A stretch of DNA of 64,000 bases, from positions 6,076,001-6,140,000 of the forward strand of contig NC_092406.1 of assembly GCF_009017415.1 (NCBI RefSeq), written 5' to 3'. Positions 1 to 64,000 of the stretch are shown in pieces (position 1 is the stretch's first letter; the number at the start of each line of letters is the position of its first letter). The position numbers and the translations under genes are program-made. This DNA comes from Aspergillus flavus. Taxonomy: Eukaryota > Ascomycota > Eurotiomycetes > Eurotiales > Aspergillaceae. A model generated the notes under the pieces. It was not told the origin of the DNA, did not search any database, and was given only the letters and a program-made list of their open reading frames with translations.

Positions 1-25
1 ATAGAACATCTTGAAAACAATAGCC

Positions 26-1100
26 ATGGTTGACATTCCTGAGCGTCCGCGGGTCACAGACTCGAAGAAAGGTATACTATTACTACGTCCTGATTGTCTG
101 CGATTTGATCTCCTCCTCTTACTTTTCCCAACGCTTTAGTATGGTGCTCGATCTTGACAAACACCGCCTACCTGCCGGGCATCTTGACCCTTGAATATTC
201 TCTCCGTAAACACGACACGAAATACCCCTTCATCGTTCTCTATACCGACTCACTCCCGGAGGAGGCCCATGCCGCTCTCGATGCCCGCGGCATCCTCAAA
301 CAGCCCGTTCCCTACCTCAAGCCGGCGATGACAACCGACTTGACCCAGGACAGACGTCTATATGATGCCTGGACCAAGCTGATTGCCTTTGCCCTGTATG
401 AATACGACCATGTTGTCCTTCTTGACTGTGATATGATGGTGCTTCACAACATGGATGAGTTGATGGATGTCGAGTTAGATCCACCAGAGATGGGAGGTAA
501 GGGAAAGCGCGTGTTTGGCAGTACCCATGCATGCGTTTGCAATCCCCTCAAGAGGCCTCACTACCCGGCCGACTGGTATGTATCTATCTATGGCAGCAGC
601 CTTGACGAAATCCCATTCTAACCGACAATTCTAAAAAAAAAAGGATACCCGCCAATTGCGGCTGGGCTCTTCAGCATGACACCCCTGAGCTCGCCCAGAC
701 TACTGCTCCCCCAATCGAGGGCAGCTGGGGTTTGTGCAACACCGGAATCATTGTGACCAGACCGTCGGAGGGTACATGGAAAATCATCACCGACAGCCTG
801 GCTACATCTAACACCGCCGATTGGATCTTTGCCGATCAGTCTCTGCTTTCCGAGGTGTTCCAGTACCGCTGGGCCCCGCTTCCGTACATCTACAATGCTC
901 TCAAGACGAAGCGCTGGGAGGGTGTGCATGACGCTATCTGGAGGGACGATCGCGTCAAGAACATCCACTATTTTCTTACCCCCAAGCCGTGGGATGAGAC
1001 CCCGCCTGTTCACGCAGACCCAACGCACGCATGGTGGTGCGCCCTCAACGCGGAGAGGAAGGAGCACGACAAGGCCCGCGGGCTGACTGACGGACATTAA
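26..1100 (+). CDS. GT8-family (glycogenin/galactinol-synthase-like) glycosyltransferase
   Basis: Three exons, 26-71, 140-575 and 644-1100, joined by two 68-bp GT-AG introns, give 312 aa. The first join restores the family start (KVW..ILTNTAYLPG) and the second restores the run DWIPANCGWALQHD, so both are well supported. The nucleotide-sugar/metal site is the DxD in VVLLDCDMMVL. Further family marks are the GxCNTGIIV segment, ADQSLLSEVF, and a C-terminal IHYFLTPKPWDE with the expected His and Lys-Pro-Trp. There is no signal peptide or membrane segment, so a cytosolic sugar transferase using a UDP-sugar is expected. The acceptor cannot be read from sequence; glycogenin proper is longer at the C-terminus, so a generic GT8 enzyme is the safer call. 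Confidence 0.85.
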
Positions 1101-2212
1101 CCTGCAAGGCTATGCTTGGTTGACTAATATATAGTCATTGTGTCCTATATACTATGTCTTTCCGAGCTAGCGTTATTAGTATTTATAATCCAAATCCTTT
1201 TGGGTCACACCCAGTGACACATGCAGACTAATAGAAGTAGTAGACTCCGATCACTGAATCACAAAGTCCATCCGGTTGCCCCTGACATCAAATGGTGGAG
1301 GCTGGTGGCGGTGAGACTGGTGAGAGCTCTTCTCTTCTGTTTCTCATGAACGAGAACGCCCTATCGGCAGGAAGCTGTTTGAGGTACTTCCAGCCTGGCT
1401 CCCGGTTTTGGCCAAGCCTCACCGTCCGCCAGAGGCACCGCAACAGCAAAGACTTCCTCGGTGAAGGGGACGGACAAGTTGCGTGAAATGTGCAGACAAG
1501 TGCCATTGCCCCTTAATAATCCTATCTATGGCAAGGAGGGGCCGTTGCTTAGTGTCTGGAAGAGAGATGGTTAGATACATATTGGATAGTGATAAGCAGG
1601 TCTTATCCCTAATCTCTGGATCGGCGGATCGGATGCTTATACCGTAGAATACTTTCTCGAAACTTCATCATATAAATAAAGCCAAGGCCTTGATGTACTT
1701 CCCCGCCGAATAGTGAGTACGGTATGCTTCTGCATTTCCTTTCCTATCCGATGTTCACACCGTGGAGCGGGTGATCGGAGCGTATCAGACAGTGACGTTG
1801 TAACGTCCGTGCTGCACTGATCGGATATAGTCCGAGAGAAGATAACAGTAGCTCCCCTGGTTATCTGGACACTGAAGATCTGGGGAAAGGTCTGCCCATT
1901 TTATTTGCCGCATGTAGCAAGGGTGGACGTTGGCCAGCCGCGTGACTACGCCACGTAGATCCCTTGCTCCTGAGCTTCTCGGATCCCATGTACGGGGTTT
2001 CTTACATAGTGGATCTCATCTGCCATTGGACTATTACAAGATAGTAAATATACTCGCCTTTCTCACTTATTGAATCTCTACAGGAGGAACATTCATGGAG
2101 TTTCACCGTCGCTGTGAATCTATGCATACGACCACCCCGACTTCGTTTAGAAATGCAAATCGTCACCTTCTGTATTTTATAAAGCTGCTTGACATAAAAT
2201 CATTTCATAGGC
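1101..2212. other. Intergenic; possible gene remnant near 1280-1510 on the minus strand
   Basis: No intact gene is visible. Between about 1510 and 1262 on the minus strand two short reading frames look coding: one contains NLSVPFTEEVFAVAVPLAD followed by WPKPG, and another ends PFDVRGNRMDFVIQ then a stop. They are in different frames and nothing recognisable continues upstream. This may be the degraded 3' end of a gene whose family I cannot name. The rest is AT-rich and featureless. Confidence 0.3.
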
Positions 2213-3585
2213 ATGCTGGAATCCAAAAACTCACTCCCTGCGGAGCCTCAGCTCAGACCTGGGCTCGAAAAGACACGGGATATGGGCGACATGCTCCATC
2301 CATCTACCAGCTTGAATGACGGCAGGATGATGGAAAAACAGGAAGCTCGGAATGGCCAATTCCATCGTTCCTTTCCTCCGCGCCAGGTCCATGTAAGAAC
2401 AAGTGAATATTGCATGACCATTCCTTTTCTGTCTACTGAAAAGGAGATATGTAGATTATCTCGCTCGGTTCGAACATTGGCAGTGGTGTTTTCAGCGCAA
2501 CAGGCCAGGCTCTCGCCTCAGGGGGTCCAGGGAATATGGTCCTTGCCGACGGAATGGTCTGCAGCGCGGTCTGGGCGGTGCTGCAGTCACTTTCTGAGAT
2601 AACCATTGCGTTCCCTGTCTCAGGCAATTACATTGACTATGCTGATCTCTGGGTTGACCCTGCCTTGGCGTTCGAAGCGGGTTTCGCTGAGTAGCTTGAT
2701 TTGTACACTTAAGGGAAACATGACATCTCATTATTCTGACAACCACAATAGCATGGAGCGCAATTGTCGCATCAGAAGCGGACTTCTTCAATGTGCTGGT
2801 GCTGTACTGGGCAGAGGGATCTTTGCCTCTCGAGCTACAGGTAAGTATATCCGGTCACTTCAATCATGGGCATGGTTGATGTCTAACGTGCTGTTCAGTC
2901 ACCATCTTCCTTGCAGTCTGCCTATCTGTCTTCCTACTCCCAACAGGGTATTTGCCTTTAACTCCTTCGGAAGAATATCCCATTATATGATTCTAACCAT
3001 CGAGCCATCCCACAGCCGGAGGTGTTACAGTACTGAACTGGCTGATTGCTATCAGCAGCGCATCTTTCTTTACCAACTGGGGCATCATTGCCTTCACCAA
3101 TTGGCACTTCCATTGTGCGCCCAAGGCCCAAAAAGATATACTATTCAGCGAGACATATGGGTGGAAGTCAACATTCTGGTCCTCGACTCCAGCCTGGCTC
3201 ATGTTGGTTTCCCTCATGTTGCTGGTCTGTTGTCTTGAATGCGGTGTGAAGCCTGTTGTATGTCCTCAAACTATCCTTCTTTTGTTAACCTTTTCACTGC
3301 GTAGGCAAGAAAAGACAAAATTGCGCCTGTTGACATGACACCACTACTCATAGGATGGCCTCACATTTACCGCGGAGAACTTTCTCCAGTACACACTCGG
3401 GCTCTGGGTAATCACCGGCTGTACGCTCGTCTACAAAGTCATTTTCAGAACGCCGTGGAGAGACCCAAAAACAGCGGACTGCATCACCGGTAGACGGACC
3501 TTGGGGGGCAGAGGAAATCATGGTTCTTGACCGTTACTATGAGCAGCCCCGGTGGAGGCGTCTTACGTATGTTCAGCTATGGTAG
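2213..3585 (+). pseudogene. Broken YAT-family amino-acid permease, internally deleted
   Basis: The start (ATG 2213) leads into HRSFPPRQVH, and a 62-bp intron (2393-2454) joins it to IISLGSNIGSGVFSATGQAL, the classic first membrane segment of fungal YAT-type amino-acid permeases. The copy is dead. An in-frame TAG at 2692-2694 sits where the family has Trp in AEWLGW, and the frame slips near 2938 after VFLLP. The sequence then jumps directly to the C-terminal region (LNWLIAISSASFFTNWGIIAF), losing roughly 200-250 residues of central membrane segments. A further one-base slip in the six-G run near 3500 precedes the conserved end EEIMVLDRYYEQPRWRRLTY. The stop and two nearby missense changes are G-to-A transitions, which fits repeat-induced point mutation but does not prove it. 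Confidence 0.85.
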
Positions 3586-4420
3586 TACTATTTGTACCAT
3601 TTAGTCCAAGGCTAGTGGCGTCTTCATTCATATGGTTGTATCTAGAAATATGTTCAAAAGGGTAGATGGCTTCTGTAGTTCTAGGTCTAATAGTCTAGGA
3701 CCTAGGTAAAACTACCCTATCTATATATCACCTAACCGATTAAATCCTGAACAAGGATTCAATTGTGAGTCTTTTGGCTGAGTGGGTTAGGTGACTCCTA
3801 GTGGGAATCACACCTCGATAAGTCTATAACCAGCAAATGGGATTACCCATATGGGTACCGATTGGGTTACCAAGCTAAGATTCTGCCCCTATAAAGTACT
3901 ATCTTGCTAAATTACTTGTATGCCTATGAAACAATGTGGGTAATCGATTAACCCACAATGATTGACGAGCTTCAGCTGAACCTGGAGTGGGTATAAGATA
4001 AGACATGTCACTGGCTGTTGGTGGGGTAATTCGAGTCGTCGCTCGCGATGACGAAGTACAGGCTTCCTAAATACTCCGGCGAGGCTGAGCTGAAAAGCTA
4101 ATAGCTCACTAGCTGCTAAATCCTGTTTAATCAGATCTCGCGGTATTTCTTCTGGGGATTTGACTCGCCAGTCGCATTTCCGGATCTCCACCCATTTCGG
4201 TAATGACAACAAATATTCAGCTTGCCGATCGTTAAAGCCCCACCAGATCTACATTTTATGGCTTCTCAACATCGTAGCTGATACCCCTCCTATCCGTCTA
4301 TAAATTGGCGTTCCTATTCCTCCCAATCTACCTCTCAATCTATTCCTTTAATCATCCCTATACGCTCAGAAACAACAAACCCTCACTTGATATATCAAGG
4401 CCTGTCCCAATATACTCAAC
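3586..4420. other. Intergenic; no gene seen, promoter of the next gene at the end
   Basis: AT-rich DNA with many stops in all frames. A minus-strand frame at 3907-4212 stays open for 101 codons but matches nothing I recognise. A TATAAA at 4299-4304 lies about 120 bp before the start codon at 4421 and is a plausible core promoter for that gene. Confidence 0.5.
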
Positions 4421-4790
4421 ATGTCTGTCCAAACAATCCAAGAGTATGTCTTCATACCTTTCATCTCCCTCTTGTTGACGATCACCATAACTAACTCCTA
4501 TGTTTCCTTCCAGTCCCGGACAGGTCTCCGAAGCCATCCAGAGTGGCAAACCGACCATCATTCATTACTGGGACCCCAACATTGGACTAGAATCGCCAAT
4601 CGCTCCCATTCTCCATGACCAGGCCGAAAACCGTCTGGATCTTGATTTTTACATTGTGAATTCTGGATTTATTGCCCCCCCGCACAGTGAGGATGATTTG
4701 CCGTTAACGGTATTTTATATCGGGGGCAATGCGGTGGACCAGGCTCCATTCGATCCGAGCGAGGTTCAGAACCTTTTCCAGAGAATTTAA
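4421..4790 (+). CDS. Small thioredoxin-fold-like protein (99 aa)
   Basis: Exon 1 (4421-4443) encodes MSVQTIQ. A 70-bp GT-AG intron (4444-4513) joins it to exon 2 (4514-4790), giving 99 aa without a break. The layout resembles the small thioredoxin-like proteins of fungi: an N-terminal helix (QVSEAIQSGK), a beta strand (PTIIHYWDP), and later the strand pair LPLTVFYIGGNAVDQAP before a C-terminal helix ending NLFQRI. There is no CXXC: the strand-end position that carries the redox site in true thioredoxins reads WDPN. It therefore cannot be a dithiol oxidoreductase and may be a structural or binding variant. It is cytosolic, with no signal peptide. Function unknown. Confidence 0.7.
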
Positions 4791-5883
4791 GGTGGCTGAG
4801 GACTAGCATATTGATGCGCGAGAAAGCATGGTTGTTATGTATAAGAATCATTATTTATTATGAAGGTTGAACGTTTATATCGTTGTTGGAATTCGGCGTA
4901 GAGTTGAGGGATATTGTAGGAGAGAATACCTTCAGCAAACCGTCTCAGCCGCTGATCGTAGCATGTAATAGCACTTGGATTTCAACACGGAAGTTGTGGT
5001 TGTGTAATTGCAACGACATTATCAATATTTATGTAGTATTTCCAAGCAGTTCTTGGGGCGTGTGGGCGAGTATTGTCTTGGGACGGGAGTAAACTAATCT
5101 TAATAGCCTTGAGCATCTTGTAAAAGATAGGAAACGGTTTCGGTGTACTTGGCCCATAACCTTCCGACGCTATATCACGATTATTGCTGGATACTCTAAA
5201 ATAGCAGAGGCAGGAAAAGAGGAGGTCGCAACACTAACAGGTTAATTAGCGTAAGAACTTCTCATGAATAGAGGTCTGAGAATTACTTAGGGCTGGCGAG
5301 AACTACTCCTGATAAGGGAAGGATCCTACCGCAGAAGTGTCCCTCTTGTAAAATCAGTGGAACTAGGCTACCCTAATTAGTGGAAATAGGCGCGGATGGC
5401 TGTACTGCAGAAGCCAGATAAACTGAACTACCTACTGCCCTATCTTACTGCTTGACACCGTAGGAACTTGATTTCAGTCGGCGATCTCAAAATACCTCAC
5501 CTTCGTAGTTCTCTATTACTGCCGCAAAGGCTACTTCCGAGGACCTAATTTGTGGTGAAATGTGCACATATATCCTAGTCGCCTTGATCCGTTTGGTAAG
5601 ATCGCGAGTTGTCAGAGGGAAAGCGGGTTTATGTTTCTTAATTGAATGTCCTCTGCACGCAGTACTTATGAAGCCTGATCACCAAAGTGATTCTGTACAT
5701 ACAGGAAAAGCAAGAATACAGCCTCAGGATAGATAGGCTTTGACTGCTAAAATTACGCGGGGTTTCTGCATGACCGTGTAACCAGTCCGATATGACACAA
5801 AGGACGCGTTGCCCTTCCTCGATTCTTTCATCATTTGCGCCGTAACTACTTGGCAGTCGCAAATAAGTCGATAGCCCTTGAGG
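4791..5883. other. Intergenic; no gene seen
   Basis: About 1.1 kb with only short frames, none with coding character or splice-joined continuity. No repeat or RNA gene was recognised. Confidence 0.45.
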
Positions 5884-7252
5884 ATGAAACCCCCGCGAAC
5901 GACCTTTGTCTATTTCATCCTCCGGGGACTCCTCAAATTGAATGCTACCAAAGTCCTCCTAGCAAGCGTATTTCTATGGCTGACTGCGTACGAATTCTGT
6001 CGCCTTCGATATTGGCGAGATCCTCATTCAGCCTTCTTCGATGGCCGCAATGCTTACGAGTGGAAATACAGCCTCTACCGCGAGCATGAAGCTCGACGCT
6101 TGATCGCCGGCCACAACGCTCCATCGGACCCTTACGTTTTATGTCAAAGCAAGAATGGATCCAACTATATGCGTCTCGTTCGCGACGGTCAAACGGGATG
6201 GGTACGATTATTTCGAGGCCTCGGTCGGATCTTTGTTGGAAGGATTGGATCCGCGCGAGCGCAGCGCCCTTTGTCTTAACATTCTCTTCAGGGACACGGA
6301 TCCGAGCAGGAACCCAAGCTGGGGACAGAAATGGACAGATAGGCTGGTCGATAAGACGGGCTCATACGATGCCTCGGAAGAGGAATTCAGCCATCTGCAG
6401 GAGTTGGAGAAGGCTCGGAATTTCCACGAGAAGGGAATCTTGTAAGTGTTTCGGTTGTTGATAGCCGCGTCGGATATTCTCATAGTCGCTAACCAGTTGA
6501 ACCAATACCAGTGATTGTATATATTCCCTAAGAATCTGTACGACTACAAACGCAAGCTATATAGCCATCTTCGAGGAAGATAACATAATAGCTGATGGCT
6601 GGATGGTCAAGACATTGAAAGCCCTATCGGACATCTCTTATAGGTCGACGCAAAACCCCTGGATATACCTCCGTCTCTTTTATACCGAGACTTTAATGAG
6701 TTGGTCTTCATCCGACTTTGCATATCGCAACATGACTTTCATCTTTTTAGTCGTACAGCTAGCTGTCTTTGCAGGGCTTATGCTTCGCCGTCGCTTGGCA
6801 TCTGGCCACCCGTATCTAGACTACCCTAAAATCGGCGTGATATGTTTACTCAGCGTACCCAGCTTCCTGGGGCTAACATACATGACCGGATTTACTCACT
6901 CATGCCTTTGAAAGGAGTGGTGGAGATGAATACCTACGGCTGCTGCACACAAGGTCTTGTGTTTCCACGGGAACAGGTCGACGGACTCATCACGTTCTTA
7001 AAAGACATAAAGACTGGACAGACAGACTTCATAATAGAGGAGTATGCAGATATGGCACGTCTTACACAGTATGCACTGGTACCGCAACAGCTCCAGCATG
7101 TTGGATTGAAGTCGAGTCGGGATACTTTGGAGATCTATACGGGAAGTACGTGGGCGTTTTGGTTTGAGGAGAATGACCCCGCTAAGCTTAAGAGAGTGCA
7201 TGAAGATTTCTTGCAACATCCTGATATACAGCGGATGCTTGGGCATGTCTAA
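5884..7252 (+). pseudogene. PGAP4/MGAT4-like integral membrane glycosyltransferase with two frameshifts
   Basis: ATG 5884 opens a protein with one N-terminal membrane anchor (about residues 18-36, KVLLASVFLWLTAYEF). A luminal region follows that matches fungal PGAP4/MGAT4-like proteins: DPTICVSFATVKRDGYDYFEASVG, then the intron at 6442-6511, then TTTNASYIAIFE..NIIADGW, WIYLRLFYTE, two more membrane segments at about 6740-6890, and a C-terminal YSLMPLKGVVEMNTYGCC region. Two single-base frame slips break it, one near 6136-6140 (run of four T) and one near 6885-6895; neither can be spliced out. The usual EDD metal/sugar motif after YIAIF reads EED. The relatives add sugars in the secretory pathway (PGAP4 puts GalNAc on GPI anchors). 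The low number of lesions means a young pseudogene or assembly errors are both possible. Confidence 0.75.
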
Positions 7253-8391
7253 TACGTCAGTGGACATGGTTGGGTATGCTTTATGTATTAGCAATGACAT
7301 TACAACTAGATATCCTTATTCTGACTGGGCATTTAAGTGTTCAGCTTTCTTCTATTTAGTCCTTTCTTTTAATCTTGTATTCTACTCTCGTTGTTTGGGG
7401 CCTGACCTTTTTGGAGTCATTTTGGCTATAAACATGAAAAGTGAGGTTTAACTGCTTATATTGGCAAGTTCACTGCAGTACCTCAACTACATATATCCGA
7501 GTTACCTACCTTCCTGATACTTACACTTTATTACATTCTATTTTTCTGTCTTCCTTCAACATTGTATAGCACAATGGCAATCGCCACAAGGCATTGAAAA
7601 AGCTCGTCGCTGTTCGTTTAACTAGAAGACAAATCCGGACCATTCTCTGCGCAAGCATGCTAGATTCAAAGATAAAGACTTAGACACTATCTATTGACAA
7701 CGGCCACAATAGAAGTGCAACTTCGTCTAGAAGCTGGGGCATTGTGTATTATCCCACGATGAGAGGTAAGAGTTTGTATACCCCTGTCTTCGGATTCCTC
7801 GACCGATATTTCCGCACATAGATTCGACTTGGACTATGATAGCGAATAGATAATTATAGCTTAAAAAGGCCATCAAATTCCGCCATAGGCGCTGGGCCCT
7901 CATTCCTTCTCGGAATGAGTCTGCTTATGTCGTAGTAGCAGACCTTATTATGTGCAGGCAGTCAAAGGTAACCTTGATATTCATAGGACGGAATCAGGAT
8001 GACTGTGAGTATCATAGTGAGCTAGGCGAATGGGCCTTCTAAGTCTCTACTAGTATTACGATTGATATTAGCTTGGTTAATTTGTTAACTAGGCTAGATA
8101 GCTTAGAAGATGATTCTAAGCAAGTGTGGTGGCTGACAAATTTAGGGAATCCTTCTTGGTAACTGGTGGGAAGGAGTTTGCATAAGCAGCCCATCCGATT
8201 TATAAGCTTCAGCTGTCGATTCATAAGCTTCAATGACAGGGATTTATTCAAGCGCATGAGATAATCGCTTTTCTGTTCAGTCACAATAGTATAAGATGAA
8301 GAATATGATAGTCTTTTATAAGGATATTGTTAGACTCAAAGTATCTCAAATTACCGTTTAGAAAGTATCGCATCCCAACACAACGTCAAAT
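7253..8391. other. Intergenic; no gene seen
   Basis: About 1.1 kb of AT-rich sequence with frequent stops. A short minus-strand frame at 8039-8284 is rich in Lys, Leu and Ser with no recognisable motif and is treated as chance. Confidence 0.45.
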
Positions 8392-9333
8392 ATGTCCAAA
8401 ACCTTAGCCGTTTTTGGTGCGACTGGCCAACAAGGCGGTTCAGTGATTGACTATGTGTTGAACGACCCAGAGCTTTCACAGAGGTATAAAATCCGTGCTA
8501 TAACCCGTAACGTCGATTCACCGAAGGCTCAGCAGCTCAAGGAGAAAGTCGAAGTTGTCCAGGGTGATGTGCTCAGCCAATCCTCCCTCAGGGAAGCTTT
8601 GACCGGCGCACATACTATCTTCGCCATGACAACACCCACCCCTGGTCCGGATGCCCTGGAAACAGAGTATCAAAGTGCTAAAACAATCGCCGACGTCGCC
8701 ATTGACCAAGGTGCAGAGTACATTATTTTCAGCACTCTGCCAGCAATTAGCGAGATCTCTGGCGGCAAGTACACCCAAGTCACCCCGTTCGAGGCCAAAG
8801 CAAAAGCCGAAAAGTACATCCGAGGCCTTCCTATCAAGAGTGCCTTCTTCTCCCCCGGGTCATTCATGGAGAATTACCAGTTGCTGCCCTTCCTGCGCCC
8901 ACGACAGGCCCCCGACGGCACCTGGGTTATGGTCCACCCAATGTCTCCTAAGGGGCTGCTCCCCTTGATCAACGCTGTTGGGGACACAGGCAAGTTTATT
9001 GGTGCGATCCTTGCCGAGCCTGATAAGTACGAAGGAAAGACGTTTTGTGCCGCTACAGCCCTGTACAGCCTAGACGAAATCGCTGCCGTCATGTCTAAAG
9101 CTACAGGCAAGACCATTGCCTGCAAGCAAGTCCACCCGGAAGAGTTCAAGAAGAGCTTACCGTTCCTCGCTCTTGCCTTCAATGTCTTCATCGAAGGGTT
9201 TCAAAGTATAGGTGAGTTCGGGTACTACGGCCCGGATTCTGAGAGGTTGGTTGCTTGGGCTGCTCAGAATGCCCGAGGCAGACTTTCCACTTTTGAAGAG
9301 TACTTGGAGGCACATCCGTTACAGCTGGAATAA
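8392..9333 (+). CDS. NmrA-like NAD(P)-binding protein
   Basis: Intronless, 313 aa, the usual length for NmrA-like atypical short-chain dehydrogenases. The N-terminal dinucleotide-binding loop is VFGATGQQGGSVI (residues 7-19), followed by the strand AITRNVDSPKAQQL, the acidic VVQGDVL turn and IFAMTTPTPG. The classic SDR Tyr-X3-Lys catalytic pair is absent from its normal place. That fits NmrA-type redox sensors or regulators better than an active dehydrogenase. The family ranges from the nitrogen regulator NmrA to phenylcoumaran-reductase-like enzymes, so substrate and role are open. It stands alone between two degraded regions, so context gives no hint. Confidence 0.9.
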   Translation: MSKTLAVFGATGQQGGSVIDYVLNDPELSQRYKIRAITRNVDSPKAQQLKEKVEVVQGDVLSQSSLREALTGAHTIFAMTTPTPGPDALETEYQSAKTIADVAIDQGAEYIIFSTLPAISEISGGKYTQVTPFEAKAKAEKYIRGLPIKSAFFSPGSFMENYQLLPFLRPRQAPDGTWVMVHPMSPKGLLPLINAVGDTGKFIGAILAEPDKYEGKTFCAATALYSLDEIAAVMSKATGKTIACKQVHPEEFKKSLPFLALAFNVFIEGFQSIGEFGYYGPDSERLVAWAAQNARGRLSTFEEYLEAHPLQLE

Positions 9334-12171
9334 AAGGGTCTATGAAAGGTGTAACCACTGGCTGGCGCTGAGATTTTGGATGCGGGATCAGGAGGTTGTG
9401 TACTGATGGAGAAGTGGAGGTAATTACAGCCCATAGGAGAATGCAGATGCTACTTTTAGCGTTCTAATTTTAATTTGTGTTGAAGGCAACTCCAAATGAA
9501 TACGGCCAACTGTTCTTTACGGATACCCTGCCTTGGGCTCGGAATTCAATTTAGCAGTTAATTTCTATCGGACGCTATTCCATATACTATCTCTAAATAC
9601 AGCCTGTCCTCGATCGTTCCAATCCTTCTCCTCTTATCTATCTCCAAAACCATCATGTCCACTGTTAGGCCAATGAAACATATCAAAGAAAGTTCTATAC
9701 ATATCGGTTTAGGGCTTGTTTGATTCAAAGCAACCAAGCATAGTTGGTCTTTTTAGCCTCGCGGCATGGCGTACCCTAGAACGCTAGTTAAACAACGACT
9801 ATCAAGCCTAGGCCTTGAACCGGGAATGGACACACTCTGCGCCTCAGCCCTTCCGTTGATTTTCTTTAAATACATCGTGCGATAGCGAAAATACTGCGCA
9901 TTAGTGCTGCAGGTGAGTGCATGGACAACTTTCTCAGCAAGGTGGATGAGACAGAAGGGCGCCAAATGAACTCCAACAATATGTGCACGTCAAACATATG
10001 TTTGGTTTCGGGTAATGACACGAGTGTAGTGAGAGGGTGCTCGATATTTCAATTGCACCCCATAACAAGAGCTCTGTGGGTACCGATCCTGCCTACAGAG
10101 CTACACGACGTCCACCAAAGATGGATAGGCTTCACTCATTCTGAATGGCGTGCTGGAGGTCTACTGAGTCCTCAAGCGAGTAGAAGAATGGGCAAGAAAG
10201 CCCCAGATATGACATGCATGAAAGCTGTCAGGAATTCAAGGATTGTTGTAAGGCTAAGACTAAACACGTTCAACCCATCAATCAGTCTTGGTAAGCCTTA
10301 GGCCTGCCTTCAGTACTCAGGTCTTTGGCACCATATAATTGTTGCATGCTTGCTAACTTAATCGCAAGGTCAAACTGCCTAATATAGGCTGATTTGCGCT
10401 ACGGGTTCTTAATCGTCTGGGATAAAAGGATTCGGCCAGATTGTATTGAATGAGAACTGGGTCTTGCAGCATATTATCCCTATCGACGGCAGCGCAGAGC
10501 GCCAACAAAATGTTGACGGAGAACATTGAGTGTCCTGATTGGCGTCACCACCCCCCCACTATAGCAGCCCTGAGCCATCTTTCTCATCGTCAGACTCTGA
10601 TAGAGATTCAGATTTGATTCGGATGGGAACCTATACCTGGTCCCAGAACATCATTGCCTAACCAGATCAACCCGTTATACCCAAACGGGGAATGATGCTG
10701 AAAAGGAGGGGATTATGGCTGGACTTTATTCGGGTCAAGATGAAGGTTGTCTACCAGGCACGCTTCGCTACACCAGAATCTGTGCTTAGGTGTAATGCAT
10801 GGTCAAGAAGCATCCCAGAAGCTCAGAAGCCTATACAGATAATTCCATGAGGGCTTTTTAATCAGTGCCTACTTCGGGACCCGTACCCCAAACTCCATCG
10901 CTACAACTCAAAGCATGTGCAAGAATATGTCATGTTTGACAAGGATCTCCCCGAGACCCTTCATGAAAAGCAAATGGCAGTCTTGGAAAGCGTGGAGACC
11001 ATGTTGACCATTACTACTAACACTGCATCTGTCGCACTACATTCACTAAAGATGACTGACAACACTTCATCTAACGACTGGGCTAGCAGAGGGGTGGACT
11101 TCACACTCGGGAAGGAAACTAGGAGCGTCTGAAGATGTGCTACGCCTATATACACTCCCGGCTGTACTTGTTGTCCTCTATTATTGACCAAAACCTACTC
11201 CATAAATTGTCTTCGATAACAAGGGACTGGAGTGACTCACGAACTTTCCCAGCAACAACAGAGATAGAGCATACCTTCTGGGATGCAGCAACTAACAAAG
11301 TATATGCAACAAATTTCGTCAACAGGGTAATACGTTCTACAGGCTTGAGCAATGGCAAATACATTCTATGAGCACGTCTATCACTAGCATTTGAATGACT
11401 GAATTTACAAGCAAACGGATGCGTGAATCAATATCGAATGGATTTGCTAGGACATGGCAAATCACCAACGTTACTACAACTAGTATGGGGCCAACCGCCA
11501 CAAACTGGGCATAGAAACTTCTACTATAGGGGTACCTCTACATAATAAGGGCATTTCCACCTACATAGATCGGGTTTCTTGGAGGCACGCTTACACGCCG
11601 AAAAGAACCTATGGCCAAATGGAACAACTGAGATCAATGTTGCAATGCTTCTAAAGTGCTCAAAACTGAAGAATAATCGCGTAAAGGGAACAGCTGAAAT
11701 ATGGCGCAGAGGTGCCGCCAGTGGACAAGAGCCACCAGCCGGGCATGAAGCTTGTCACTGGGAGTGCCTTGACATAATAAGGACATTTCCGTCCACCTAG
11801 GTTGAGCTTGTTCGAGGCAAGGCCTTTACTATTTGCTGCAACTGGCCAATAAAGCGTGCACTATGGGCAAAGAAACACTCATACAAGTATGGGTAAAAAA
11901 GACGTCAGGTGGATTTATCTCTCTCTAGGATTGCCTTTCTCGTTCCACACGGAGGGCGAGGAGATAAATGCGCCAAAAGCAATTGGGTCATTAATACCAA
12001 GGGGGGAAGGAGATTTATAAAGCACCCTTACTTCTGCAATCGCTTAAAGCATACTGGAGCTACGTTAGTGCGTGATACGTATGTCTCTATTTGGAAGAGA
12101 CTCCGGGAACACCGAGATATGGCGTGCCCAACATGGTATGTCTAAAAATCTAACTATAGATAGAGTTTTAA
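9334..12171. other. Long gene-free stretch (2.8 kb) of degenerate DNA
   Basis: No intact gene, RNA gene or transposase was recognised. Several open frames of 65-125 codons (for example 9921-10301 and 10917-11132 on the plus strand) lack coding character, though 10917-11371 has a patchwork look that could be a decayed gene. A diverged repeat pair lies at 11490-11860 (listed separately). The stretch looks like old relic sequence. Confidence 0.45.
11490..11860. repeat. Diverged direct repeat, two units about 232 bp apart
   Basis: A block of roughly 90 bp starting near 11500 recurs near 11730. Shared pieces in the same order are: a GGGCAT-GAA-CTT run (11516 and 11740 areas), ACATAATAAGGGCATTTCC versus ACATAATAAGGACATTTCC (about 11540 and 11771), then a TTCTTGGAGGCA / TTGTTCGAGGCA block (about 11576 and 11809). 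A third, weaker echo of the first piece occurs near 11835-11875. By eye the units are about 70 percent identical with small gaps, as expected of an old tandem duplication or the remains of a repeated element. Confidence 0.55.
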
Positions 12172-13170
12172 CTAACTAGACTTAGGACTGAATGGGGCAA
12201 CATGGAGAAAAATGTTTCGTCGATAATGAAGTCTGTTCTGCAATACATAATGATATAGGACATACCCACTACGCGGTAACAGCAGGTGTAATTGTACAAT
12301 TGGCCTACTAAATAGGCTTCTCGCAAAAAGACGCAACGGAACCTGCTCCTCGCGGGTGAAGTCATACAGCGGGCTCTTACTGATCACGAGTTCCTTGCCG
12401 TCGAAATATCCCTCAATGATACGGGCATGTTGGGGTCGCATCAGCGAAATCATAAGAACCTGGATCTGGTATCAGTGGACTAGATTAAAACACGGTCCTT
12501 GCAAGACATGACATACCGGGGCAATGACGTGATTCTCCATCCCCTTATTCCTCAGACGTCCTCTGAATAAGCGGAGCAGACAGAGAATCTCCCCACGAAG
12601 CAACCTCTCATCACCAATGATAGCCGAGGCCGTATAGCATTTGATATGCGAGATACCAGGATCTTCGTAGGCATAAAGACACTTAGCCCGCCACTCGTGA
12701 ATCTGAGTGTCGTCCATTGGGAACTCCCAAAGCGGTCAGGTTGGGACCAGCTCATAGTGACTACGACATCATAAGTCTTAGGGTTACTATATAGACCAAA
12801 GTACTCACGCCTTGTATGCCATTCTCGGTAAATTTTCATCGTAGGCGATGGTAGATTTACCGCTATCACGGGACTCAATGGCAGCTAGGGCCGTGTCGAG
12901 GTATGTGAAAAGTACATTTTCATTATCGTCATTGGGATCTATAGGATTCTCGGGAAACTCGTTCGCGATATAGTTTGGCCTCAGCTTGCCAAGATGGGCG
13001 TCCGGATAGAGTTGAAAGAAGCGTGGTTTGAGAGCGGGAATGACACGAACAGCGACACCGTCAACCGCCAAAGCGTTAAGATCAGGGTGTATCGTATGCT
13101 GATCTAAGAGAGATTGCTCGATTTTCCTCAGGGCAAGGCGACATGCCTTGTTCTCTTCGGATCGTTTCAT
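12172..13170 (-). CDS. Uncharacterised fungal protein (286 aa) with a probable GC-AG intron
   Basis: Three exons: 13170-12811 (120 codons), 12723-12517 (69 codons) and 12465-12172 (97 codons plus stop), all in phase 0. The second intron is GT-AG (51 bp). The first has the usable frame only if the donor is GC at 12810-12809; the GT two bases downstream shifts the frame of exon 2. The protein looks like a common fungal family without a known role, with an N-terminal helical region, an HEWRAKCLYAYEDP segment, and a C-terminal strand region around LMRPQHARIIEGYFDGKELV. No signal peptide or clear membrane helix is present. I do not recognise a catalytic motif and assign no function. Confidence 0.65.
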
Positions 13171-13669
13171 GGCTTCAGTGGGGGTTCTTCTTTTCTAGCT
13201 AGCGTAACGGTGGTGGTGTAGAAGGAGAAAGTGGAGGAGAAGAAAAGAGAGTCCAGGGTGATCCTTTGTCGCGGTTATCTAGGCAATTTACCAAAATCCC
13301 AGTACGGCTAAGGGACAACAAATACTGTACAGTACAATACTAAATTCTACCGCCTGACCTCTGAGATGCTGTAACGCGGAAGCTATAGAGGTGTAACCCG
13401 GAGCAATCTGAATCTGAGATTCAGATTCTGGATATCTCTCTTACATATGCGGTATAAGTGCACAGTATATCATGATATTCGCTTGTAGCACGTGCCATGA
13501 AGCAAGTTTTATCTTTATTAGTGGCAATATCAACACTGCGGATGCGATACGTATGTACGAATCGCAGGTACTAGGGTATAGTTCATAAGTATCAAACATG
13601 ATATGATATAACACACAGCCAAAAGCCACACCTTTAGCTGTAAGCTTGCTCATTCCAGTAAAGCAAAGC
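13171..13669. other. Intergenic; no gene seen
   Basis: About 500 bp between the 5' end of one minus-strand gene and the 3' end of the next. A CCTTTTCTC-rich leader on the minus strand just upstream of 13170 fits a fungal 5' UTR. Nothing else is visible. Confidence 0.5.
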
Positions 13670-15057
13670 CTAACCGTGATTGCGATTTCGTTCCACATCT
13701 ACTTTGAAAGAAACTTCGCTAAGAATCATACTCTCCGGGACATGAATCCTCTCTTGGCTAGACGTTGGTAATCCAGAGCTTCGGTCCCCATCATATAAAA
13801 TACTTGCCCCGAGGCTATGCCTTGGGCGTCGTGGTGGCTTCGGGAGGGGATTCTCGTTTCCGTTTCTATTCCCCAAGGGCATCGGGTTCTCCCTCGATGA
13901 GTAGCCAACAAGACGGGGGAGGTAACGAGACGCGATCGCCTTGAATGACGGAATCGAAGAAGCCACAATGGCAAGATTCATCTCAATGGAAGTCCAATAG
14001 AAAGTCCCAGATATGGAAACTATGTCTGGTGGGAACTGCATCAAATTGGTGCTGTACACAAGTCGGACAATTGATGCGACGCAGGCACTGATGTTTATGT
14101 TAGAAATAGTAACACAACTCAGTAAAGAAAGGCTCAGCACCCACATTAATCCCAGGGCGATAATGAATATCACGTAGGCCTTTTGCTTCGACGGCATCTG
14201 GAGTTTGAGCAGAACGGGAATCGGGAGGGCAAATGTCAATACATCTGTCAGGATATTGAGTCCGCCGGTCGAAAGTGTGAACGCCTTAATGCCCTTTGCG
14301 CATGAGAGTAAGTGGATAGGATTGTGGCTCCATCTCGAAAGCGGGCAATGGAATGCTGCGGCTAGCACAAAGGCAATAGTTTGAGCCACCACTAGCCCTA
14401 TCATGGCGTAGCATGCTCGTGTCAAGGATACGTGGCCTAGGCGAATATAGAACCAGCAGAGAGAGACTTTGGTGAAGCCTTGTGAGGCCGGGTAGATTAA
14501 TGAGCTTAGCCACATACCCTGGCAATGTGTTAGTTGACGGAAATACAGCACGAAAGTGGAAGTGGTCACCTTGAAAAAGGACAGAAGCTCTTCTAGGTTT
14601 AGCGTGAGGTAGTCTCCTTTGAATCCATGAAGTACCGCTGGCCCTTGTCAGCTTGTCTCCACGTACACGATTGGCGTGGGCATACAAAGCACAGTGCATA
14701 CGGTATAGGCCCATGACAAAAGCTGTACGATATACGGCTGTGTCAACAATCACAGAAAAAAGACTTAGTTTGAGGATGGTCTTACAGCGGCGATAGTGAT
14801 TAAATCTTTGAATCTTGCGTGTCAGTGCGACAGAAAGAGCTTCAGGCAATGGAACACGTACAATCGTCTAGGCCGACGGCCTGAATGATATAATATCGAG
14901 CGAATAGACGCAAACACAGAGCTATAAACGAAAGAGCGGAGAATACAATCGTGACGGTGGCTACAGTGATCGCCGGCGATCCCATGTTGTTGTTCTGTAA
15001 CCCTGAATTGCTTAGGGCTCTCAAGTTATCATCCAAATGGAAGGAAATTGTGGTCAA
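13670..15057 (-). CDS. Seven-TM rhodopsin-domain (SAT4/PTH11-type) integral membrane protein
   Basis: Five exons: 15057-14862, 14805-14786, 14737-14686, 14637-14570 and 14518-13670. All introns are GT-AG and phases agree, giving 394 aa. The second exon is only 20 nt, but it is needed to read GLDDYLITIAA, the conserved acidic turn after the first membrane helices. Family features follow: the long hydrophobic run around QGFTKVSLCWFYIRL, a Cys in the extracellular loop (AFHCPLSRW), the GGLNILTDVLTFALPIPVL helix, an ACVASIVRLVY helix, and WTSIEMNLAIVASSIPSFK, the signature end of the domain. A polar C-terminal tail of about 80 residues follows. The family includes orphan receptor-like proteins of the PTH11 type; the ligand is unknown. 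Confidence 0.82.
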
Positions 15058-17122
15058 GACAAATCCGTCTCATCAAGTCTATCATTCCCCACGAATGTTT
15101 TAAGTACAAACAAAGGTCTCGCCTCAAGTTCAGGCAGCAAGTCGGCCGATAATTAAGCCCTGCTGTCTCCAGGATCACCACCCCTTTAATTTTCTCGTCC
15201 CTGGTATATGCAACTAGTGTACAGGGAAAACTTAATTCAAATATGTGGCAAGCAGTTTCGCATTTTGATACGAAGAATGAGCAGCATATCGTTCTCCGTA
15301 CCTTTGGAGTGCAGCGCCATATTTGTTAGCCTCGTCTTGGCTGAGCTGCCCGGCTGAGAGACAGGCCACGGCCATGATTTGGATATCACCAAACAAGGAA
15401 TGGTTGGCCTACGATCACACTTTGGTGGCTCTAGATTCGCCTTTTAGGCAGGTGCCCCGTTTCCGTCCATAAACAATAGGGTAATATGCCGAACTTACAG
15501 GGCTTACGAATGCCGATGCATCGAACAAGGCTATGTATGGCCAGACCAGTGTCACAGGTCAAGCTAGTAGTTCGTTTCGAACTTAATGACCAACGATCTG
15601 CCGAGACGGGCAAGTTACTACGAGATAGTAGATCCACGCTAGTGTCAGAAGGAACTCCTGCCGAACTTTGCAGGCGTCTTGGCGCGGTTATGGCCGAGCA
15701 TCCTTCCAAGTTGATAACTGGATCCTCCAAAGTCGGCTAGCATCAGGGGTTTCAAGAGCCTCAATTGGCTCTGATGTCAAAATTGACTCAGACATTGCGG
15801 ATCTTGACAGAGAACACGACTTTCTGAAACAGCTTACCTTTCTCCCAAATGCGGGGGATGAAGAACACTACAATGATCTGCACAACGACAAGGTCAAAAA
15901 CCATCGTGTCTAGTTTGCCTCGTCTGGCTGCCTAGGACGACTATATCGGGAGGTAACATAAGGCCTTTTTCTAGACATCATTAAGTCCGGCGTATCGTTC
16001 TTGATCGATCTTTATTCACAAGTGTTTTCACAGGCGAAGCATTATATGTCCAGTCGACAGTCTCATGAGGGCAAACTATATCAAGGGGGGAAGTGCTGCT
16101 GGCTGATATCCATCAAGGAGCGATGTCAGGCGCATGCTCCAGAAACGCTGGGTGCCACTCTCTCTCTCCGAGGAGGAATCCTTACATTAGAACAACGGTC
16201 TGAAACTTAAGATCAGGCTGAGGGCCGAGTCACGTGAAAATCCTCCTTATTGATAAAGTTCATGTCCCAAATTCATCCTTAGAAAAAGGTCCAGCCTCGT
16301 GGTCTTCGTCAGGATACCTCCACCGGGTCTGCTTTTTCTTCGTGCTACGTATACCACTTAGTCTACATCCTTCCTTGAATCTATACAGTAGTCATCCTGA
16401 GAATGAATGGAAACGTCCGAATATGGAGGAAAGAGTCATGATTGCGTCAATCAGATAGTCCTACGTGAATCTTTTCTTAGACCAAGTTGACATGACAATG
16501 ACGCTGACCGAGCTTTCAGCACAAAGGGAGTAGAGGTTATGCTTAGCGCCATCAATCTCCTTGGGCATAGCAAGCCAGGCAAAAACAGCCGTACGCCAAT
16601 GCTTGTTTGGTTCCATGCCAAGGCACATGTTCAATTCTATACACGCCGAGACCTAGTTTCCACGGATAGCAGTACCAGCCGGGTTTAAAATCCTGTTTCA
16701 AGCATTCAATCGAAGTTCCGTTTCCATTCTAGACTCGAACCGGTAGTGGTGAGTGGCTGCAGACGGATGGCAGTATGGCAGGTAAATCCTATGGCGGGTC
16801 CCGCGCGATCGATCGAGATTAAGTTGCGAGATTAAATCGAGCTTTCCAGATCGCGGTGATGCTGCGTCATCACCACGTCGAAATGATATCTCACAAGAAG
16901 ATGAACTCGACTGGACGTCACCAATGGTCATTATGACACCAAAACCAGATTGCATCATTAATCTGGCCAGCGCAATTGTTGTACGACAGCTACGATATAT
17001 AAGGGACCATTCTATCATCCTTTTAGCCCTTACAATACCAACCAACTCCAGACAAGAACCCCAAGAAACAATACAACTTCCACTACAGAACTCTTTGAAA
17101 AGCGACCGCTAAATCGAACAAC
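15058..17122. other. Intergenic; possible decayed gene at 15480-15915
   Basis: About 2 kb without an intact gene. One plus-strand frame through 15480-15913 has coding-like composition over its last part (RASIGSDVKIDSDIADLD then EHDFLKQLTFLP) but carries several upstream stops, many as TAG/TAA/TGA where CAG, CAA or CGA would be expected. It may be a decayed gene; I cannot name a family. The final 150 bp is the promoter and leader of the gene at 17123. Confidence 0.35.
16995..17002 (+). promoter_or_regulatory. TATA box of the KGG-type stress protein gene
   Basis: TATATAAG about 121 bp upstream of the start codon at 17123, followed by a C/A-rich leader ending in CAAC just before ATG. Spacing is normal for a strongly expressed fungal gene. 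Confidence 0.5.
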
Positions 17123-17440
17123 ATGGCCGATAAGTACAAGCCTTCCGGTATATTTTTTCCTCATTCTTACTCGCGTACCTTATGCATCCCGCATCAGAAC
17201 TGACTTGCTTTAGAACACGGCGGTCTCCGCGAAGACGGCCAGCCTGACAAGCGCACGCAACAGACCCAGTTCGCGTACGGCAAAGTTGACCCGACTGAGG
17301 CCGGCCAGGAAGGAGGCTCCGTCGGTGGCCACGCCTCTGGCAAGTCGAGCGGTGGCAGTGGCCAAGGACAATTCGCCCACGGCAAGGTTGATCCGCATGA
17401 GGCGGGTAGGAAGGGTGGACAGACTCTCGGAGATGATTAG
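17123..17440 (+). CDS. Small hydrophilic KGG-repeat stress/conidial protein (83 aa)
   Basis: Exon 1 (17123-17147) and exon 2 (17214-17440), joined over a 66-bp GT-AG intron, give 83 aa. The protein is Gly-rich, highly polar and has no hydrophobic core. It carries the EHGGLREDGQPDKR start typical of this fungal family and two copies of a module: QFAYGKVDPTEAGQEGG and, 36 residues later, QFAHGKVDPHEAGRKGG. The GG-containing module resembles the KGG (stress-induced bacterial acidophilic) repeat and LEA-like proteins, which are abundant in conidia and under desiccation or other stress. A disordered protective protein is the likely role. No neighbour is functionally linked. Confidence 0.75.
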
Positions 17441-17881
17441 AATTATTTATGGGGCTGATATGTATAAATTAATTGGTACAATAATATGAAGGGGAATATC
17501 ATGACCGGGTAATCTACGAAGAAGAAGCTCCAGCATGACTGAGATAGGGTCCTATGTAACTACTACGTAGGTCAACGTTTCATAGGTTCAAGCCCTATAT
17601 GACTCTTTTAGGAAATTCCGGGGTCCGCGCATTAGTCAGCAACCTGCGGTTTCAATCACGTGACTTGTAAGCCTTCATGTTACGATACCGTACGAACCCG
17701 ATGATGATTAATTCCCGTCGTCATTAATTAGATATCAAAAATCCGGAGAAAGCATCCAAAACTTTTGTTGCGCCTCAACTCCCACCACCATCCTCTAGTC
17801 GAATCCACCGCAATCTTCCTCCCGCCCGGTCTCCGGATCCAATCTCCTCTGCACCCGATCAAGACGTTCCCCGCCCACTTG
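17441..17881. other. Intergenic; no gene seen
   Basis: 441 bp holding the 3' region of the KGG gene and the promoter of the BolA-like gene. Nothing distinctive is visible. Confidence 0.5.
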
Positions 17882-18368
17882 ATGTACTCCCGCACCTCCA
17901 CCCTCTTGAGCAGAAGCTGCCGGTACTTCTTCCGTGCCCCCGTTCACCAGAGACAGACCTTTTCGATCTCCGCGCGCTCCTTCGCCGCCGTAAACGCAGC
18001 TATGGCCGACGCGACCGCAGGGGTGACCCCCGAGGGACTGAAGAGCAAGTTGATCGAGCAGTTGCAGGCACAGCATGTTGAGATTGAGGACCTTTCGGGT
18101 ATGAATATAGCCTCCGGTTGCGCTTCGGCATATGCATTATCCGTCATTTATACAATTTGGGAACCAAATATACTAATATAAATTCCATTTGATAGGCGGC
18201 TGTGGCCAGGCATTCCAGGCGGTGATTGTATCCCCACAGTTCGAGAAGAAGACCATGCTCGCTCGTCACCGATTGGTAAACTCGGTTCTGAAGGCCGAAA
18301 TCGCAGCTATCCATGCTTGGACACCTAAGTGCTATACCCCGGAGCAGTGGCAAGCTTTGCAGCAGTAG
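17882..18368 (+). CDS. Mitochondrial BolA-like protein
   Basis: Exons 17882-18098 and 18196-18368 around a 97-bp GT-AG intron give 129 aa. The first 40 residues are rich in Arg and Ser with no acidic residue ([20 protein letters not shown]), a good mitochondrial presequence. The BolA domain follows: [30 protein letters not shown], then [14 protein letters not shown], which is the conserved helix with the RHR/LVN pattern. It ends with [13 protein letters not shown]. Mitochondrial BolA proteins work with monothiol glutaredoxin or NFU-type proteins in late iron-sulfur cluster delivery (lipoate synthase, succinate dehydrogenase). The GGCG stretch matches the BOL3/BOLA3 side of the family. The upstream frame has no earlier ATG. 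Confidence 0.88.
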
Positions 18369-19233
18369 ATTTATGATATGGTCCTGTGATATTACGGCCC
18401 GGGAAAAGAGAGGGAAGAAGAATCTGATATATCCTGGGTATTTCGACGCGCTGGAAGCATATAGGCAGGCGTTGGAGTTTTTATTAATGTACATTTGTCG
18501 TTGCTATCCGGCTGTGGGCTATAGTATACTTGTTTTGAGCTATGGTTGGTGGACATATAAAAGATATGTGAGACTTCGACTATGTATGTCTCTGCTATTG
18601 TGCAAAGGCGGTAAGCTCTCTATAAACTTGATCCGCGCTTTACGATGGCCTTTGAAGGCAAGGAAAGATCAGTCGAAGGACATACAAAACTCATCAGCGT
18701 GGAGTCGGGAGGCAGTGTTATTTTGGACCGTCTCTCTACTCATTCCAGCATGGGGGAGTTGGTCGCCGCTGTCAATGCTATTCTGAACGGAGAGGAACGG
18801 TCTTAGTCAGGGGAGACTCACCTAGATAGCCTTCAGGAATGCTCTCAACAATTTATCCTGGACACATCTTTTGAGCCACAGCCGTTGTTGAAGCAATAGC
18901 TGGGGTTGTTATTGGCTATTTGTGTGCAGCAAGTCCGGAACTCGATTTAAATATTGAAGCCGTTGGAGCACCCTAATGTAGGTATAAGACGTACTGTCAA
19001 GCTGTCAATGGATAACTACTGAACTGTACCCCTTCGGTATAGGCGAAGCCTTGTTCATGTTCAAGGCGGAGTTCTACTTGTTCAACGCGAACGATAAATC
19101 GTATATGTTGGCCGGCGCAGTTCAGATACTACTTGCAATCTCATATAACTATGTATATATTATGCGGTAGATGGAGTGGTTTGTTTTATGTTTGCATACA
19201 TTAGATATTGATTATATGGATGACTGTTACTGC
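18369..19233. other. Intergenic between convergent genes; no gene seen
   Basis: 865 bp between the ends of the BolA-like and peroxiredoxin genes. AT-rich; the plus-strand frame at 18313-18786 overlaps the end of the BolA gene and is chance. Confidence 0.5.
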
Positions 19234-20007
19234 TTAAGCAAGGACCTTCTCGGCGGCGGACACTAGAGAGATATTAGTTTATTGAAGATTTGGTAAGTGG
19301 GTGGAACCGTACCGTCGAGACCGGTGTTGTCGGGCTCCACGAAAGCCTCCTTAACCTTGCCGTTCTCGACCAGCAGGGCGTAGCGCTTGCTGCGGTGGTT
19401 TCCGAAGATGGAGGAGCTATCGAAGGTAACATCGAGCGCCTCGGAGAACTTGCCGGTGGGGTCGCCCAGGAAGCGGATCTGGTTGTCTTCATTAGCATGC
19501 GATTGTATGAGCAATTGAACACGTAGTGTCAATACTTACACCGCTCTTGCCGGAGGGGTCGAGAGAGGTGGCCCACGCCTTCATGCTGTTTATGATTAGC
19601 CCATTGAGTTGCTCGCGGAAACGCAGGACTGTCCGCCACTTACACAAAAGGATCATTGACCGAGACAACGAAGACCTGACCAGCTTCCTTGAGCTTGGGG
19701 TGGTTGATATATCCGGGGACGTGGGAGCTGGAGCAGGCAGGGCCTGTTACGAATTATGTCAGAATTGCACTCTACAAATTACATGAAGTGGGGGCATACT
19801 GAAAGCTGCGGGGACGCCGACAATGACGCCCTTGCCCTTCAGCTCGTTGGCGAGGTTGACCTTGTTGCCGGGAGAGTCCTCAACCAGGACATCAAGGTTG
19901 GGAATGGAGTCGCCCTTTTGGACGAAAGCAGGAGCAGTGTTGTGGAACAAAGCCCTCTGGGAGAAGACGCGGGGAACACCAGCGGTGAGACGGCGGGCAG
20001 CGAACAT
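19234..20007 (-). CDS. Mitochondrial PRX5/PMP20-type peroxiredoxin
   Basis: Five exons, 20007-19800, 19743-19644, 19585-19540, 19478-19313 and 19262-19234, with consistent phases, give 182 aa. The N-terminus (MFAARRLTAGVPRVFSQRAL) is a mitochondrial targeting sequence. The thioredoxin fold starts at KGDSIPNLDVLVED. The peroxidatic Cys lies in AFSPACSSSHVPGY, spliced across intron 1, followed by VFVVSVNDPFVMKAWATSL, the PRX5/AHP1 group signature, and FLGDPTGKFSEALD. The enzyme reduces hydroperoxides with thiols from thioredoxin or glutathione. An in-frame ATG at 20139 would add 44 residues but lies in likely leader sequence, so the ATG giving the clean presequence is preferred. The group includes the fungal allergen Asp f 3, which is cytosolic or peroxisomal. 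Confidence 0.9.
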
Positions 20008-21831
20008 GATGGCGGTGATTAAAAGGTGGAATTGACTGTTAATCTTCAGCTGAGAAGCTCGATAGTGTTGAAAGTAGACGTCTTCAGCCGGAGTAGTTGT
20101 TGTTTTGGTTGCTGATGCAGATGGGAGGAGGTTCAACATCGTCCGTCATCGGCAAGGTACCCGTGCGTCCTGATTGGTCGCTGAGGGGTGTAATTCCCAT
20201 TACTCAGCATTGCGTCATAGCGCGTTTCCAGGCAGCTTTGCCGAGATTCCTGAGGCACCACGTCGATGGAGGTTAAGGCGCATAACTTCAATGTATTTTG
20301 AATGAGATCCGTACAGAACTTGACACCATTCGGCATCATCTCCAGTGAGGTTGTGAGAGACGGATCCAGTACATGCGTAACACAGTATTTTATCTCGATA
20401 CCCAATCCAATGGGAAAGAGAAGGTTCGTATTATCAGCCAGTAGGACACCATATATATACCATGTAGTGTCTATCCTAGTCAAGCGCACATAGTTGCTAC
20501 TCACCCCAATGGGCTACATGAATCCTATAAGGACTGACTCATCAGTCACCGACACGCCAAGTTTGGGAAGACTTCGTATACGGTATCATGCATGTTTCTC
20601 CTTTGTTACCGTAAGACCAGTATGTCAAGCTTGATTGGAGTAGGAACTTTCTTTGTTTAAAGTCACGAACCACCAGTCTTGGGTTACATATTCACTTATA
20701 ACTGGATGGATTATTAGTAGGGGGAGGCTCAATAAAGGTGCTGTGACAAATGTCTGAGGCTTTCAAGGTACTACAGAAGGTCTTGTCTCAATAACGCTGA
20801 GTCAGTGGTGCCAAGAGTAAACAGTACCTCACTTCCAACCTACTGAGTGCTGGACAGAGAGCCTGTTCAACCCCTTTCGGCAGTTTGACGATTTATGAAT
20901 TATGGTTAAAAATCTGACCTCATTCGGGAGATTGCATGCCGCCCCCTGAAGGATGCAGACGGCGATAATTTCTTCAACGCAGACTTTCAAGACAACTATC
21001 TCGTACTTATACCATGCCAAGATGGCTAAGCGCATGCCAGCCTATGAGGACTGCCAAGTTTGCGGCGCTTTAAGCTTGTCTCAGAGTTTTATCCGAAGGG
21101 GAGATTAGCCGACCCACAGTCATTGAACCATGGAGCAAATTTCTCTGTCCGACTGCCGATTCACTGAGCTTCATTTTCCTAGTTTGGAAAGTGTTCCTGA
21201 GTCCTAACATGCCGAAAGGAGACAAGGCTGACTGTCAATCCAATTGTGGCAAGGGTGTCGACACTCATTTTTATGATCGTGGGTTGTCTCCAGAAAAAGC
21301 GGCAAATCGCCAATCGGGATGCTTTTGATCACATCCACCGATCCACCAGGGGACTTTTCACTCCGGATCACTCGGTTAGTACGGAGGACGGCCAACATAT
21401 TTGATCAGGGGGAGGTTACAATTGGAAGGATTAGACCCTGTCTCCTCACCAGATTGCACCTATCTATTAGCTGACCGGTCCGAGCTAGCACGAACTAATC
21501 CAAGACTTTGGCGCCGGTGATCCGGCTTCTGCCTGACTGGCTCGCTGCCTTGCCATGCATTGCTTAGCCTTGGACCACTGATGTTCTATATCGCAGGTGA
21601 CTGGCTGTGCTACTCTAACGGTCAATGTTACATATACGCTATTCACCCTAGGTGGGAGCTATGGAGATTTGTATCTCTCCCAAATACGACCTCTCGGGGT
21701 TTCCGCCCCATCCGGTGTCATAAGTGGAGGCAACAATTTCGACTTATAAGACTTGCCCACCACCCCGCCCTTTTCCACTCCCATCGGAGAATTTGTGGAC
21801 AAAGCCCTGAAGTGTGAGCTTTATTGACTTC
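20008..21831. other. Intergenic between divergent genes; no gene seen
   Basis: About 1.8 kb holding the promoters of the peroxiredoxin gene (minus strand) and the aspartic protease gene (plus strand). A minus-strand frame of 123 codons at 20133-20504 has no recognisable motif. Confidence 0.45.
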
Positions 21832-23417
21832 ATGATGCGGGGCGCATCTCTCCTACCAGTTGCTTTAGCGGCATTGTCGTGTGTGGACGCCCTCTCGCTT
21901 CACAGGCGCGATACCCCGGCCACCGTCGAGCTGCCTATTGAGCGTAGGCAACATGCGGGGGGTCTGCAGAAGAGAGATTCGACGCTGAACTTGCCACTCA
22001 TAAACTACGTATGTTGCCGATGCGGCTCCATGTTGCTAACGACTTGTGAAATATGACTAATGCAGTTGATAGTATGATAGTTTCTACATCCTGAACCTGA
22101 CGCTAGGAACGCCAGCACAGCAATTTGCGGTCGCTTTGGATACTGGCAGCAGTGACCTCTGGGTGAATGTCGCCAACTCGTCCTACTGTTCGTCTCGGAC
22201 TAATCCGTGCAAACCTTTTGGCCTATATGATCCCGACGCATCCTCAACATACAAGAACCTGGGTGTTGAGTTCAATGCAACATACGGCGACGGCACAAAC
22301 GCCTACGGTTACTATGCCACTGATGAACTCGGTCTTGGTGATGTAAATGTTGATGATATGCAATTTGGCGTTGCCGAATCAACTACGATAACACGTGAGT
22401 TCTCTGTTTCTATCTGTGAAATGTACCTCGCTAACTGTGTTTTCACTTTCCTCAGAGGGTATCATCGGTGTAGCTTATGACACTCTCACCAATGAAGCCT
22501 CGCATGAAGGCAAAACATACGCCAACCTTCCCCAAGCCCTAGTTAATAGTGGGGCCATTAAATCGCCCGCCTACAGCCTGTGGCTAAATGATCCCCAGGC
22601 GAGCCGGGGGTCTATTCTCTTCGGCGGTGTCAACAAGGCCAAGTACAAAGGCGAACTTCAGACCATCCCCATCGTGCGCACTCTTCGCGGGTATTCCTAT
22701 CTAGCCGTTACCTTGACCGGCGTTTCCGTGGAACAGGGCAAGGAGTCCGAAGATTACTCCTCACGCCTGCCTATAGTGGTGCTGCTTGATTCGGGCACCT
22801 CCTTAACATATCTGCCTGACTCACTCGTTGATGAGCTCTACAAGAAGTTCAACGCTACCTTCCTTGAGGACGATGGGCTGGCATACGTTGACTGCGAGCT
22901 CATGAAAAAGGATTATACCGTGAATTTCGACTTCTCCGGCGCCACCATCGCCGTCGGAATTAGTGAACTGGTCCTCAAAGCGGTTGCCGAGGACTTCCCT
23001 TTGGGAACCTGCGCCTTCGGTGTTGTCCCCAGTGGAGACAGCCAGGATGCCATGTATATCTTGGGAGACACTTTCCTCCGCAGTGCATACGTCGTGTATG
23101 ACCTCGGTAACAACGAGATCTCCCTTGCCAACACGAACTTCTCTCCCGGAGACGATGACATCTTCGAGATCGGCACCGGTACCAGCGCCGTGCCCGGTGC
23201 CACTCCAGTCGAGTCCCCTGTCACCTCTGCTACCGTCGCATCCGCCACTGACATTGTCCATACCGTCATGGTGGGCGGTACTAAAGCTACTGCCACTGGC
23301 TCGAATTCCGGCGCCGCTGAGACCTCATCCTCGAGCGGGATCGCAGCCTTGCCGACAAGCAACACGAGACATCTTCTCTCTGGCCTCGCGGGTGCTGGTC
23401 TTCTTCTTGCTCTGTAA
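21832..23417 (+). CDS. Secreted, probably GPI-anchored aspartic protease (yapsin/OpsB type)
   Basis: Exons 21832-22008, 22073-22394 and 22456-23417, with introns of 64 and 61 bp, give 486 aa. A signal peptide (MMRGASLLPVALAALSCVDA) is followed by a propeptide with the dibasic sites ERR and KR. The pepsin fold begins at YILNLTLGTPAQ. The two active-site motifs are LDTGSSDLWV and LLDSGTSLTYLP, with the flap Tyr region in YGDGTNAYGYY. The C-terminus is a Ser/Thr/Ala-rich spacer ending in a hydrophobic tail (HLLSGLAGAGLLLAL), a typical GPI-anchor signal. Such proteases sit at the plasma membrane or cell wall and process secreted or wall proteins. The first 3' splice site used is the second of two nearby AGs; the nearer one leads to stops. 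Confidence 0.92.
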
Positions 23418-26303
23418 TGATTGTTTTGTTGGAGAATACGTACCGGATTGTTACCAATGTTATGGATTGCATGATTAATCGCCGTGGAAGTTCAACATAT
23501 TGCAGTATATAATGTTAACCCGAACATCTCTGTACATACCTATACCGAATTCATAAATCAAATGACGATACAAGCTCACTAGTCACATATGACTCATAAC
23601 CGAAGTCTGAATATCCACACGCGCCCCATAAACAGTCACTCAGGGATTCCTATCCTGAGCCCCACCACGAAAGGCACCCCAATCGACTAGATATAACCCC
23701 AGCCTCATATCCAAACCTACTTGAATCATAGACACCCAACAAACCTCCATCACCATACATACCCCTTGACCCCAATCCACGCCGACAGCACCAAAAAAGA
23801 GAAAATAAAAAAGAAAGCAATATCACCACGTGGAATATTCCTCCCCAGCTTAGAACCCCTTATCAGACCCTTTCATCAAATGCAACGCACATAGTCGCCC
23901 CCACCACCTCAGGAACTCACAGTCTTCGCCGCTTACTTTACTCCTTTAAGGAAAACCTCATTCGCCTACTGGTTGGGGGAGGGAAGACTGTTAAGGTGAG
24001 AAGTGTAGAGATCTTCAGGGATCGGGTTATCTGAATGGGGATTACGGGAGGATTTTTTTTTTTTCTCTTTTTCTAAGATGGATAGGAGTATCAGACGTGT
24101 TGTAGGGCTTTCGGATACGTAGTATGGGTACGGAGAGGTGAAGCGGTTGATGACTAGGGCTAATGTATTCCGAATGGAATGGGTGATAGAGATCCGGATA
24201 GATCAGTGGTCAGAAACAATCATGGAGAGATTTAACCATTTACACCCTTTGTGAACAATGGCTTGCATAATTGTCTGACGAATCCTATGCATATTTGAAC
24301 ATAAATGAATCTTCTTTCGTAATATCGGGGCTGTACTTTGCGTTTCGAAGGTCAGCTTGGTGTTGTAGTTGTTCCGTTTATTCCAGCGTTGTGATAGATA
24401 CAATCGCACTTTATTCGATTTTTAAATTTCGTCTTACACTCTACAATCCTTAGCGCGACGCTTGGTCAATAAAGTACGCTAAGATTTTATCTATGTAATT
24501 GTCTCTATATCGTGTAGGCTCGCAATCGAAATGAGGTATCAACATCAACATCGACAGGTAGAATGCCAGTAGTAACACCACGATGACGAGTCACACTTCA
24601 CAAAAGAATTGACAACCCTATGCACACTGCAGAGTATCTTGGTCAGAATATGAACAGATCTGAGGTGAGATAAAATTAAGGATGACTGCAGTTAACATAA
24701 GATCGCAAATTAGAGGTATGATAGGCAAGTGACAGCCACGGATCCATGGATGCCTCCGGTCTTTCCATGGAAAACCATCGAATATCGCCCCCAGGCATCT
24801 GAGAATGTTTTCCAAATGCTCAAGTAGAATTGCAGTCAAGGTGTGGTGAACAGCGTCTCATAAGCCCTAGGATAGAACTGAGGGTGGTCTGGACTCGGCG
24901 TCGTGACATATGACTGCCCCAGCCCTATCATCGGAGACCAAAGTAGAGGGGCGAAAAAAGAAGAAAAATTCTTTCCAAAGAAATGGAAAGGTTTTCGGGT
25001 GGGTAAAGTACAGTACATGTAAAGTTGAACGGTAAAGAATAAAGGTTTGAATGTACGGAAATACCCCCCTTTTTTAGCTGTAACGCGCGACAGTTGTGGT
25101 CCTGCATAGTTTGATGTTTTGTAAACAATACTGTACCAATGAGTAGACCAACAATATGACAAGTCCTGTACTACAAGAATGTACACGATTTGATGAAGAA
25201 AGAAGAGTGCACTCAGTTCGTAATCTAACCTCTCCGTATTGTTAACGGCTCGTACCCGACTACTAGTGTGCAGTTCATTGATTGGTCGCTAAGGACTTCG
25301 AGTCGAGTATACGTATGCCGGACCCACTGTTTATTAGCCGCCGATTTTTCGGCTTATCTTCTTTCTTTTAGTCGAGTTCTGGCTTAACATAAGTGAATTC
25401 TCAACTTCTTGATCGCGTCTTATAGAAATTCCTGTGTGAATCGATAACTGAATCAGTATGCGCCACACGTGCTGCCGATCGATCGTGATCTCCAACTGTC
25501 ATAGTAGCAAAGAAGGGAGAAGAACCACATCTCAACTCCTAATTCGCAGCCGCGAATAACTACCGTGGCACAGGAATCTGTCTGCCTGGGCCGTGACAAG
25601 CTTTTGCTAATGCGTCGAATAGTCTAGACCTCTGATTTGGTCGCCCCCACCATGAACTATGCTAGCAGCAGAGCCACAGTGTTGCGCCAGAAAATGCCAC
25701 AACCAATCCCGACATGACTCGATGCTACAGTCCACTGGGGCATTGGCGACGAAGGTTTCTGATTCGCGGGACACATGGCGAAAGCATGGACAACGACATA
25801 CGTCGACTGGTCGAAGAAGGTGACGACGCAAGGGGTGCCGTTGCGTAGGGACGAATGGCATGTTCGTGCCTGAATGTAAGATTGTGGAGAACATCAACAA
25901 CCAACACGCGCTAGATGCCACTGGAAGCCACAATGCGTGTGTCTGCCAGAGGTGCTCGCCCATTTTTATTCTTAGATGGACTTGGGACCGTTTCAGATGG
26001 TTCGTTTGGCTGTCCGACTTGGGGCTATCCATTCGACACTACGACTAGTCGTCCCGACGGTGTGATTCGAAACGCAGCGACAAATCTTGGCCCTCATCTC
26101 ATCATGGATATTGGGTCTAGTTGCTGACGATTGATTTCACGGACTCCACTTAGTACGGAAAACTGGGGGAGTTGTCCGTCGACCGGCGGCGTTATATACG
26201 CCGTGCAACGCGCTCGCCCCTAGACTCTTGAACGTTTAGCTTGGATACTTTTCGCTCCTTTTTAGCTGGACTACTCACGCTCCTTATTTCGTTAACATCC
26301 ACC
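23418..26303. other. Intergenic, 2.9 kb; no gene seen
   Basis: Low-complexity pieces (a run of T at about 24053-24064, A-rich tracts near 23800) but no coding or RNA gene recognised. Open frames at 24836-25186 and 25607-26032 on the minus strand have no motif and poor composition. The end carries the promoter of the Asp f 4-like gene, with TATATA at about 26193-26198. Confidence 0.45.
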
Positions 26304-27401
26304 ATGCAGTGGAAGTCATTCCTTTTGTTCGTTGCCATCGCCGACTTAGGCCTGGCTCGCCTCCATGGCCACCAGCGTCGGCACAAGCATAATCCCGCTC
26401 ATCCGGATCTGCAAGGCCCTGAGGCGGATCTGAAAGCCAGAGATTTGGAAGTTAAGACCGTCGTCGACCTGGAAGTCGTCACCGTCACTACGACTATTAC
26501 CGGCCAGCCCGTGGCCGAAGCCCCTGCTCCGTCCTCCAGCAGCAGCAGCAGCACCACCACCACCACCACCGTCGCGGCAGCACCAGCCGAAATCACCCCC
26601 GCCGAGACCCACGAAGATGTAATTAGCATTGATCTCGGTGCCAGCATTGGAGTCTCCGTCGCCGCACCTTCTCTTACCCCCAGTGCCGAGAGCACCGCAC
26701 CAACCAGCACCCCAGCGGCTAGCACCACCGTCTCAGGAGGATCCACCAGCTGGACATCCACTCCCTCCAGTGGAGAGTTCTCCACTAGTGGATTCGGAAC
26801 GCGCACCAACTCCAGTGGCAGCGGTATTGAATACAGCGGTAACGTTGGTAGCCCCTGGGGAAGCAACATCATCGAAGTCAGCGCCAGTACCGCATACCAA
26901 TACAGATATGTCGTCCAGTTTACCGGCAGCAACACCGAGGACTGGACCATCGTTTTCTGGAACAAGATCGGCCCCGATGGCAAGATGGACGGTTGGTACG
27001 GTCATTCGGCTCTGAACTTGACCTTGGGCGCCGGCGAAACGAAGTATGTCGCCTTCGATGAAGACTCGCAGGGAGGTTGGGGTGCGGCGAAAGGGTCTTC
27101 TCTCCCTACGGATGATTACGGCGGATACTCGTGCACCTGGGGAGAGTTCGACTTCGGAAGCACAATCAACGATGGTTGGTCCGGATGGGATGTCTCGGCT
27201 ATTCAGGCGCAGGCGGCTGGACAGACCGTTCAGGGCATGAAGATCTGTAACCACAACGGGGAGACCTGCTCAACGATCACCTCTGGCGCGTCGACGGTGA
27301 CCAACGCGTATACCCAGTCGGAGGCCTCGGTGGACGGCATTGGCGGTTCGCTTAACACGGATTCGGTGCGCTTAGTAGCTATTATAGATTATAGCGAATG
27401 A
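26304..27401 (+). CDS. Asp f 4-like secreted protein
   Basis: Single exon, 365 aa from the ATG at 26304; the upstream open frame has no earlier ATG. A signal peptide (MQWKSFLLFVAIADLGLA) and a His/Arg-rich stretch precede a Ser/Thr/Ala/Pro-rich region with Ser and Thr runs encoded by AGC and ACC repeats, probably O-glycosylated. The C-terminal half is the conserved Asp f 4 domain: GNVGSPWGSNIIEV, YVVQFTGSNTEDWTIVFWNK, GPDGKMDGWYGHSAL, DSQGGWGAAKG, GYSCTWGEFDFG and WSGWDVSAIQAQAA. Family members are secreted or wall-associated proteins of unknown biochemical role; the A. fumigatus member is a major allergen. Confidence 0.92.
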   Translation: MQWKSFLLFVAIADLGLARLHGHQRRHKHNPAHPDLQGPEADLKARDLEVKTVVDLEVVTVTTTITGQPVAEAPAPSSSSSSSTTTTTTVAAAPAEITPAETHEDVISIDLGASIGVSVAAPSLTPSAESTAPTSTPAASTTVSGGSTSWTSTPSSGEFSTSGFGTRTNSSGSGIEYSGNVGSPWGSNIIEVSASTAYQYRYVVQFTGSNTEDWTIVFWNKIGPDGKMDGWYGHSALNLTLGAGETKYVAFDEDSQGGWGAAKGSSLPTDDYGGYSCTWGEFDFGSTINDGWSGWDVSAIQAQAAGQTVQGMKICNHNGETCSTITSGASTVTNAYTQSEASVDGIGGSLNTDSVRLVAIIDYSE

Positions 27402-28402
27402 TTTGTAAATACGCATAAACATGTATATATATATAGCTTGTCAATCGGAGGAGTGTATATATATGGATGGATAGATGTTACATCTGATCTCATTCGTTCG
27501 CGAATTTTATCCGGGTTTTTCCAGATCCCAAGTCTTTTTATCCCGTTTCTTGGCGCGTCGAACACATGATCTGTTTGAGAGGTCTTTGTATACTGGGATT
27601 TAAGAACCCTGTAGATGGGTGCTATCATCCAGGGTATATTTTAAGACAAGGTTAAGTTTGTTCTCCACAAATATTTTTGGTTGTGGGGATATGCTAAGCG
27701 TCAGTGGTTGCTCGGATATATATATATCCTGACATGTACGGAGTACTGGGCGGTCACTCATTCTGCCCCTTCTCTCCATCTCTTTCCATTCTATCCTACT
27801 CTGTACTCCGTACTCCGTACTTCATGTCATATCCGTCTTCTTTTTTAAATATGATGAAACGAAGGTTTACTCTGCTTTATTATCATACCTACTCCTGCTG
27901 AGGATTACATGATCAGCGGAATTGAAATAGTAAGTGCCGACCATATGCCGGCGAGAACAACGCTAAAGATTTTAGATAACGGTTGATGTGCGAGTGTCTC
28001 CAGACGGAACCTCCCGCATTTCCGCAGAAAAGGCTGGTCCGTTCTATAAACGGCATCATGAATGCACATCAAATTTCTGACGAGCTCGAGAGGCTGAAGA
28101 GAGAAAGGATTGACATGGTCGTGTAATCCTTGCTGCCAAATGGCCCCCAACGGCCCACAAACACGGGAAATGCCTAAACGAAAGGACCAATGCGGTCGCA
28201 CGTCGTTGGTCACTTGGAGTGCACGGCTCGCATTGATGGGCAAGAATGTCCGTAGCCTTGCAAAACTCAGCCTCGCGATTTTTATTTTAACCTCAAGCCC
28301 CGCCCTCTTCGTCTTGTCGCTGTGCCTCTGAGGCTCTGACGACTAGTACATAAATACTCGTGCGAATGCATGTCTTCCGAGGACTGAACCGTCGCGGACG
28401 CA
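27402..28402. other. Intergenic; contains a short inverted GTACGGAGTAC pair
   Basis: No gene seen. GTACGGAGTAC near 27736 and its inverse complement GTACTCCGTAC near 27803 (the latter followed by a second overlapping copy) could pair into a hairpin with a loop of about 55 bp. Otherwise AT-rich. Confidence 0.4.
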
Positions 28403-31400
28403 ATGCTGGAATTTAAAAATTCCATAGGCGAGAGGCTCGCCAGGCGGTTGAATCCAAGCTCAAAAAATCATACGTTGGTTCAAGTGCAGTCCGAGGAACA
28501 CAGGAATACAGACTCTGAACGAGAAAATGAAATTCTAACGGCCAATCAGCATGGGAAAGATTACAACGGTGGCAGCTCATCCCAGCTGTGGACCCCAACA
28601 GTCCTCCGCCCGTGGGTCTTCGTTGCATTTGCGACGCTCTTTATTGCCATCCTGATAGTGGTTCAAGTGCTTTATAGCGTGTCAATCAAAAACAATGGCA
28701 TAAGTGCGAGTGATGCAAAGTTCCGTTATCTATGGACGTACGGTCCAACTGCTGGTAGGCTATTGTTCTTACGAATGCGAGGGGAACAATGCTGACATTT
28801 GCAAGTACTGATTATCGTGGCCGGAGTCTGGGGGCAAGTGGAATACCGCACGAAGCAACTCATGCCATGGAAACTCATGGGCCAAACCCCAAGACCGGCA
28901 TCACAGAGTTTGCTACTCGATTATGTTTCGGACTGGAACGTAGTCACTTTGTTCAGGGCCTTGAAACACTGTCACTGGGTCGTTGCCATCGCAGTCCTCG
29001 GAACCTTGCTTTTGAAACTACTGACGGTCGCTTCGACAGGCCTGTTCATGCTTCAAAATGTCCATGTCAGCAATGTCCCCACCACATTAACAGCGGAAGC
29101 GACATTTAGCGGCACGGGCTATAACAGTGCGAACATTGACAGCAATGCTGCGCTGATTGTTGTCGGCAATAAATTTCTCGATCTTCCCTATCCCGCTGGA
29201 ACCACGGACAAATATGCGTTCAGCCCTTTCCACGGATCCGATACGCCATCAGGTAGGTCAAGACATCTTGCCTAGGATGGTCGCAGATCTAATTTCAATT
29301 TAGATTCGAACACGATTCTCTCAGGCACCGTGGATACGTTCTCCACCGATCTAAGCTGTGAAGTAGCAACCGTCAAAAACTGGACTCAGGGATGCGAAAC
29401 CCAGCATTGTGAACAAACACAGTTCAACCTGACTTTAAGCACCCCGGAATGCTCACGGTACCAGTTCAACGCATTCAGAAGAAGCACTTCTGCTGTGGGT
29501 GGATGGCATGCGAACGTCTTCTCGGAGAGGTGTGCCAGTTCCAATGATGACACGAACACCGACCGAGTGATTTTCGCTGCTGCCCACTGGCTGAATGACA
29601 GTGCACAGGTCCAGTCCCTTGTTTGTGAGCCTACGTACACGATATCACCAACCTTGGTTTCGTTGTTTAAAAGCAACCAAAGTGTCGCAGAAATCAACTC
29701 CACTGACAAGGTGGATACGTCTAACTACACAATTCCGGGTGTAACAGCGGTCGATATCGTCTCTGGGTTACTTTCTACACTAACAATTGCAGATAGCTCT
29801 GTGGGCACACTTATCCAACTAAATCATGGCCTCTCTGCCAACTTAGCCGACCCGAATAATAGCTATCTCGATTCCTTTTATCGGATTGCCACTGTTTCAT
29901 CCGCGGACAATTTAGAGCCCTTATTGGATGCGGCGAACTTGGAGGCTATTTCTCGTCCGGTTTACAATGCAATTACTGCACAGGTAGCAAGGCAGTACCT
30001 CATGACCTCTGCGAACAAGCCATTCAATGGCGTATACTCGGCATCCACAGAAAAGCTACTTGTGAGAGAATTGTCAGTTCGACTCATGGAAGCCGCGGTG
30101 GCGCTTTTGGTTTTGGTGGCAGGGGCGATGTGCGTGTGGAGACCGGCCAAATGCACCCCTCGAGACCCTGGCACGATCTCTGGCATGGCAACGATATTGG
30201 CACGAAGCCCCGACTTATCTAATCGCCTTGCCGGCATCAAGAATAGAAAGGATCTGAAATCATCTCTGGCTGGCGGCCTATTCGCCTCAGAGATCGCCAG
30301 TATTGACGGACAACGAAGTTTCAGTATCATCACGAAGCATGATGCCAAAGAGGACTTGCGGGTTGCCGAAGCGTCCAGCCAGATATCCTGGTGGAAACCT
30401 CTCGCAATGTCGCTGGGTTGGCGAATTCTTACTTTAGCTGTCCCTCTTCTTGTCATTGTGGGCCTTGAGACCACCTACCAGATCTCTCAGAAACGAAATG
30501 GCTTGGCTGATATCACATCCGATGGTTATATTCGCTACACCTGGGTATATATCCCTGCGTTTATCATGCTCTTGATACAGGCTCTTTTCGAATGCAGCCA
30601 CTTCTCTACTCAGGTCATTCAGCCATACCTGGAGTTGAGACGAGGAGGATTGACCGCACAGGAAAGCTTGATGGACAATTACCTGTCGAAACTCACCATG
30701 CATGCTCTTTGGAGCGCACTCATCAAAAGAAAGTATGCAATTTTTACTACTGCATTGACTATGATCCTGGCACCTTGTTTGACAATCGCCGCGAGCGGGT
30801 TGTATTCTACCGAAGCTGCTAGCTATGTGCGAGCAGTGTCTATCTTGAGAAACGACTCGTTCAACTCGACCGTGGAGCCTCAAGCTTACCACTCGGGACA
30901 GAAAGGGATAGGCCTTACCGGTGCTCTTGTCGTGGGGACCAATCTTTCATATCCAGATTGGACGTATGATGAGGTAGTACTTCCGGCTCTGAAGGAAGGC
31001 ACGCTCATGGATGTGAAAGAAAACACTACGTATAAGCCCACAAACCAGAGCTCTACGGCTGACAGCATCTTTGAACTGACCTATCCTGGTCTTCGTGCTG
31101 GCCTCAATTGTACAGTCCTTGAGGCGAGTCAGATTTTAGAAACCACTGTATACAAGGGCTTTGGTTCCTCCATGTCAGTGTCTTTGTCTCTCGGAGGTGA
31201 CTGTGATACTAGTAGCCGGAAAGTCGACAACAAGACTATTAAGTGGTACAGCATGACTCTACCACTGAATGGGACGACCTACAACGGCACTGCCTTTGGC
31301 ACGTTTCAGGTTACTGATATAATAAATGAAATGCCGGAGTGCCCAAAGATGGTGGGGGTATATGGGGTCGTGAGCAACCCCAATTCGACCGACACCGACG

Positions 31401-32113
31401 GCATTCGTGGGTTTACATGTTTCCCGTACGTTGATGAAATCGATGTAGATACAACATTCACTGTTCCGGGATTCAAGATCCAGTCTGCCAAGCCAGACGA
31501 ATCCTCAAGTCGGCGGTTCGCAGACAGCCTTGCCTCACAGCTAGATTTTGATTCGTTCTTACCTACGAGCAATACCGTCACTGCGTACGATGGATTCGAC
31601 AACGTCTTTATCGCGATGATGCAAGACCAGGAGACATTGACAGTTACGGATCTCGAACAGGCGGATCGGGTACCCGTGGTGATCAATGCCACACAGCATC
31701 TTTATCGCGTACTTATGGCTCAGAGCATGAACGGAAACTCTCGACTGCCACTAGAACAGGAGACAAAATACCAGGGGACGGTTGTCGATCCTACGCGTGT
31801 CCGTCTCAAGCAGAGTGCTGTTTCTACCCGGATCCTGGAAGGGTTTCTGGCCGCTATGGCTCTTTGTATTATGGTGGCGTTCTACTTGGGGCGTCGAACG
31901 GAGGTGATTCCGGTGAACCCATGTAGCATCGCTGGGGCTGCGACGTTGTTGGCTGGCTCTGAAATGCTGAAGCCGGACATGATCCCGCCTGGATCAGAAT
32001 GGTGCGACGATACCGAGTTGGTGAAACGGGGCGTTTTCAATGGAGTAGTGTTTGGTCTGGGATGGTGGGAAGGGAAGCGGTTTGCGATTGACATTGGGCG
32101 GCCGGAGGAATAG
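28403..32113 (+). CDS. Large polytopic membrane protein, DUF3433-like (1202 aa)
   Basis: Exons 28403-28754, 28806-29252 and 29304-32113, with two 51-bp GT-AG introns, give 1202 aa in consistent phase. The protein is internally duplicated in layout. Each half has membrane helices near a W..P.LRPW/W.LA..WRIL type segment (WVFVAFATLFIAILIVVQVL near residue 70; WRILTLAVPLLVIVGLETTY in the middle), a long N-glycosylation-rich extracytoplasmic loop, and a terminal helix before a short cytoplasmic part with P.SIAG.A.LLA (CTPRDPGTISGMATILA and NPCSIAGAATLLAGSE). These are the marks of fungal DUF3433 proteins, which have no proven function. Many Asn-X-Ser/Thr sites in the loops indicate passage through the secretory pathway. 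Confidence 0.8.
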
Positions 32114-33525
32114 ATGCGATACATTTCCTGTTTCATTTACTTGTGCTTAATATAATTACGACTCTTAATGGCAGTGAGATACGACTAGAAAATATTAGCT
32201 TGATGTACTTATGATCCATAAGGACGCAAACCTTTCCTTTCCTACACAAATATCGCCCCCAACGGCCAAGACCAACATCCCGAATATTCACCGATGGTCA
32301 TTGACTATGTTTTTGGTTTGGCACGCCTGGAGAGCTCGTAGAATCTTCACCGGCGCAGTATGGTTACATTCCTGGTGAATGCCAAAATTAGACGGAATAC
32401 TGTTCTCAAGACCTTGAACTCTTTGTTCTTGATCTCAGACAAGGGTGCATCTGAAGTCGATATGGACGTGGTCAGACCCACTAGAGATCGTATCTGCAGT
32501 GATCAGGCCGACTGCCGAGCCCTACACGCTACAGGCGATGTCAGCCGCCGTTGATAGGCGGGCTCAATGCACAGCCATGTAGTTACTCCTGACTCGGCCA
32601 TGTCACGCTTCGTATATGTCCCAAGCTTGCTGTCAGACTAAAGATAGTAATAATGCAACGGCCGCAGGGATCTACCAAGCCAAACCTACCGTCAGAACTA
32701 TTATCCCGGTTCTTTGTGCTTTCAGACCTGATGACCGCGATCTAGAGTGAAACCATGGTGGCAGGGAATTATGGCGGTGGCAGTGGTTCTTCTGTGCTTC
32801 CATTACCGAACGGACCAATAAAGAGAGTATGGCTAATGCATCTCACCGTGGGACTAAGAGGCAGACAAGCTGGATGCAGTGGGGACCCGAGATCGGGCCA
32901 ACAAGGTCACAATGCAGCATCACACAGCGTCTGCCATCAACCCAGTAGCTTGTGTACGCCCCAATGTCATATTGGTCCAAAATGCAGAAGGCGCAGAACC
33001 ATGCATTGTGTGACTTGTGCACAGCCCTAGACCGCCAGTCGTTAGTTGACTTGGCGGATCCACAGAATCGGAGGCAAAGATCCAATGGTGAAGATGCCAA
33101 CCCGACGATCAGCCTCACCTTAACTCGACCCTTTTCCGAGCCTTCCCCAGATTCCTTCGGCTCACGGTGAGTTTCGGGAAGGGTTTAAGGGTTTATGAAT
33201 CAGGATCCCTTGCGCCTCGTCTATCTTTAGACTTTTGGCCCTTTGTGTTCGTTTTTGGAATTATTCTTTTTTTCCTGGCCCGATGATTCCTTCAGATCCA
33301 CTGCGCCATTAATTAATCTAATCTCTGATCCTGGAATATAAATATATCGTCCTGATCTGCCGTTCAGGGGAATTATTCTCTCCATCCTCACATCCATTGA
33401 CTCAACCGCATCACCACCACATAGACCATCCACACACGGTCACCAATCCATTTTCTACAACCACCATACTTGTTAATACATTATAATTCCACACACTTCA
33501 ATTTAATTACAATCGATTAATCACA
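32114..33525. other. Intergenic; promoter and long leader of the next gene at the end
   Basis: No gene recognised in about 1.4 kb. A TATAAATA at 33337-33344 lies about 190 bp upstream of the start at 33526, followed by a C/A/T-rich leader, as in highly expressed fungal secreted-protein genes. Confidence 0.5.
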
Positions 33526-34176
33526 ATGCATTTCCATAAAATCACGCTGGGCGCCACCCTGGCCGCCCTCCTGAGCCTAACCACCGCCCTCCCAACCACC
33601 TCATATTCCTTCCCCCTCACCACCCGCGACGACACCCAGTGCCCTACCGGAAAGTCCTTCTATCGCTGCTACAAAAACAACTTCCGCGGCTGCTGCTCCG
33701 TCGACCCATGCGATCTCGATGACGGCTGTCCAGACAATGACACCCCAACCTGCACGCCGGGCAAAATCTACCAGCCCAAGATGCAAACCTACCTCCTCCC
33801 CTCCTCGGACCCGATCTCCACCCCAAACCTTAACGTCTCCAAATCCGCCACCGCCGAATGGGACCAGACGATGACGTTCTCCGTGCCCCAGGGAGCTAAG
33901 ACCTGCACGCTGAATTGGGGTGTGCCCGCCGAGCGCAACTTCAAGGCCGGCAATAATGCGCTGGTGAGAGTGTGGCAGGGGGATCAAGTCGAGGGGGAGA
34001 GTATTGGCGCGGCGGACTTTACCAATTGGCCGGGTGTTGAGGGTCCCCATTTGCATACCGTGGGGACTGTGCAGTGTGCTGAGGAGATTGTTCTTCGGTC
34101 TCGGTTGGACAAGGAAAGTGAGGTTTTCTTGGAACAGGGGGCGGAGACTGGGTGGTACATTGATTACAAGTGTTAG
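33526..34176 (+). CDS. Secreted Cys-rich protein with But2-like C-terminal region
   Basis: Single exon, 216 aa. A signal peptide (MHFHKITLGATLAALLSLTTA) is followed by a short Cys-rich module, CPTGKSFYRCYKNNFRGCC then SVDPCDLDDGCPD, widely found near the N-terminus of fungal extracellular proteins. A beta-rich C-terminal domain runs from about residue 85 (IYQPKMQTYLLPSSDP) to the end (WYIDYKC) and resembles the But2 C-terminal domain of fungal secreted proteins. Third positions are strongly C-biased, unlike the flanking DNA, which fits high expression. The role is unknown; a wall-associated or effector-like extracellular protein is a reasonable inference. Confidence 0.78.
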   Translation: MHFHKITLGATLAALLSLTTALPTTSYSFPLTTRDDTQCPTGKSFYRCYKNNFRGCCSVDPCDLDDGCPDNDTPTCTPGKIYQPKMQTYLLPSSDPISTPNLNVSKSATAEWDQTMTFSVPQGAKTCTLNWGVPAERNFKAGNNALVRVWQGDQVEGESIGAADFTNWPGVEGPHLHTVGTVQCAEEIVLRSRLDKESEVFLEQGAETGWYIDYKC

Positions 34177-35051
34177 GGCTGGGGTAGCTGGCTGAGATGA
34201 GAGTCTCTTTTCCGGGATTACTTTTTTTTTTTTTCCTTTTCTTTATTTTTCTTTTTCTTTTCTTTTTTTTTTTATGTTTGTTGCTTGCCTCTTGCGTTTG
34301 AGTAAGGGTTCTTTTCTTTTCTTGTCCCATACATAGCCTTTAGTTTTTGTACATGTTGTTTCCTTTGTATACAGATAATGTCTAGAATAGTGATGACAAA
34401 CATAATAAGATATGACACTAGTTTAAAACTTAAGATCGTGCAGAATTTTAATCTCAATCTAAAGCGGAATGTCCGTGATATCGGCATTCATTCTAGAATT
34501 AATACATGTTACATTCCAGCAAATCACGTCATAAAACTACAAGTCGAGATCATCCACTCCAACTAAAATTTAGAATTGGCAAGCGACAACCTACATAAAG
34601 AGCACGTGTACCCAAAATAACTAATAAAAGGTACACAATATATACAAGATTCCGGGAATCAGTTCCGACGTTCTCCATCGAAAGGTTGCACTGAGGTCCT
34701 CTTAAGCTCCACCGGAATGTAACCACTGGAATGTTAGGGCAGAGACTACTCCCGTGATCTCCGATGCATCCTATCCCTACAGCATCGATACTCTCGACTT
34801 GCCATACTTCCCCACCCTCGCTGGATGTTAAACCGAGTAGGTCGCCCCGTCGTGTTGAAGTATTTCTGGGCTGCGATCGTGTCAGTGCTATCTTCCTTGC
34901 ATTCTGTGCCTGTTCCGTAGCTGGTTTGGTTAGCTTTTAACCTCGTGATGGTAAGATGAGAGGAAGTAAACTTACCCAGTCATGTAGGGACCAGATTAGT
35001 ATGGAGCAGGTCAGAGTAAAAAAGATGGGGAAAACACACTTCCGTCCATAC
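34177..35051. other. Intergenic with a T-rich tract
   Basis: An almost pure pyrimidine stretch, mostly T runs broken by single C or A, spans about 34220-34275 directly downstream of the secreted-protein gene. The rest is AT-rich. No gene seen. Confidence 0.5.
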
Positions 35052-35695
35052 CTAATGTACGGATAACTCCTCGCCAAAACCGGGCTTCAGCCGTATATAG
35101 TGGTCGATGGGGGTAGATCCGTTGGCGCTGAGCTGGCGTTCGTCTGTCTGATCTATTCTTCGGAGAATATTGTCAATATATTCGCCAGCTCCTCTCATAT
35201 GCGTGATTCTGGCAATAGCATAGTGCAGTTTCAAAAGTTCCACTGAAGGGGGGTCTACACTTCGATCCGGTGTAATAAAAAGTGTCCGCGTAACAGGAAG
35301 GTCAAGTAGGGATAACAATTCCTGTGGATTGACATAGTCAATTTTGTAGGTGTGCCCGCCTAGATGCTCAAATGCTATTTCGAAATTACCAAACATTGTA
35401 TGGGCATCCTTAGTCAATGTGAGGGCATTGAATGGTCGGTCAATGTCCCATCCGCTAATGCGGGGAATGGGTCGAACATGTTCGATAGCTTGTGTGCCAA
35501 CTGCTTGCCCTGGGGCTAGATAGAATGTACTGTGTAAGTGAGGGCCTAAAGGTGGGCATTAAGAATCGTACGTACCATCATCTGTTCACCCTTGTTGAGT
35601 GACATTAGAGCATGGGGGAATATGTGGGCGACTTCTAAATCTTTCATTGTGCGTCTCTCTGCGTAAAGACTGTCTCCGTCATCATCTACAAGGTT
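35052..35695 (-). pseudogene. HNH-nuclease-domain protein relic with a frameshift
   Basis: On the minus strand a piece reading DLEVAHIFPHALMSLNKGEQMM (about 35640-35576) is the AHI..P metal-binding start of fungal HNH nuclease domains. After a GT-AG intron of about 60 bp the frame continues KQLAHKLSNMFDP and then slips by one base near 35460-35476. It resumes as GWDIDRPFNALTLTKDAH, then FGNFEIAFEHL and HTYKIDYVNP, down to the stop at 35052. In intact relatives these pieces are contiguous: the DxPxNAL/LT..H.LF block carries the second half of the zinc/active-site fold. No convincing N-terminal exons are visible upstream. The gene appears dead, or carries one assembly error. Confidence 0.6.
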
Positions 35696-36196
35696 GAAAC
35701 CATTGATCTTCAGTCATCTGGCATCAGTATAATCACAACCTGGAGGGACATCTGGTGGTGGAGTAGTAGTGGAGGAGGAGCCATTGAGATGGCCGAGGGA
35801 TGGCTATGAGACTGAGCCATGTAGAATCCGATAATAATTCCCCTCTTTCTGATGAATGGAAGCTGTCCTTTCTCATTCACACGGGTTCCTCTTCACAATT
35901 GAAAAGTATTCTCTCATTAGAGTGACTTCACCCCTTTCTACCCACATTTTCCCTCTCCCTTGACGTGAAGTCGGCAGGTTGCGCGGCGCAAGCAGTTCTA
36001 TCCGCTCCGACAAGCTATACCCGATTGTCAATATCCGACAGGGAGAAGAGCCGTCATTTCAATCATTTCTCCGATGGCTACTTTATCATAATACTTGTTT
36101 AGTATCGGAAATGAATGATAAAGACAGGATTGATTTCTCACTATAAACTGGGATCGATGCTACATACCAAAGACAAATATCCAGGTGCCATCTACA
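35696..36196. other. Intergenic; no further gene seen
   Basis: About 500 bp, AT-rich, with a CT-rich segment at 35850-35960. Contains the promoter of the metallo-beta-lactamase-fold gene. Confidence 0.45.
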
Positions 36197-37198
36197 ATGA
36201 ACACCCTCACTGTCATCATTACCCTTGCGAGTCTGTGGCTATCTCGAGCCCTGGGCCAACTTACACCTTTGAATCAATTCTTCAAGCCCCCCAGGTTCCC
36301 CAACGAGCAGACTGAGAATGTCACCCGGTACCTGAATGAAGCGGCAGCGCAGGCCGTGGACGGCTCCATCCACCAATACTTCCAAGACCAATGCATTACC
36401 CAGCAACTCTATCCACCTCTTTTCACATGGCCTTCTGGGTATGTGCAACCTTTCTCGCCATTTGAGGGTCTATTCTTCGTTGGCCACAGCGGTGTCTCCG
36501 CCTGGGCTTACAACACGACTGAGGGGATCGTCCTGATCGATACCCTCGACAACGAGGATGAGATTAAGGCAATCCTATTGCCCGGACTGCAATCCTTCGG
36601 ACTCAATGGGAGTGAAATCAAACACGTGATTATCACGCACGAGCACGCCGATCACTACGGGGGCGCAAAATATCTACAAGATACGTTCAAGCCCGCCGTG
36701 TACGCTTCAGAGTTGGCCTGGAAAAGCATGGCTGCAATGGGAAAGAATGCCACCCCGCCAGTTCCCACAAAAGACAGAATATTGGCGGATGGAGATAATC
36801 TCAGCGTTGGAGGAGTGGACTTCCATATCGTTCTCACGCCAGGACATACCCCTGGGTGTTTATCGCTGATTTTTCCCGTCTCTGATCAAGGCAGACAGCA
36901 CATGGCTGGGCTATCTGGTGGCACGGGTACGCCAGCAGACGCAGCATCTCGGGAACAAAAGATCCGATCTCAGTATAAGTTCGCAGATATCTGCCAAGGC
37001 AGAGGGGTTGACGTCCTTCTTTCCAATCACCAAGTCGCCGATCACGCTCTGTTCCATGCTGATATACTGGCGCATCGCACCCAGCGTACCCCGAATCCAT
37101 TCATTATCGGTGTGGATAATTTCGATAAGTATATGAAGATTAACGCCATTTGTAGTAAGGTAATTGCAGCGCGCGAGGGACAGGATTTACAGGTTTAA
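36197..37198 (+). CDS. Secreted metallo-beta-lactamase-fold hydrolase
   Basis: Single exon, 333 aa from the first ATG in frame. A signal peptide (MNTLTVIITLASLWLSRALG) indicates secretion. The zinc-binding motif is ITHEHADHYGG (His148, His150, Asp152, His153), followed by TPGHTPG with His217, and a further His in LLSNHQVADHALF. The HxHxDH pattern is that of subclass B3 enzymes and broad MBL-fold hydrolases, which cleave lactam, lactone or thioester bonds. Asn-X-Thr/Ser sites fit an extracellular protein. It is the leftmost member of a run of accessory metabolic genes next to a Zn2Cys6 regulator. A detoxifying or product-tailoring hydrolase is plausible; the substrate is unknown. Confidence 0.88.
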   Translation: MNTLTVIITLASLWLSRALGQLTPLNQFFKPPRFPNEQTENVTRYLNEAAAQAVDGSIHQYFQDQCITQQLYPPLFTWPSGYVQPFSPFEGLFFVGHSGVSAWAYNTTEGIVLIDTLDNEDEIKAILLPGLQSFGLNGSEIKHVIITHEHADHYGGAKYLQDTFKPAVYASELAWKSMAAMGKNATPPVPTKDRILADGDNLSVGGVDFHIVLTPGHTPGCLSLIFPVSDQGRQHMAGLSGGTGTPADAASREQKIRSQYKFADICQGRGVDVLLSNHQVADHALFHADILAHRTQRTPNPFIIGVDNFDKYMKINAICSKVIAAREGQDLQV

Positions 37199-37326
37199 GG
37201 GGTTTTGCCGATAGTAGTGTTGACTCCAGGTCATGCATTGCTCTGATGTATCCGTTGGATGGATCACCCACGCCGCCAGCAGTGCTTTGCGAGATTTATG
37301 AGGGTTTTTATCTTTAACGTTTGTTA

Positions 37327-39800
37327 TCAGTCGCTCCCGGGGGGAAGCCAACTGAATATGTCGTCTAGGCCCACCATATCCGGCAGGTAGTTGCAGAAAC
37401 TAGAGTCAAACATTACGTTGTTCCCCTGATCGAGTGTATAGCCTTGAATAGGGCCACAGTTCGAGGTGCTGGAGTCGTCATGCTCCCAGCGGAAAATGTC
37501 TTCCGATATGACCGCGGATGGTGGAGATCGTAGAGCGGCGTTAACATAGATATCAAGCAGAGTTGCATAACGCTGGGACATATGGATGTCGTCGGGAGCA
37601 TTCTGCTTGATTGCACGCACAGCTTGACGTATCAGTAGGATGTGTGGATGGCTATCTTCCAGTCGCTCCTCCACTCTGAGCGTTGCCTATGCCAATGTGA
37701 TTATTATGCGGGTGCATTGGTGGTTTGACAGGGACGGTGCGTACCTTCAGAAGAAATAATGAGGCACAGACGATGTACAACCAATACCTGACACCGACGT
37801 ACTTGAACAAAGTTGACGGAGTAAGATCGTGGGTCACACACTTCAGCAAATCAATCGACGTCTGAACGGCATCATCAGCAAGTTGTGACAGTATCGACAT
37901 ATTGGGATCTCTTTGATCGTCGCCAGATGAACTCTCAAAGACATGCGCTGCTGGACTAAGACCACAGAGTCGGATGTAAAAATACTCTAGACTGAGACAC
38001 ACTCTGGGCAATGATAGATCCCGCTCTGGATTATAATGAGCAAACATTCCACATGGGATTAAGAAGGCTGGATCAACGTACCGCTGCTTATGGGAGCATG
38101 TTGCTTCTTCCACCGATCGAGACCTCTTCTGAACCTCTCCCATGAAGCAGTCAGTGGAGCAGACTGAACGCCAAGCTCACCACTCCTCCAACTGCATAAT
38201 AGTTCCCGTGCCTTATCTGTGTGAGCGGCTAGATCAATTGCACTTTCCCAGAAGCTATCAAGGCTGAAGCACTGGTGAAGTTGATCAACCATATTGCCGC
38301 AGCGGCTACCTGGCAACTGCGGTTCTAGTCTCAGTCGAAGTGACAGGTTTTGATCGGTCAGGTGGATGAATGTGCATAGAGTCCGATTCCATTCTAATCG
38401 TACAGAGCCAGACACAGCTCCCCGTCTTGCCAATGTCGTGTTGGTCAGAGCATCTTGACTAAAGCAGCCTATCTCTTGAGCAAGGGAAATCGCAGTGGAA
38501 AGCAGAGTCCTATCACAGAAGTCAGTGACCACTCCCGCAGTTATCTATGTGAGAGTCCTGCCATACCAGGACATCATGTGGCTTCTGTATGCTGGTGCAA
38601 CTATGTTTAGCCGCGCAGGAAGACCTTCTACATTTGTATGACTATTGACGGAGCAATCAAGGCCAATCTCATGGGTCGGTTGAGTATTATATTGAGCACC
38701 GGATGGCTGGTTTGGAGATACGAAAAGACTCGTGGCGTCCAGGCCAGTATCAAAATCCTCGCAATTAATTGACCGGCAATGCCATTCTATGAAAAGGAGC
38801 AGAGCTGCGATGGCACCCGGTTTCCGCATCGCAGTCGAGCCCCACATGGCCGATTGAAAGAGCTTCTGTACGAGTGACCAAGCCCGCCAATGGACTCGTT
38901 CCGATCGGAGTTCGCCGTTGGGGCCCTGCAAAGGGTGATATCTTGAAGCCAGCGCGACCAGGCTGATTACCAACACTGGCTCTTCTCGTGCCATAGAAAT
39001 GTAACGGTCCCGATTCGCGAAATACTCTGGGACAACGGGAAACAGGGGCCACAGATGCTTGAAATAGAAATCGAGGTAATGCACTACTTCTGCGCCTTGC
39101 AAAATGCCTCGCTTAACCAGGATAAACCCGTTCCATTCTCGGGGATTCCGGTAGTTGGGTTCAGCGTTGAGCTGTTCCTCCGTCGCGTTTATACTCATAT
39201 TTGGCTGTGAATGTTGCTCAGAAGGAGTCAACGGAGCTCCTCGGATGCTCTCTTCTTGCTCGGTGTCTGCCAGTAGATCCAATGTCCCACATGCATCCAG
39301 GAGATGCGTGGATAATATCCGACTTTTTGTGCGAGGCTGGACGGTGAGCAATTGTGCGTCTGTCGTTCTGCTAGTCGTCCTATCCACGAATGACTGGGTA
39401 GGGCTAACAGGCAAATCACCCTGGGTTACACCATGTTCATATCTTGGGGATGGCCTCAGGTCGTCATTACCAGGTGGAGTAGTCTCTAGGCAATCGATCA
39501 GATAATCAGGATGAGAATGGGGTCAAATTAGTAGATTCTACCCTGACGTGAACCTCGATCCTGGATGCTGCATGTTGAGGTTCGGAGTTTTCGCCTCTTT
39601 CTCTGATATGTCGTGGAGCATACCCTCAGCTCTTGTTCGCACCTTAGACAGGCAGATCCTTGGTTGTTAGATGGCTCGCACTTCTTCTTTTTCTCCCGGC
39701 AGTTGTCGCACGACTGGTAGCCGCGTCTCAGTCTCTGTCGTCCTGGAGACCAAGTTTGGTTGACTTGAAGGAACGTTAAGGAGGTATCGTTGTTAGACAT
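37327..39800 (-). CDS. Zn2Cys6 transcription factor (URC2-like)
   Basis: Exon 1 (39800-39542) encodes the DNA-binding domain with Cys at residues 31, 34, 41, 51, 54 and 61 (C-X2-C-X6-C-X9-C-X2-C-X6-C), preceded by RQRLRRGYQ and followed by a basic RKRRKLR stretch. The remaining exons join in frame by GT-AG introns: one from 39485 to about 38567, one containing TLLSTAISLAQEIGCFSQDA (start about 38511), one around the ERDLSLPRVCLSLEYFYIRLCG segment, and the last (about 37680-37327) ending DMVGLDDIFSWLPPGSD. This middle region is the fungal-specific transcription-factor domain, with the HYLDFYFKHLWPLFPV motif of the URC2 group. The acidic, hydrophobic C-terminus is a likely activation tail. It lies in the accessory metabolic run, so it probably controls that run. 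Confidence 0.85.
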
Positions 39801-40329
39801 TGAGGTCGAGTATATTCTGTTCGCTCATGATTTGTACAGAGAAAGGACAAGTGGGTAAGAAGACCTCAGGGTGTATAATCTGATTGCCGAGGGGGCGGGA
39901 TAATTCCGTGCCCAATGCCGGTCTTCCCCACATATGCCGTGGAGACACGACAGTCTCCCATATTTTGTCAATGTTGGAGGGTGTGATGCTTACAGAAGGT
40001 TCAAATATCTTGTAAATGTAGTTGCAAGATCATGATACAATATCCTGCACCTTAGAGTACACCTAGTCCGTATGTTTCACCATAAACTTGGCCTGTGTCA
40101 ATCTACTAGGTCTTGTCGACTGAAGTCCTTGTCACAGACAAACTCGCTCTCACACATAGACTATCTGCTTAAATTACTGCTTCTAGTTAAATATGCACTG
40201 TGTAATTCCAATATTGACACGCCTCAACTTTGCAGGCATGTGTCGTATCCTGCATAATCGGTACACCCAACAAACCAGATAGTCCCAATCCCCGGTACCA
40301 GCAGCACTAGTATTACCGACCCGCTCCCC
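39801..40329. other. Intergenic; no gene seen
   Basis: About 530 bp between the regulator's start and the transporter's 3' end, both on the minus strand. AT-rich near 40000-40060. Contains the regulator's promoter. Confidence 0.5.
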
Positions 40330-42111
40330 TCAAAGAGGATACCTGAACGACTTGTTCTCCTTATCTGTAAGATCCTGCAATCCACATTCCGCAGTAGGAG
40401 GGCCAAACCTTTGGTCCCGCCTGTGATTCTGCAGCGCCATGAGCGCCCGGAACACCTGAGACAAGACCAAAGCGATCGCGAAACAGATGATCAGGGCCTC
40501 GAACCCGGGGTCATACCGCGGTGCGTATCTTCTGTAGATATAGCGTTAGCTGGGATCGGTAGTTGATGTTGTATGGCTTACGCGTCGAAAGTTAAGGGTC
40601 CGATAATATTGCCTAGTGAATAGCCCATGAAGGTCCCGGCTGCCATAGTGGCCTTTTTGGTGTATCCTGCTACATTGGAGGTACCCATGGCAATACATTG
40701 CACCCAGGCTGCAGAAAAGAAATTGATCAGGTAGAAACCAATGATTCTGGCGGCGGTTTTTGAGGATGGAAGTCTCCAACTAAGCAGAGCGGGAATGTCA
40801 GCTGGGGTAATCTAGTTTAACTAATGAGGGGGTGAGGATGTTCACGTTGATAGGACTTACAGCATGCAACCACCAACGATAACAGGAATACACGATGCTG
40901 AAACTGTGTGGAGGCGTGCGTTGGGGTACTTCCGACCAATATACCCTGATCCCAAGACACAGATGAAAGCAAGAGCACCAATTGGAATATTAAGCAATAG
41001 AGACTCAAACGTGGAGAACCCCATGCCGTTAAAGATAATAGACCCGAATGTAGTGACCGCTCCACTCCCAGTGCTGGACAAGGTTGACAGAAGAAATATA
41101 CACCAGAAATGATATGAGCAAAGCGCCTCGTAAATCTGGTACCACTTGAATGTCCGGTTTTCTGCGCCGGCGTTGTTGGCACGAACTCTCTCGAGGAGCA
41201 ACATACGTTCCTCCGCTGTGAATCCCTTGGCTGTTTGAGGGCTCCCTGGGAACACGAAGAAAAGTGCTATGGCCCATGCTAGAGTGGCTAACCCCGCAAT
41301 TAGGTACATGTACTGCCACGGATGCAAGGAGCCGCTGGTTATGTGGCCGAGACCGTAGTTGATGAGCGGTGATATGATATTTGAGCCCCCACTAAATGAG
41401 TACCAGAGTGAGGAACGGAGCACCTGCTCAGAATGTGTGTACCACGCTCCCGTGCAGAGCATGAACGCTGGTGATACTCCGCTCTCGATCACGCCCAGCA
41501 TGAAACGGTTGATCAGGATGCCAGTGTAGGTGGAACACGCGGGGGTGCAGAGAACTATCAATGACCACAGAATACATATGATGGGACAGACTCGAGCCAC
41601 CGTAACTTTCTGGGAAACCCAAGTGATCTAGAAGTCGGTGGAGGCATGATACATCAGAAGTCTGGCTGGGTAGGCTCGGCCAAGTTCAACACTTACCGGG
41701 TAGCAGCCGGCCATGTAGCCAAAATAAAAGATCAAAGACACCCACGAGTATCTCAAGCCGCTTTGAAGGTCCAAATCTTCTCGAAGCCCGAAGATAGCGG
41801 CCTGGCTCAGGAGCGCCTTGTCGTAGTATTGGAGCGCATACGTAAAGCACATCTTCCGCCCATTGTAAGCTATTCCGAACGGTTTCTAGTGAGAGTAGGG
41901 GTGTGTGGGGAAATAGCAAAAGGCAAGTGAGGAATCTTACCACAGGCATTAAGCGAATATCAATTTTTCGTAGTAATCGCTTGTTGGTTTCCTCGTCAAT
42001 AATAACGCTCTGCGTATCAAGCTCACCATTTCCATCCTTCCCGTCAATATCGAGATTAGCGGGAGTAGTCGACTCCATGTGTATGGCGGAGCCTTTTGCT
42101 TCTGAAGACAT
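40330..42111 (-). CDS. MFS transporter, DAL5/allantoate-permease (ACS) family
   Basis: The start at 42111 gives MSSEAKGSAIHMESTTPANL. A cytoplasmic N-tail with ETNKRLLRKIDIRLMPV leads into membrane helices split over several exons: MCFTYALQYYDKALLSQAAIFGL, YSWVSLIFYFGYMAGCYP, then the long exon from about 41600 with GVIESGVSPAFMLCTGAWY, and the last exons with IIGFYLINFFSAAW and the end KSFRYPL. The LDKxL-like motif (YYDKALLSQA) and GxxESxxxP helix are typical of the anion:cation symporter family that carries allantoate, ureidosuccinate, nicotinate, pantothenate and similar organic anions. Position in the accessory cluster suggests uptake of a pathway substrate. The exact splice sites in the last third were not all fixed. 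Confidence 0.85.
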
Positions 42112-42686
42112 TTTGTAACTGTGAAAGTGCCAAAGAGATAGTCGTGATGGCCTGGTAGCGGACCAGTTGCACTGGCACGTTATTTGTGTCCATCCTCGCT
42201 TATGTAGACAAGGAGGTCCCAAGACTGTCATTGTTGCTAAAGAACCCCACACTGGAACTGCGAGCTAAAATCCTTTGAATTTTGCGGGGTAACCAATAGA
42301 TGGTCCCCAAAGCAGCAGAATCGCCATGAACAAGGCAAGTCGATGGAGATAGGGCTCATCCGGCGGATATCCGAATTAGGAAAACACCGCCATCTACTTA
42401 GAATCCCGTCACCGGGTATTTTGAGATGCCCAGTATTGCCACTGGAAATTAAGGGAGAAGATTCATACTTGGACAGATTATTTGCCAACAGTCATGGACG
42501 GTGTGTTCTTTCGTTATGCACTCAGCGAGCTGGTCTACACTAGTCAGGCCATCTATTGGAATTATCTTAGAAATTTTCGTAATCATACCTTGAATGAGGT
42601 ACTATAATCTTACAGGGAAAGGAGCGATCTAGGGAAATAATAAGTCAAGTATGATTTCAATAAAGAACTGTCTGAAAGCTAATCAC
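42112..42686. other. Intergenic; no gene seen
   Basis: 575 bp between two minus-strand genes. Contains the transporter promoter; nothing else recognised. Confidence 0.5.
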
Positions 42687-43723
42687 TCAGGCTGCGTTCC
42701 ATGGTACAATTCCCCTGCCCAGCAAAGTCCTCTCCCCAAACTCCCGTTCAGCAACCTGGAATAACGGTAGCCCTTGAAAATAGCCATTGCCTATGGTGCC
42801 AACTGCTTCCCATGTGGCCCGTGCCTCATCTTCCCCAATTGTCACCAGCGGCCTGCCAGTGCCTGCGGCGCTTGCATCTGCCGCCAGTTGGATTTGGCAG
42901 CATCTCTCTAATAAGACAAACCAGGCAACTGTAGCCTCGATGGTAGGGCCCACCGTCAATATTCCATGATTGCCTAGCAATGCGGCCTTTTTATTTCCCA
43001 GGGCTGCAGCAATCGCCTTTCCCTCATCTGCAGCAAGTACGAGCCCAGCGAAGTTGGAGTACAGCACATGGTCGTTCCAAAATACACAGAAATCTTGCGT
43101 TAGCATGTCCAGTGTCTTTCCCGTGGCACATATAGCTCTTCCATAGAGGCTATGCGAGTGCGCCGCACATAAGACGTCGGGTCGGGCTCTATGGATCTCC
43201 GCATGGATGGCGTAAGCGGCTGGTGATGTCAGAAATTTGATAACAAGTATACCTTCAGTCTACTTCTACCGGAAAGTGAAACAGATCGGGGTCAGCTAAT
43301 AGACCTACCGTAATTGAGTCGTTTATTTTTTCCTCCCTCGACTACAGTGCCAGAGTGGTCGACACGAATTAGATCGTCGTCTTCAATCAACGAAAAGTGC
43401 ATTCCTAAGGCCCCAATCAGCATTTGCCCGTCAGGTAGAAATGGCTAGTAGATAGATTCGATCTCACCAAACGGATTGACCCAGAAACTGGTGGGATCTA
43501 CAGGATCTCTGACTGTGATGTGCCCTGCAACTCCCTCTGAAAGGTCAAGCTTGGCGAAGATTCGAAAGGCAAGGGCAAGACGGTGTTTCAGGTACCGACG
43601 TTCCTGGTAAGGGTCGTCAAACTTGGGAGGTTGCTCTGCTTCCTCGTCCACAACGGCGAGTCGTGGATCGCCACTGCGATATGGTTTATTCTGTCCGGAT
43701 ACTGGTTCTGCTGAGGGAGCCAT
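42687..43723 (-). CDS. Class II aldolase/adducin-domain protein
   Basis: Three exons. Exon 1 starts at 43723 and ends in SFWVNPFG. A 63-bp intron joins it to MHFSLIEDDDLIRVDHSGTVV, and a second intron of about 95 bp leads to AAYAIHAEIHRARPDVLCAAH. The first intron must be spliced past two in-frame stops, and the joined run WVNPFGMHFSLI is the family hallmark. Zinc ligands are His-X-His in AAHSHSLYGRA plus a later His in LLGNHGILTVG, as in fuculose-phosphate aldolase-type proteins. The C-terminal helix (FVLLERCCQIQLAADAS) is also conserved. Fungal members include adducin-like proteins of unknown activity. Possible reactions are retro-aldol cleavage or decarboxylation/oxidation of a hydroxy acid or sugar acid. 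Confidence 0.85.
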
Positions 43724-44761
43724 TTTTACTTTTTGAGGAAGGTATTTCAGTGTTCAGTAGTGCTCGTTCCACTTGGCTTGATTTTGGGTGACTACCGTGC
43801 TATGATATAGTCCAGGTTAGTAATTTTATATTCACATTGACTATGCCAGGCAATCGACGGGCCTAATCTGGATTTCCGCCGGACCGGCCTTTAGAGCAAT
43901 TCTCATGCGAACAAGTCGGATATGCTGGGCTCGACCAGCGTTCCGCCAGCGCGGCAGAGCGATCGTTCCCTTTTTGGAATATCCGACTATCCGACTATCC
44001 GCATCCTGCAGGAAGATTCTCACCAGCAAATTGTTTCCCTGCGAAAACTTTTCCGTGGGACTTTCCGACATAATAAAACTGAAAGTTGTGAACTGTTATT
44101 CACCTACAGACGCTAAGGAGGCCGAAACTAGCCTATACATCACCTCGTGTGACTTGGTACATAGGAAGTGTACAAACGATCACTGAAGCGATATGGGTTA
44201 TACTACTATCAGTATACCAATGATCCACCATAGCAAAGAACGGTAGGATATACAAGGACAACTATTCATGTACTTGGTTTGGTTCTTCGTGTTCAATCTA
44301 GATTCATAGTGCCATTACCAGCTCAACTCGTTCGCTGGATTTACTAGATATTGAGTATACGTACTCAATAGGCTTCTTTCTACCTTGGACTGCGAGTCAC
44401 GGAATGTCCTTGTGTCATCTTTTCGGACTCTAGGATCAACGTATCATCGCCGATCACTAGTGGATTCTAATTGTCGTGGTAATTTGTGTCTAACAAGGTA
44501 GCTAACTGCTCGCAGAGTCCTTGGCGGGATTTAAGATTATGAACCTAGAAAGGAAGTTATTGGGTATTGATTGTCTCAAGGAGACTGGCTCTACTCGCAA
44601 AGAAAGAATGGAAATCTGGGAAATGTTGTCATTTACTCACGTATACGTTAATGTTAGAAGAATAATCACATCACGCTCTAACCAGCAGATGTCAATCGAA
44701 AGCAAAAGACACCAAAACTCCACGATTCGAACAACATGCCAACAAAAGGCCAATACCCGAC
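43724..44761. other. Intergenic, about 1 kb; short tandem ATCCGACT units
   Basis: No gene recognised. A short direct repeat (ATCCGACT repeated near 43979-43995) lies in the putative promoter of the aldolase-family gene. The rest is AT-rich with frequent stops. Confidence 0.45.
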
Positions 44762-47107
44762 TCACGGCCTATTCTTATCATACCACTCCTGAACGACCTC
44801 ATCAATGTGCGCCCGGAACTTCTCCTGCTTCTTTAGTGGTGCAAACGACTCCACGATAACATTGACAATACTCTCAGCGTCAACTAGTCGAATTCCGTCT
44901 TTACGATAGCCCTCCAGATCCTCTTTTGTCGGGAAAGTATAATAGTTACTCTCCTCGGCCTTCTGCGGAACATTGGATAGCTCCTTTCCTCGGGCGATAT
45001 TATCACACACATCAACTGCCATCTTTGCCCCCATTTTATAAACATCGTTCATGAAATGCAACATCGACTTGGAGTAGTCAATAGGATGGTGACGAACGTC
45101 AATGAGATCACCTGCGTCCCAGTCCTCGTCGATGTCATGGAGGGAGTACCCGAAGAATTTCTCTCTGTTCTTCATAGCTCGGACAGTAGTCATGACTCCC
45201 CGGTAAGTGGGAAGAACACCCGGGTGTAGGTTGAGCAGTCTTTTGGGCCGGGCGAAGTAGCGGATGATATCTGTCTTGAACCTCTGGTAGCAGCGCAACG
45301 AGAGCCCCACGTCGATATGGTGTTTTCGAAGAGTATTGATAAAAGACGCACTATTGACGTTGGGGACTTCCTGCACGAGGATCCCATAAGCGTCTTTCAT
45401 CTGCTCGATTGTCATGTGTGGTGCACCGTTAGGTTTCTCATTCTTGAAGTACGGGATGACGTGTTTTTGCAAGAGCTCTCGCTCGAAGAATGTCAGTTCC
45501 CGGAGCTCGAAGGGCGGAGTGGTCTTGCGGTTTGCTTTGTGTACCGGGAGGAAGATGAAGGGCGTGTGACCGGCGGCTAGGAGCTGGGGTACTAGTGTAC
45601 TGGCCATGAGGTGCGAGAAGAGGTCGCTTCCTAGGAAGATTGCAATGTGTAGGGGACGTGCGGTGGGCTCGTCCGTTATGGCATCTGCGATCCGGGCCGC
45701 GTGGGCAGCGACGCGGTCAATGGCACTCACGTAGAAATGGGTACCTCTGGTAAGAGACCCGATGACATGCAAGCCCTCTGATGCACGCAGACTGTCAAAG
45801 TCGACGGCCACGCCGCCGGCAGGGTGAGGTTTGAGGAGCCCCTTCTCCACTGCGGATTGAATCAGCGGTGATTCAATTCGGTCGAGTTGGCATTCTTGTC
45901 CGGTGGCCTCGATCACATAGGGAGCTTCTAGAAGTCCGATGGAGGTCTGTGCTTTATAGATACCGTCCCATTGTACTCTGTCACCTTGGACTACCTGTAG
46001 CTGTCCTTTCCTCAAAAGACCGAGTATTTTCTCGGCATTTTGTATCGGCATTCCGTGGCGGTACCTCATCCAGGGACTGAAAAACTTGTCCATAAAAAGC
46101 TGCTGGCTTTTCGCAGGTAGGCCGTTCCAGTAGCGCTCGATAACAGGCGCTGTGCCTCGCAGCACTTTCTGCCATTCAACCTTGCCGGTCTTTGCAGCTT
46201 GGATGTCGTGTTCCAGCTGTTTCACAGGAGATTCATCATTGTGGAGCCAGCCCCAGTCGCCGTTGGTAGCGTGGAAGATCTCCTCCATCAAGCTGCTCGT
46301 TACTTGCAGCAAGTTCTCATCAGAATTCTCTTCGATATGCTTTGCAAGATCATGCAAGACATAGCGTCGGGAAAACGGCGTCGTGTCTCCCTGAACCTTG
46401 GGCAAACTGCCGCTACGCGACATAAAGGTAATGGGCCCCTGATGGCCATGTTCCGAGAGGAAAATAGCCGCATCCACAGCAGACAATCGTGAACCGACAA
46501 CAAGAACAGAAGCATCAGTCGGGATCGTCTTGAGCTGCGATGTCGGCCACGGACCGGGGAAGAACCCGGGTAAATTGATAAGATGAGTATTGCACACCGA
46601 GGTAAAGTTCCCCAGCGCCAAGACGACAGACTTCGCTGTCAATTGCGTGCCATTCCGAAGACTCAAAGTCATTGTACCGTCAGCCTGTCGATCAATGTCG
46701 TGTGCCTCGTCTTGAATCACGGAAACCCCGAGTCCGATATGTTGAGCTTCCTCCAACGCCTGCCCCCACGTTTCCTGGAGATATTGGCCATATCTCGCCC
46801 GAGACGGGAATGGCCCACTTTCTTGGTCTGTGCGCCATTGACTGAAATGGAGGGGTTTGTCGTGATATAATCCCATCGTGTCGGTGTGCATGTTGAGGAT
46901 GGTCCCCTCACATTGCGATGAGTATGGAAGACCCGGTCCGGGGAGGCCATTCTTTTCCACGAAGATTACTTCTCCAAGGGCTTTCCCGTTCTTGACTCGC
47001 TCGATCAACTGAAGAAGAATTGCCACTCCACTTGCTCCGCTTCCTACCACAATGAGGTCATTGGCGGGAGGGGAGGGAGTAGAAGGGTGGGATACTGCTG
47101 AACCCAT
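44762..47107 (-). CDS. Fused FAD/NAD(P)-binding protein and formyltransferase (781 aa)
   Basis: One uninterrupted exon. Residues about 16-475 form a two-Rossmann flavoprotein module of the FAD_NAD(P)-binding type: VVGSGASGVAI (Gly22, Gly24, Gly27), GPGLPYS near residue 57, ILNMHTDTMGLYHDKPLHFS, a second nucleotide loop VLVVGSRLSAVDAA near 201, EATGQE near 400 and HVIGSLTRGTHFY near 447. Residues about 484-781 form a formyltransferase domain: PLHIAIFLGSDLFSHLMAS, LLNLHPGVLPTYRG, then LHDIDEDWDAGDLID. The expected catalytic Asn626, His628 and Asp664 are all present, so formyl transfer from 10-formyl-THF is likely. The flavin half resembles N-hydroxylating monooxygenase-like proteins only at family level. 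It is divergently paired with an MTD1-like gene. Product unknown. Confidence 0.88.
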   Translation of the reverse strand: MGSAVSHPSTPSPPANDLIVVGSGASGVAILLQLIERVKNGKALGEVIFVEKNGLPGPGLPYSSQCEGTILNMHTDTMGLYHDKPLHFSQWRTDQESGPFPSRARYGQYLQETWGQALEEAQHIGLGVSVIQDEAHDIDRQADGTMTLSLRNGTQLTAKSVVLALGNFTSVCNTHLINLPGFFPGPWPTSQLKTIPTDASVLVVGSRLSAVDAAIFLSEHGHQGPITFMSRSGSLPKVQGDTTPFSRRYVLHDLAKHIEENSDENLLQVTSSLMEEIFHATNGDWGWLHNDESPVKQLEHDIQAAKTGKVEWQKVLRGTAPVIERYWNGLPAKSQQLFMDKFFSPWMRYRHGMPIQNAEKILGLLRKGQLQVVQGDRVQWDGIYKAQTSIGLLEAPYVIEATGQECQLDRIESPLIQSAVEKGLLKPHPAGGVAVDFDSLRASEGLHVIGSLTRGTHFYVSAIDRVAAHAARIADAITDEPTARPLHIAIFLGSDLFSHLMASTLVPQLLAAGHTPFIFLPVHKANRKTTPPFELRELTFFERELLQKHVIPYFKNEKPNGAPHMTIEQMKDAYGILVQEVPNVNSASFINTLRKHHIDVGLSLRCYQRFKTDIIRYFARPKRLLNLHPGVLPTYRGVMTTVRAMKNREKFFGYSLHDIDEDWDAGDLIDVRHHPIDYSKSMLHFMNDVYKMGAKMAVDVCDNIARGKELSNVPQKAEESNYYTFPTKEDLEGYRKDGIRLVDAESIVNVIVESFAPLKKQEKFRAHIDEVVQEWYDKNRP

Positions 47108-47882
47108 GGTAGAAGGTGTTGAGCTCTTGTGGTGGAGATACCATTGATCGGAGGTTTTATATCAGCAGGAGGCCACTCGTTTATATGCCTTCGTGCGGAG
47201 AAAAACTGATGCATTTCGAAGAATGAGGGGCAATTGGAGAAAGAGACACGAGAGCATTATGACCAAAGGAGGGGTTGTGTCGCGAACATGCCAGGATCTT
47301 CTCCGTATAGATGATGCCAAGAGCCAGCGGGGTTTCGAAACTCGTCCATCAGATGGATAGAGATGGGCCGTCACTGCGACATCTGGCGTCAGCATTGCTG
47401 CCGCGTGCTGCTATGACTCGTTGTCAGTAAAGAAGCCAGCCGCTGAGGGAGGGGAAGATCAGTGGATCACGTCTACGTGGACGAAGGGCCAGCTATTGAG
47501 ATCATTAGCTCGCCACCTCCATTGTTCCAGACATCCATGGACGGCTAGACGGTCTTGCACGGAGTCCGAAGTGGGGTGTTCGACATCCCAATAGTTCCAT
47601 ATTATCGCTCTGTAATTGGGGCTGATCACGCATGACTCGGTATAGGGATGCTTTGGGCATGGTATTGGTCCGATTGCAGGGCCTAGACAGTGGAAGACTT
47701 CACATCAAGATGTCCGCAGGCAAGAGGTGTACGCGTACTTCTTGACGCTGGATCCTACAGCTAGATTATGGTATTTTAAAGGCTGACTAGACCGCGGAAG
47801 TCTACCGTCGTTGCTTCCGCTTACACTGGCATTGATCATCCACTCCATTCTCAAACCGACAAGGCGTACCAAAATCCTCACA
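47108..47882. promoter_or_regulatory. Shared divergent promoter of the fusion and MTD1-like genes
   Basis: 775 bp separate two divergent start codons (47107 minus, 47883 plus). On the minus strand a TATAAAA at 47155-47161 lies about 50 bp before the fusion gene's ATG. On the plus side a TTTTAAA lies about 108 bp before the other ATG. No ORF of substance is present. The arrangement suggests co-regulation of the two folate-linked genes. Confidence 0.5.
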
Positions 47883-48937
47883 ATGGCTCCACGCGTTGGC
47901 GAAACTATTCAGCCGGATGATCTAGCCAAAAGGGCACATAGCCAGATCTCAGAAATACTGACTAACACCCCAAAGCGACTCTTTCTCATGGGCGTCTTGG
48001 CCAGCGATGATGCTGGCTCTAATCAGTACGCAAACTGGACTCGCAAAACCTGCCAAGAGATGTAAGCCTGACACAGTACGCCAAGAAGGATGTCAACCCA
48101 TATCACTGACACGCATGCTTAGCGGAGTGCATTTCCACCTGATGAAATTGTCACCCAAGAATGTGGCAACCTATATCCGGGCAATCAACGCCAACAACAG
48201 TGTCCATGGGATCATTGTGTACTATCCGATTTTCGGTGACCGGAGAGATGACGAGATCCGACAGCTTGTCGCGCCTAGCAAGGACGTAGAAGGACTCAAT
48301 CATCAGACCTTGCACCGGATCTCCGATGCTGCAGAAGTGTCCAGACCACCAAAACCGGGACGAAACGTTATCCCCTGCACGCCAAGAGCCGTTGCGTGGA
48401 TCCTGGAATGGATGGACGTGCATGATCGGACACGGCCCGCAGGGGAGCGATTACAGAACCAAGAGATCTGCATCATTAACCGGTCTGAAGTGGTGGGGTT
48501 GCCACTGGCGCATTTACTCGCGGGGGAGGGCGCTCGCGTCTACAGCGTGGACATATCCGGTGTCCAGCTCTTCCAACGCTTGTACTATCCTTGGCAGTCC
48601 GAAGCACTGCACGGAAAGGATCTCCCCAACTGGAGTGTGCAGGACGCCGTGCAGCGGTCTCGAGTGGTCATCTCGGCGGTTCCAGATCCCGCATTCAGGG
48701 TGAATACGAAGTGGCTTCAGCGCGGCGCCATCTGTGTCAACGTTTCTTCAGAAAAGGTACGTGTCTTGTAGTATGGAATTCGCCAGAATCAGGTCTTGAA
48801 TCGTTCCCGCTAACCATAATCGACAGAACTTCGAGGCTAATGTGGTAGAGGTGGCGTCCAAGTTTGTCCCGCGCGTTGGCAGTGTCACAATCGGCGCTCT
48901 CCTGTATAATCTCATCCTATGTTCGTCACGGAACTAG
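47883..48937 (+). CDS. MTD1-like NAD-dependent methylenetetrahydrofolate dehydrogenase
   Basis: Exons 47883-48061, 48123-48756 and 48827-48937, with GT-AG introns of 61 and 70 bp, give 307 aa; yeast Mtd1 is about 320. The folate/catalytic segment is YANWTRKTCQEIGVHFHL, containing the conserved Tyr and Lys. VHGIIVYYPIFGD, SKDVEGLNHQ and VIPCTPRAV follow, then the NAD-binding ICIINRSEVVGLPLAHLLAGEGA. The end (FVPRVGSVTIGALLYNLIL) is also conserved. The enzyme oxidises 5,10-methylene-THF to 5,10-methenyl-THF, one step from the 10-formyl-THF used by the formyltransferase divergently encoded next door. Whether this is the only copy in the genome (housekeeping) or a cluster-specific paralogue cannot be told from the window. 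Confidence 0.9.
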
Positions 48938-49260
48938 AGCCGTTAAGGCGTAGAGGGGATCTTCCAAGCCATACGTCCGTCGCGCTCTCCGGCGGTCCGA
49001 TGCAATGTCATACTGTGGGGTCATGTTGTGATGTGTCTCGTGCATAATAAGCTATACGAAGAATCTCACTGCCAAGCGTGCAAAATCTTGTCGTAGCAGT
49101 TCTTCTGGCCACAGTGGATCACGACGATCAGCAGCCATCGCTGACCGGGCCCGGATAATCTTAATATAAATACCTCAAGACTAGTGAATTGGCCCCGCAA
49201 TAGTCCGCAACAGCCGCGGCAGATCTAGATAGTAAATACAACCGAACCTATGTACTCCAA
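48938..49260. other. Short intergenic region between convergent genes
   Basis: 323 bp between two gene 3' ends. Nothing seen beyond expected 3' untranslated sequence. Confidence 0.5.
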
Positions 49261-50517
49261 TCAAATCCTAGCCTTCATCTGCATGCCCGTTTTCGACACT
49301 CGCGCAGTGACCAAGACCAACGCGCCCAATAGGAAGGTCAAACCACCCCAGATCTGCGCTCCAATGTAACCATCCGCCCTGGCAATCAAGGCCCCGCCGA
49401 GAGGGGGACCAGTCAAACAGGCGAAGCTCACCACGGTAAACCCCATTCCGATCCGGACGCCGGTCTTGCTGAGATCCGGTGTCAGACTGGACAGTGTCGA
49501 TGGCCATAGACCCTGCACCCCATTGGAGAACATACCGTATAGCACGGCAAAGGCATACAACCCTCCGACCGAATGGACGGCGATCCAACAGAACATCATC
49601 AGGCTGGCGCCCAGCGCCAACGGGATAATAGTATTGAGGGGTCCAAAGTAGCGACCCGCCAAAAATGCAGGGATCAGACGACCCACGATCCCGACACCAT
49701 TGGTGACGATGATCAAATTGGTCGAATCCGAATATGACAGCCCGATCACCGAGCGACCGAATGCACCCACATAGTAGAAGGCGAAATACAAGCCCCAGAA
49801 ATTCAAAAACATGCCCACGCAAAAGAGCACGTAGGCCGGTTCCCTGAAAGCCGACCACTCGACGAGGGGGCCGGACCTCCGCGGGGGCAGGCGGGGTTTG
49901 AGCAAAGCCATAGCGGGGATACTGGTACCGAGCATGACGAAGCCCAAGACACGGAGAGTCCAGCCAAAGCCGATGGCGGGCATGAGGGCCTTGACGAGGC
50001 CGGGGAAGAGCATGCCGCCGGTTCCACTTCCGACGAGACCAAATGCCAAGGCGAAGACCCTGCGCTTGGCGAAGTAGGTCGCGACCAATCCCATTACGGG
50101 ACAGAATTGCAGCCCACTGCCCAGGCCGGTGCAGATGCCTTGGGCTAGAAAGAGCTGCCAATAGCGGGTCGCGAGAGAAGTCATGAAGACTCCTAGTAGC
50201 TGCAGGAAGACCCCTGTATAGTAGACGGGGCGGAAGAACCCGGCGTCTAGTGCGCGGCCTGAAAACGTCCCGATGAAGAAGATCAGGAAGATCTGCACGG
50301 ATCCGACCCATGAGATTGCCGATGAGGATACACCTAGACTGCTCTGGTAATACGCTTGGAACACCCCAAAGCTGGCAATGTATCCCCATGTGTTGAAGCA
50401 CACCATGTGGCCCATCACTGCCTGTGTCCAGGCGTTGAGTCCCCCATCAGGTGGGGGCTCGATTGGCGTGGGGGATGCCTCGTTCGTGGTCTGGGGTGTT
50501 TCATCGCGTGCGCCCAT
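49261..50517 (-). CDS. MFS monocarboxylate-transporter-like permease
   Basis: Single exon, 418 aa. The start at 50517 (MGARDETPQTT) is the first ATG; the frame extends upstream without one. The family start PPPDGGLNAWTQAVMGHMVCFNTWGYIASFGVFQAYY is the monocarboxylate-porter signature (the DGG..W.V motif before helix 1). Twelve helices are readable, including GICTGLGSGLQFCP, VGSGTGGMLFPGLV, GRLIPAFLAGRYFGP and the last pair GPPLGGALIARADG / GGLTFLLGALVLVTA. Fungal members transport monocarboxylates or riboflavin, or export cluster products. The gene sits at the right edge of the accessory run, convergent with the MTD1-like gene, so product export is a fair guess. Confidence 0.9.
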   Translation of the reverse strand: MGARDETPQTTNEASPTPIEPPPDGGLNAWTQAVMGHMVCFNTWGYIASFGVFQAYYQSSLGVSSSAISWVGSVQIFLIFFIGTFSGRALDAGFFRPVYYTGVFLQLLGVFMTSLATRYWQLFLAQGICTGLGSGLQFCPVMGLVATYFAKRRVFALAFGLVGSGTGGMLFPGLVKALMPAIGFGWTLRVLGFVMLGTSIPAMALLKPRLPPRRSGPLVEWSAFREPAYVLFCVGMFLNFWGLYFAFYYVGAFGRSVIGLSYSDSTNLIIVTNGVGIVGRLIPAFLAGRYFGPLNTIIPLALGASLMMFCWIAVHSVGGLYAFAVLYGMFSNGVQGLWPSTLSSLTPDLSKTGVRIGMGFTVVSFACLTGPPLGGALIARADGYIGAQIWGGLTFLLGALVLVTARVSKTGMQMKARI

Positions 50518-51243
50518 GATGCAGGGCAATAGGCTCAATTGCGGAAACCGGTTAAAAGAAGTTTTCAGAAACAGCAACTCTGGCGCCTATTTTTAACCAA
50601 GTGGTGGCTGACGTGGTAGCAAGGGTTCAATTCAATGGGGGTGGAAAGGAATGTCCATCGAATAAGGGCGATGATTTATGTTATGTGATGAAAAACATTA
50701 GCGTCCGGTTGACTCATTTGCCCTAAATCGCGGAACTCCAACTCGACCCCTGTCACTAGGACGAGTATAATCCGGGCCAATATCAGTCTGGAGTCATGGA
50801 TCCCAGTCCAGTTTCTTGCTCTCAGCCAAGCAACGGCTGATCGTCTCTTCCCAAGACCCTGCATTCTTCATTTTCATTACATACGGGAAATTGTTCATCG
50901 AGTGCCGATCGCGCAACACCCTTACTTCTGTGGCCCATCGGAATATCTGCGATTTAATTATGATCTGCCAGTTACAGAAGTTGGATTTATATTTCCTTTT
51001 GCTCTTTGCCCTACGTTGCATCGCATCGCATCTGCATGTAAGTTGTTGATCGGTCTTTTAGGGCTTCTGGAGGAACTGCCAAATGCAACAAGGGCAAGAT
51101 GCCGGTTAGTGGTTTTTTGATGTAATAATTTTTCTTTATCTCTCTGTCCCCTTTTCGTATTTCCTTTCCTTTTCTTTGTTCGATATCTTTCTCACCGAAA
51201 ATATTATTCGCGTTCGAACATGTTGGGAATCCACAAGGGAGAC

Positions 51244-51270
51244 TTATCTCCGCGGACTCCGCGGAGATAA
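51244..51270. promoter_or_regulatory. Perfect 13+1+13 palindrome with TCCGCGGA core
   Basis: Arms TTATCTCCGCGGA and TCCGCGGAGATAA are exact reverse complements with a single C between them. Each arm carries a GATA motif at its outer end and a TCCGCGGA block inside, which is itself a CCG/CGG inverted pair of the kind bound by Zn2Cys6 dimers. An A run follows immediately. It could be a regulator-binding site or a cruciform; it is too long to be chance. Confidence 0.55.
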
Positions 51271-51418
51271 AAAAAAAAGGTAAAAAATGAGATCAACAGT
51301 TGGAGGCGACGGTTAATGATATTTGTTACTATGATAAAGTTCAGACATCGATATGTCCAAATTCTTAGCTTTGCTTATTTCCAGTGTACAGAGCTAGAAA
51401 ATAAGACACTTGGATCAA

Positions 51419-51793
51419 TTACGGTCCCCCCGGACCTTTTCTTTTCTGTGGTGTTAATATTGGTCTTGAGGTTGGTTGATCTAACTCTTGAATATATATT
51501 GCTGAAGGTATACTCTGGAAATTACTTCCCACGTTCTGATCTAGCTTCGATGATGTTATTGTAGCTCTATCTACTTGTACAGCAAGACATGATGATTGAG
51601 GATTTGAATTCAATGAGGGCTCATCAGTGTTGGTTTGAACTCTTTCTTTACTGGCGTCCTTTACGCTCTTACTAGATTGCCTGATATATCTGTTTTCCTC
51701 AATTGTCCCACAGTCGCTACTCACTACGAAAGAATGGAGAATGGCAAACACTAACACTAGAAAAATCCATCTAATATCTATGTTTCCTACCAT
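51419..51793 (-). CDS. Doubtful small secreted protein (124 aa)
   Basis: The ATG at 51793 opens MVGNIDIRWIFLVLVFAILHSFVVSS, a convincing signal-peptide-like start, followed by a polar Ser/Thr/Gln-rich tail with two Cys (one shortly after the signal) and a Lys/Gly/Pro end. No family is recognised and the surrounding DNA is AT-rich, so this may be a chance frame. If real, it would be divergent from the HhH-GPD gene, with 120 bp between starts. Confidence 0.25.
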   Translation of the reverse strand: MVGNIDIRWIFLVLVFAILHSFVVSSDCGTIEENRYIRQSSKSVKDASKERVQTNTDEPSLNSNPQSSCLAVQVDRATITSSKLDQNVGSNFQSIPSAIYIQELDQPTSRPILTPQKRKGPGGP

Positions 51794-51913
51794 AAACAAA
51801 GCTCAAGGTGGTTGTTCTCACCCACGTGGCACATGACCTCATACCAATATCATCCCGCAACCACCACCAACCCATAACCCTAACCCAAACACCAAACCTG
51901 ACTCTAACCCAGC

Positions 51914-52345
51914 ATGTCGCCCCAAAAAGAAATCCAAGCAAACGAACTCGGAATCGACCTCTCCTCAGGAACAGAAACAGAATACTTCAAATGGTTCCTC
52001 GCATGTCTCCTCTTCGGCAAGCCAGTCCAACAAGGTGTCGCAAAGCGAGCCTTCCTCGAGCTCGTACAGGAGGGCATCACTTCACCGGACGCTATCCTGG
52101 CCGCAGGGTGGGATAGACTAGTCGAGATCTTAGATGAAGGTCATTACGTCCGGTATGACTTTTCGACTGCCACTAAGTTACTTGATGTGGCGGGTGTTAT
52201 CAAGGAGGAGTATGGGACTTTTGGGGAGATGTTGAAAAGGTTCCGGAGTGTTGAGGAATTGGAGATGCATTTGCAGGAGTTTAGGGGGGTTGGGCCCAAG
52301 ACGGTGGAGATTTTTATGAGGGATATGAGGCCTTTGCTGGAGTAG
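51914..52345 (+). CDS. Minimal HhH-GPD (endonuclease III-fold) protein
   Basis: Intronless, 143 aa. The domain begins at TEYFKWFLACLLFGKPVQQGVA, the usual first helices of small HhH-GPD proteins, and ends with the helix-hairpin-helix FRGVGPKTVEIFMRDM. The Lys in GVGPKT sits where bifunctional glycosylases keep the catalytic Lys, and the Asp in FMRDM is near the place of the catalytic Asp. There is no C-terminal four-Cys iron-sulfur loop, and the protein is far shorter than endonuclease III (about 210 aa). Bacteria have similar short stand-alone proteins of unknown activity. DNA binding is likely; base-excision activity is uncertain. Confidence 0.72.
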   Translation: MSPQKEIQANELGIDLSSGTETEYFKWFLACLLFGKPVQQGVAKRAFLELVQEGITSPDAILAAGWDRLVEILDEGHYVRYDFSTATKLLDVAGVIKEEYGTFGEMLKRFRSVEELEMHLQEFRGVGPKTVEIFMRDMRPLLE

Positions 52346-52718
52346 TTTGCTTGGGAATATGGACTGTTGGAAGTTGGCGTTGGGGTTTTGGGATGGGTTC
52401 TGTTGGCGGGATATGTTATAGTAATGATAGTTGCTGTGGAGTCTTGATTGCGTAGGGTTTGAGATTGGCTGCAACGGGAAGTGGGTACTTGTATTGGACA
52501 TAGGTTTGGCGCGTGTTGCTTTACAGCTTGTTGGTTGGAGTGATGGTTCATGATACTACGGAGTCTAATCGTGCTATTTGTGCTGTACAAAAACATGATC
52601 TTCTGTTTTCGAACCAGGGAATACGTCCACTTAATATGCTGTCCACACTCCACAGTCACTTGGCAAGGATATACCCCACCGATACCGACGCCTTCTACTG
52701 AAGAGTCAAAAAAGAAAC
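52346..52718. other. Intergenic; no gene seen
   Basis: 373 bp between the HhH-GPD gene and tRNA-Ser. The antisense frame over this area and the preceding gene (52144-52659 minus) has an Asn/Ser/Thr-rich composition and is a shadow. Confidence 0.5.
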
Positions 52719-52798
52719 GTCAGCGACAGGATTTGAACCTGTGCGGGCGAACCCAATAGATTTCTAGTCTATCGCCTTAACCACTCGGCCACACTGAC
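52719..52798 (-). tRNA. tRNA-Ser (AGA anticodon)
   Basis: Read on the minus strand, the acceptor arms GTCAGTG and CGCTGAC pair over 7 bp with one G-U. The D arm is GGCCGAGTGGTTAAGGC. The anticodon loop ACTAGAAA gives anticodon AGA. There is a variable arm as expected of a class II tRNA, and the T arm is CAGGTTCAAATCCTG. No intron. The 80-nt length before CCA addition fits serine tRNA. Confidence 0.95.
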
Positions 52799-52963
52799 TA
52801 TTCATATTGTGTTGTTTTGAAATTGAGTAAATAAGTCTATAAAATAGTTGCAGGACTAGAACAACAGATGCTCTCAGCCATATACATACATAACCTCCAA
52901 AAACCAGCCATGCGAGTGAGAATGTAATTACTTCAAAGCTTATTGAATTCTAACTAAACCAAT

Positions 52964-54142
52964 CTACCTAGAAATATGAGAAAGCACTTTAAGAAGGTCA
53001 CTCGACACACCCATAGCAGTCACATCACCCCCAGCACCCGCTCCCTGAACGATGAGCGGATTATCGCCGTACCGCTTCGTATAAAAGCTAATAAGATTAT
53101 CACTCCCCTGTAGCGCCGCGATAGGATGCGTTTTCTCAAACGACTCTATTCCCACCTTGACCTGGCGAGAGGCCATATCGATACTTCCAACAAAACGCAC
53201 AAACTTGCCCTCCTTTTCGGCCGCTGCCTTGTGCTGTTCCATTTGCTGGTCAAATTCCGGAAGACGGTCAAGAAATTCGTCTCCACTTGACACTCCTTGC
53301 AACTCCTGAGGAATTAGGCTCTGAACAGGGAATGATGTTGGGGATTCGATAGGTAACCCCGCTAGCCGACCGAGAATGGTGAGCTTGCGAGCGACGTCGA
53401 GACCGTTTAGATCGTCGCGCGGGTCAGGCTCCGTATAACCTAGCTGTTTGGCCTTGCGGACGGCAACGGACCATTTCTCTCCTTGGCCCTCTGTTGGAGC
53501 GAAGGAGTTGAAAAGGAAGGACATTGTGCCGCTGAAGACACCTTGGATGCGCGTGATCTCATCACCGGTAATAATTAGATCCTTCAGGGTGGAAATAATG
53601 GGCAAGCCAGCACCAACGGATGATTCATGAAAAACGTAAGAGTGTCCGGCAGCCGCAGAGCTGAAGATATCTTCCCATAGTTGGTAATTTCCGGAAAAGG
53701 CCTTCTTGTTGGGAGTGATGATGCTGATTCCGCGACGTAGGAACTGTGGATACGCTTCTGCAAGACTGTTGGCGCTGGTGTTGTCGACGAGTATCACCTT
53801 GGATGGGGCGCCGGAGAGATAGTCGATGATCCAGGGGATTGTAGGTGGTGCTTGGCCCTCTGCTTCGAGTCTGTCGAGGGCGGTTTCGATGTTGATCTCT
53901 GAGTAATCGGGGTGGTGGAGGGCCTTGTCGATGATTGCGATGTAGCATAGGCGAAGACGGGGAGAAGGGCGTGTCTTGCTTAAGTATGATAGTTGTTTCA
54001 GGAAACATGAGCCCACTCCGCCGGCACCTGTTGTTTGTTAGTTGTCAGCTATGGAGTTGATGGGGACGGATTTCTGTATGATGGGATGGAGTATCTACTC
54101 ACCGATAACGGCAATGTAAACTTCCTCTGTGGTAGTAGCCAT
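52964..54142 (-). CDS. HOM6: Homoserine dehydrogenase
   Basis: Exon 1 (54142-54103) encodes MATTTEEVYIAVIG and a 75-bp GT-AG intron joins it to exon 2 (54027-52964), giving 367 aa; yeast Hom6 is 359. The join completes the NAD(P) loop VIGAGGVGSCFL. The family motifs VDNTSAN, GISIITPNKKAFS, HESSVGAGLPIISTL and IQGVFSGTMSFLFN follow, then the catalytic region LGYTEPDPRDDLNGLDVARKL with the conserved Asp and Lys. The end carries VQGAGAGGDVTAMGV. It reduces aspartate semialdehyde to homoserine in the threonine/methionine pathway, in the cytosol. No sign of cluster membership. The symbol is by homology to yeast. Confidence 0.95.
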
Positions 54143-54850
54143 GATTGTTACTTTGTGTAGTTTTAGGTAAAAGCCTTGTACGTTTGATAGTTAGAGTGAG
54201 GTTTAGCATGTTGGGGAAGCATCCAAATTTATATATTCGCATCTATGTAAGACTTTGGATTGAGCATCTTCAAGCAGCTGAAAGAACTTCATCATCGTCG
54301 AAGCAGGTACCTAGTTACATGACAAACCATTACCTCAATAAGAGACTTACTTAACAAAGCGCTGATTTATAATGCCGAATTGCTGGGATGGCCCTCCTAT
54401 GATTATGGTGGGTGACCATCTTCAAGAATGAACACGTAAAATGAGTATGACAGAGGACGGGTTAGTAAACTCTGACAGACAAGATAGTTACACAACGCTT
54501 ACCGGGATTTGTAGTTCAATCGGCAATGTATCGGAGGTTTCTGCGTTGACATAATTGTTCGATGACGAGAGTCATACTAGGGTTAGTCACACGTGGGACC
54601 CGGCCCACAAGCCTTGTGCTGAAGGCTTCGGGATTGTTGAAAGCTGAGCAAAAAATACGTAGTTGTAGCAGGGTATTAGATTAGTATGATGGTACTTAAG
54701 ATATAAAGGCTGCCAGAACTTCCACCGGTATGCCTCTGTGACTTTTACAACAGTATCGCCTCAAAACCTACTATCATTAAACATGTCACCAAGGCCATTT
54801 ACAGTTCGTATTCGCATCCTTGAGTATCTAGTGACATTACGTTGACTTCC
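54143..54850. other. Intergenic between divergent genes
   Basis: 708 bp holding both promoters. A TATAAAG at 54712-54718 lies about 139 bp before the aldehyde dehydrogenase start. No other feature recognised. Confidence 0.5.
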
Positions 54851-56450
54851 ATGCAGCTGAATGATCCGTCCCTACTCCATGAGGCCTCATTGCTCAATGG
54901 TGAATGGGTTGCGGCCCAATCCAACAAAAGGTTTGATATCGAAGGCGAGCCTACCACTCTACCAGTACCAATCCGTTACTTGCTAACCAAGGTTGTCTCT
55001 TACAGACCCCGGTTCAAGACACGTTTTCGCAACCTGCCCCACGAACGGTCCAGAGGATGTGGACAAATACGTCGAGACCTCGCATGCGGCCTTCGAACGC
55101 TATCGCCATGTCAACCCACGCGAACGAGCCAAGTTCCTTCTGAAATGGCATGAGCTGATTACAAAAGCCCGAGAAGATATCGCTACAATCGTGGTATACG
55201 AGACCGGAAAGCCCATGGCCGAAGCCTTAGGCGAGGTAGACTACGCACTGGGGTTTGCCTGGTGGTTCGCGGGAGAGGCCGAGAGAGTCCGCGGATCTAT
55301 TGCGTTGCCTTCAGTCTCCAACCGTCGCACATTTGTCATAAAACAACCTATTGGCGTGAGTGCGGCTTTAGTCCCATGGAACTTCCCGGTTGCTATGATT
55401 GTTCGTAAAGTGGCAGCAGCTTTAGCTGCAGGATGCACTATGATTGTTAAACCATCCCCAGAGACTCCTTTGAGTGTGATGGCCTTAGCAGACCTTGCTC
55501 TTCGCGCGGGTTTAGCACCTGGTGTTCTCAATGTTATTACAACTGATAATGAATACACACCGTCCGTCAGTGAAAGGCTTTGCAAGCATCCTTTGGTGCG
55601 CAAGGTAACCTTCACAGGCAGTACAAGGGTGGGAAGCATTATTGCAAAGCATTGCAGCGAGGGACTCAAGAAAGTTACCATGGAGCTTGGGGGAAATTGC
55701 CCGTTCATTGTCTTTGACGACGGAAACTTGGAACAAGCAGTGGCTGCCCTGATGATCCTCAAATGGCGTACCGCCGGCCAAGCCTGTACCCATGCCAACC
55801 GAGTCTATGTCCAAGCGGGTGTCTACGATAAGTTCGCCCAGATGATGCTAGAAGCGACTCAGAAACTCAAGGTCGGTCACGGAACTGATTCGGGTACCAC
55901 CATGGGACCACTTACGACCGACCGTGGCGTTGAGAAGTTGAAGAAGCTTGTGTCTGATGCGATCAGCAAGGGCGGCAAAGTTCTCTGCGGTGGAAAGCAA
56001 CCGAATGGCCCTCAAGGATATTTCTTCGAGCCTACTATCATCTCCGGTATGACTTCTGAGATGCTGGCATCTCAGGAAGAGATCTTCGGGCCTCTGTTAG
56101 GGTTGCACAGGTTTGAGACCGAGGAGGAAGCTGTCAAGATGGCAAATGACACATCTATGGGTTTGGCCTCGTACTTCTTTACTAAGGACATTGATCGGAC
56201 CTGGAGACTTCTTGAAAGTCTCGAGGCTGGCATGATTGGCATGAACACAGGTATGTTGTGCTTTCTTTGTTGGATGGCTGTGGTTTGAGCACTGACAGTT
56301 TGACTAGGAAACTCTTCGTGCGCTGAGTCTCCGTTCGGCGGCATTAAGGAGTCAGGATACGGCAAGGAGGCAGGCAAAGATGTCGCTATCGAAGAGTATC
56401 TGATCTCTAAGACCGGCACGCTTACTGTGGAGGGTGCGCCGGGGCCATAG
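54851..56450 (+). CDS. Succinate-semialdehyde dehydrogenase-like aldehyde dehydrogenase
   Basis: Exons 54851-54944, 55006-56250 and 56308-56450 give 493 aa. The first intron has a GC donor (AAG then GCGAGC at 54945) and an ordinary AG end. Only this join gives FDIEDPGSRHVFATCP in frame. Motifs: VPWNFPVAM and KPSPETPLS (cofactor), FTGSTRVGSII, the general base in MELGGNCPFIVF, the nucleophile Cys in TAGQACTHANRVYV, and the ending SPFGGIKESGYGKE. The layout matches the GabD/SSADH subgroup rather than betaine aldehyde dehydrogenase. There is no targeting sequence, so it is probably cytosolic. It could act in GABA catabolism or on another semialdehyde; the family does not fix the substrate. Confidence 0.88.
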
Positions 56451-56880
56451 GGTTATCCGTTTAGCTTGTCTCCCTGATGCTTATTATAGTCCGGGTTTGT
56501 GCTTTCATTTGGGGAGACCTGTTGATCGATGCTGCTATATGGCAACACGTATCACGTTAGCGATTTGAACTTATGTGGTGATATTCTCAGGAAACACGGA
56601 CAGGGTATTTTAGACGTAGAATAATTCTGGTCAACTCTTCTATAAGACAACATTTTATAAATGCACTAATCTGGCTTTAGTTTAGTGTGCAATATTCCCG
56701 TTCAATTTAAATGGAGCCCAAAGCCGATCGTATTACCGAGGTCCAAACCCGATCGACATCGGGAATGCGAGCCCTAGTTTTAAAAGAATCCCCACTCGTT
56801 CTGATCAACAGATCCTCCATGACTCTTCGTGCGCAAACCAATTACACTTGACTAAATTTTGCTCAAGAAGGCTTGATGCC
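56451..56880. other. Intergenic; no gene seen
   Basis: 430 bp between the aldehyde dehydrogenase and the bZIP gene, AT-rich. Nothing recognised. Confidence 0.5.
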
Positions 56881-58556
56881 ATGAGTCCAAGTAGGTCCAC
56901 CCGCGAAAGCAGCAAGAGAAAGCTGGATAGCACAGATGACGACCAGGAGAAACGGTATGTTTCTACCACAGTCATGACTATGTTCTACCACTCAATAGCC
57001 ATTTCGTAGGAAACTCCGGAATCGCCTGGCTCAGCGGGCATTTCGTCGTCGACAGGCGGAGTATTTGAGGAACCTCCGGGATCGTGCCGACTCAGGAGAT
57101 CGACCGCAGAATGAGATTATCCATGCGCTGCGGGAGGAAAATGCACGTCTTCGAAGACAGCTTGTTGATGTCCAGTCGAAGCTGTCTAGGGTTATCACGA
57201 CGATGCAGGCTCTGTCTGGTTCCGTATCGTCTGTACTTGATAAACCATCACAGGTTGCATCTACAGACAAGGTGGAGGCGACTGAGTCACCATCTTCGAG
57301 ACAAGAAACTCCTAAAGACATAGATGTGGCTATCGCAGCCGATGATTATCCCAAATTGGACACATCTACCTCCAGTGCCACTCACACCATCTTGATACAA
57401 AACCAATCGTCAGGTCTAGACGATCCCGTGGACATCATGCCTCAAACCCTCAATCAAGGTCTAGCGAGATCTGATAACTCATTTCCAGAGTTCAATCATG
57501 ATATCCTTGCCCTGGAAAGTCTCACACCACATACAAATAGCTTGAGCCACCAGCTACCGAACATCTGGTCTTTCGAATATCAGATGGGCCTGCAGCCGTA
57601 CGTGAATGCCCTAACCTCCAGCCAACAATTCAGCGTCACACTGGGCAAGGATTGGACAGAATCCAATTCCCCATTCTCGGACCACATTCAAGTACTTCAG
57701 AAATTATTGAAGAATAGATTGGATCTCATTAGACCGTTATTCCAGCCTTCTCCACAGCTGTGAGTTTTCCCGAAGTGTATTCACCCTTGAACATACTGCT
57801 GATCATCCTGTCGGCAGCCTCTACCAACAGGTCCTCATGGTCCTTTCCCTGTTCAACAGTATAACCCGACCGGACGTTATGGCGTGGTACGCAAAGACGC
57901 GTTTCTACCACATTGTCGACTTGACAGCGTGGCAGATCTATCCCTGCACAGGGACATTAAGCAAGGTCCACCAGCAATACAGACCCACAGAAGTACAATT
58001 ACAACAACAATACCCCCGGGTCATTGACTGGATACCATTCCCCACGATCCGAAACCGACTCATTCGACTACACGCAGCCAATCCCCAGATCGACCAAATA
58101 TTCTGCGACACCGTCAGCAGCTACGTCGTCGAAGCAAACATGGCCGATCTCATAATGGGCGCTCCTGCTGTAACGGCCTACATCCGAGTAACCGACGTGA
58201 TCGCGAATATCCCCTCAACTACACCAGGAAGTGACCCTGAGCCGTCTGCTATGCTTCCAGCCCCGGACGCCGATACTCTTTTCTCGTCCCCGGAATACGC
58301 TCGAGCTGTGTTTAAAAAACTGGATATCGATCGTGGGATATCACATTATAAGATGGATCCTGCTTTCTTCGGTACATACCCCGAACTCTATGACCCAAGC
58401 GTTGATATTGCAGCGAAGGGGATTCCACTTAGACCGGATGTACAATTGCGCTTGACGTATCCTAAGCCTCTTGATTCTTCGACGTTTCAAACTTACCGCA
58501 GCTTTATGGACTTTTCTCTGTATGCTCCGTTAAGTGTGGCGCAGGGTTTTAGGTGA
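56881..58556 (+). CDS. bZIP transcription factor with DUF3425 C-terminal domain
   Basis: Exons 56881-56954, 57010-57759 and 57818-58556, with 55- and 58-bp GT-AG introns, give 520 aa. The basic region is split by intron 1 and reads RKLRNRLAQRAFRRRQ, the Yap/Pap1-type pattern N-X2-AQ-X-AFR. A leucine-zipper-like coiled coil follows (IIHALREENARLRRQLVDVQSKL). A polar middle region leads into the DUF3425 domain with VLMVLSLFNSITRPDVMAWYAKTRFYHIVDLTAWQI and YPRVIDWIPFPTIRNRLI. This architecture is common in Aspergillus regulators of stress or specialised metabolism. The targets are unknown; no adjacent gene suggests one. Confidence 0.9.
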
Positions 58557-59241
58557 CTGTACATTTCGCCCTAGAGCGAGGTTCAAGATCGGTTGCTTTA
58601 CATATACCCCAGAGCATTTATTTAAGAACTTCTAACAGGCGAAATATTTCATACGCACCTTGGGAAATCCAAAATGGATGGGATGAACCTTTGAGATGGT
58701 CTGAGGACTGCTGAGGATACTAGGCGAGGTCCAATATCACCATATTTGGCATAGGATCGCGTGAAGATGTGCGCGGTCAGTTTTCAGCCACCAGACTTTT
58801 CCCAAGTTCAAAGTGCTGGTGGGGAAGAGTCCCTACATCTGTCCTAAATGTCACCAGGTGTTTAAAGGGCGCAGAAAGTTGGCAATTATTGCTGCTCAGA
58901 TGGCTAGCTAGATCGTTGGAATATTGTCGATGTCACTCAGCTGGCTGGAGATGGACAGCAAAACAATAGTGAAGAGTTTTTTATCTGTCGCCCATAGATA
59001 TTCTATTATATATTGTCAGTGAGTCTACCAGCTAGATCGTACCACTTTGAGTAGAATATTATATCTATAAAGTTAAGGACAAATAACAGTAGATAATATA
59101 CTATATCTTTGAATATTGAGGATGTTGCTGCAATCTAATCATGTAAGAGTAGTCCCCCGCGGGATTCATGGTAGTCACTGGGGACCGTGGTGCAGTTTTA
59201 GGCTTTGTAAAAGAAACCAAAGGCCCTGACTATTCCAAGCT
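58557..59241. other. Intergenic between convergent genes; very AT-rich island
   Basis: No gene seen. About 58970-59115 is strongly AT-rich with many TATA/ATAT steps, of the sort seen in mutated repeat relics of filamentous fungi, but too short to assign. Confidence 0.45.
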
Positions 59242-60969
59242 TCACGGCCCGCTCATAAGAATTGCCCCCTTCCTAATCTCCCTGGCCAGATACTCAGCCT
59301 TGGCATCCGCAGACCCTCCCGGCGATTCTGAGCTCTCCATGCCATTCCCCGATTCCAACGGAAGATGCAGCAACGTGGCGACACGCAGGAACTGGTTGCA
59401 GATCCACTCCCGCTGTCCAGGTCTAAGAAGACTCGCTATCACCTCGCCGTGATCTTCCGAGAAGAGCGCCAACAAGCGGCTCAGGGGGTGCATGGCGCGC
59501 CACGGCCCCTGCGCAATGACGTGGCGCCTGTGGTCATCTCTCGATATGCCATCGAAAACCTCCCTGTCTAGTGGTGTGCCGTCTACCAATGCATTATAGC
59601 TGGGAAGCAAAACCGTCGGGTCAGTGAAATCGGCGAGACTGGACCGGCTGATTCGGTTGCCGAGGTGGAAGGGTATGCTGTGGCACACGCTGTCGACCAG
59701 TTCTTGGAGTGTTTGTTGGCAGTTGACGAAATCTGTGGGGTCACCGACAAACTGCCCGTATGCAAGGCCAAAGCGGCTCAGATCGGAGAATGCATTGAGG
59801 GAGCCGAGTGTGATCTTGGCCAGCAGGAGGCGTTGAAAGCGCCATAGATTCCAGATGCTGGCAATTTGGCAGGAAGGATACACCTCACAGATAGATTGGT
59901 AGGTGGGTATGGACAAATCGATATCCCGACCACTTATCAGCCTTACCGGTCTCCAGTGATCCGGTACATTTTCCGCCCACGCTAGAAGCTCTGCATCAAC
60001 TCTCTTGGCATCGGCCATCCACTCCTTCGGAACGCACTTCAACGATGTTGCGGAGCCACCCTGTGTCAAAAACTCCGTGTAGCTGGCCTGCAACTCGGCA
60101 ACGGACGTCCCTATGGCATCGAGTGCTGCGCTGGGGTTTTCTGGCACAGCCATCGTTTCCTTGCTCCTAATCCATGAGTATGCGATCCTCTTCAGTGGCT
60201 TTTTCTGACGTATCGCGGTCGAAACCTCGGTATGTAGCATAAACCTTCGTAAGTAGGCGCGCACCACCCCGCCCATATCGTCCGAGCCCATAAACGAGAG
60301 CAAAGATGCTGCACCATTGTGGTGCGTACTTGAGACACGGCGAAGACCATATACCGCCGAGGCATTCTCGTAAGTCTGCAGCGCCAGCACGGCCAACACC
60401 GTTGCCGGCTTGCCACGTTCTATAGGATCCTGTATTGCGGTTTGAAGGCGTGTGAGTGCCCGGGAATAAGACTTCCGTGGTGATCGGAAGCTCGTGGCAT
60501 CTTGTCGCCACATGGACAAGGTCTCTGAAGCCAACGCTGACACGGCGAGTGAGAGGGCCGAATCTTCCCGCTCCGAGAAATATGCTGGAATGAGCATTTC
60601 GAAGAATCCGCGCGTGGACCCCATATCGCGGCCCATGCTGGCGTAATGGCCGAGATAGAACTGCACGGCGGTGTCGGGCTCAGAGGGCCGCCGCAAAGTC
60701 AAAGCCCTCACAACCTCCCGGTCCTGGACATTAGACTCAGGCGACCGACCGGGACTACTTGTTGCAACCTTCATGACATCTTGTTTGGTATTGGTGCAAA
60801 ACTTGTGGTTCTGATCTTTGAACTTTAGTTTGGTATTCTGGTGCCTGTTGTAGCCTCCGCAGCGAAGCTTAAGGCGCTGGCACGCTTGGCACTCGGGCTT
60901 TGCCTCGTCGCATTTAACGCGGCGTTGCTTGCATGTCACGCAGCCTCCGGAGCGTCCGCGGTTAACCAT
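59242..60969 (-). CDS. Zn2Cys6 transcription factor (575 aa)
   Basis: Single exon. The DNA-binding domain is at the extreme N-terminus with Cys at residues 10, 13, 20, 27, 30 and 37 (C-X2-C-X6-C-X6-C-X2-C-X6-C), followed by a basic linker (NRHQNTKLKFKDQNHK). The remaining 500 residues are mostly helical, including FYLGHYASMGRDMG, ALSLAVSALASETLSMW and VLAVLALQTYENASAVYG. This is the usual shape of the fungal-specific (Fungal_trans_2 type) regulators. It is divergent from the Ayg1-like hydrolase, with 357 bp between start codons, and is the likely local regulator of that gene and the ORF at the window end. Confidence 0.9.
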   Translation of the reverse strand: MVNRGRSGGCVTCKQRRVKCDEAKPECQACQRLKLRCGGYNRHQNTKLKFKDQNHKFCTNTKQDVMKVATSSPGRSPESNVQDREVVRALTLRRPSEPDTAVQFYLGHYASMGRDMGSTRGFFEMLIPAYFSEREDSALSLAVSALASETLSMWRQDATSFRSPRKSYSRALTRLQTAIQDPIERGKPATVLAVLALQTYENASAVYGLRRVSSTHHNGAASLLSFMGSDDMGGVVRAYLRRFMLHTEVSTAIRQKKPLKRIAYSWIRSKETMAVPENPSAALDAIGTSVAELQASYTEFLTQGGSATSLKCVPKEWMADAKRVDAELLAWAENVPDHWRPVRLISGRDIDLSIPTYQSICEVYPSCQIASIWNLWRFQRLLLAKITLGSLNAFSDLSRFGLAYGQFVGDPTDFVNCQQTLQELVDSVCHSIPFHLGNRISRSSLADFTDPTVLLPSYNALVDGTPLDREVFDGISRDDHRRHVIAQGPWRAMHPLSRLLALFSEDHGEVIASLLRPGQREWICNQFLRVATLLHLPLESGNGMESSESPGGSADAKAEYLAREIRKGAILMSGP

Positions 60970-61326
60970 TGCGACAGCGACGGTGCCGGAAAAGGAGATC
61001 TGGTTGCGATGGATGGGTAAAGTTAAGTAACTTTATCGTAAAGCGTGCACAGCCGAGTTACAGCAGTGAGCTTACTCGTACTTATAATAGCAGTGGCTCG
61101 CGGGCGCGACCAATCAGAGGACCCCGTCGCAAAACGCTTACTCGATGTGGTTTAGCCTGGGAAAGGCCTAATGACGTAGAACGACTTGTGCCCTAATTGC
61201 CGCCTATATCGATATAAGAAGTATAAGAAGAAGAGATGGAACACAAGAAAAAAGAGAAATCAATCAGAAACAACCGGTATAGTCATCACAGTTCTTTCAA
61301 GTTCTCTTTTTACTTCATTATTTGCC
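60970..61326. promoter_or_regulatory. Divergent promoter of regulator and Ayg1-like hydrolase genes
   Basis: A 357-bp region between divergent start codons. A CCAATCA box at 61110-61116 is a candidate CBC site. The plus-strand leader before 61327 is A/G-rich, then CT-rich, as in many fungal 5' UTRs. Confidence 0.45.
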
Positions 61327-62652
61327 ATGAAATTACACTCCTCCGTCTACACCGGCCCACTGTTGGCCGCTCTGTTGCATTGCGGTGTAGCGTCCGCCGC
61401 GTATAGCACAGCTAACAGCACCATGCTGTTGTTGAGCAATGACTCAACCATGAACTTCGACTTGCTAACGCCTCTCGGCGAATCCATCACTGGGGGAGGC
61501 GACGTCGGGCCTATCCTTGGCGCAGCCAAAGATATTAAACCCGGAAACATGACGTCCTTCACCGAGGTCTTCTATAAGCTCGCCAACGACACTAAGGCTC
61601 AGGCCGAAGACCCGGAGAATGCCTACGACCCTCTCAATGTCAGGGACACATGGTTCTCTGCGGCGCAGTACTTCCGCAGGGCTGACGTCTACAACCACGG
61701 TAACTGGAGCAATCCGCTCATCAACAGCCTGTGGGCCGAGCAGATTGAGGCGTTCAACAAGGGTATAGCTGCTTTGCCTATTCCTGGCAAGCGCATCCGC
61801 ATTCCAGCTACCAAGGGTAACTTCACCGTCGAGGCTATCTGGTACTCTGCTTCCGAGAGCAAGAACGACAAGCTGCCGACGTTGATCATCGGGAACGGCT
61901 TCGACGCTGCGCAGGAGGACTCTTACCACAACTACGTGGCGCCCGCCCTGTCCCGAGGATGGAATTGTATCACCTACGAAGGTCCGGGACAACCAACGGT
62001 GCGCCGTAACCAGAACCTTGGTTTCATTCCCGACTGGGAGAAAGTCGCCATCCCCGTCGTGGATTATGTTCTCTCGGAGAAAAAGGACGTCGTAGACGAG
62101 AACCGTCTGGTCCTCGTGGGCAACTCCCTCGGCGGCTACCTGGCTGCCCGTGTCGCAGCGTTCGAGCCCCGCCTGTCCGCAGTAGTCTTGATTGACGGCG
62201 TCTGGGACAACTACGCTGCCTATATAAGGGAGCTATCATCGGAAATGCTCGCCATCTACGAGGCGGGCAACTACACGCAATTCGACGACGTCCTCCTCTC
62301 AGCTCGGAAAGCCGGAATGCTATCCACCGGCGCCGCCTGGGGCATTGACCAAGGCATGTGGGCGTTCCGGACGCACTCGCCCTCTGACTTCTTCACCCAG
62401 ATCAAGCAGTACAACGTGTCGTCTTTCATTGACAAAATCAAGATCCCTGTGTTTGTCGGTGATGCCGCACTGGAGAGCAGTTATGTTGGACAGCCGAAGC
62501 AGGTGGCGGATGCGCTGGGCCACTGGGCTACTCTGCATACTTTCAAGGGAGTGGCTGGCTTTCATTGCCAGACTGCTGCTGGGCAGGAGCTTTCGAGGAC
62601 TATCCATGCGTGGTTGAACAAGACTTTAGTCAATGTGACCCATGACCACTGA
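61327..62652 (+). CDS. Secreted Ayg1-like alpha/beta hydrolase
   Basis: Single exon, 441 aa from the ATG at 61327. A signal peptide (MKLHSSVYTGPLLAALLHCGVASA) and many Asn-X-Ser/Thr sites indicate secretion or a vesicular location. Family motifs: PTLIIGNGFDAAQEDSYH, CITYEGPGQPTVRRNQNLGF, the nucleophile elbow VGNSLGGYLAARVAAF, VVLIDGVWD, then the acid in VGDAALESS and the His in GVAGFHCQ. These match Ayg1 of the DHN-melanin pathway and relatives, which shorten polyketide chains by hydrolysis, and bacterial dihydropseudooxynicotine hydrolase-like enzymes. The signal sequence sets it apart from cytosolic bacterial relatives. Next to a Zn2Cys6 regulator and a PKS-type ORF, a tailoring role on a polyketide is plausible but unproven. 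Confidence 0.88.
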   Translation: MKLHSSVYTGPLLAALLHCGVASAAYSTANSTMLLLSNDSTMNFDLLTPLGESITGGGDVGPILGAAKDIKPGNMTSFTEVFYKLANDTKAQAEDPENAYDPLNVRDTWFSAAQYFRRADVYNHGNWSNPLINSLWAEQIEAFNKGIAALPIPGKRIRIPATKGNFTVEAIWYSASESKNDKLPTLIIGNGFDAAQEDSYHNYVAPALSRGWNCITYEGPGQPTVRRNQNLGFIPDWEKVAIPVVDYVLSEKKDVVDENRLVLVGNSLGGYLAARVAAFEPRLSAVVLIDGVWDNYAAYIRELSSEMLAIYEAGNYTQFDDVLLSARKAGMLSTGAAWGIDQGMWAFRTHSPSDFFTQIKQYNVSSFIDKIKIPVFVGDAALESSYVGQPKQVADALGHWATLHTFKGVAGFHCQTAAGQELSRTIHAWLNKTLVNVTHDH

Positions 62653-63504
62653 GTTACTGCTCAGTTGTAACGGCAGTTGCCTCAGTCAACGATTACTGAG
62701 CGCCTATATAGATTCCGATTGCTTGAGGGTCTGATTCGTTCCATTTCGGTCCCAATACATTTTGTTTAGAAATCCGAATATCCTTGATCTCCCTAGTACT
62801 GCGTTTCTTGAAGCCCGTTGGCCTACCACGTTCCACAGGCGCACCGGTTGGCAAGGTCTGATCTTGAATGTAATACTGCTTTAAGATGTCTTATAGCCCT
62901 TTTTTAGTATCAGAAAGTTAGAGTATATCATGAGTATTGTTAACATAACTATACAAAGTAAGAATCAAGATAATGGAAATCCTAGTAAACTCTATTAAAG
63001 TCAAAAGGCTATATAAGGCGTGGCCCAGAGTCCTTGTATCGGTATATCAGACATGCCGGCAACCGGGTCTAGATGAGGCAGCCTACGTGTTGCTCATACG
63101 TCGGACCAGTAAATGAGCCTATGTGCGACTGCTAATAACAGTTTCCTGGTTACAGGCAAGGGTTAATTCAGATCCATACCACGGTGCATATCTCAACGAT
63201 CCCGGTTTGTGGGCGAATATGACGACATATACTAGAATAGGAAATAGTTGGAATAAGCTTAAACATTTTTATCCATTCTATAGTTTCCTTAGTAGTAGGT
63301 TTACTACTAAAGGAATTCATATATAAAAGCTCTGATACTGTAGACTGTAGAAAGTCGTAGATATTGCGAAGGTGGAAGCCGACAGTCAGGATTCAAATCA
63401 GTCTGGCACGCATACGCTGCCACGTTGTTTACTCTGCACTGAACAACCCTTCTACTACAACACGTTATCGCTAAAATCCACAGTATTCAATAGAACAAAT
63501 CGTC
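62653..63504. other. Intergenic; promoter of the last gene
   Basis: About 850 bp with no coding continuity: no polyketide-synthase domain is visible upstream of the next ORF. TATATAAAA at 63319-63327 lies about 180 bp before ATG 63505. The central part (62880-63310) is AT-rich. Confidence 0.5.
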
Positions 63505-64000
63505 ATGACCATCAACGAGATGATTCACCGGCTTGACTGGATGTCCGCCGAACTCTCTACTGAACCGCTAAACTTTCGAAAGGTTGTTTTCTTAGCCGCA
63601 GACGAGGACAGCAGGGAAAGGCTATCTAGATACCAGGCCCAGCTTGCCAGTGAGGGCTTAACAACTGTCTTTATTGGCCATGCTACGGAGATCACCCCCT
63701 TGTTAACGCCCGATACGATTGTTGTTCACATCCCGCACGTGGCCAGAGAGAAGAGCGGCGTCTACGAAGCGGTGACGAAGTCGTGCACCAGTTTGATTGC
63801 AGCAGCGCAGGTACTGTATCATCATAACCAGGACAGCCGAGACAGGACGAGCAGGCTTTTCTCGCTCATCTCGAGGGACTCCGGTACGGACGGTCTAGAG
63901 TATGCCCCGCTGTATGGCCTGGCGCGGGTCATGAAGACGGAAATGGCGGAGGGTTTTGGCGGCCTATTTGATGAAGACCGAGGGCACTTTCCGTTGTCTG
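63505..64000 (+). CDS. Polyketide-synthase ketoreductase-region-like protein, cut by window end
   Basis: The frame is open from ATG 63505 to the window end (165 codons seen). It starts MTINEMIHRLDWMSAELSTE and continues with VVFLAADEDSRERLSRYQ, TIVVHIPHVAREKSGVYEA, LIAAAQVLYHH and LFSLISRD. It reaches EYAPLYGLARVMKTEMAEGF then GGLFDEDRGHFPLS. The last part resembles the APLYGLARII..E....WGGLIDV segment of the structural half of the ketoreductase domain in 6-methylsalicylic-acid-synthase-type PKSs, and HRLDW resembles the strand that opens it. A full PKS would have KS, AT and DH domains upstream; none is present. This is therefore either a free-standing KR (or KR-ACP) protein or a truncated PKS with its own promoter. 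Codons beyond 64000 are unseen. Confidence 0.6.
   Translation, partial: MTINEMIHRLDWMSAELSTEPLNFRKVVFLAADEDSRERLSRYQAQLASEGLTTVFIGHATEITPLLTPDTIVVHIPHVAREKSGVYEAVTKSCTSLIAAAQVLYHHNQDSRDRTSRLFSLISRDSGTDGLEYAPLYGLARVMKTEMAEGFGGLFDEDRGHFPLS

What the first reader, a model, noticed from the sequence alone, without database searches (positions are those of the whole stretch)
44762..47107. Single-chain flavoprotein plus formyltransferase fusion
One intact 781-residue ORF joins a two-Rossmann FAD/NAD(P)-binding module (GxGxxG at 22-27, second nucleotide loop near 201-212) to a complete formyltransferase domain with Asn626, His628 and Asp664 in place. In bacterial hydroxamate siderophore pathways, N-hydroxylation and N-formylation are done by two separate proteins (PvdA and PvdF types). 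A single polypeptide doing a flavin step and an N-formyl transfer would be a compact route to an N-formyl or N-hydroxy-N-formyl product. The chemistry is inferred from domain types only; the flavin half belongs to a broad group whose members are mostly untested.
Basis: partly seen in the sequence, partly recalled or inferred. Interest (0 to 1): 0.8.

Follow-up and report, generated by a model that had tools for sequence, protein, structure and literature searches.

The report
Likely one-protein hadacidin synthase
A mould gene joins two enzymes, one predicted to add oxygen to a nitrogen atom and one to cap it with a formyl group, and related bacterial gene clusters suggest that together they make hadacidin, an old Penicillium antibiotic for which I found no published gene.

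Summary
The fusion is real: one 781-codon frame on the MINUS strand (44762-47107), a PF13454 flavoprotein joined to a PF00551 formyltransferase with Asn626/His628/Asp664, in an old family of many fungi. The flavin half folds most like the aspartate N-hydroxylase FzmM, better than PvdA/SidA, but lacks FzmM's aspartate-binding arginines. Next door, divergent, is an extra methylene-THF dehydrogenase gene (47883-48937), a likely one-carbon supply; the pair appears linked in six further species, including Penicillium frequentans, the classic hadacidin source. In seven of seven Streptomyces-group loci the two activities are separate adjacent genes with an MFS transporter. In four of these a second adenylosuccinate synthetase gene lies beside them; 20 of 20 control genomes have one copy. 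That enzyme is hadacidin's target. Best reading: a bifunctional amino-acid N-hydroxylase/N-formyltransferase, most likely making N-formyl-N-hydroxyglycine (hadacidin). The chemistry is inferred; no product or activity was seen. The fungus has one adenylosuccinate synthetase locus, so self-resistance there is unexplained. In several fungal lineages (black aspergilli, Cordyceps/Beauveria) the formyltransferase half has decayed while the flavin half stays intact.

The parts
44762..47107 (-). Fusion gene, single exon, 781 codons plus stop
   Evidence: full-length homologues, several of exactly 781 aa
45668..47107 (-). Flavin half, residues 1-480: PF13454, class B N-hydroxylase fold (FAD domain, NADP domain, helical substrate domain)
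44765..45658 (-). Formyltransferase half, residues 484-781: PF00551, N626/H628/D664 intact
47108..47882 (.). 775-bp intergenic stretch, shared upstream region of the two divergent genes
47883..48937 (+). Extra methylenetetrahydrofolate dehydrogenase gene (307 aa by my exon model); exons 47883-48061, 48123-48756, 48827-48937
   Evidence: two other PF02882 loci lie elsewhere in the genome
49264..50586 (-). MFS transporter frame; membership in the system uncertain (convergent with the dehydrogenase; no sequence match in three Streptomyces loci)

Best explanation
The protein is a two-step enzyme. Step 1 (inferred): the flavin half, using FAD, NADPH and O2, hydroxylates the nitrogen of a small amino acid, most likely glycine. 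Step 2 (inferred): the formyltransferase half moves the formyl group of 10-formyl-THF onto the resulting hydroxylamine, giving an N-formyl-N-hydroxy amino acid, most likely N-formyl-N-hydroxyglycine (hadacidin). Fusing the halves would trap the reactive hydroxylamine before it is oxidised again. The divergent extra methylene-THF dehydrogenase supplies one-carbon units (inferred), and an MFS protein may export the product (weak). My confidence is about 0.85 in the general N-hydroxylation plus N-formylation chemistry and about 0.65 in hadacidin or a close relative as the product.
Against: No activity or metabolite was seen. The fungal genome shows a single adenylosuccinate synthetase locus, so no resistance copy is visible in the fungus; S. 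klenkii and S. roseoverticillatus also show one, and S. natalensis has only a weak second match elsewhere. The resistance-copy clusters also hold NRPS parts (an NRPS protein in 3 of the 3 scanned, a carrier-thioesterase protein in the fourth), so their product may be larger than hadacidin. I know of no report of hadacidin from this Aspergillus group. The fungal MFS frame has no sequence match in three Streptomyces loci. Substrate residues are not settled: E324 and R465 of the fungal proteins are not shared by the Streptomyces-type ones, and the tree does not resolve the two groups as sisters. For fungi outside Aspergillus/Penicillium with an intact fusion (lichens, Aureobasidium) no close dehydrogenase paralogue is among the 120 of 376 hits listed.
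Confidence: 0.65

Rival explanations
1. Same two-step chemistry but a different amine: the product is another N-formyl-N-hydroxy compound (for example of alanine or a longer amino acid), perhaps an aspartate mimic other than hadacidin.
For: The bacterial clusters with adenylosuccinate synthetase also carry a malic-enzyme-like gene (4 of 4) and NRPS parts (NRPS in L029, L030, L031; carrier-thioesterase in L028, L029, L030), so the building block may differ. The fungal and bacterial flavin halves differ at several positions (313, 324, 464, 465).
Against: P. frequentans, the classic hadacidin source, carries the gene pair.
Confidence: 0.2
2. The halves do unrelated steps of a pathway: the flavin half is an oxidase or reductase, and the formyltransferase acts on a plain amine, as sugar formyltransferases do.
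For: PF13454 members are mostly untested (recalled); the best sequence hits of the C half in the PDB are sugar N-formyltransferases.
Confidence: 0.1
3. It is the aspartate N-hydroxylase of 3-nitropropionate synthesis carrying an idle formyltransferase tail.
For: Same fold class; Aspergillus species make 3-nitropropionate (PMC10404684 section 9).
Against: The genome has a separate close FzmM relative on contig C2 (921 bits to 8cp2). FzmM's Arg13, Arg409 and Arg412 align with S26, E324 and W327 here. The formyltransferase triad is intact here and its half is better conserved than the flavin half among intact members.
Confidence: 0.02

Closest known systems
FzmM-type L-aspartate N-hydroxylase (Streptomyces sp. 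V2, PDB 8CP2/8CP5, PMC10404684)
   Same: Three-domain class B flavin monooxygenase fold, FAD and NADP loops, Asn above the flavin (N72), T-x-G-x-H stretch (T453, G455, H457)
   Different: The aspartate-binding arginine cluster is not kept at Arg13, Arg409 and Arg412; a formyltransferase is fused on; identity 22-23% by fold
PvdA/SidA ornithine N-hydroxylases with PvdF-type formyltransferase (PvdF recalled)
   Same: Same chemical logic: N-hydroxylation then N-formylation with 10-formyl-THF
Methionyl-tRNA and sugar N-formyltransferases (Fmt, ArnA, WlaRD)
   Same: Formyl_trans_N domain and Asn/His/Asp triad; Fmt fold
   Different: 13-18% identity in the Fmt and 10-FTHFD rows by fold; different acceptor expected
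Hadacidin formation in Penicillium (older feeding work recalled, not seen)
   Same: Product would need one N-hydroxylation and one N-formylation of glycine
   Different: I found no gene assigned to it in the held library

Membership tests
Class B N-hydroxylating monooxygenase, FzmM-like (PF13454) | FAD GxGxxG and second nucleotide-binding Rossmann | tested here: met
   PF13454 111 bits; motif rows; model
Class B N-hydroxylating monooxygenase, FzmM-like (PF13454) | Overall three-domain fold with helical substrate domain | tested here: met
Class B N-hydroxylating monooxygenase, FzmM-like (PF13454) | Flavin-facing Asn62 equivalent | tested here: met
   N72; also in 7 of 7 Streptomyces-type and 19 of 19 other PF13454 rows, so generic to the family
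Class B N-hydroxylating monooxygenase, FzmM-like (PF13454) | N-hydroxylase activity | not testable with these tools
   needs assay
L-aspartate N-hydroxylase proper (FzmM, fungal 3-NPA enzyme) | Aspartate-site arginines (Arg13, Arg409, Arg412) | tested here: not met
   S26, E324, W327 at those places; residue roles from PMC10404684 section 8
10-formyl-THF N-formyltransferase (PF00551) | Domain above curated cut-off and Asn/His/Asp triad | tested here: met
   41.1 bits against 26.1; N626, H628, D664
10-formyl-THF N-formyltransferase (PF00551) | Fold | tested here: met
PvdA/SidA/IucD family (PF13434) | Closest profile and fold | tested here: inconclusive
   PF13434 24.0 bits, just over its cut-off 21.3; fold Z lower than FzmM
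Hadacidin pathway | Gene pair present in known producers | tested here: met
   P. frequentans tags N7513_001245 and N7513_001246; for P. crustosum only the dehydrogenase paralogue was listed by name
Hadacidin pathway | Link to its target adenylosuccinate synthetase | tested here: inconclusive
   adjacent in 4 of 7 bacterial loci; the only fungal locus is far from the window gene
Hadacidin pathway | Hadacidin as product | not testable with these tools
   needs metabolite and deletion data

The most novel reading that the evidence does not exclude
This is hadacidin synthase: one polypeptide that turns glycine into a purine-synthesis antibiotic in two steps, with its own one-carbon supply gene; the same module exists unfused in Streptomyces, where a spare copy of the antibiotic's target enzyme sits beside it in some strains, and several fungal lineages have let the formyltransferase half decay while keeping the N-hydroxylase, implying a second, unknown N-oxidised product.
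Probability: 0.55. Interest if true: 0.85.

Novelty: new variant of a known kind. Interest (0 to 1): 0.78.

Why it matters
Hadacidin has been known since about 1962 and is a standard ligand of adenylosuccinate synthetase, yet I found no gene for it in the held literature. A single gene to delete or express makes that question directly testable, gives a minimal enzymatic route to N-formyl-N-hydroxy amino acids, and offers a marker for clusters whose product attacks purine synthesis. The lineages with a decayed formyltransferase half offer a natural experiment in how a bifunctional enzyme loses one function.

Tried and rejected
Siderophore reading: no NRPS, acyltransferase or siderophore gene was recognised among the 20 window frames scanned with Pfam (only longer frames of the window, introns not modelled), so I do not favour it for the fungus.

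Self-resistance copy in the fungus: looked for, not found; one adenylosuccinate synthetase locus only. Hadacidin is described as weak on some fungi (PMC5488104 passage), which may be why none is needed, but that is inference.

3-nitropropionate enzyme: rejected, see rivals.

MFS as a conserved part: the window's MFS frame gave no tblastn match at E 0.01 in L016-L018; kept only as uncertain. The homoserine dehydrogenase, aldehyde dehydrogenase and class II aldolase frames nearby were not tied to the system.

Apparent bacterial fusions: one search listed open frames of 532-862 aa around the formyltransferase in four genomes; one search shows the flavoprotein in a separate open frame in all seven loci, so I found no bacterial fusion.

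Apparent closer stand-alone formyltransferases: 16 of the 21 hits are 43-69% identical to the query but align from inside the flavin half (13) or inside the formyltransferase half (3), as pieces of the fusion family would; their organisms are not told, so this is inferred.

Literature: hadacidin/biosynthesis (25 papers listed), hadacidin/Penicillium, hadacidin/formyl, N-hydroxyglycine and hadacidin cluster phrases (none on point by title), N-formyl-N-hydroxy/Aspergillus (not opened), 3-nitropropionic acid, adenylosuccinate synthetase/self-resistance (3 listed), fusion chemistry (none). The library lacks most subscription journals, so the gene may be in print.

Papers: PMC10404684 abstract/outline and sections 7-9; PMC6136348 outline and passages; PMC5488104, PMC7290882, PMC12616698, PMC8502122, PMC6973190 passages only. 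Hadacidin's chemical structure, the 1960s feeding work, the PvdA/PvdF comparison, the section name Flavi and the NAD-type monofunctional reading of the dehydrogenase (beyond names such as 'methylenetetrahydrofolate dehydrogenase [NAD(+)]' given to its homologues) are recalled, not from a call.

Full report
OBSERVATION. The frame is present as described, on the minus strand: ATG at 47107, stop at 44762, 781 aa. Pfam gives PF13454 (20-167) and PF00551 (589-699), both above cut-off. The window lies in a 37.7-Mb, 8-contig genome. By its relatives (A. pseudocaelatus 93%, A. bombycis 91%) it is an Aspergillus of section Flavi; the species is inferred.

AN OLD FUNGAL FUSION. 98 proteins matched; P0002-P0075 (74) are the fusion family, with named members in Aspergillus, Penicillium, Paecilomyces, Talaromyces, Cordyceps, Beauveria, Metarhizium, Aureobasidium and lichen fungi; 70 of the 74 are 673-896 aa and 4 shorter. 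The other 24 align over 28-62% of the query and carry flavin-half domains only. I aligned 46 (the query and 45 of the 74). 30 of 46 show the letters N-H-D; I put two of these (P0049, P0064) by hand with the decayed set because their surrounding motif is lost, giving 28 intact and 18 altered. Some altered ones (P0068, P0069, P0071) differ at one triad position only.

BACTERIAL LOCI. Those led to three named loci, S. klenkii, S. roseoverticillatus and S. natalensis, and a search of 392 genomes of the genus of S. klenkii found 6 with a match: klenkii, roseoverticillatus and four unnamed. In 7 of 7 loci the flavoprotein lies directly upstream of the formyltransferase on the same strand (28-32% and 31-38% identity to the two fungal halves). 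An MFS gene is present in 7 of 7. A family search gave two adenylosuccinate synthetase loci in each of these four genomes, one in each of 20 control genomes without a formyltransferase match, one in klenkii and roseoverticillatus, and a second weak one (184 bits, elsewhere) in natalensis. A spare copy of a target enzyme in a cluster is a usual sign of self-resistance. The known natural inhibitor of this enzyme that would need one N-hydroxylation and one N-formylation is hadacidin (structure recalled; target and P. frequentans origin from passages of PMC6136348 and PMC5488104).

ONE-CARBON SUPPLY GENE. Upstream of the fusion, divergent across 775 bp, lies a gene that I model with three exons for a 307-aa methylene-THF dehydrogenase. 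The genome has two other PF02882 loci, one in an 849-aa frame like a C1-THF synthase and one like the ordinary dehydrogenase; the latter is about 34% identical to this one in a tblastn alignment that runs over introns. In a tree of 48 rows (47 of the hits, over 240 aa, and the query) it falls in a clade of 24 with SH-aLRT 100, whose named members are all Aspergillus or Penicillium. No species named for an altered formyltransferase half appears in this clade among the 120 of 376 hits listed (names are those of cluster representatives).

DECAYED LINEAGES. Among 18 altered members the flavin halves are 54% identical on average but the C halves 34%; among 28 intact ones 52% and 59%. The flavin motifs largely stay. 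Parsimony needs at least 5 changes of state on the flavin-half tree, so loss happened repeatedly unless regain occurred.

SHARED SIGNATURE. At 12 positions at least 93% of fungal rows and 6 or more of 7 Streptomyces-type rows agree while 4 or fewer of 19 other PF13454 rows do (A25, M73, Q239, G240, E276, D301, T319, A401, F437, T453, H457, Y459). E276 is of little weight, because 17 of the other rows have a gap there. Fungal fusions and Streptomyces-type proteins are each one clade (SH-aLRT 99 each), but the tree does not resolve that they are sisters.

MECHANISM. Shown: gene, domains, intact motifs, folds, neighbours, bacterial pairing, target-gene pairing. Inferred: NADPH/O2 N-hydroxylation of a small amino acid, formyl transfer from 10-formyl-THF to the hydroxylamine, glycine as substrate, hadacidin as product. 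Against: a single fungal adenylosuccinate synthetase locus, NRPS parts in the resistance-copy clusters, no resistance copy beside three of the seven bacterial pairs, no metabolite data.

VERDICT. This is a new variant of known enzyme kinds with a sharply testable claim.

Noticed in passing
18 of 46 rows of alignment A1, e.g. P0026, P0027, P0041, P0043 (Cordyceps/Beauveria type) and P0032, P0034, P0037 (black aspergilli): The formyltransferase half has lost its triad or motif and, in most, much of its sequence, while the flavin half is intact; at least 5 changes on the tree.
   Followed up: partly
P0024, Metarhizium rileyi: The flavin half of this insect fungus nests within Penicillium sequences: gene transfer or contamination.
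   Followed up: no
L007 100-2148, minus (own genome contig C2, near 485054): A close relative of the FzmM aspartate N-hydroxylase (921 bits to 8cp2), a candidate 3-nitropropionate enzyme of this fungus.
   Followed up: partly
window 52967-54037, minus: One of two homoserine dehydrogenase loci of the genome, near an aldehyde dehydrogenase frame (54987-56285) and two regulator-like frames (57711-58553, 59245-61032).
   Followed up: no
L028-L031: Unnamed Streptomyces-group clusters with malic-enzyme-like gene, spare adenylosuccinate synthetase, flavoprotein, formyltransferase, MFS and NRPS parts: candidates for an adenylosuccinate synthetase inhibitor.
   Followed up: partly
PMC12616698 passage: A published Hypoxylon PKS-NRPS cluster is said to carry an adenylosuccinate synthetase homologue too; unrelated to this finding as far as seen.
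   Followed up: no
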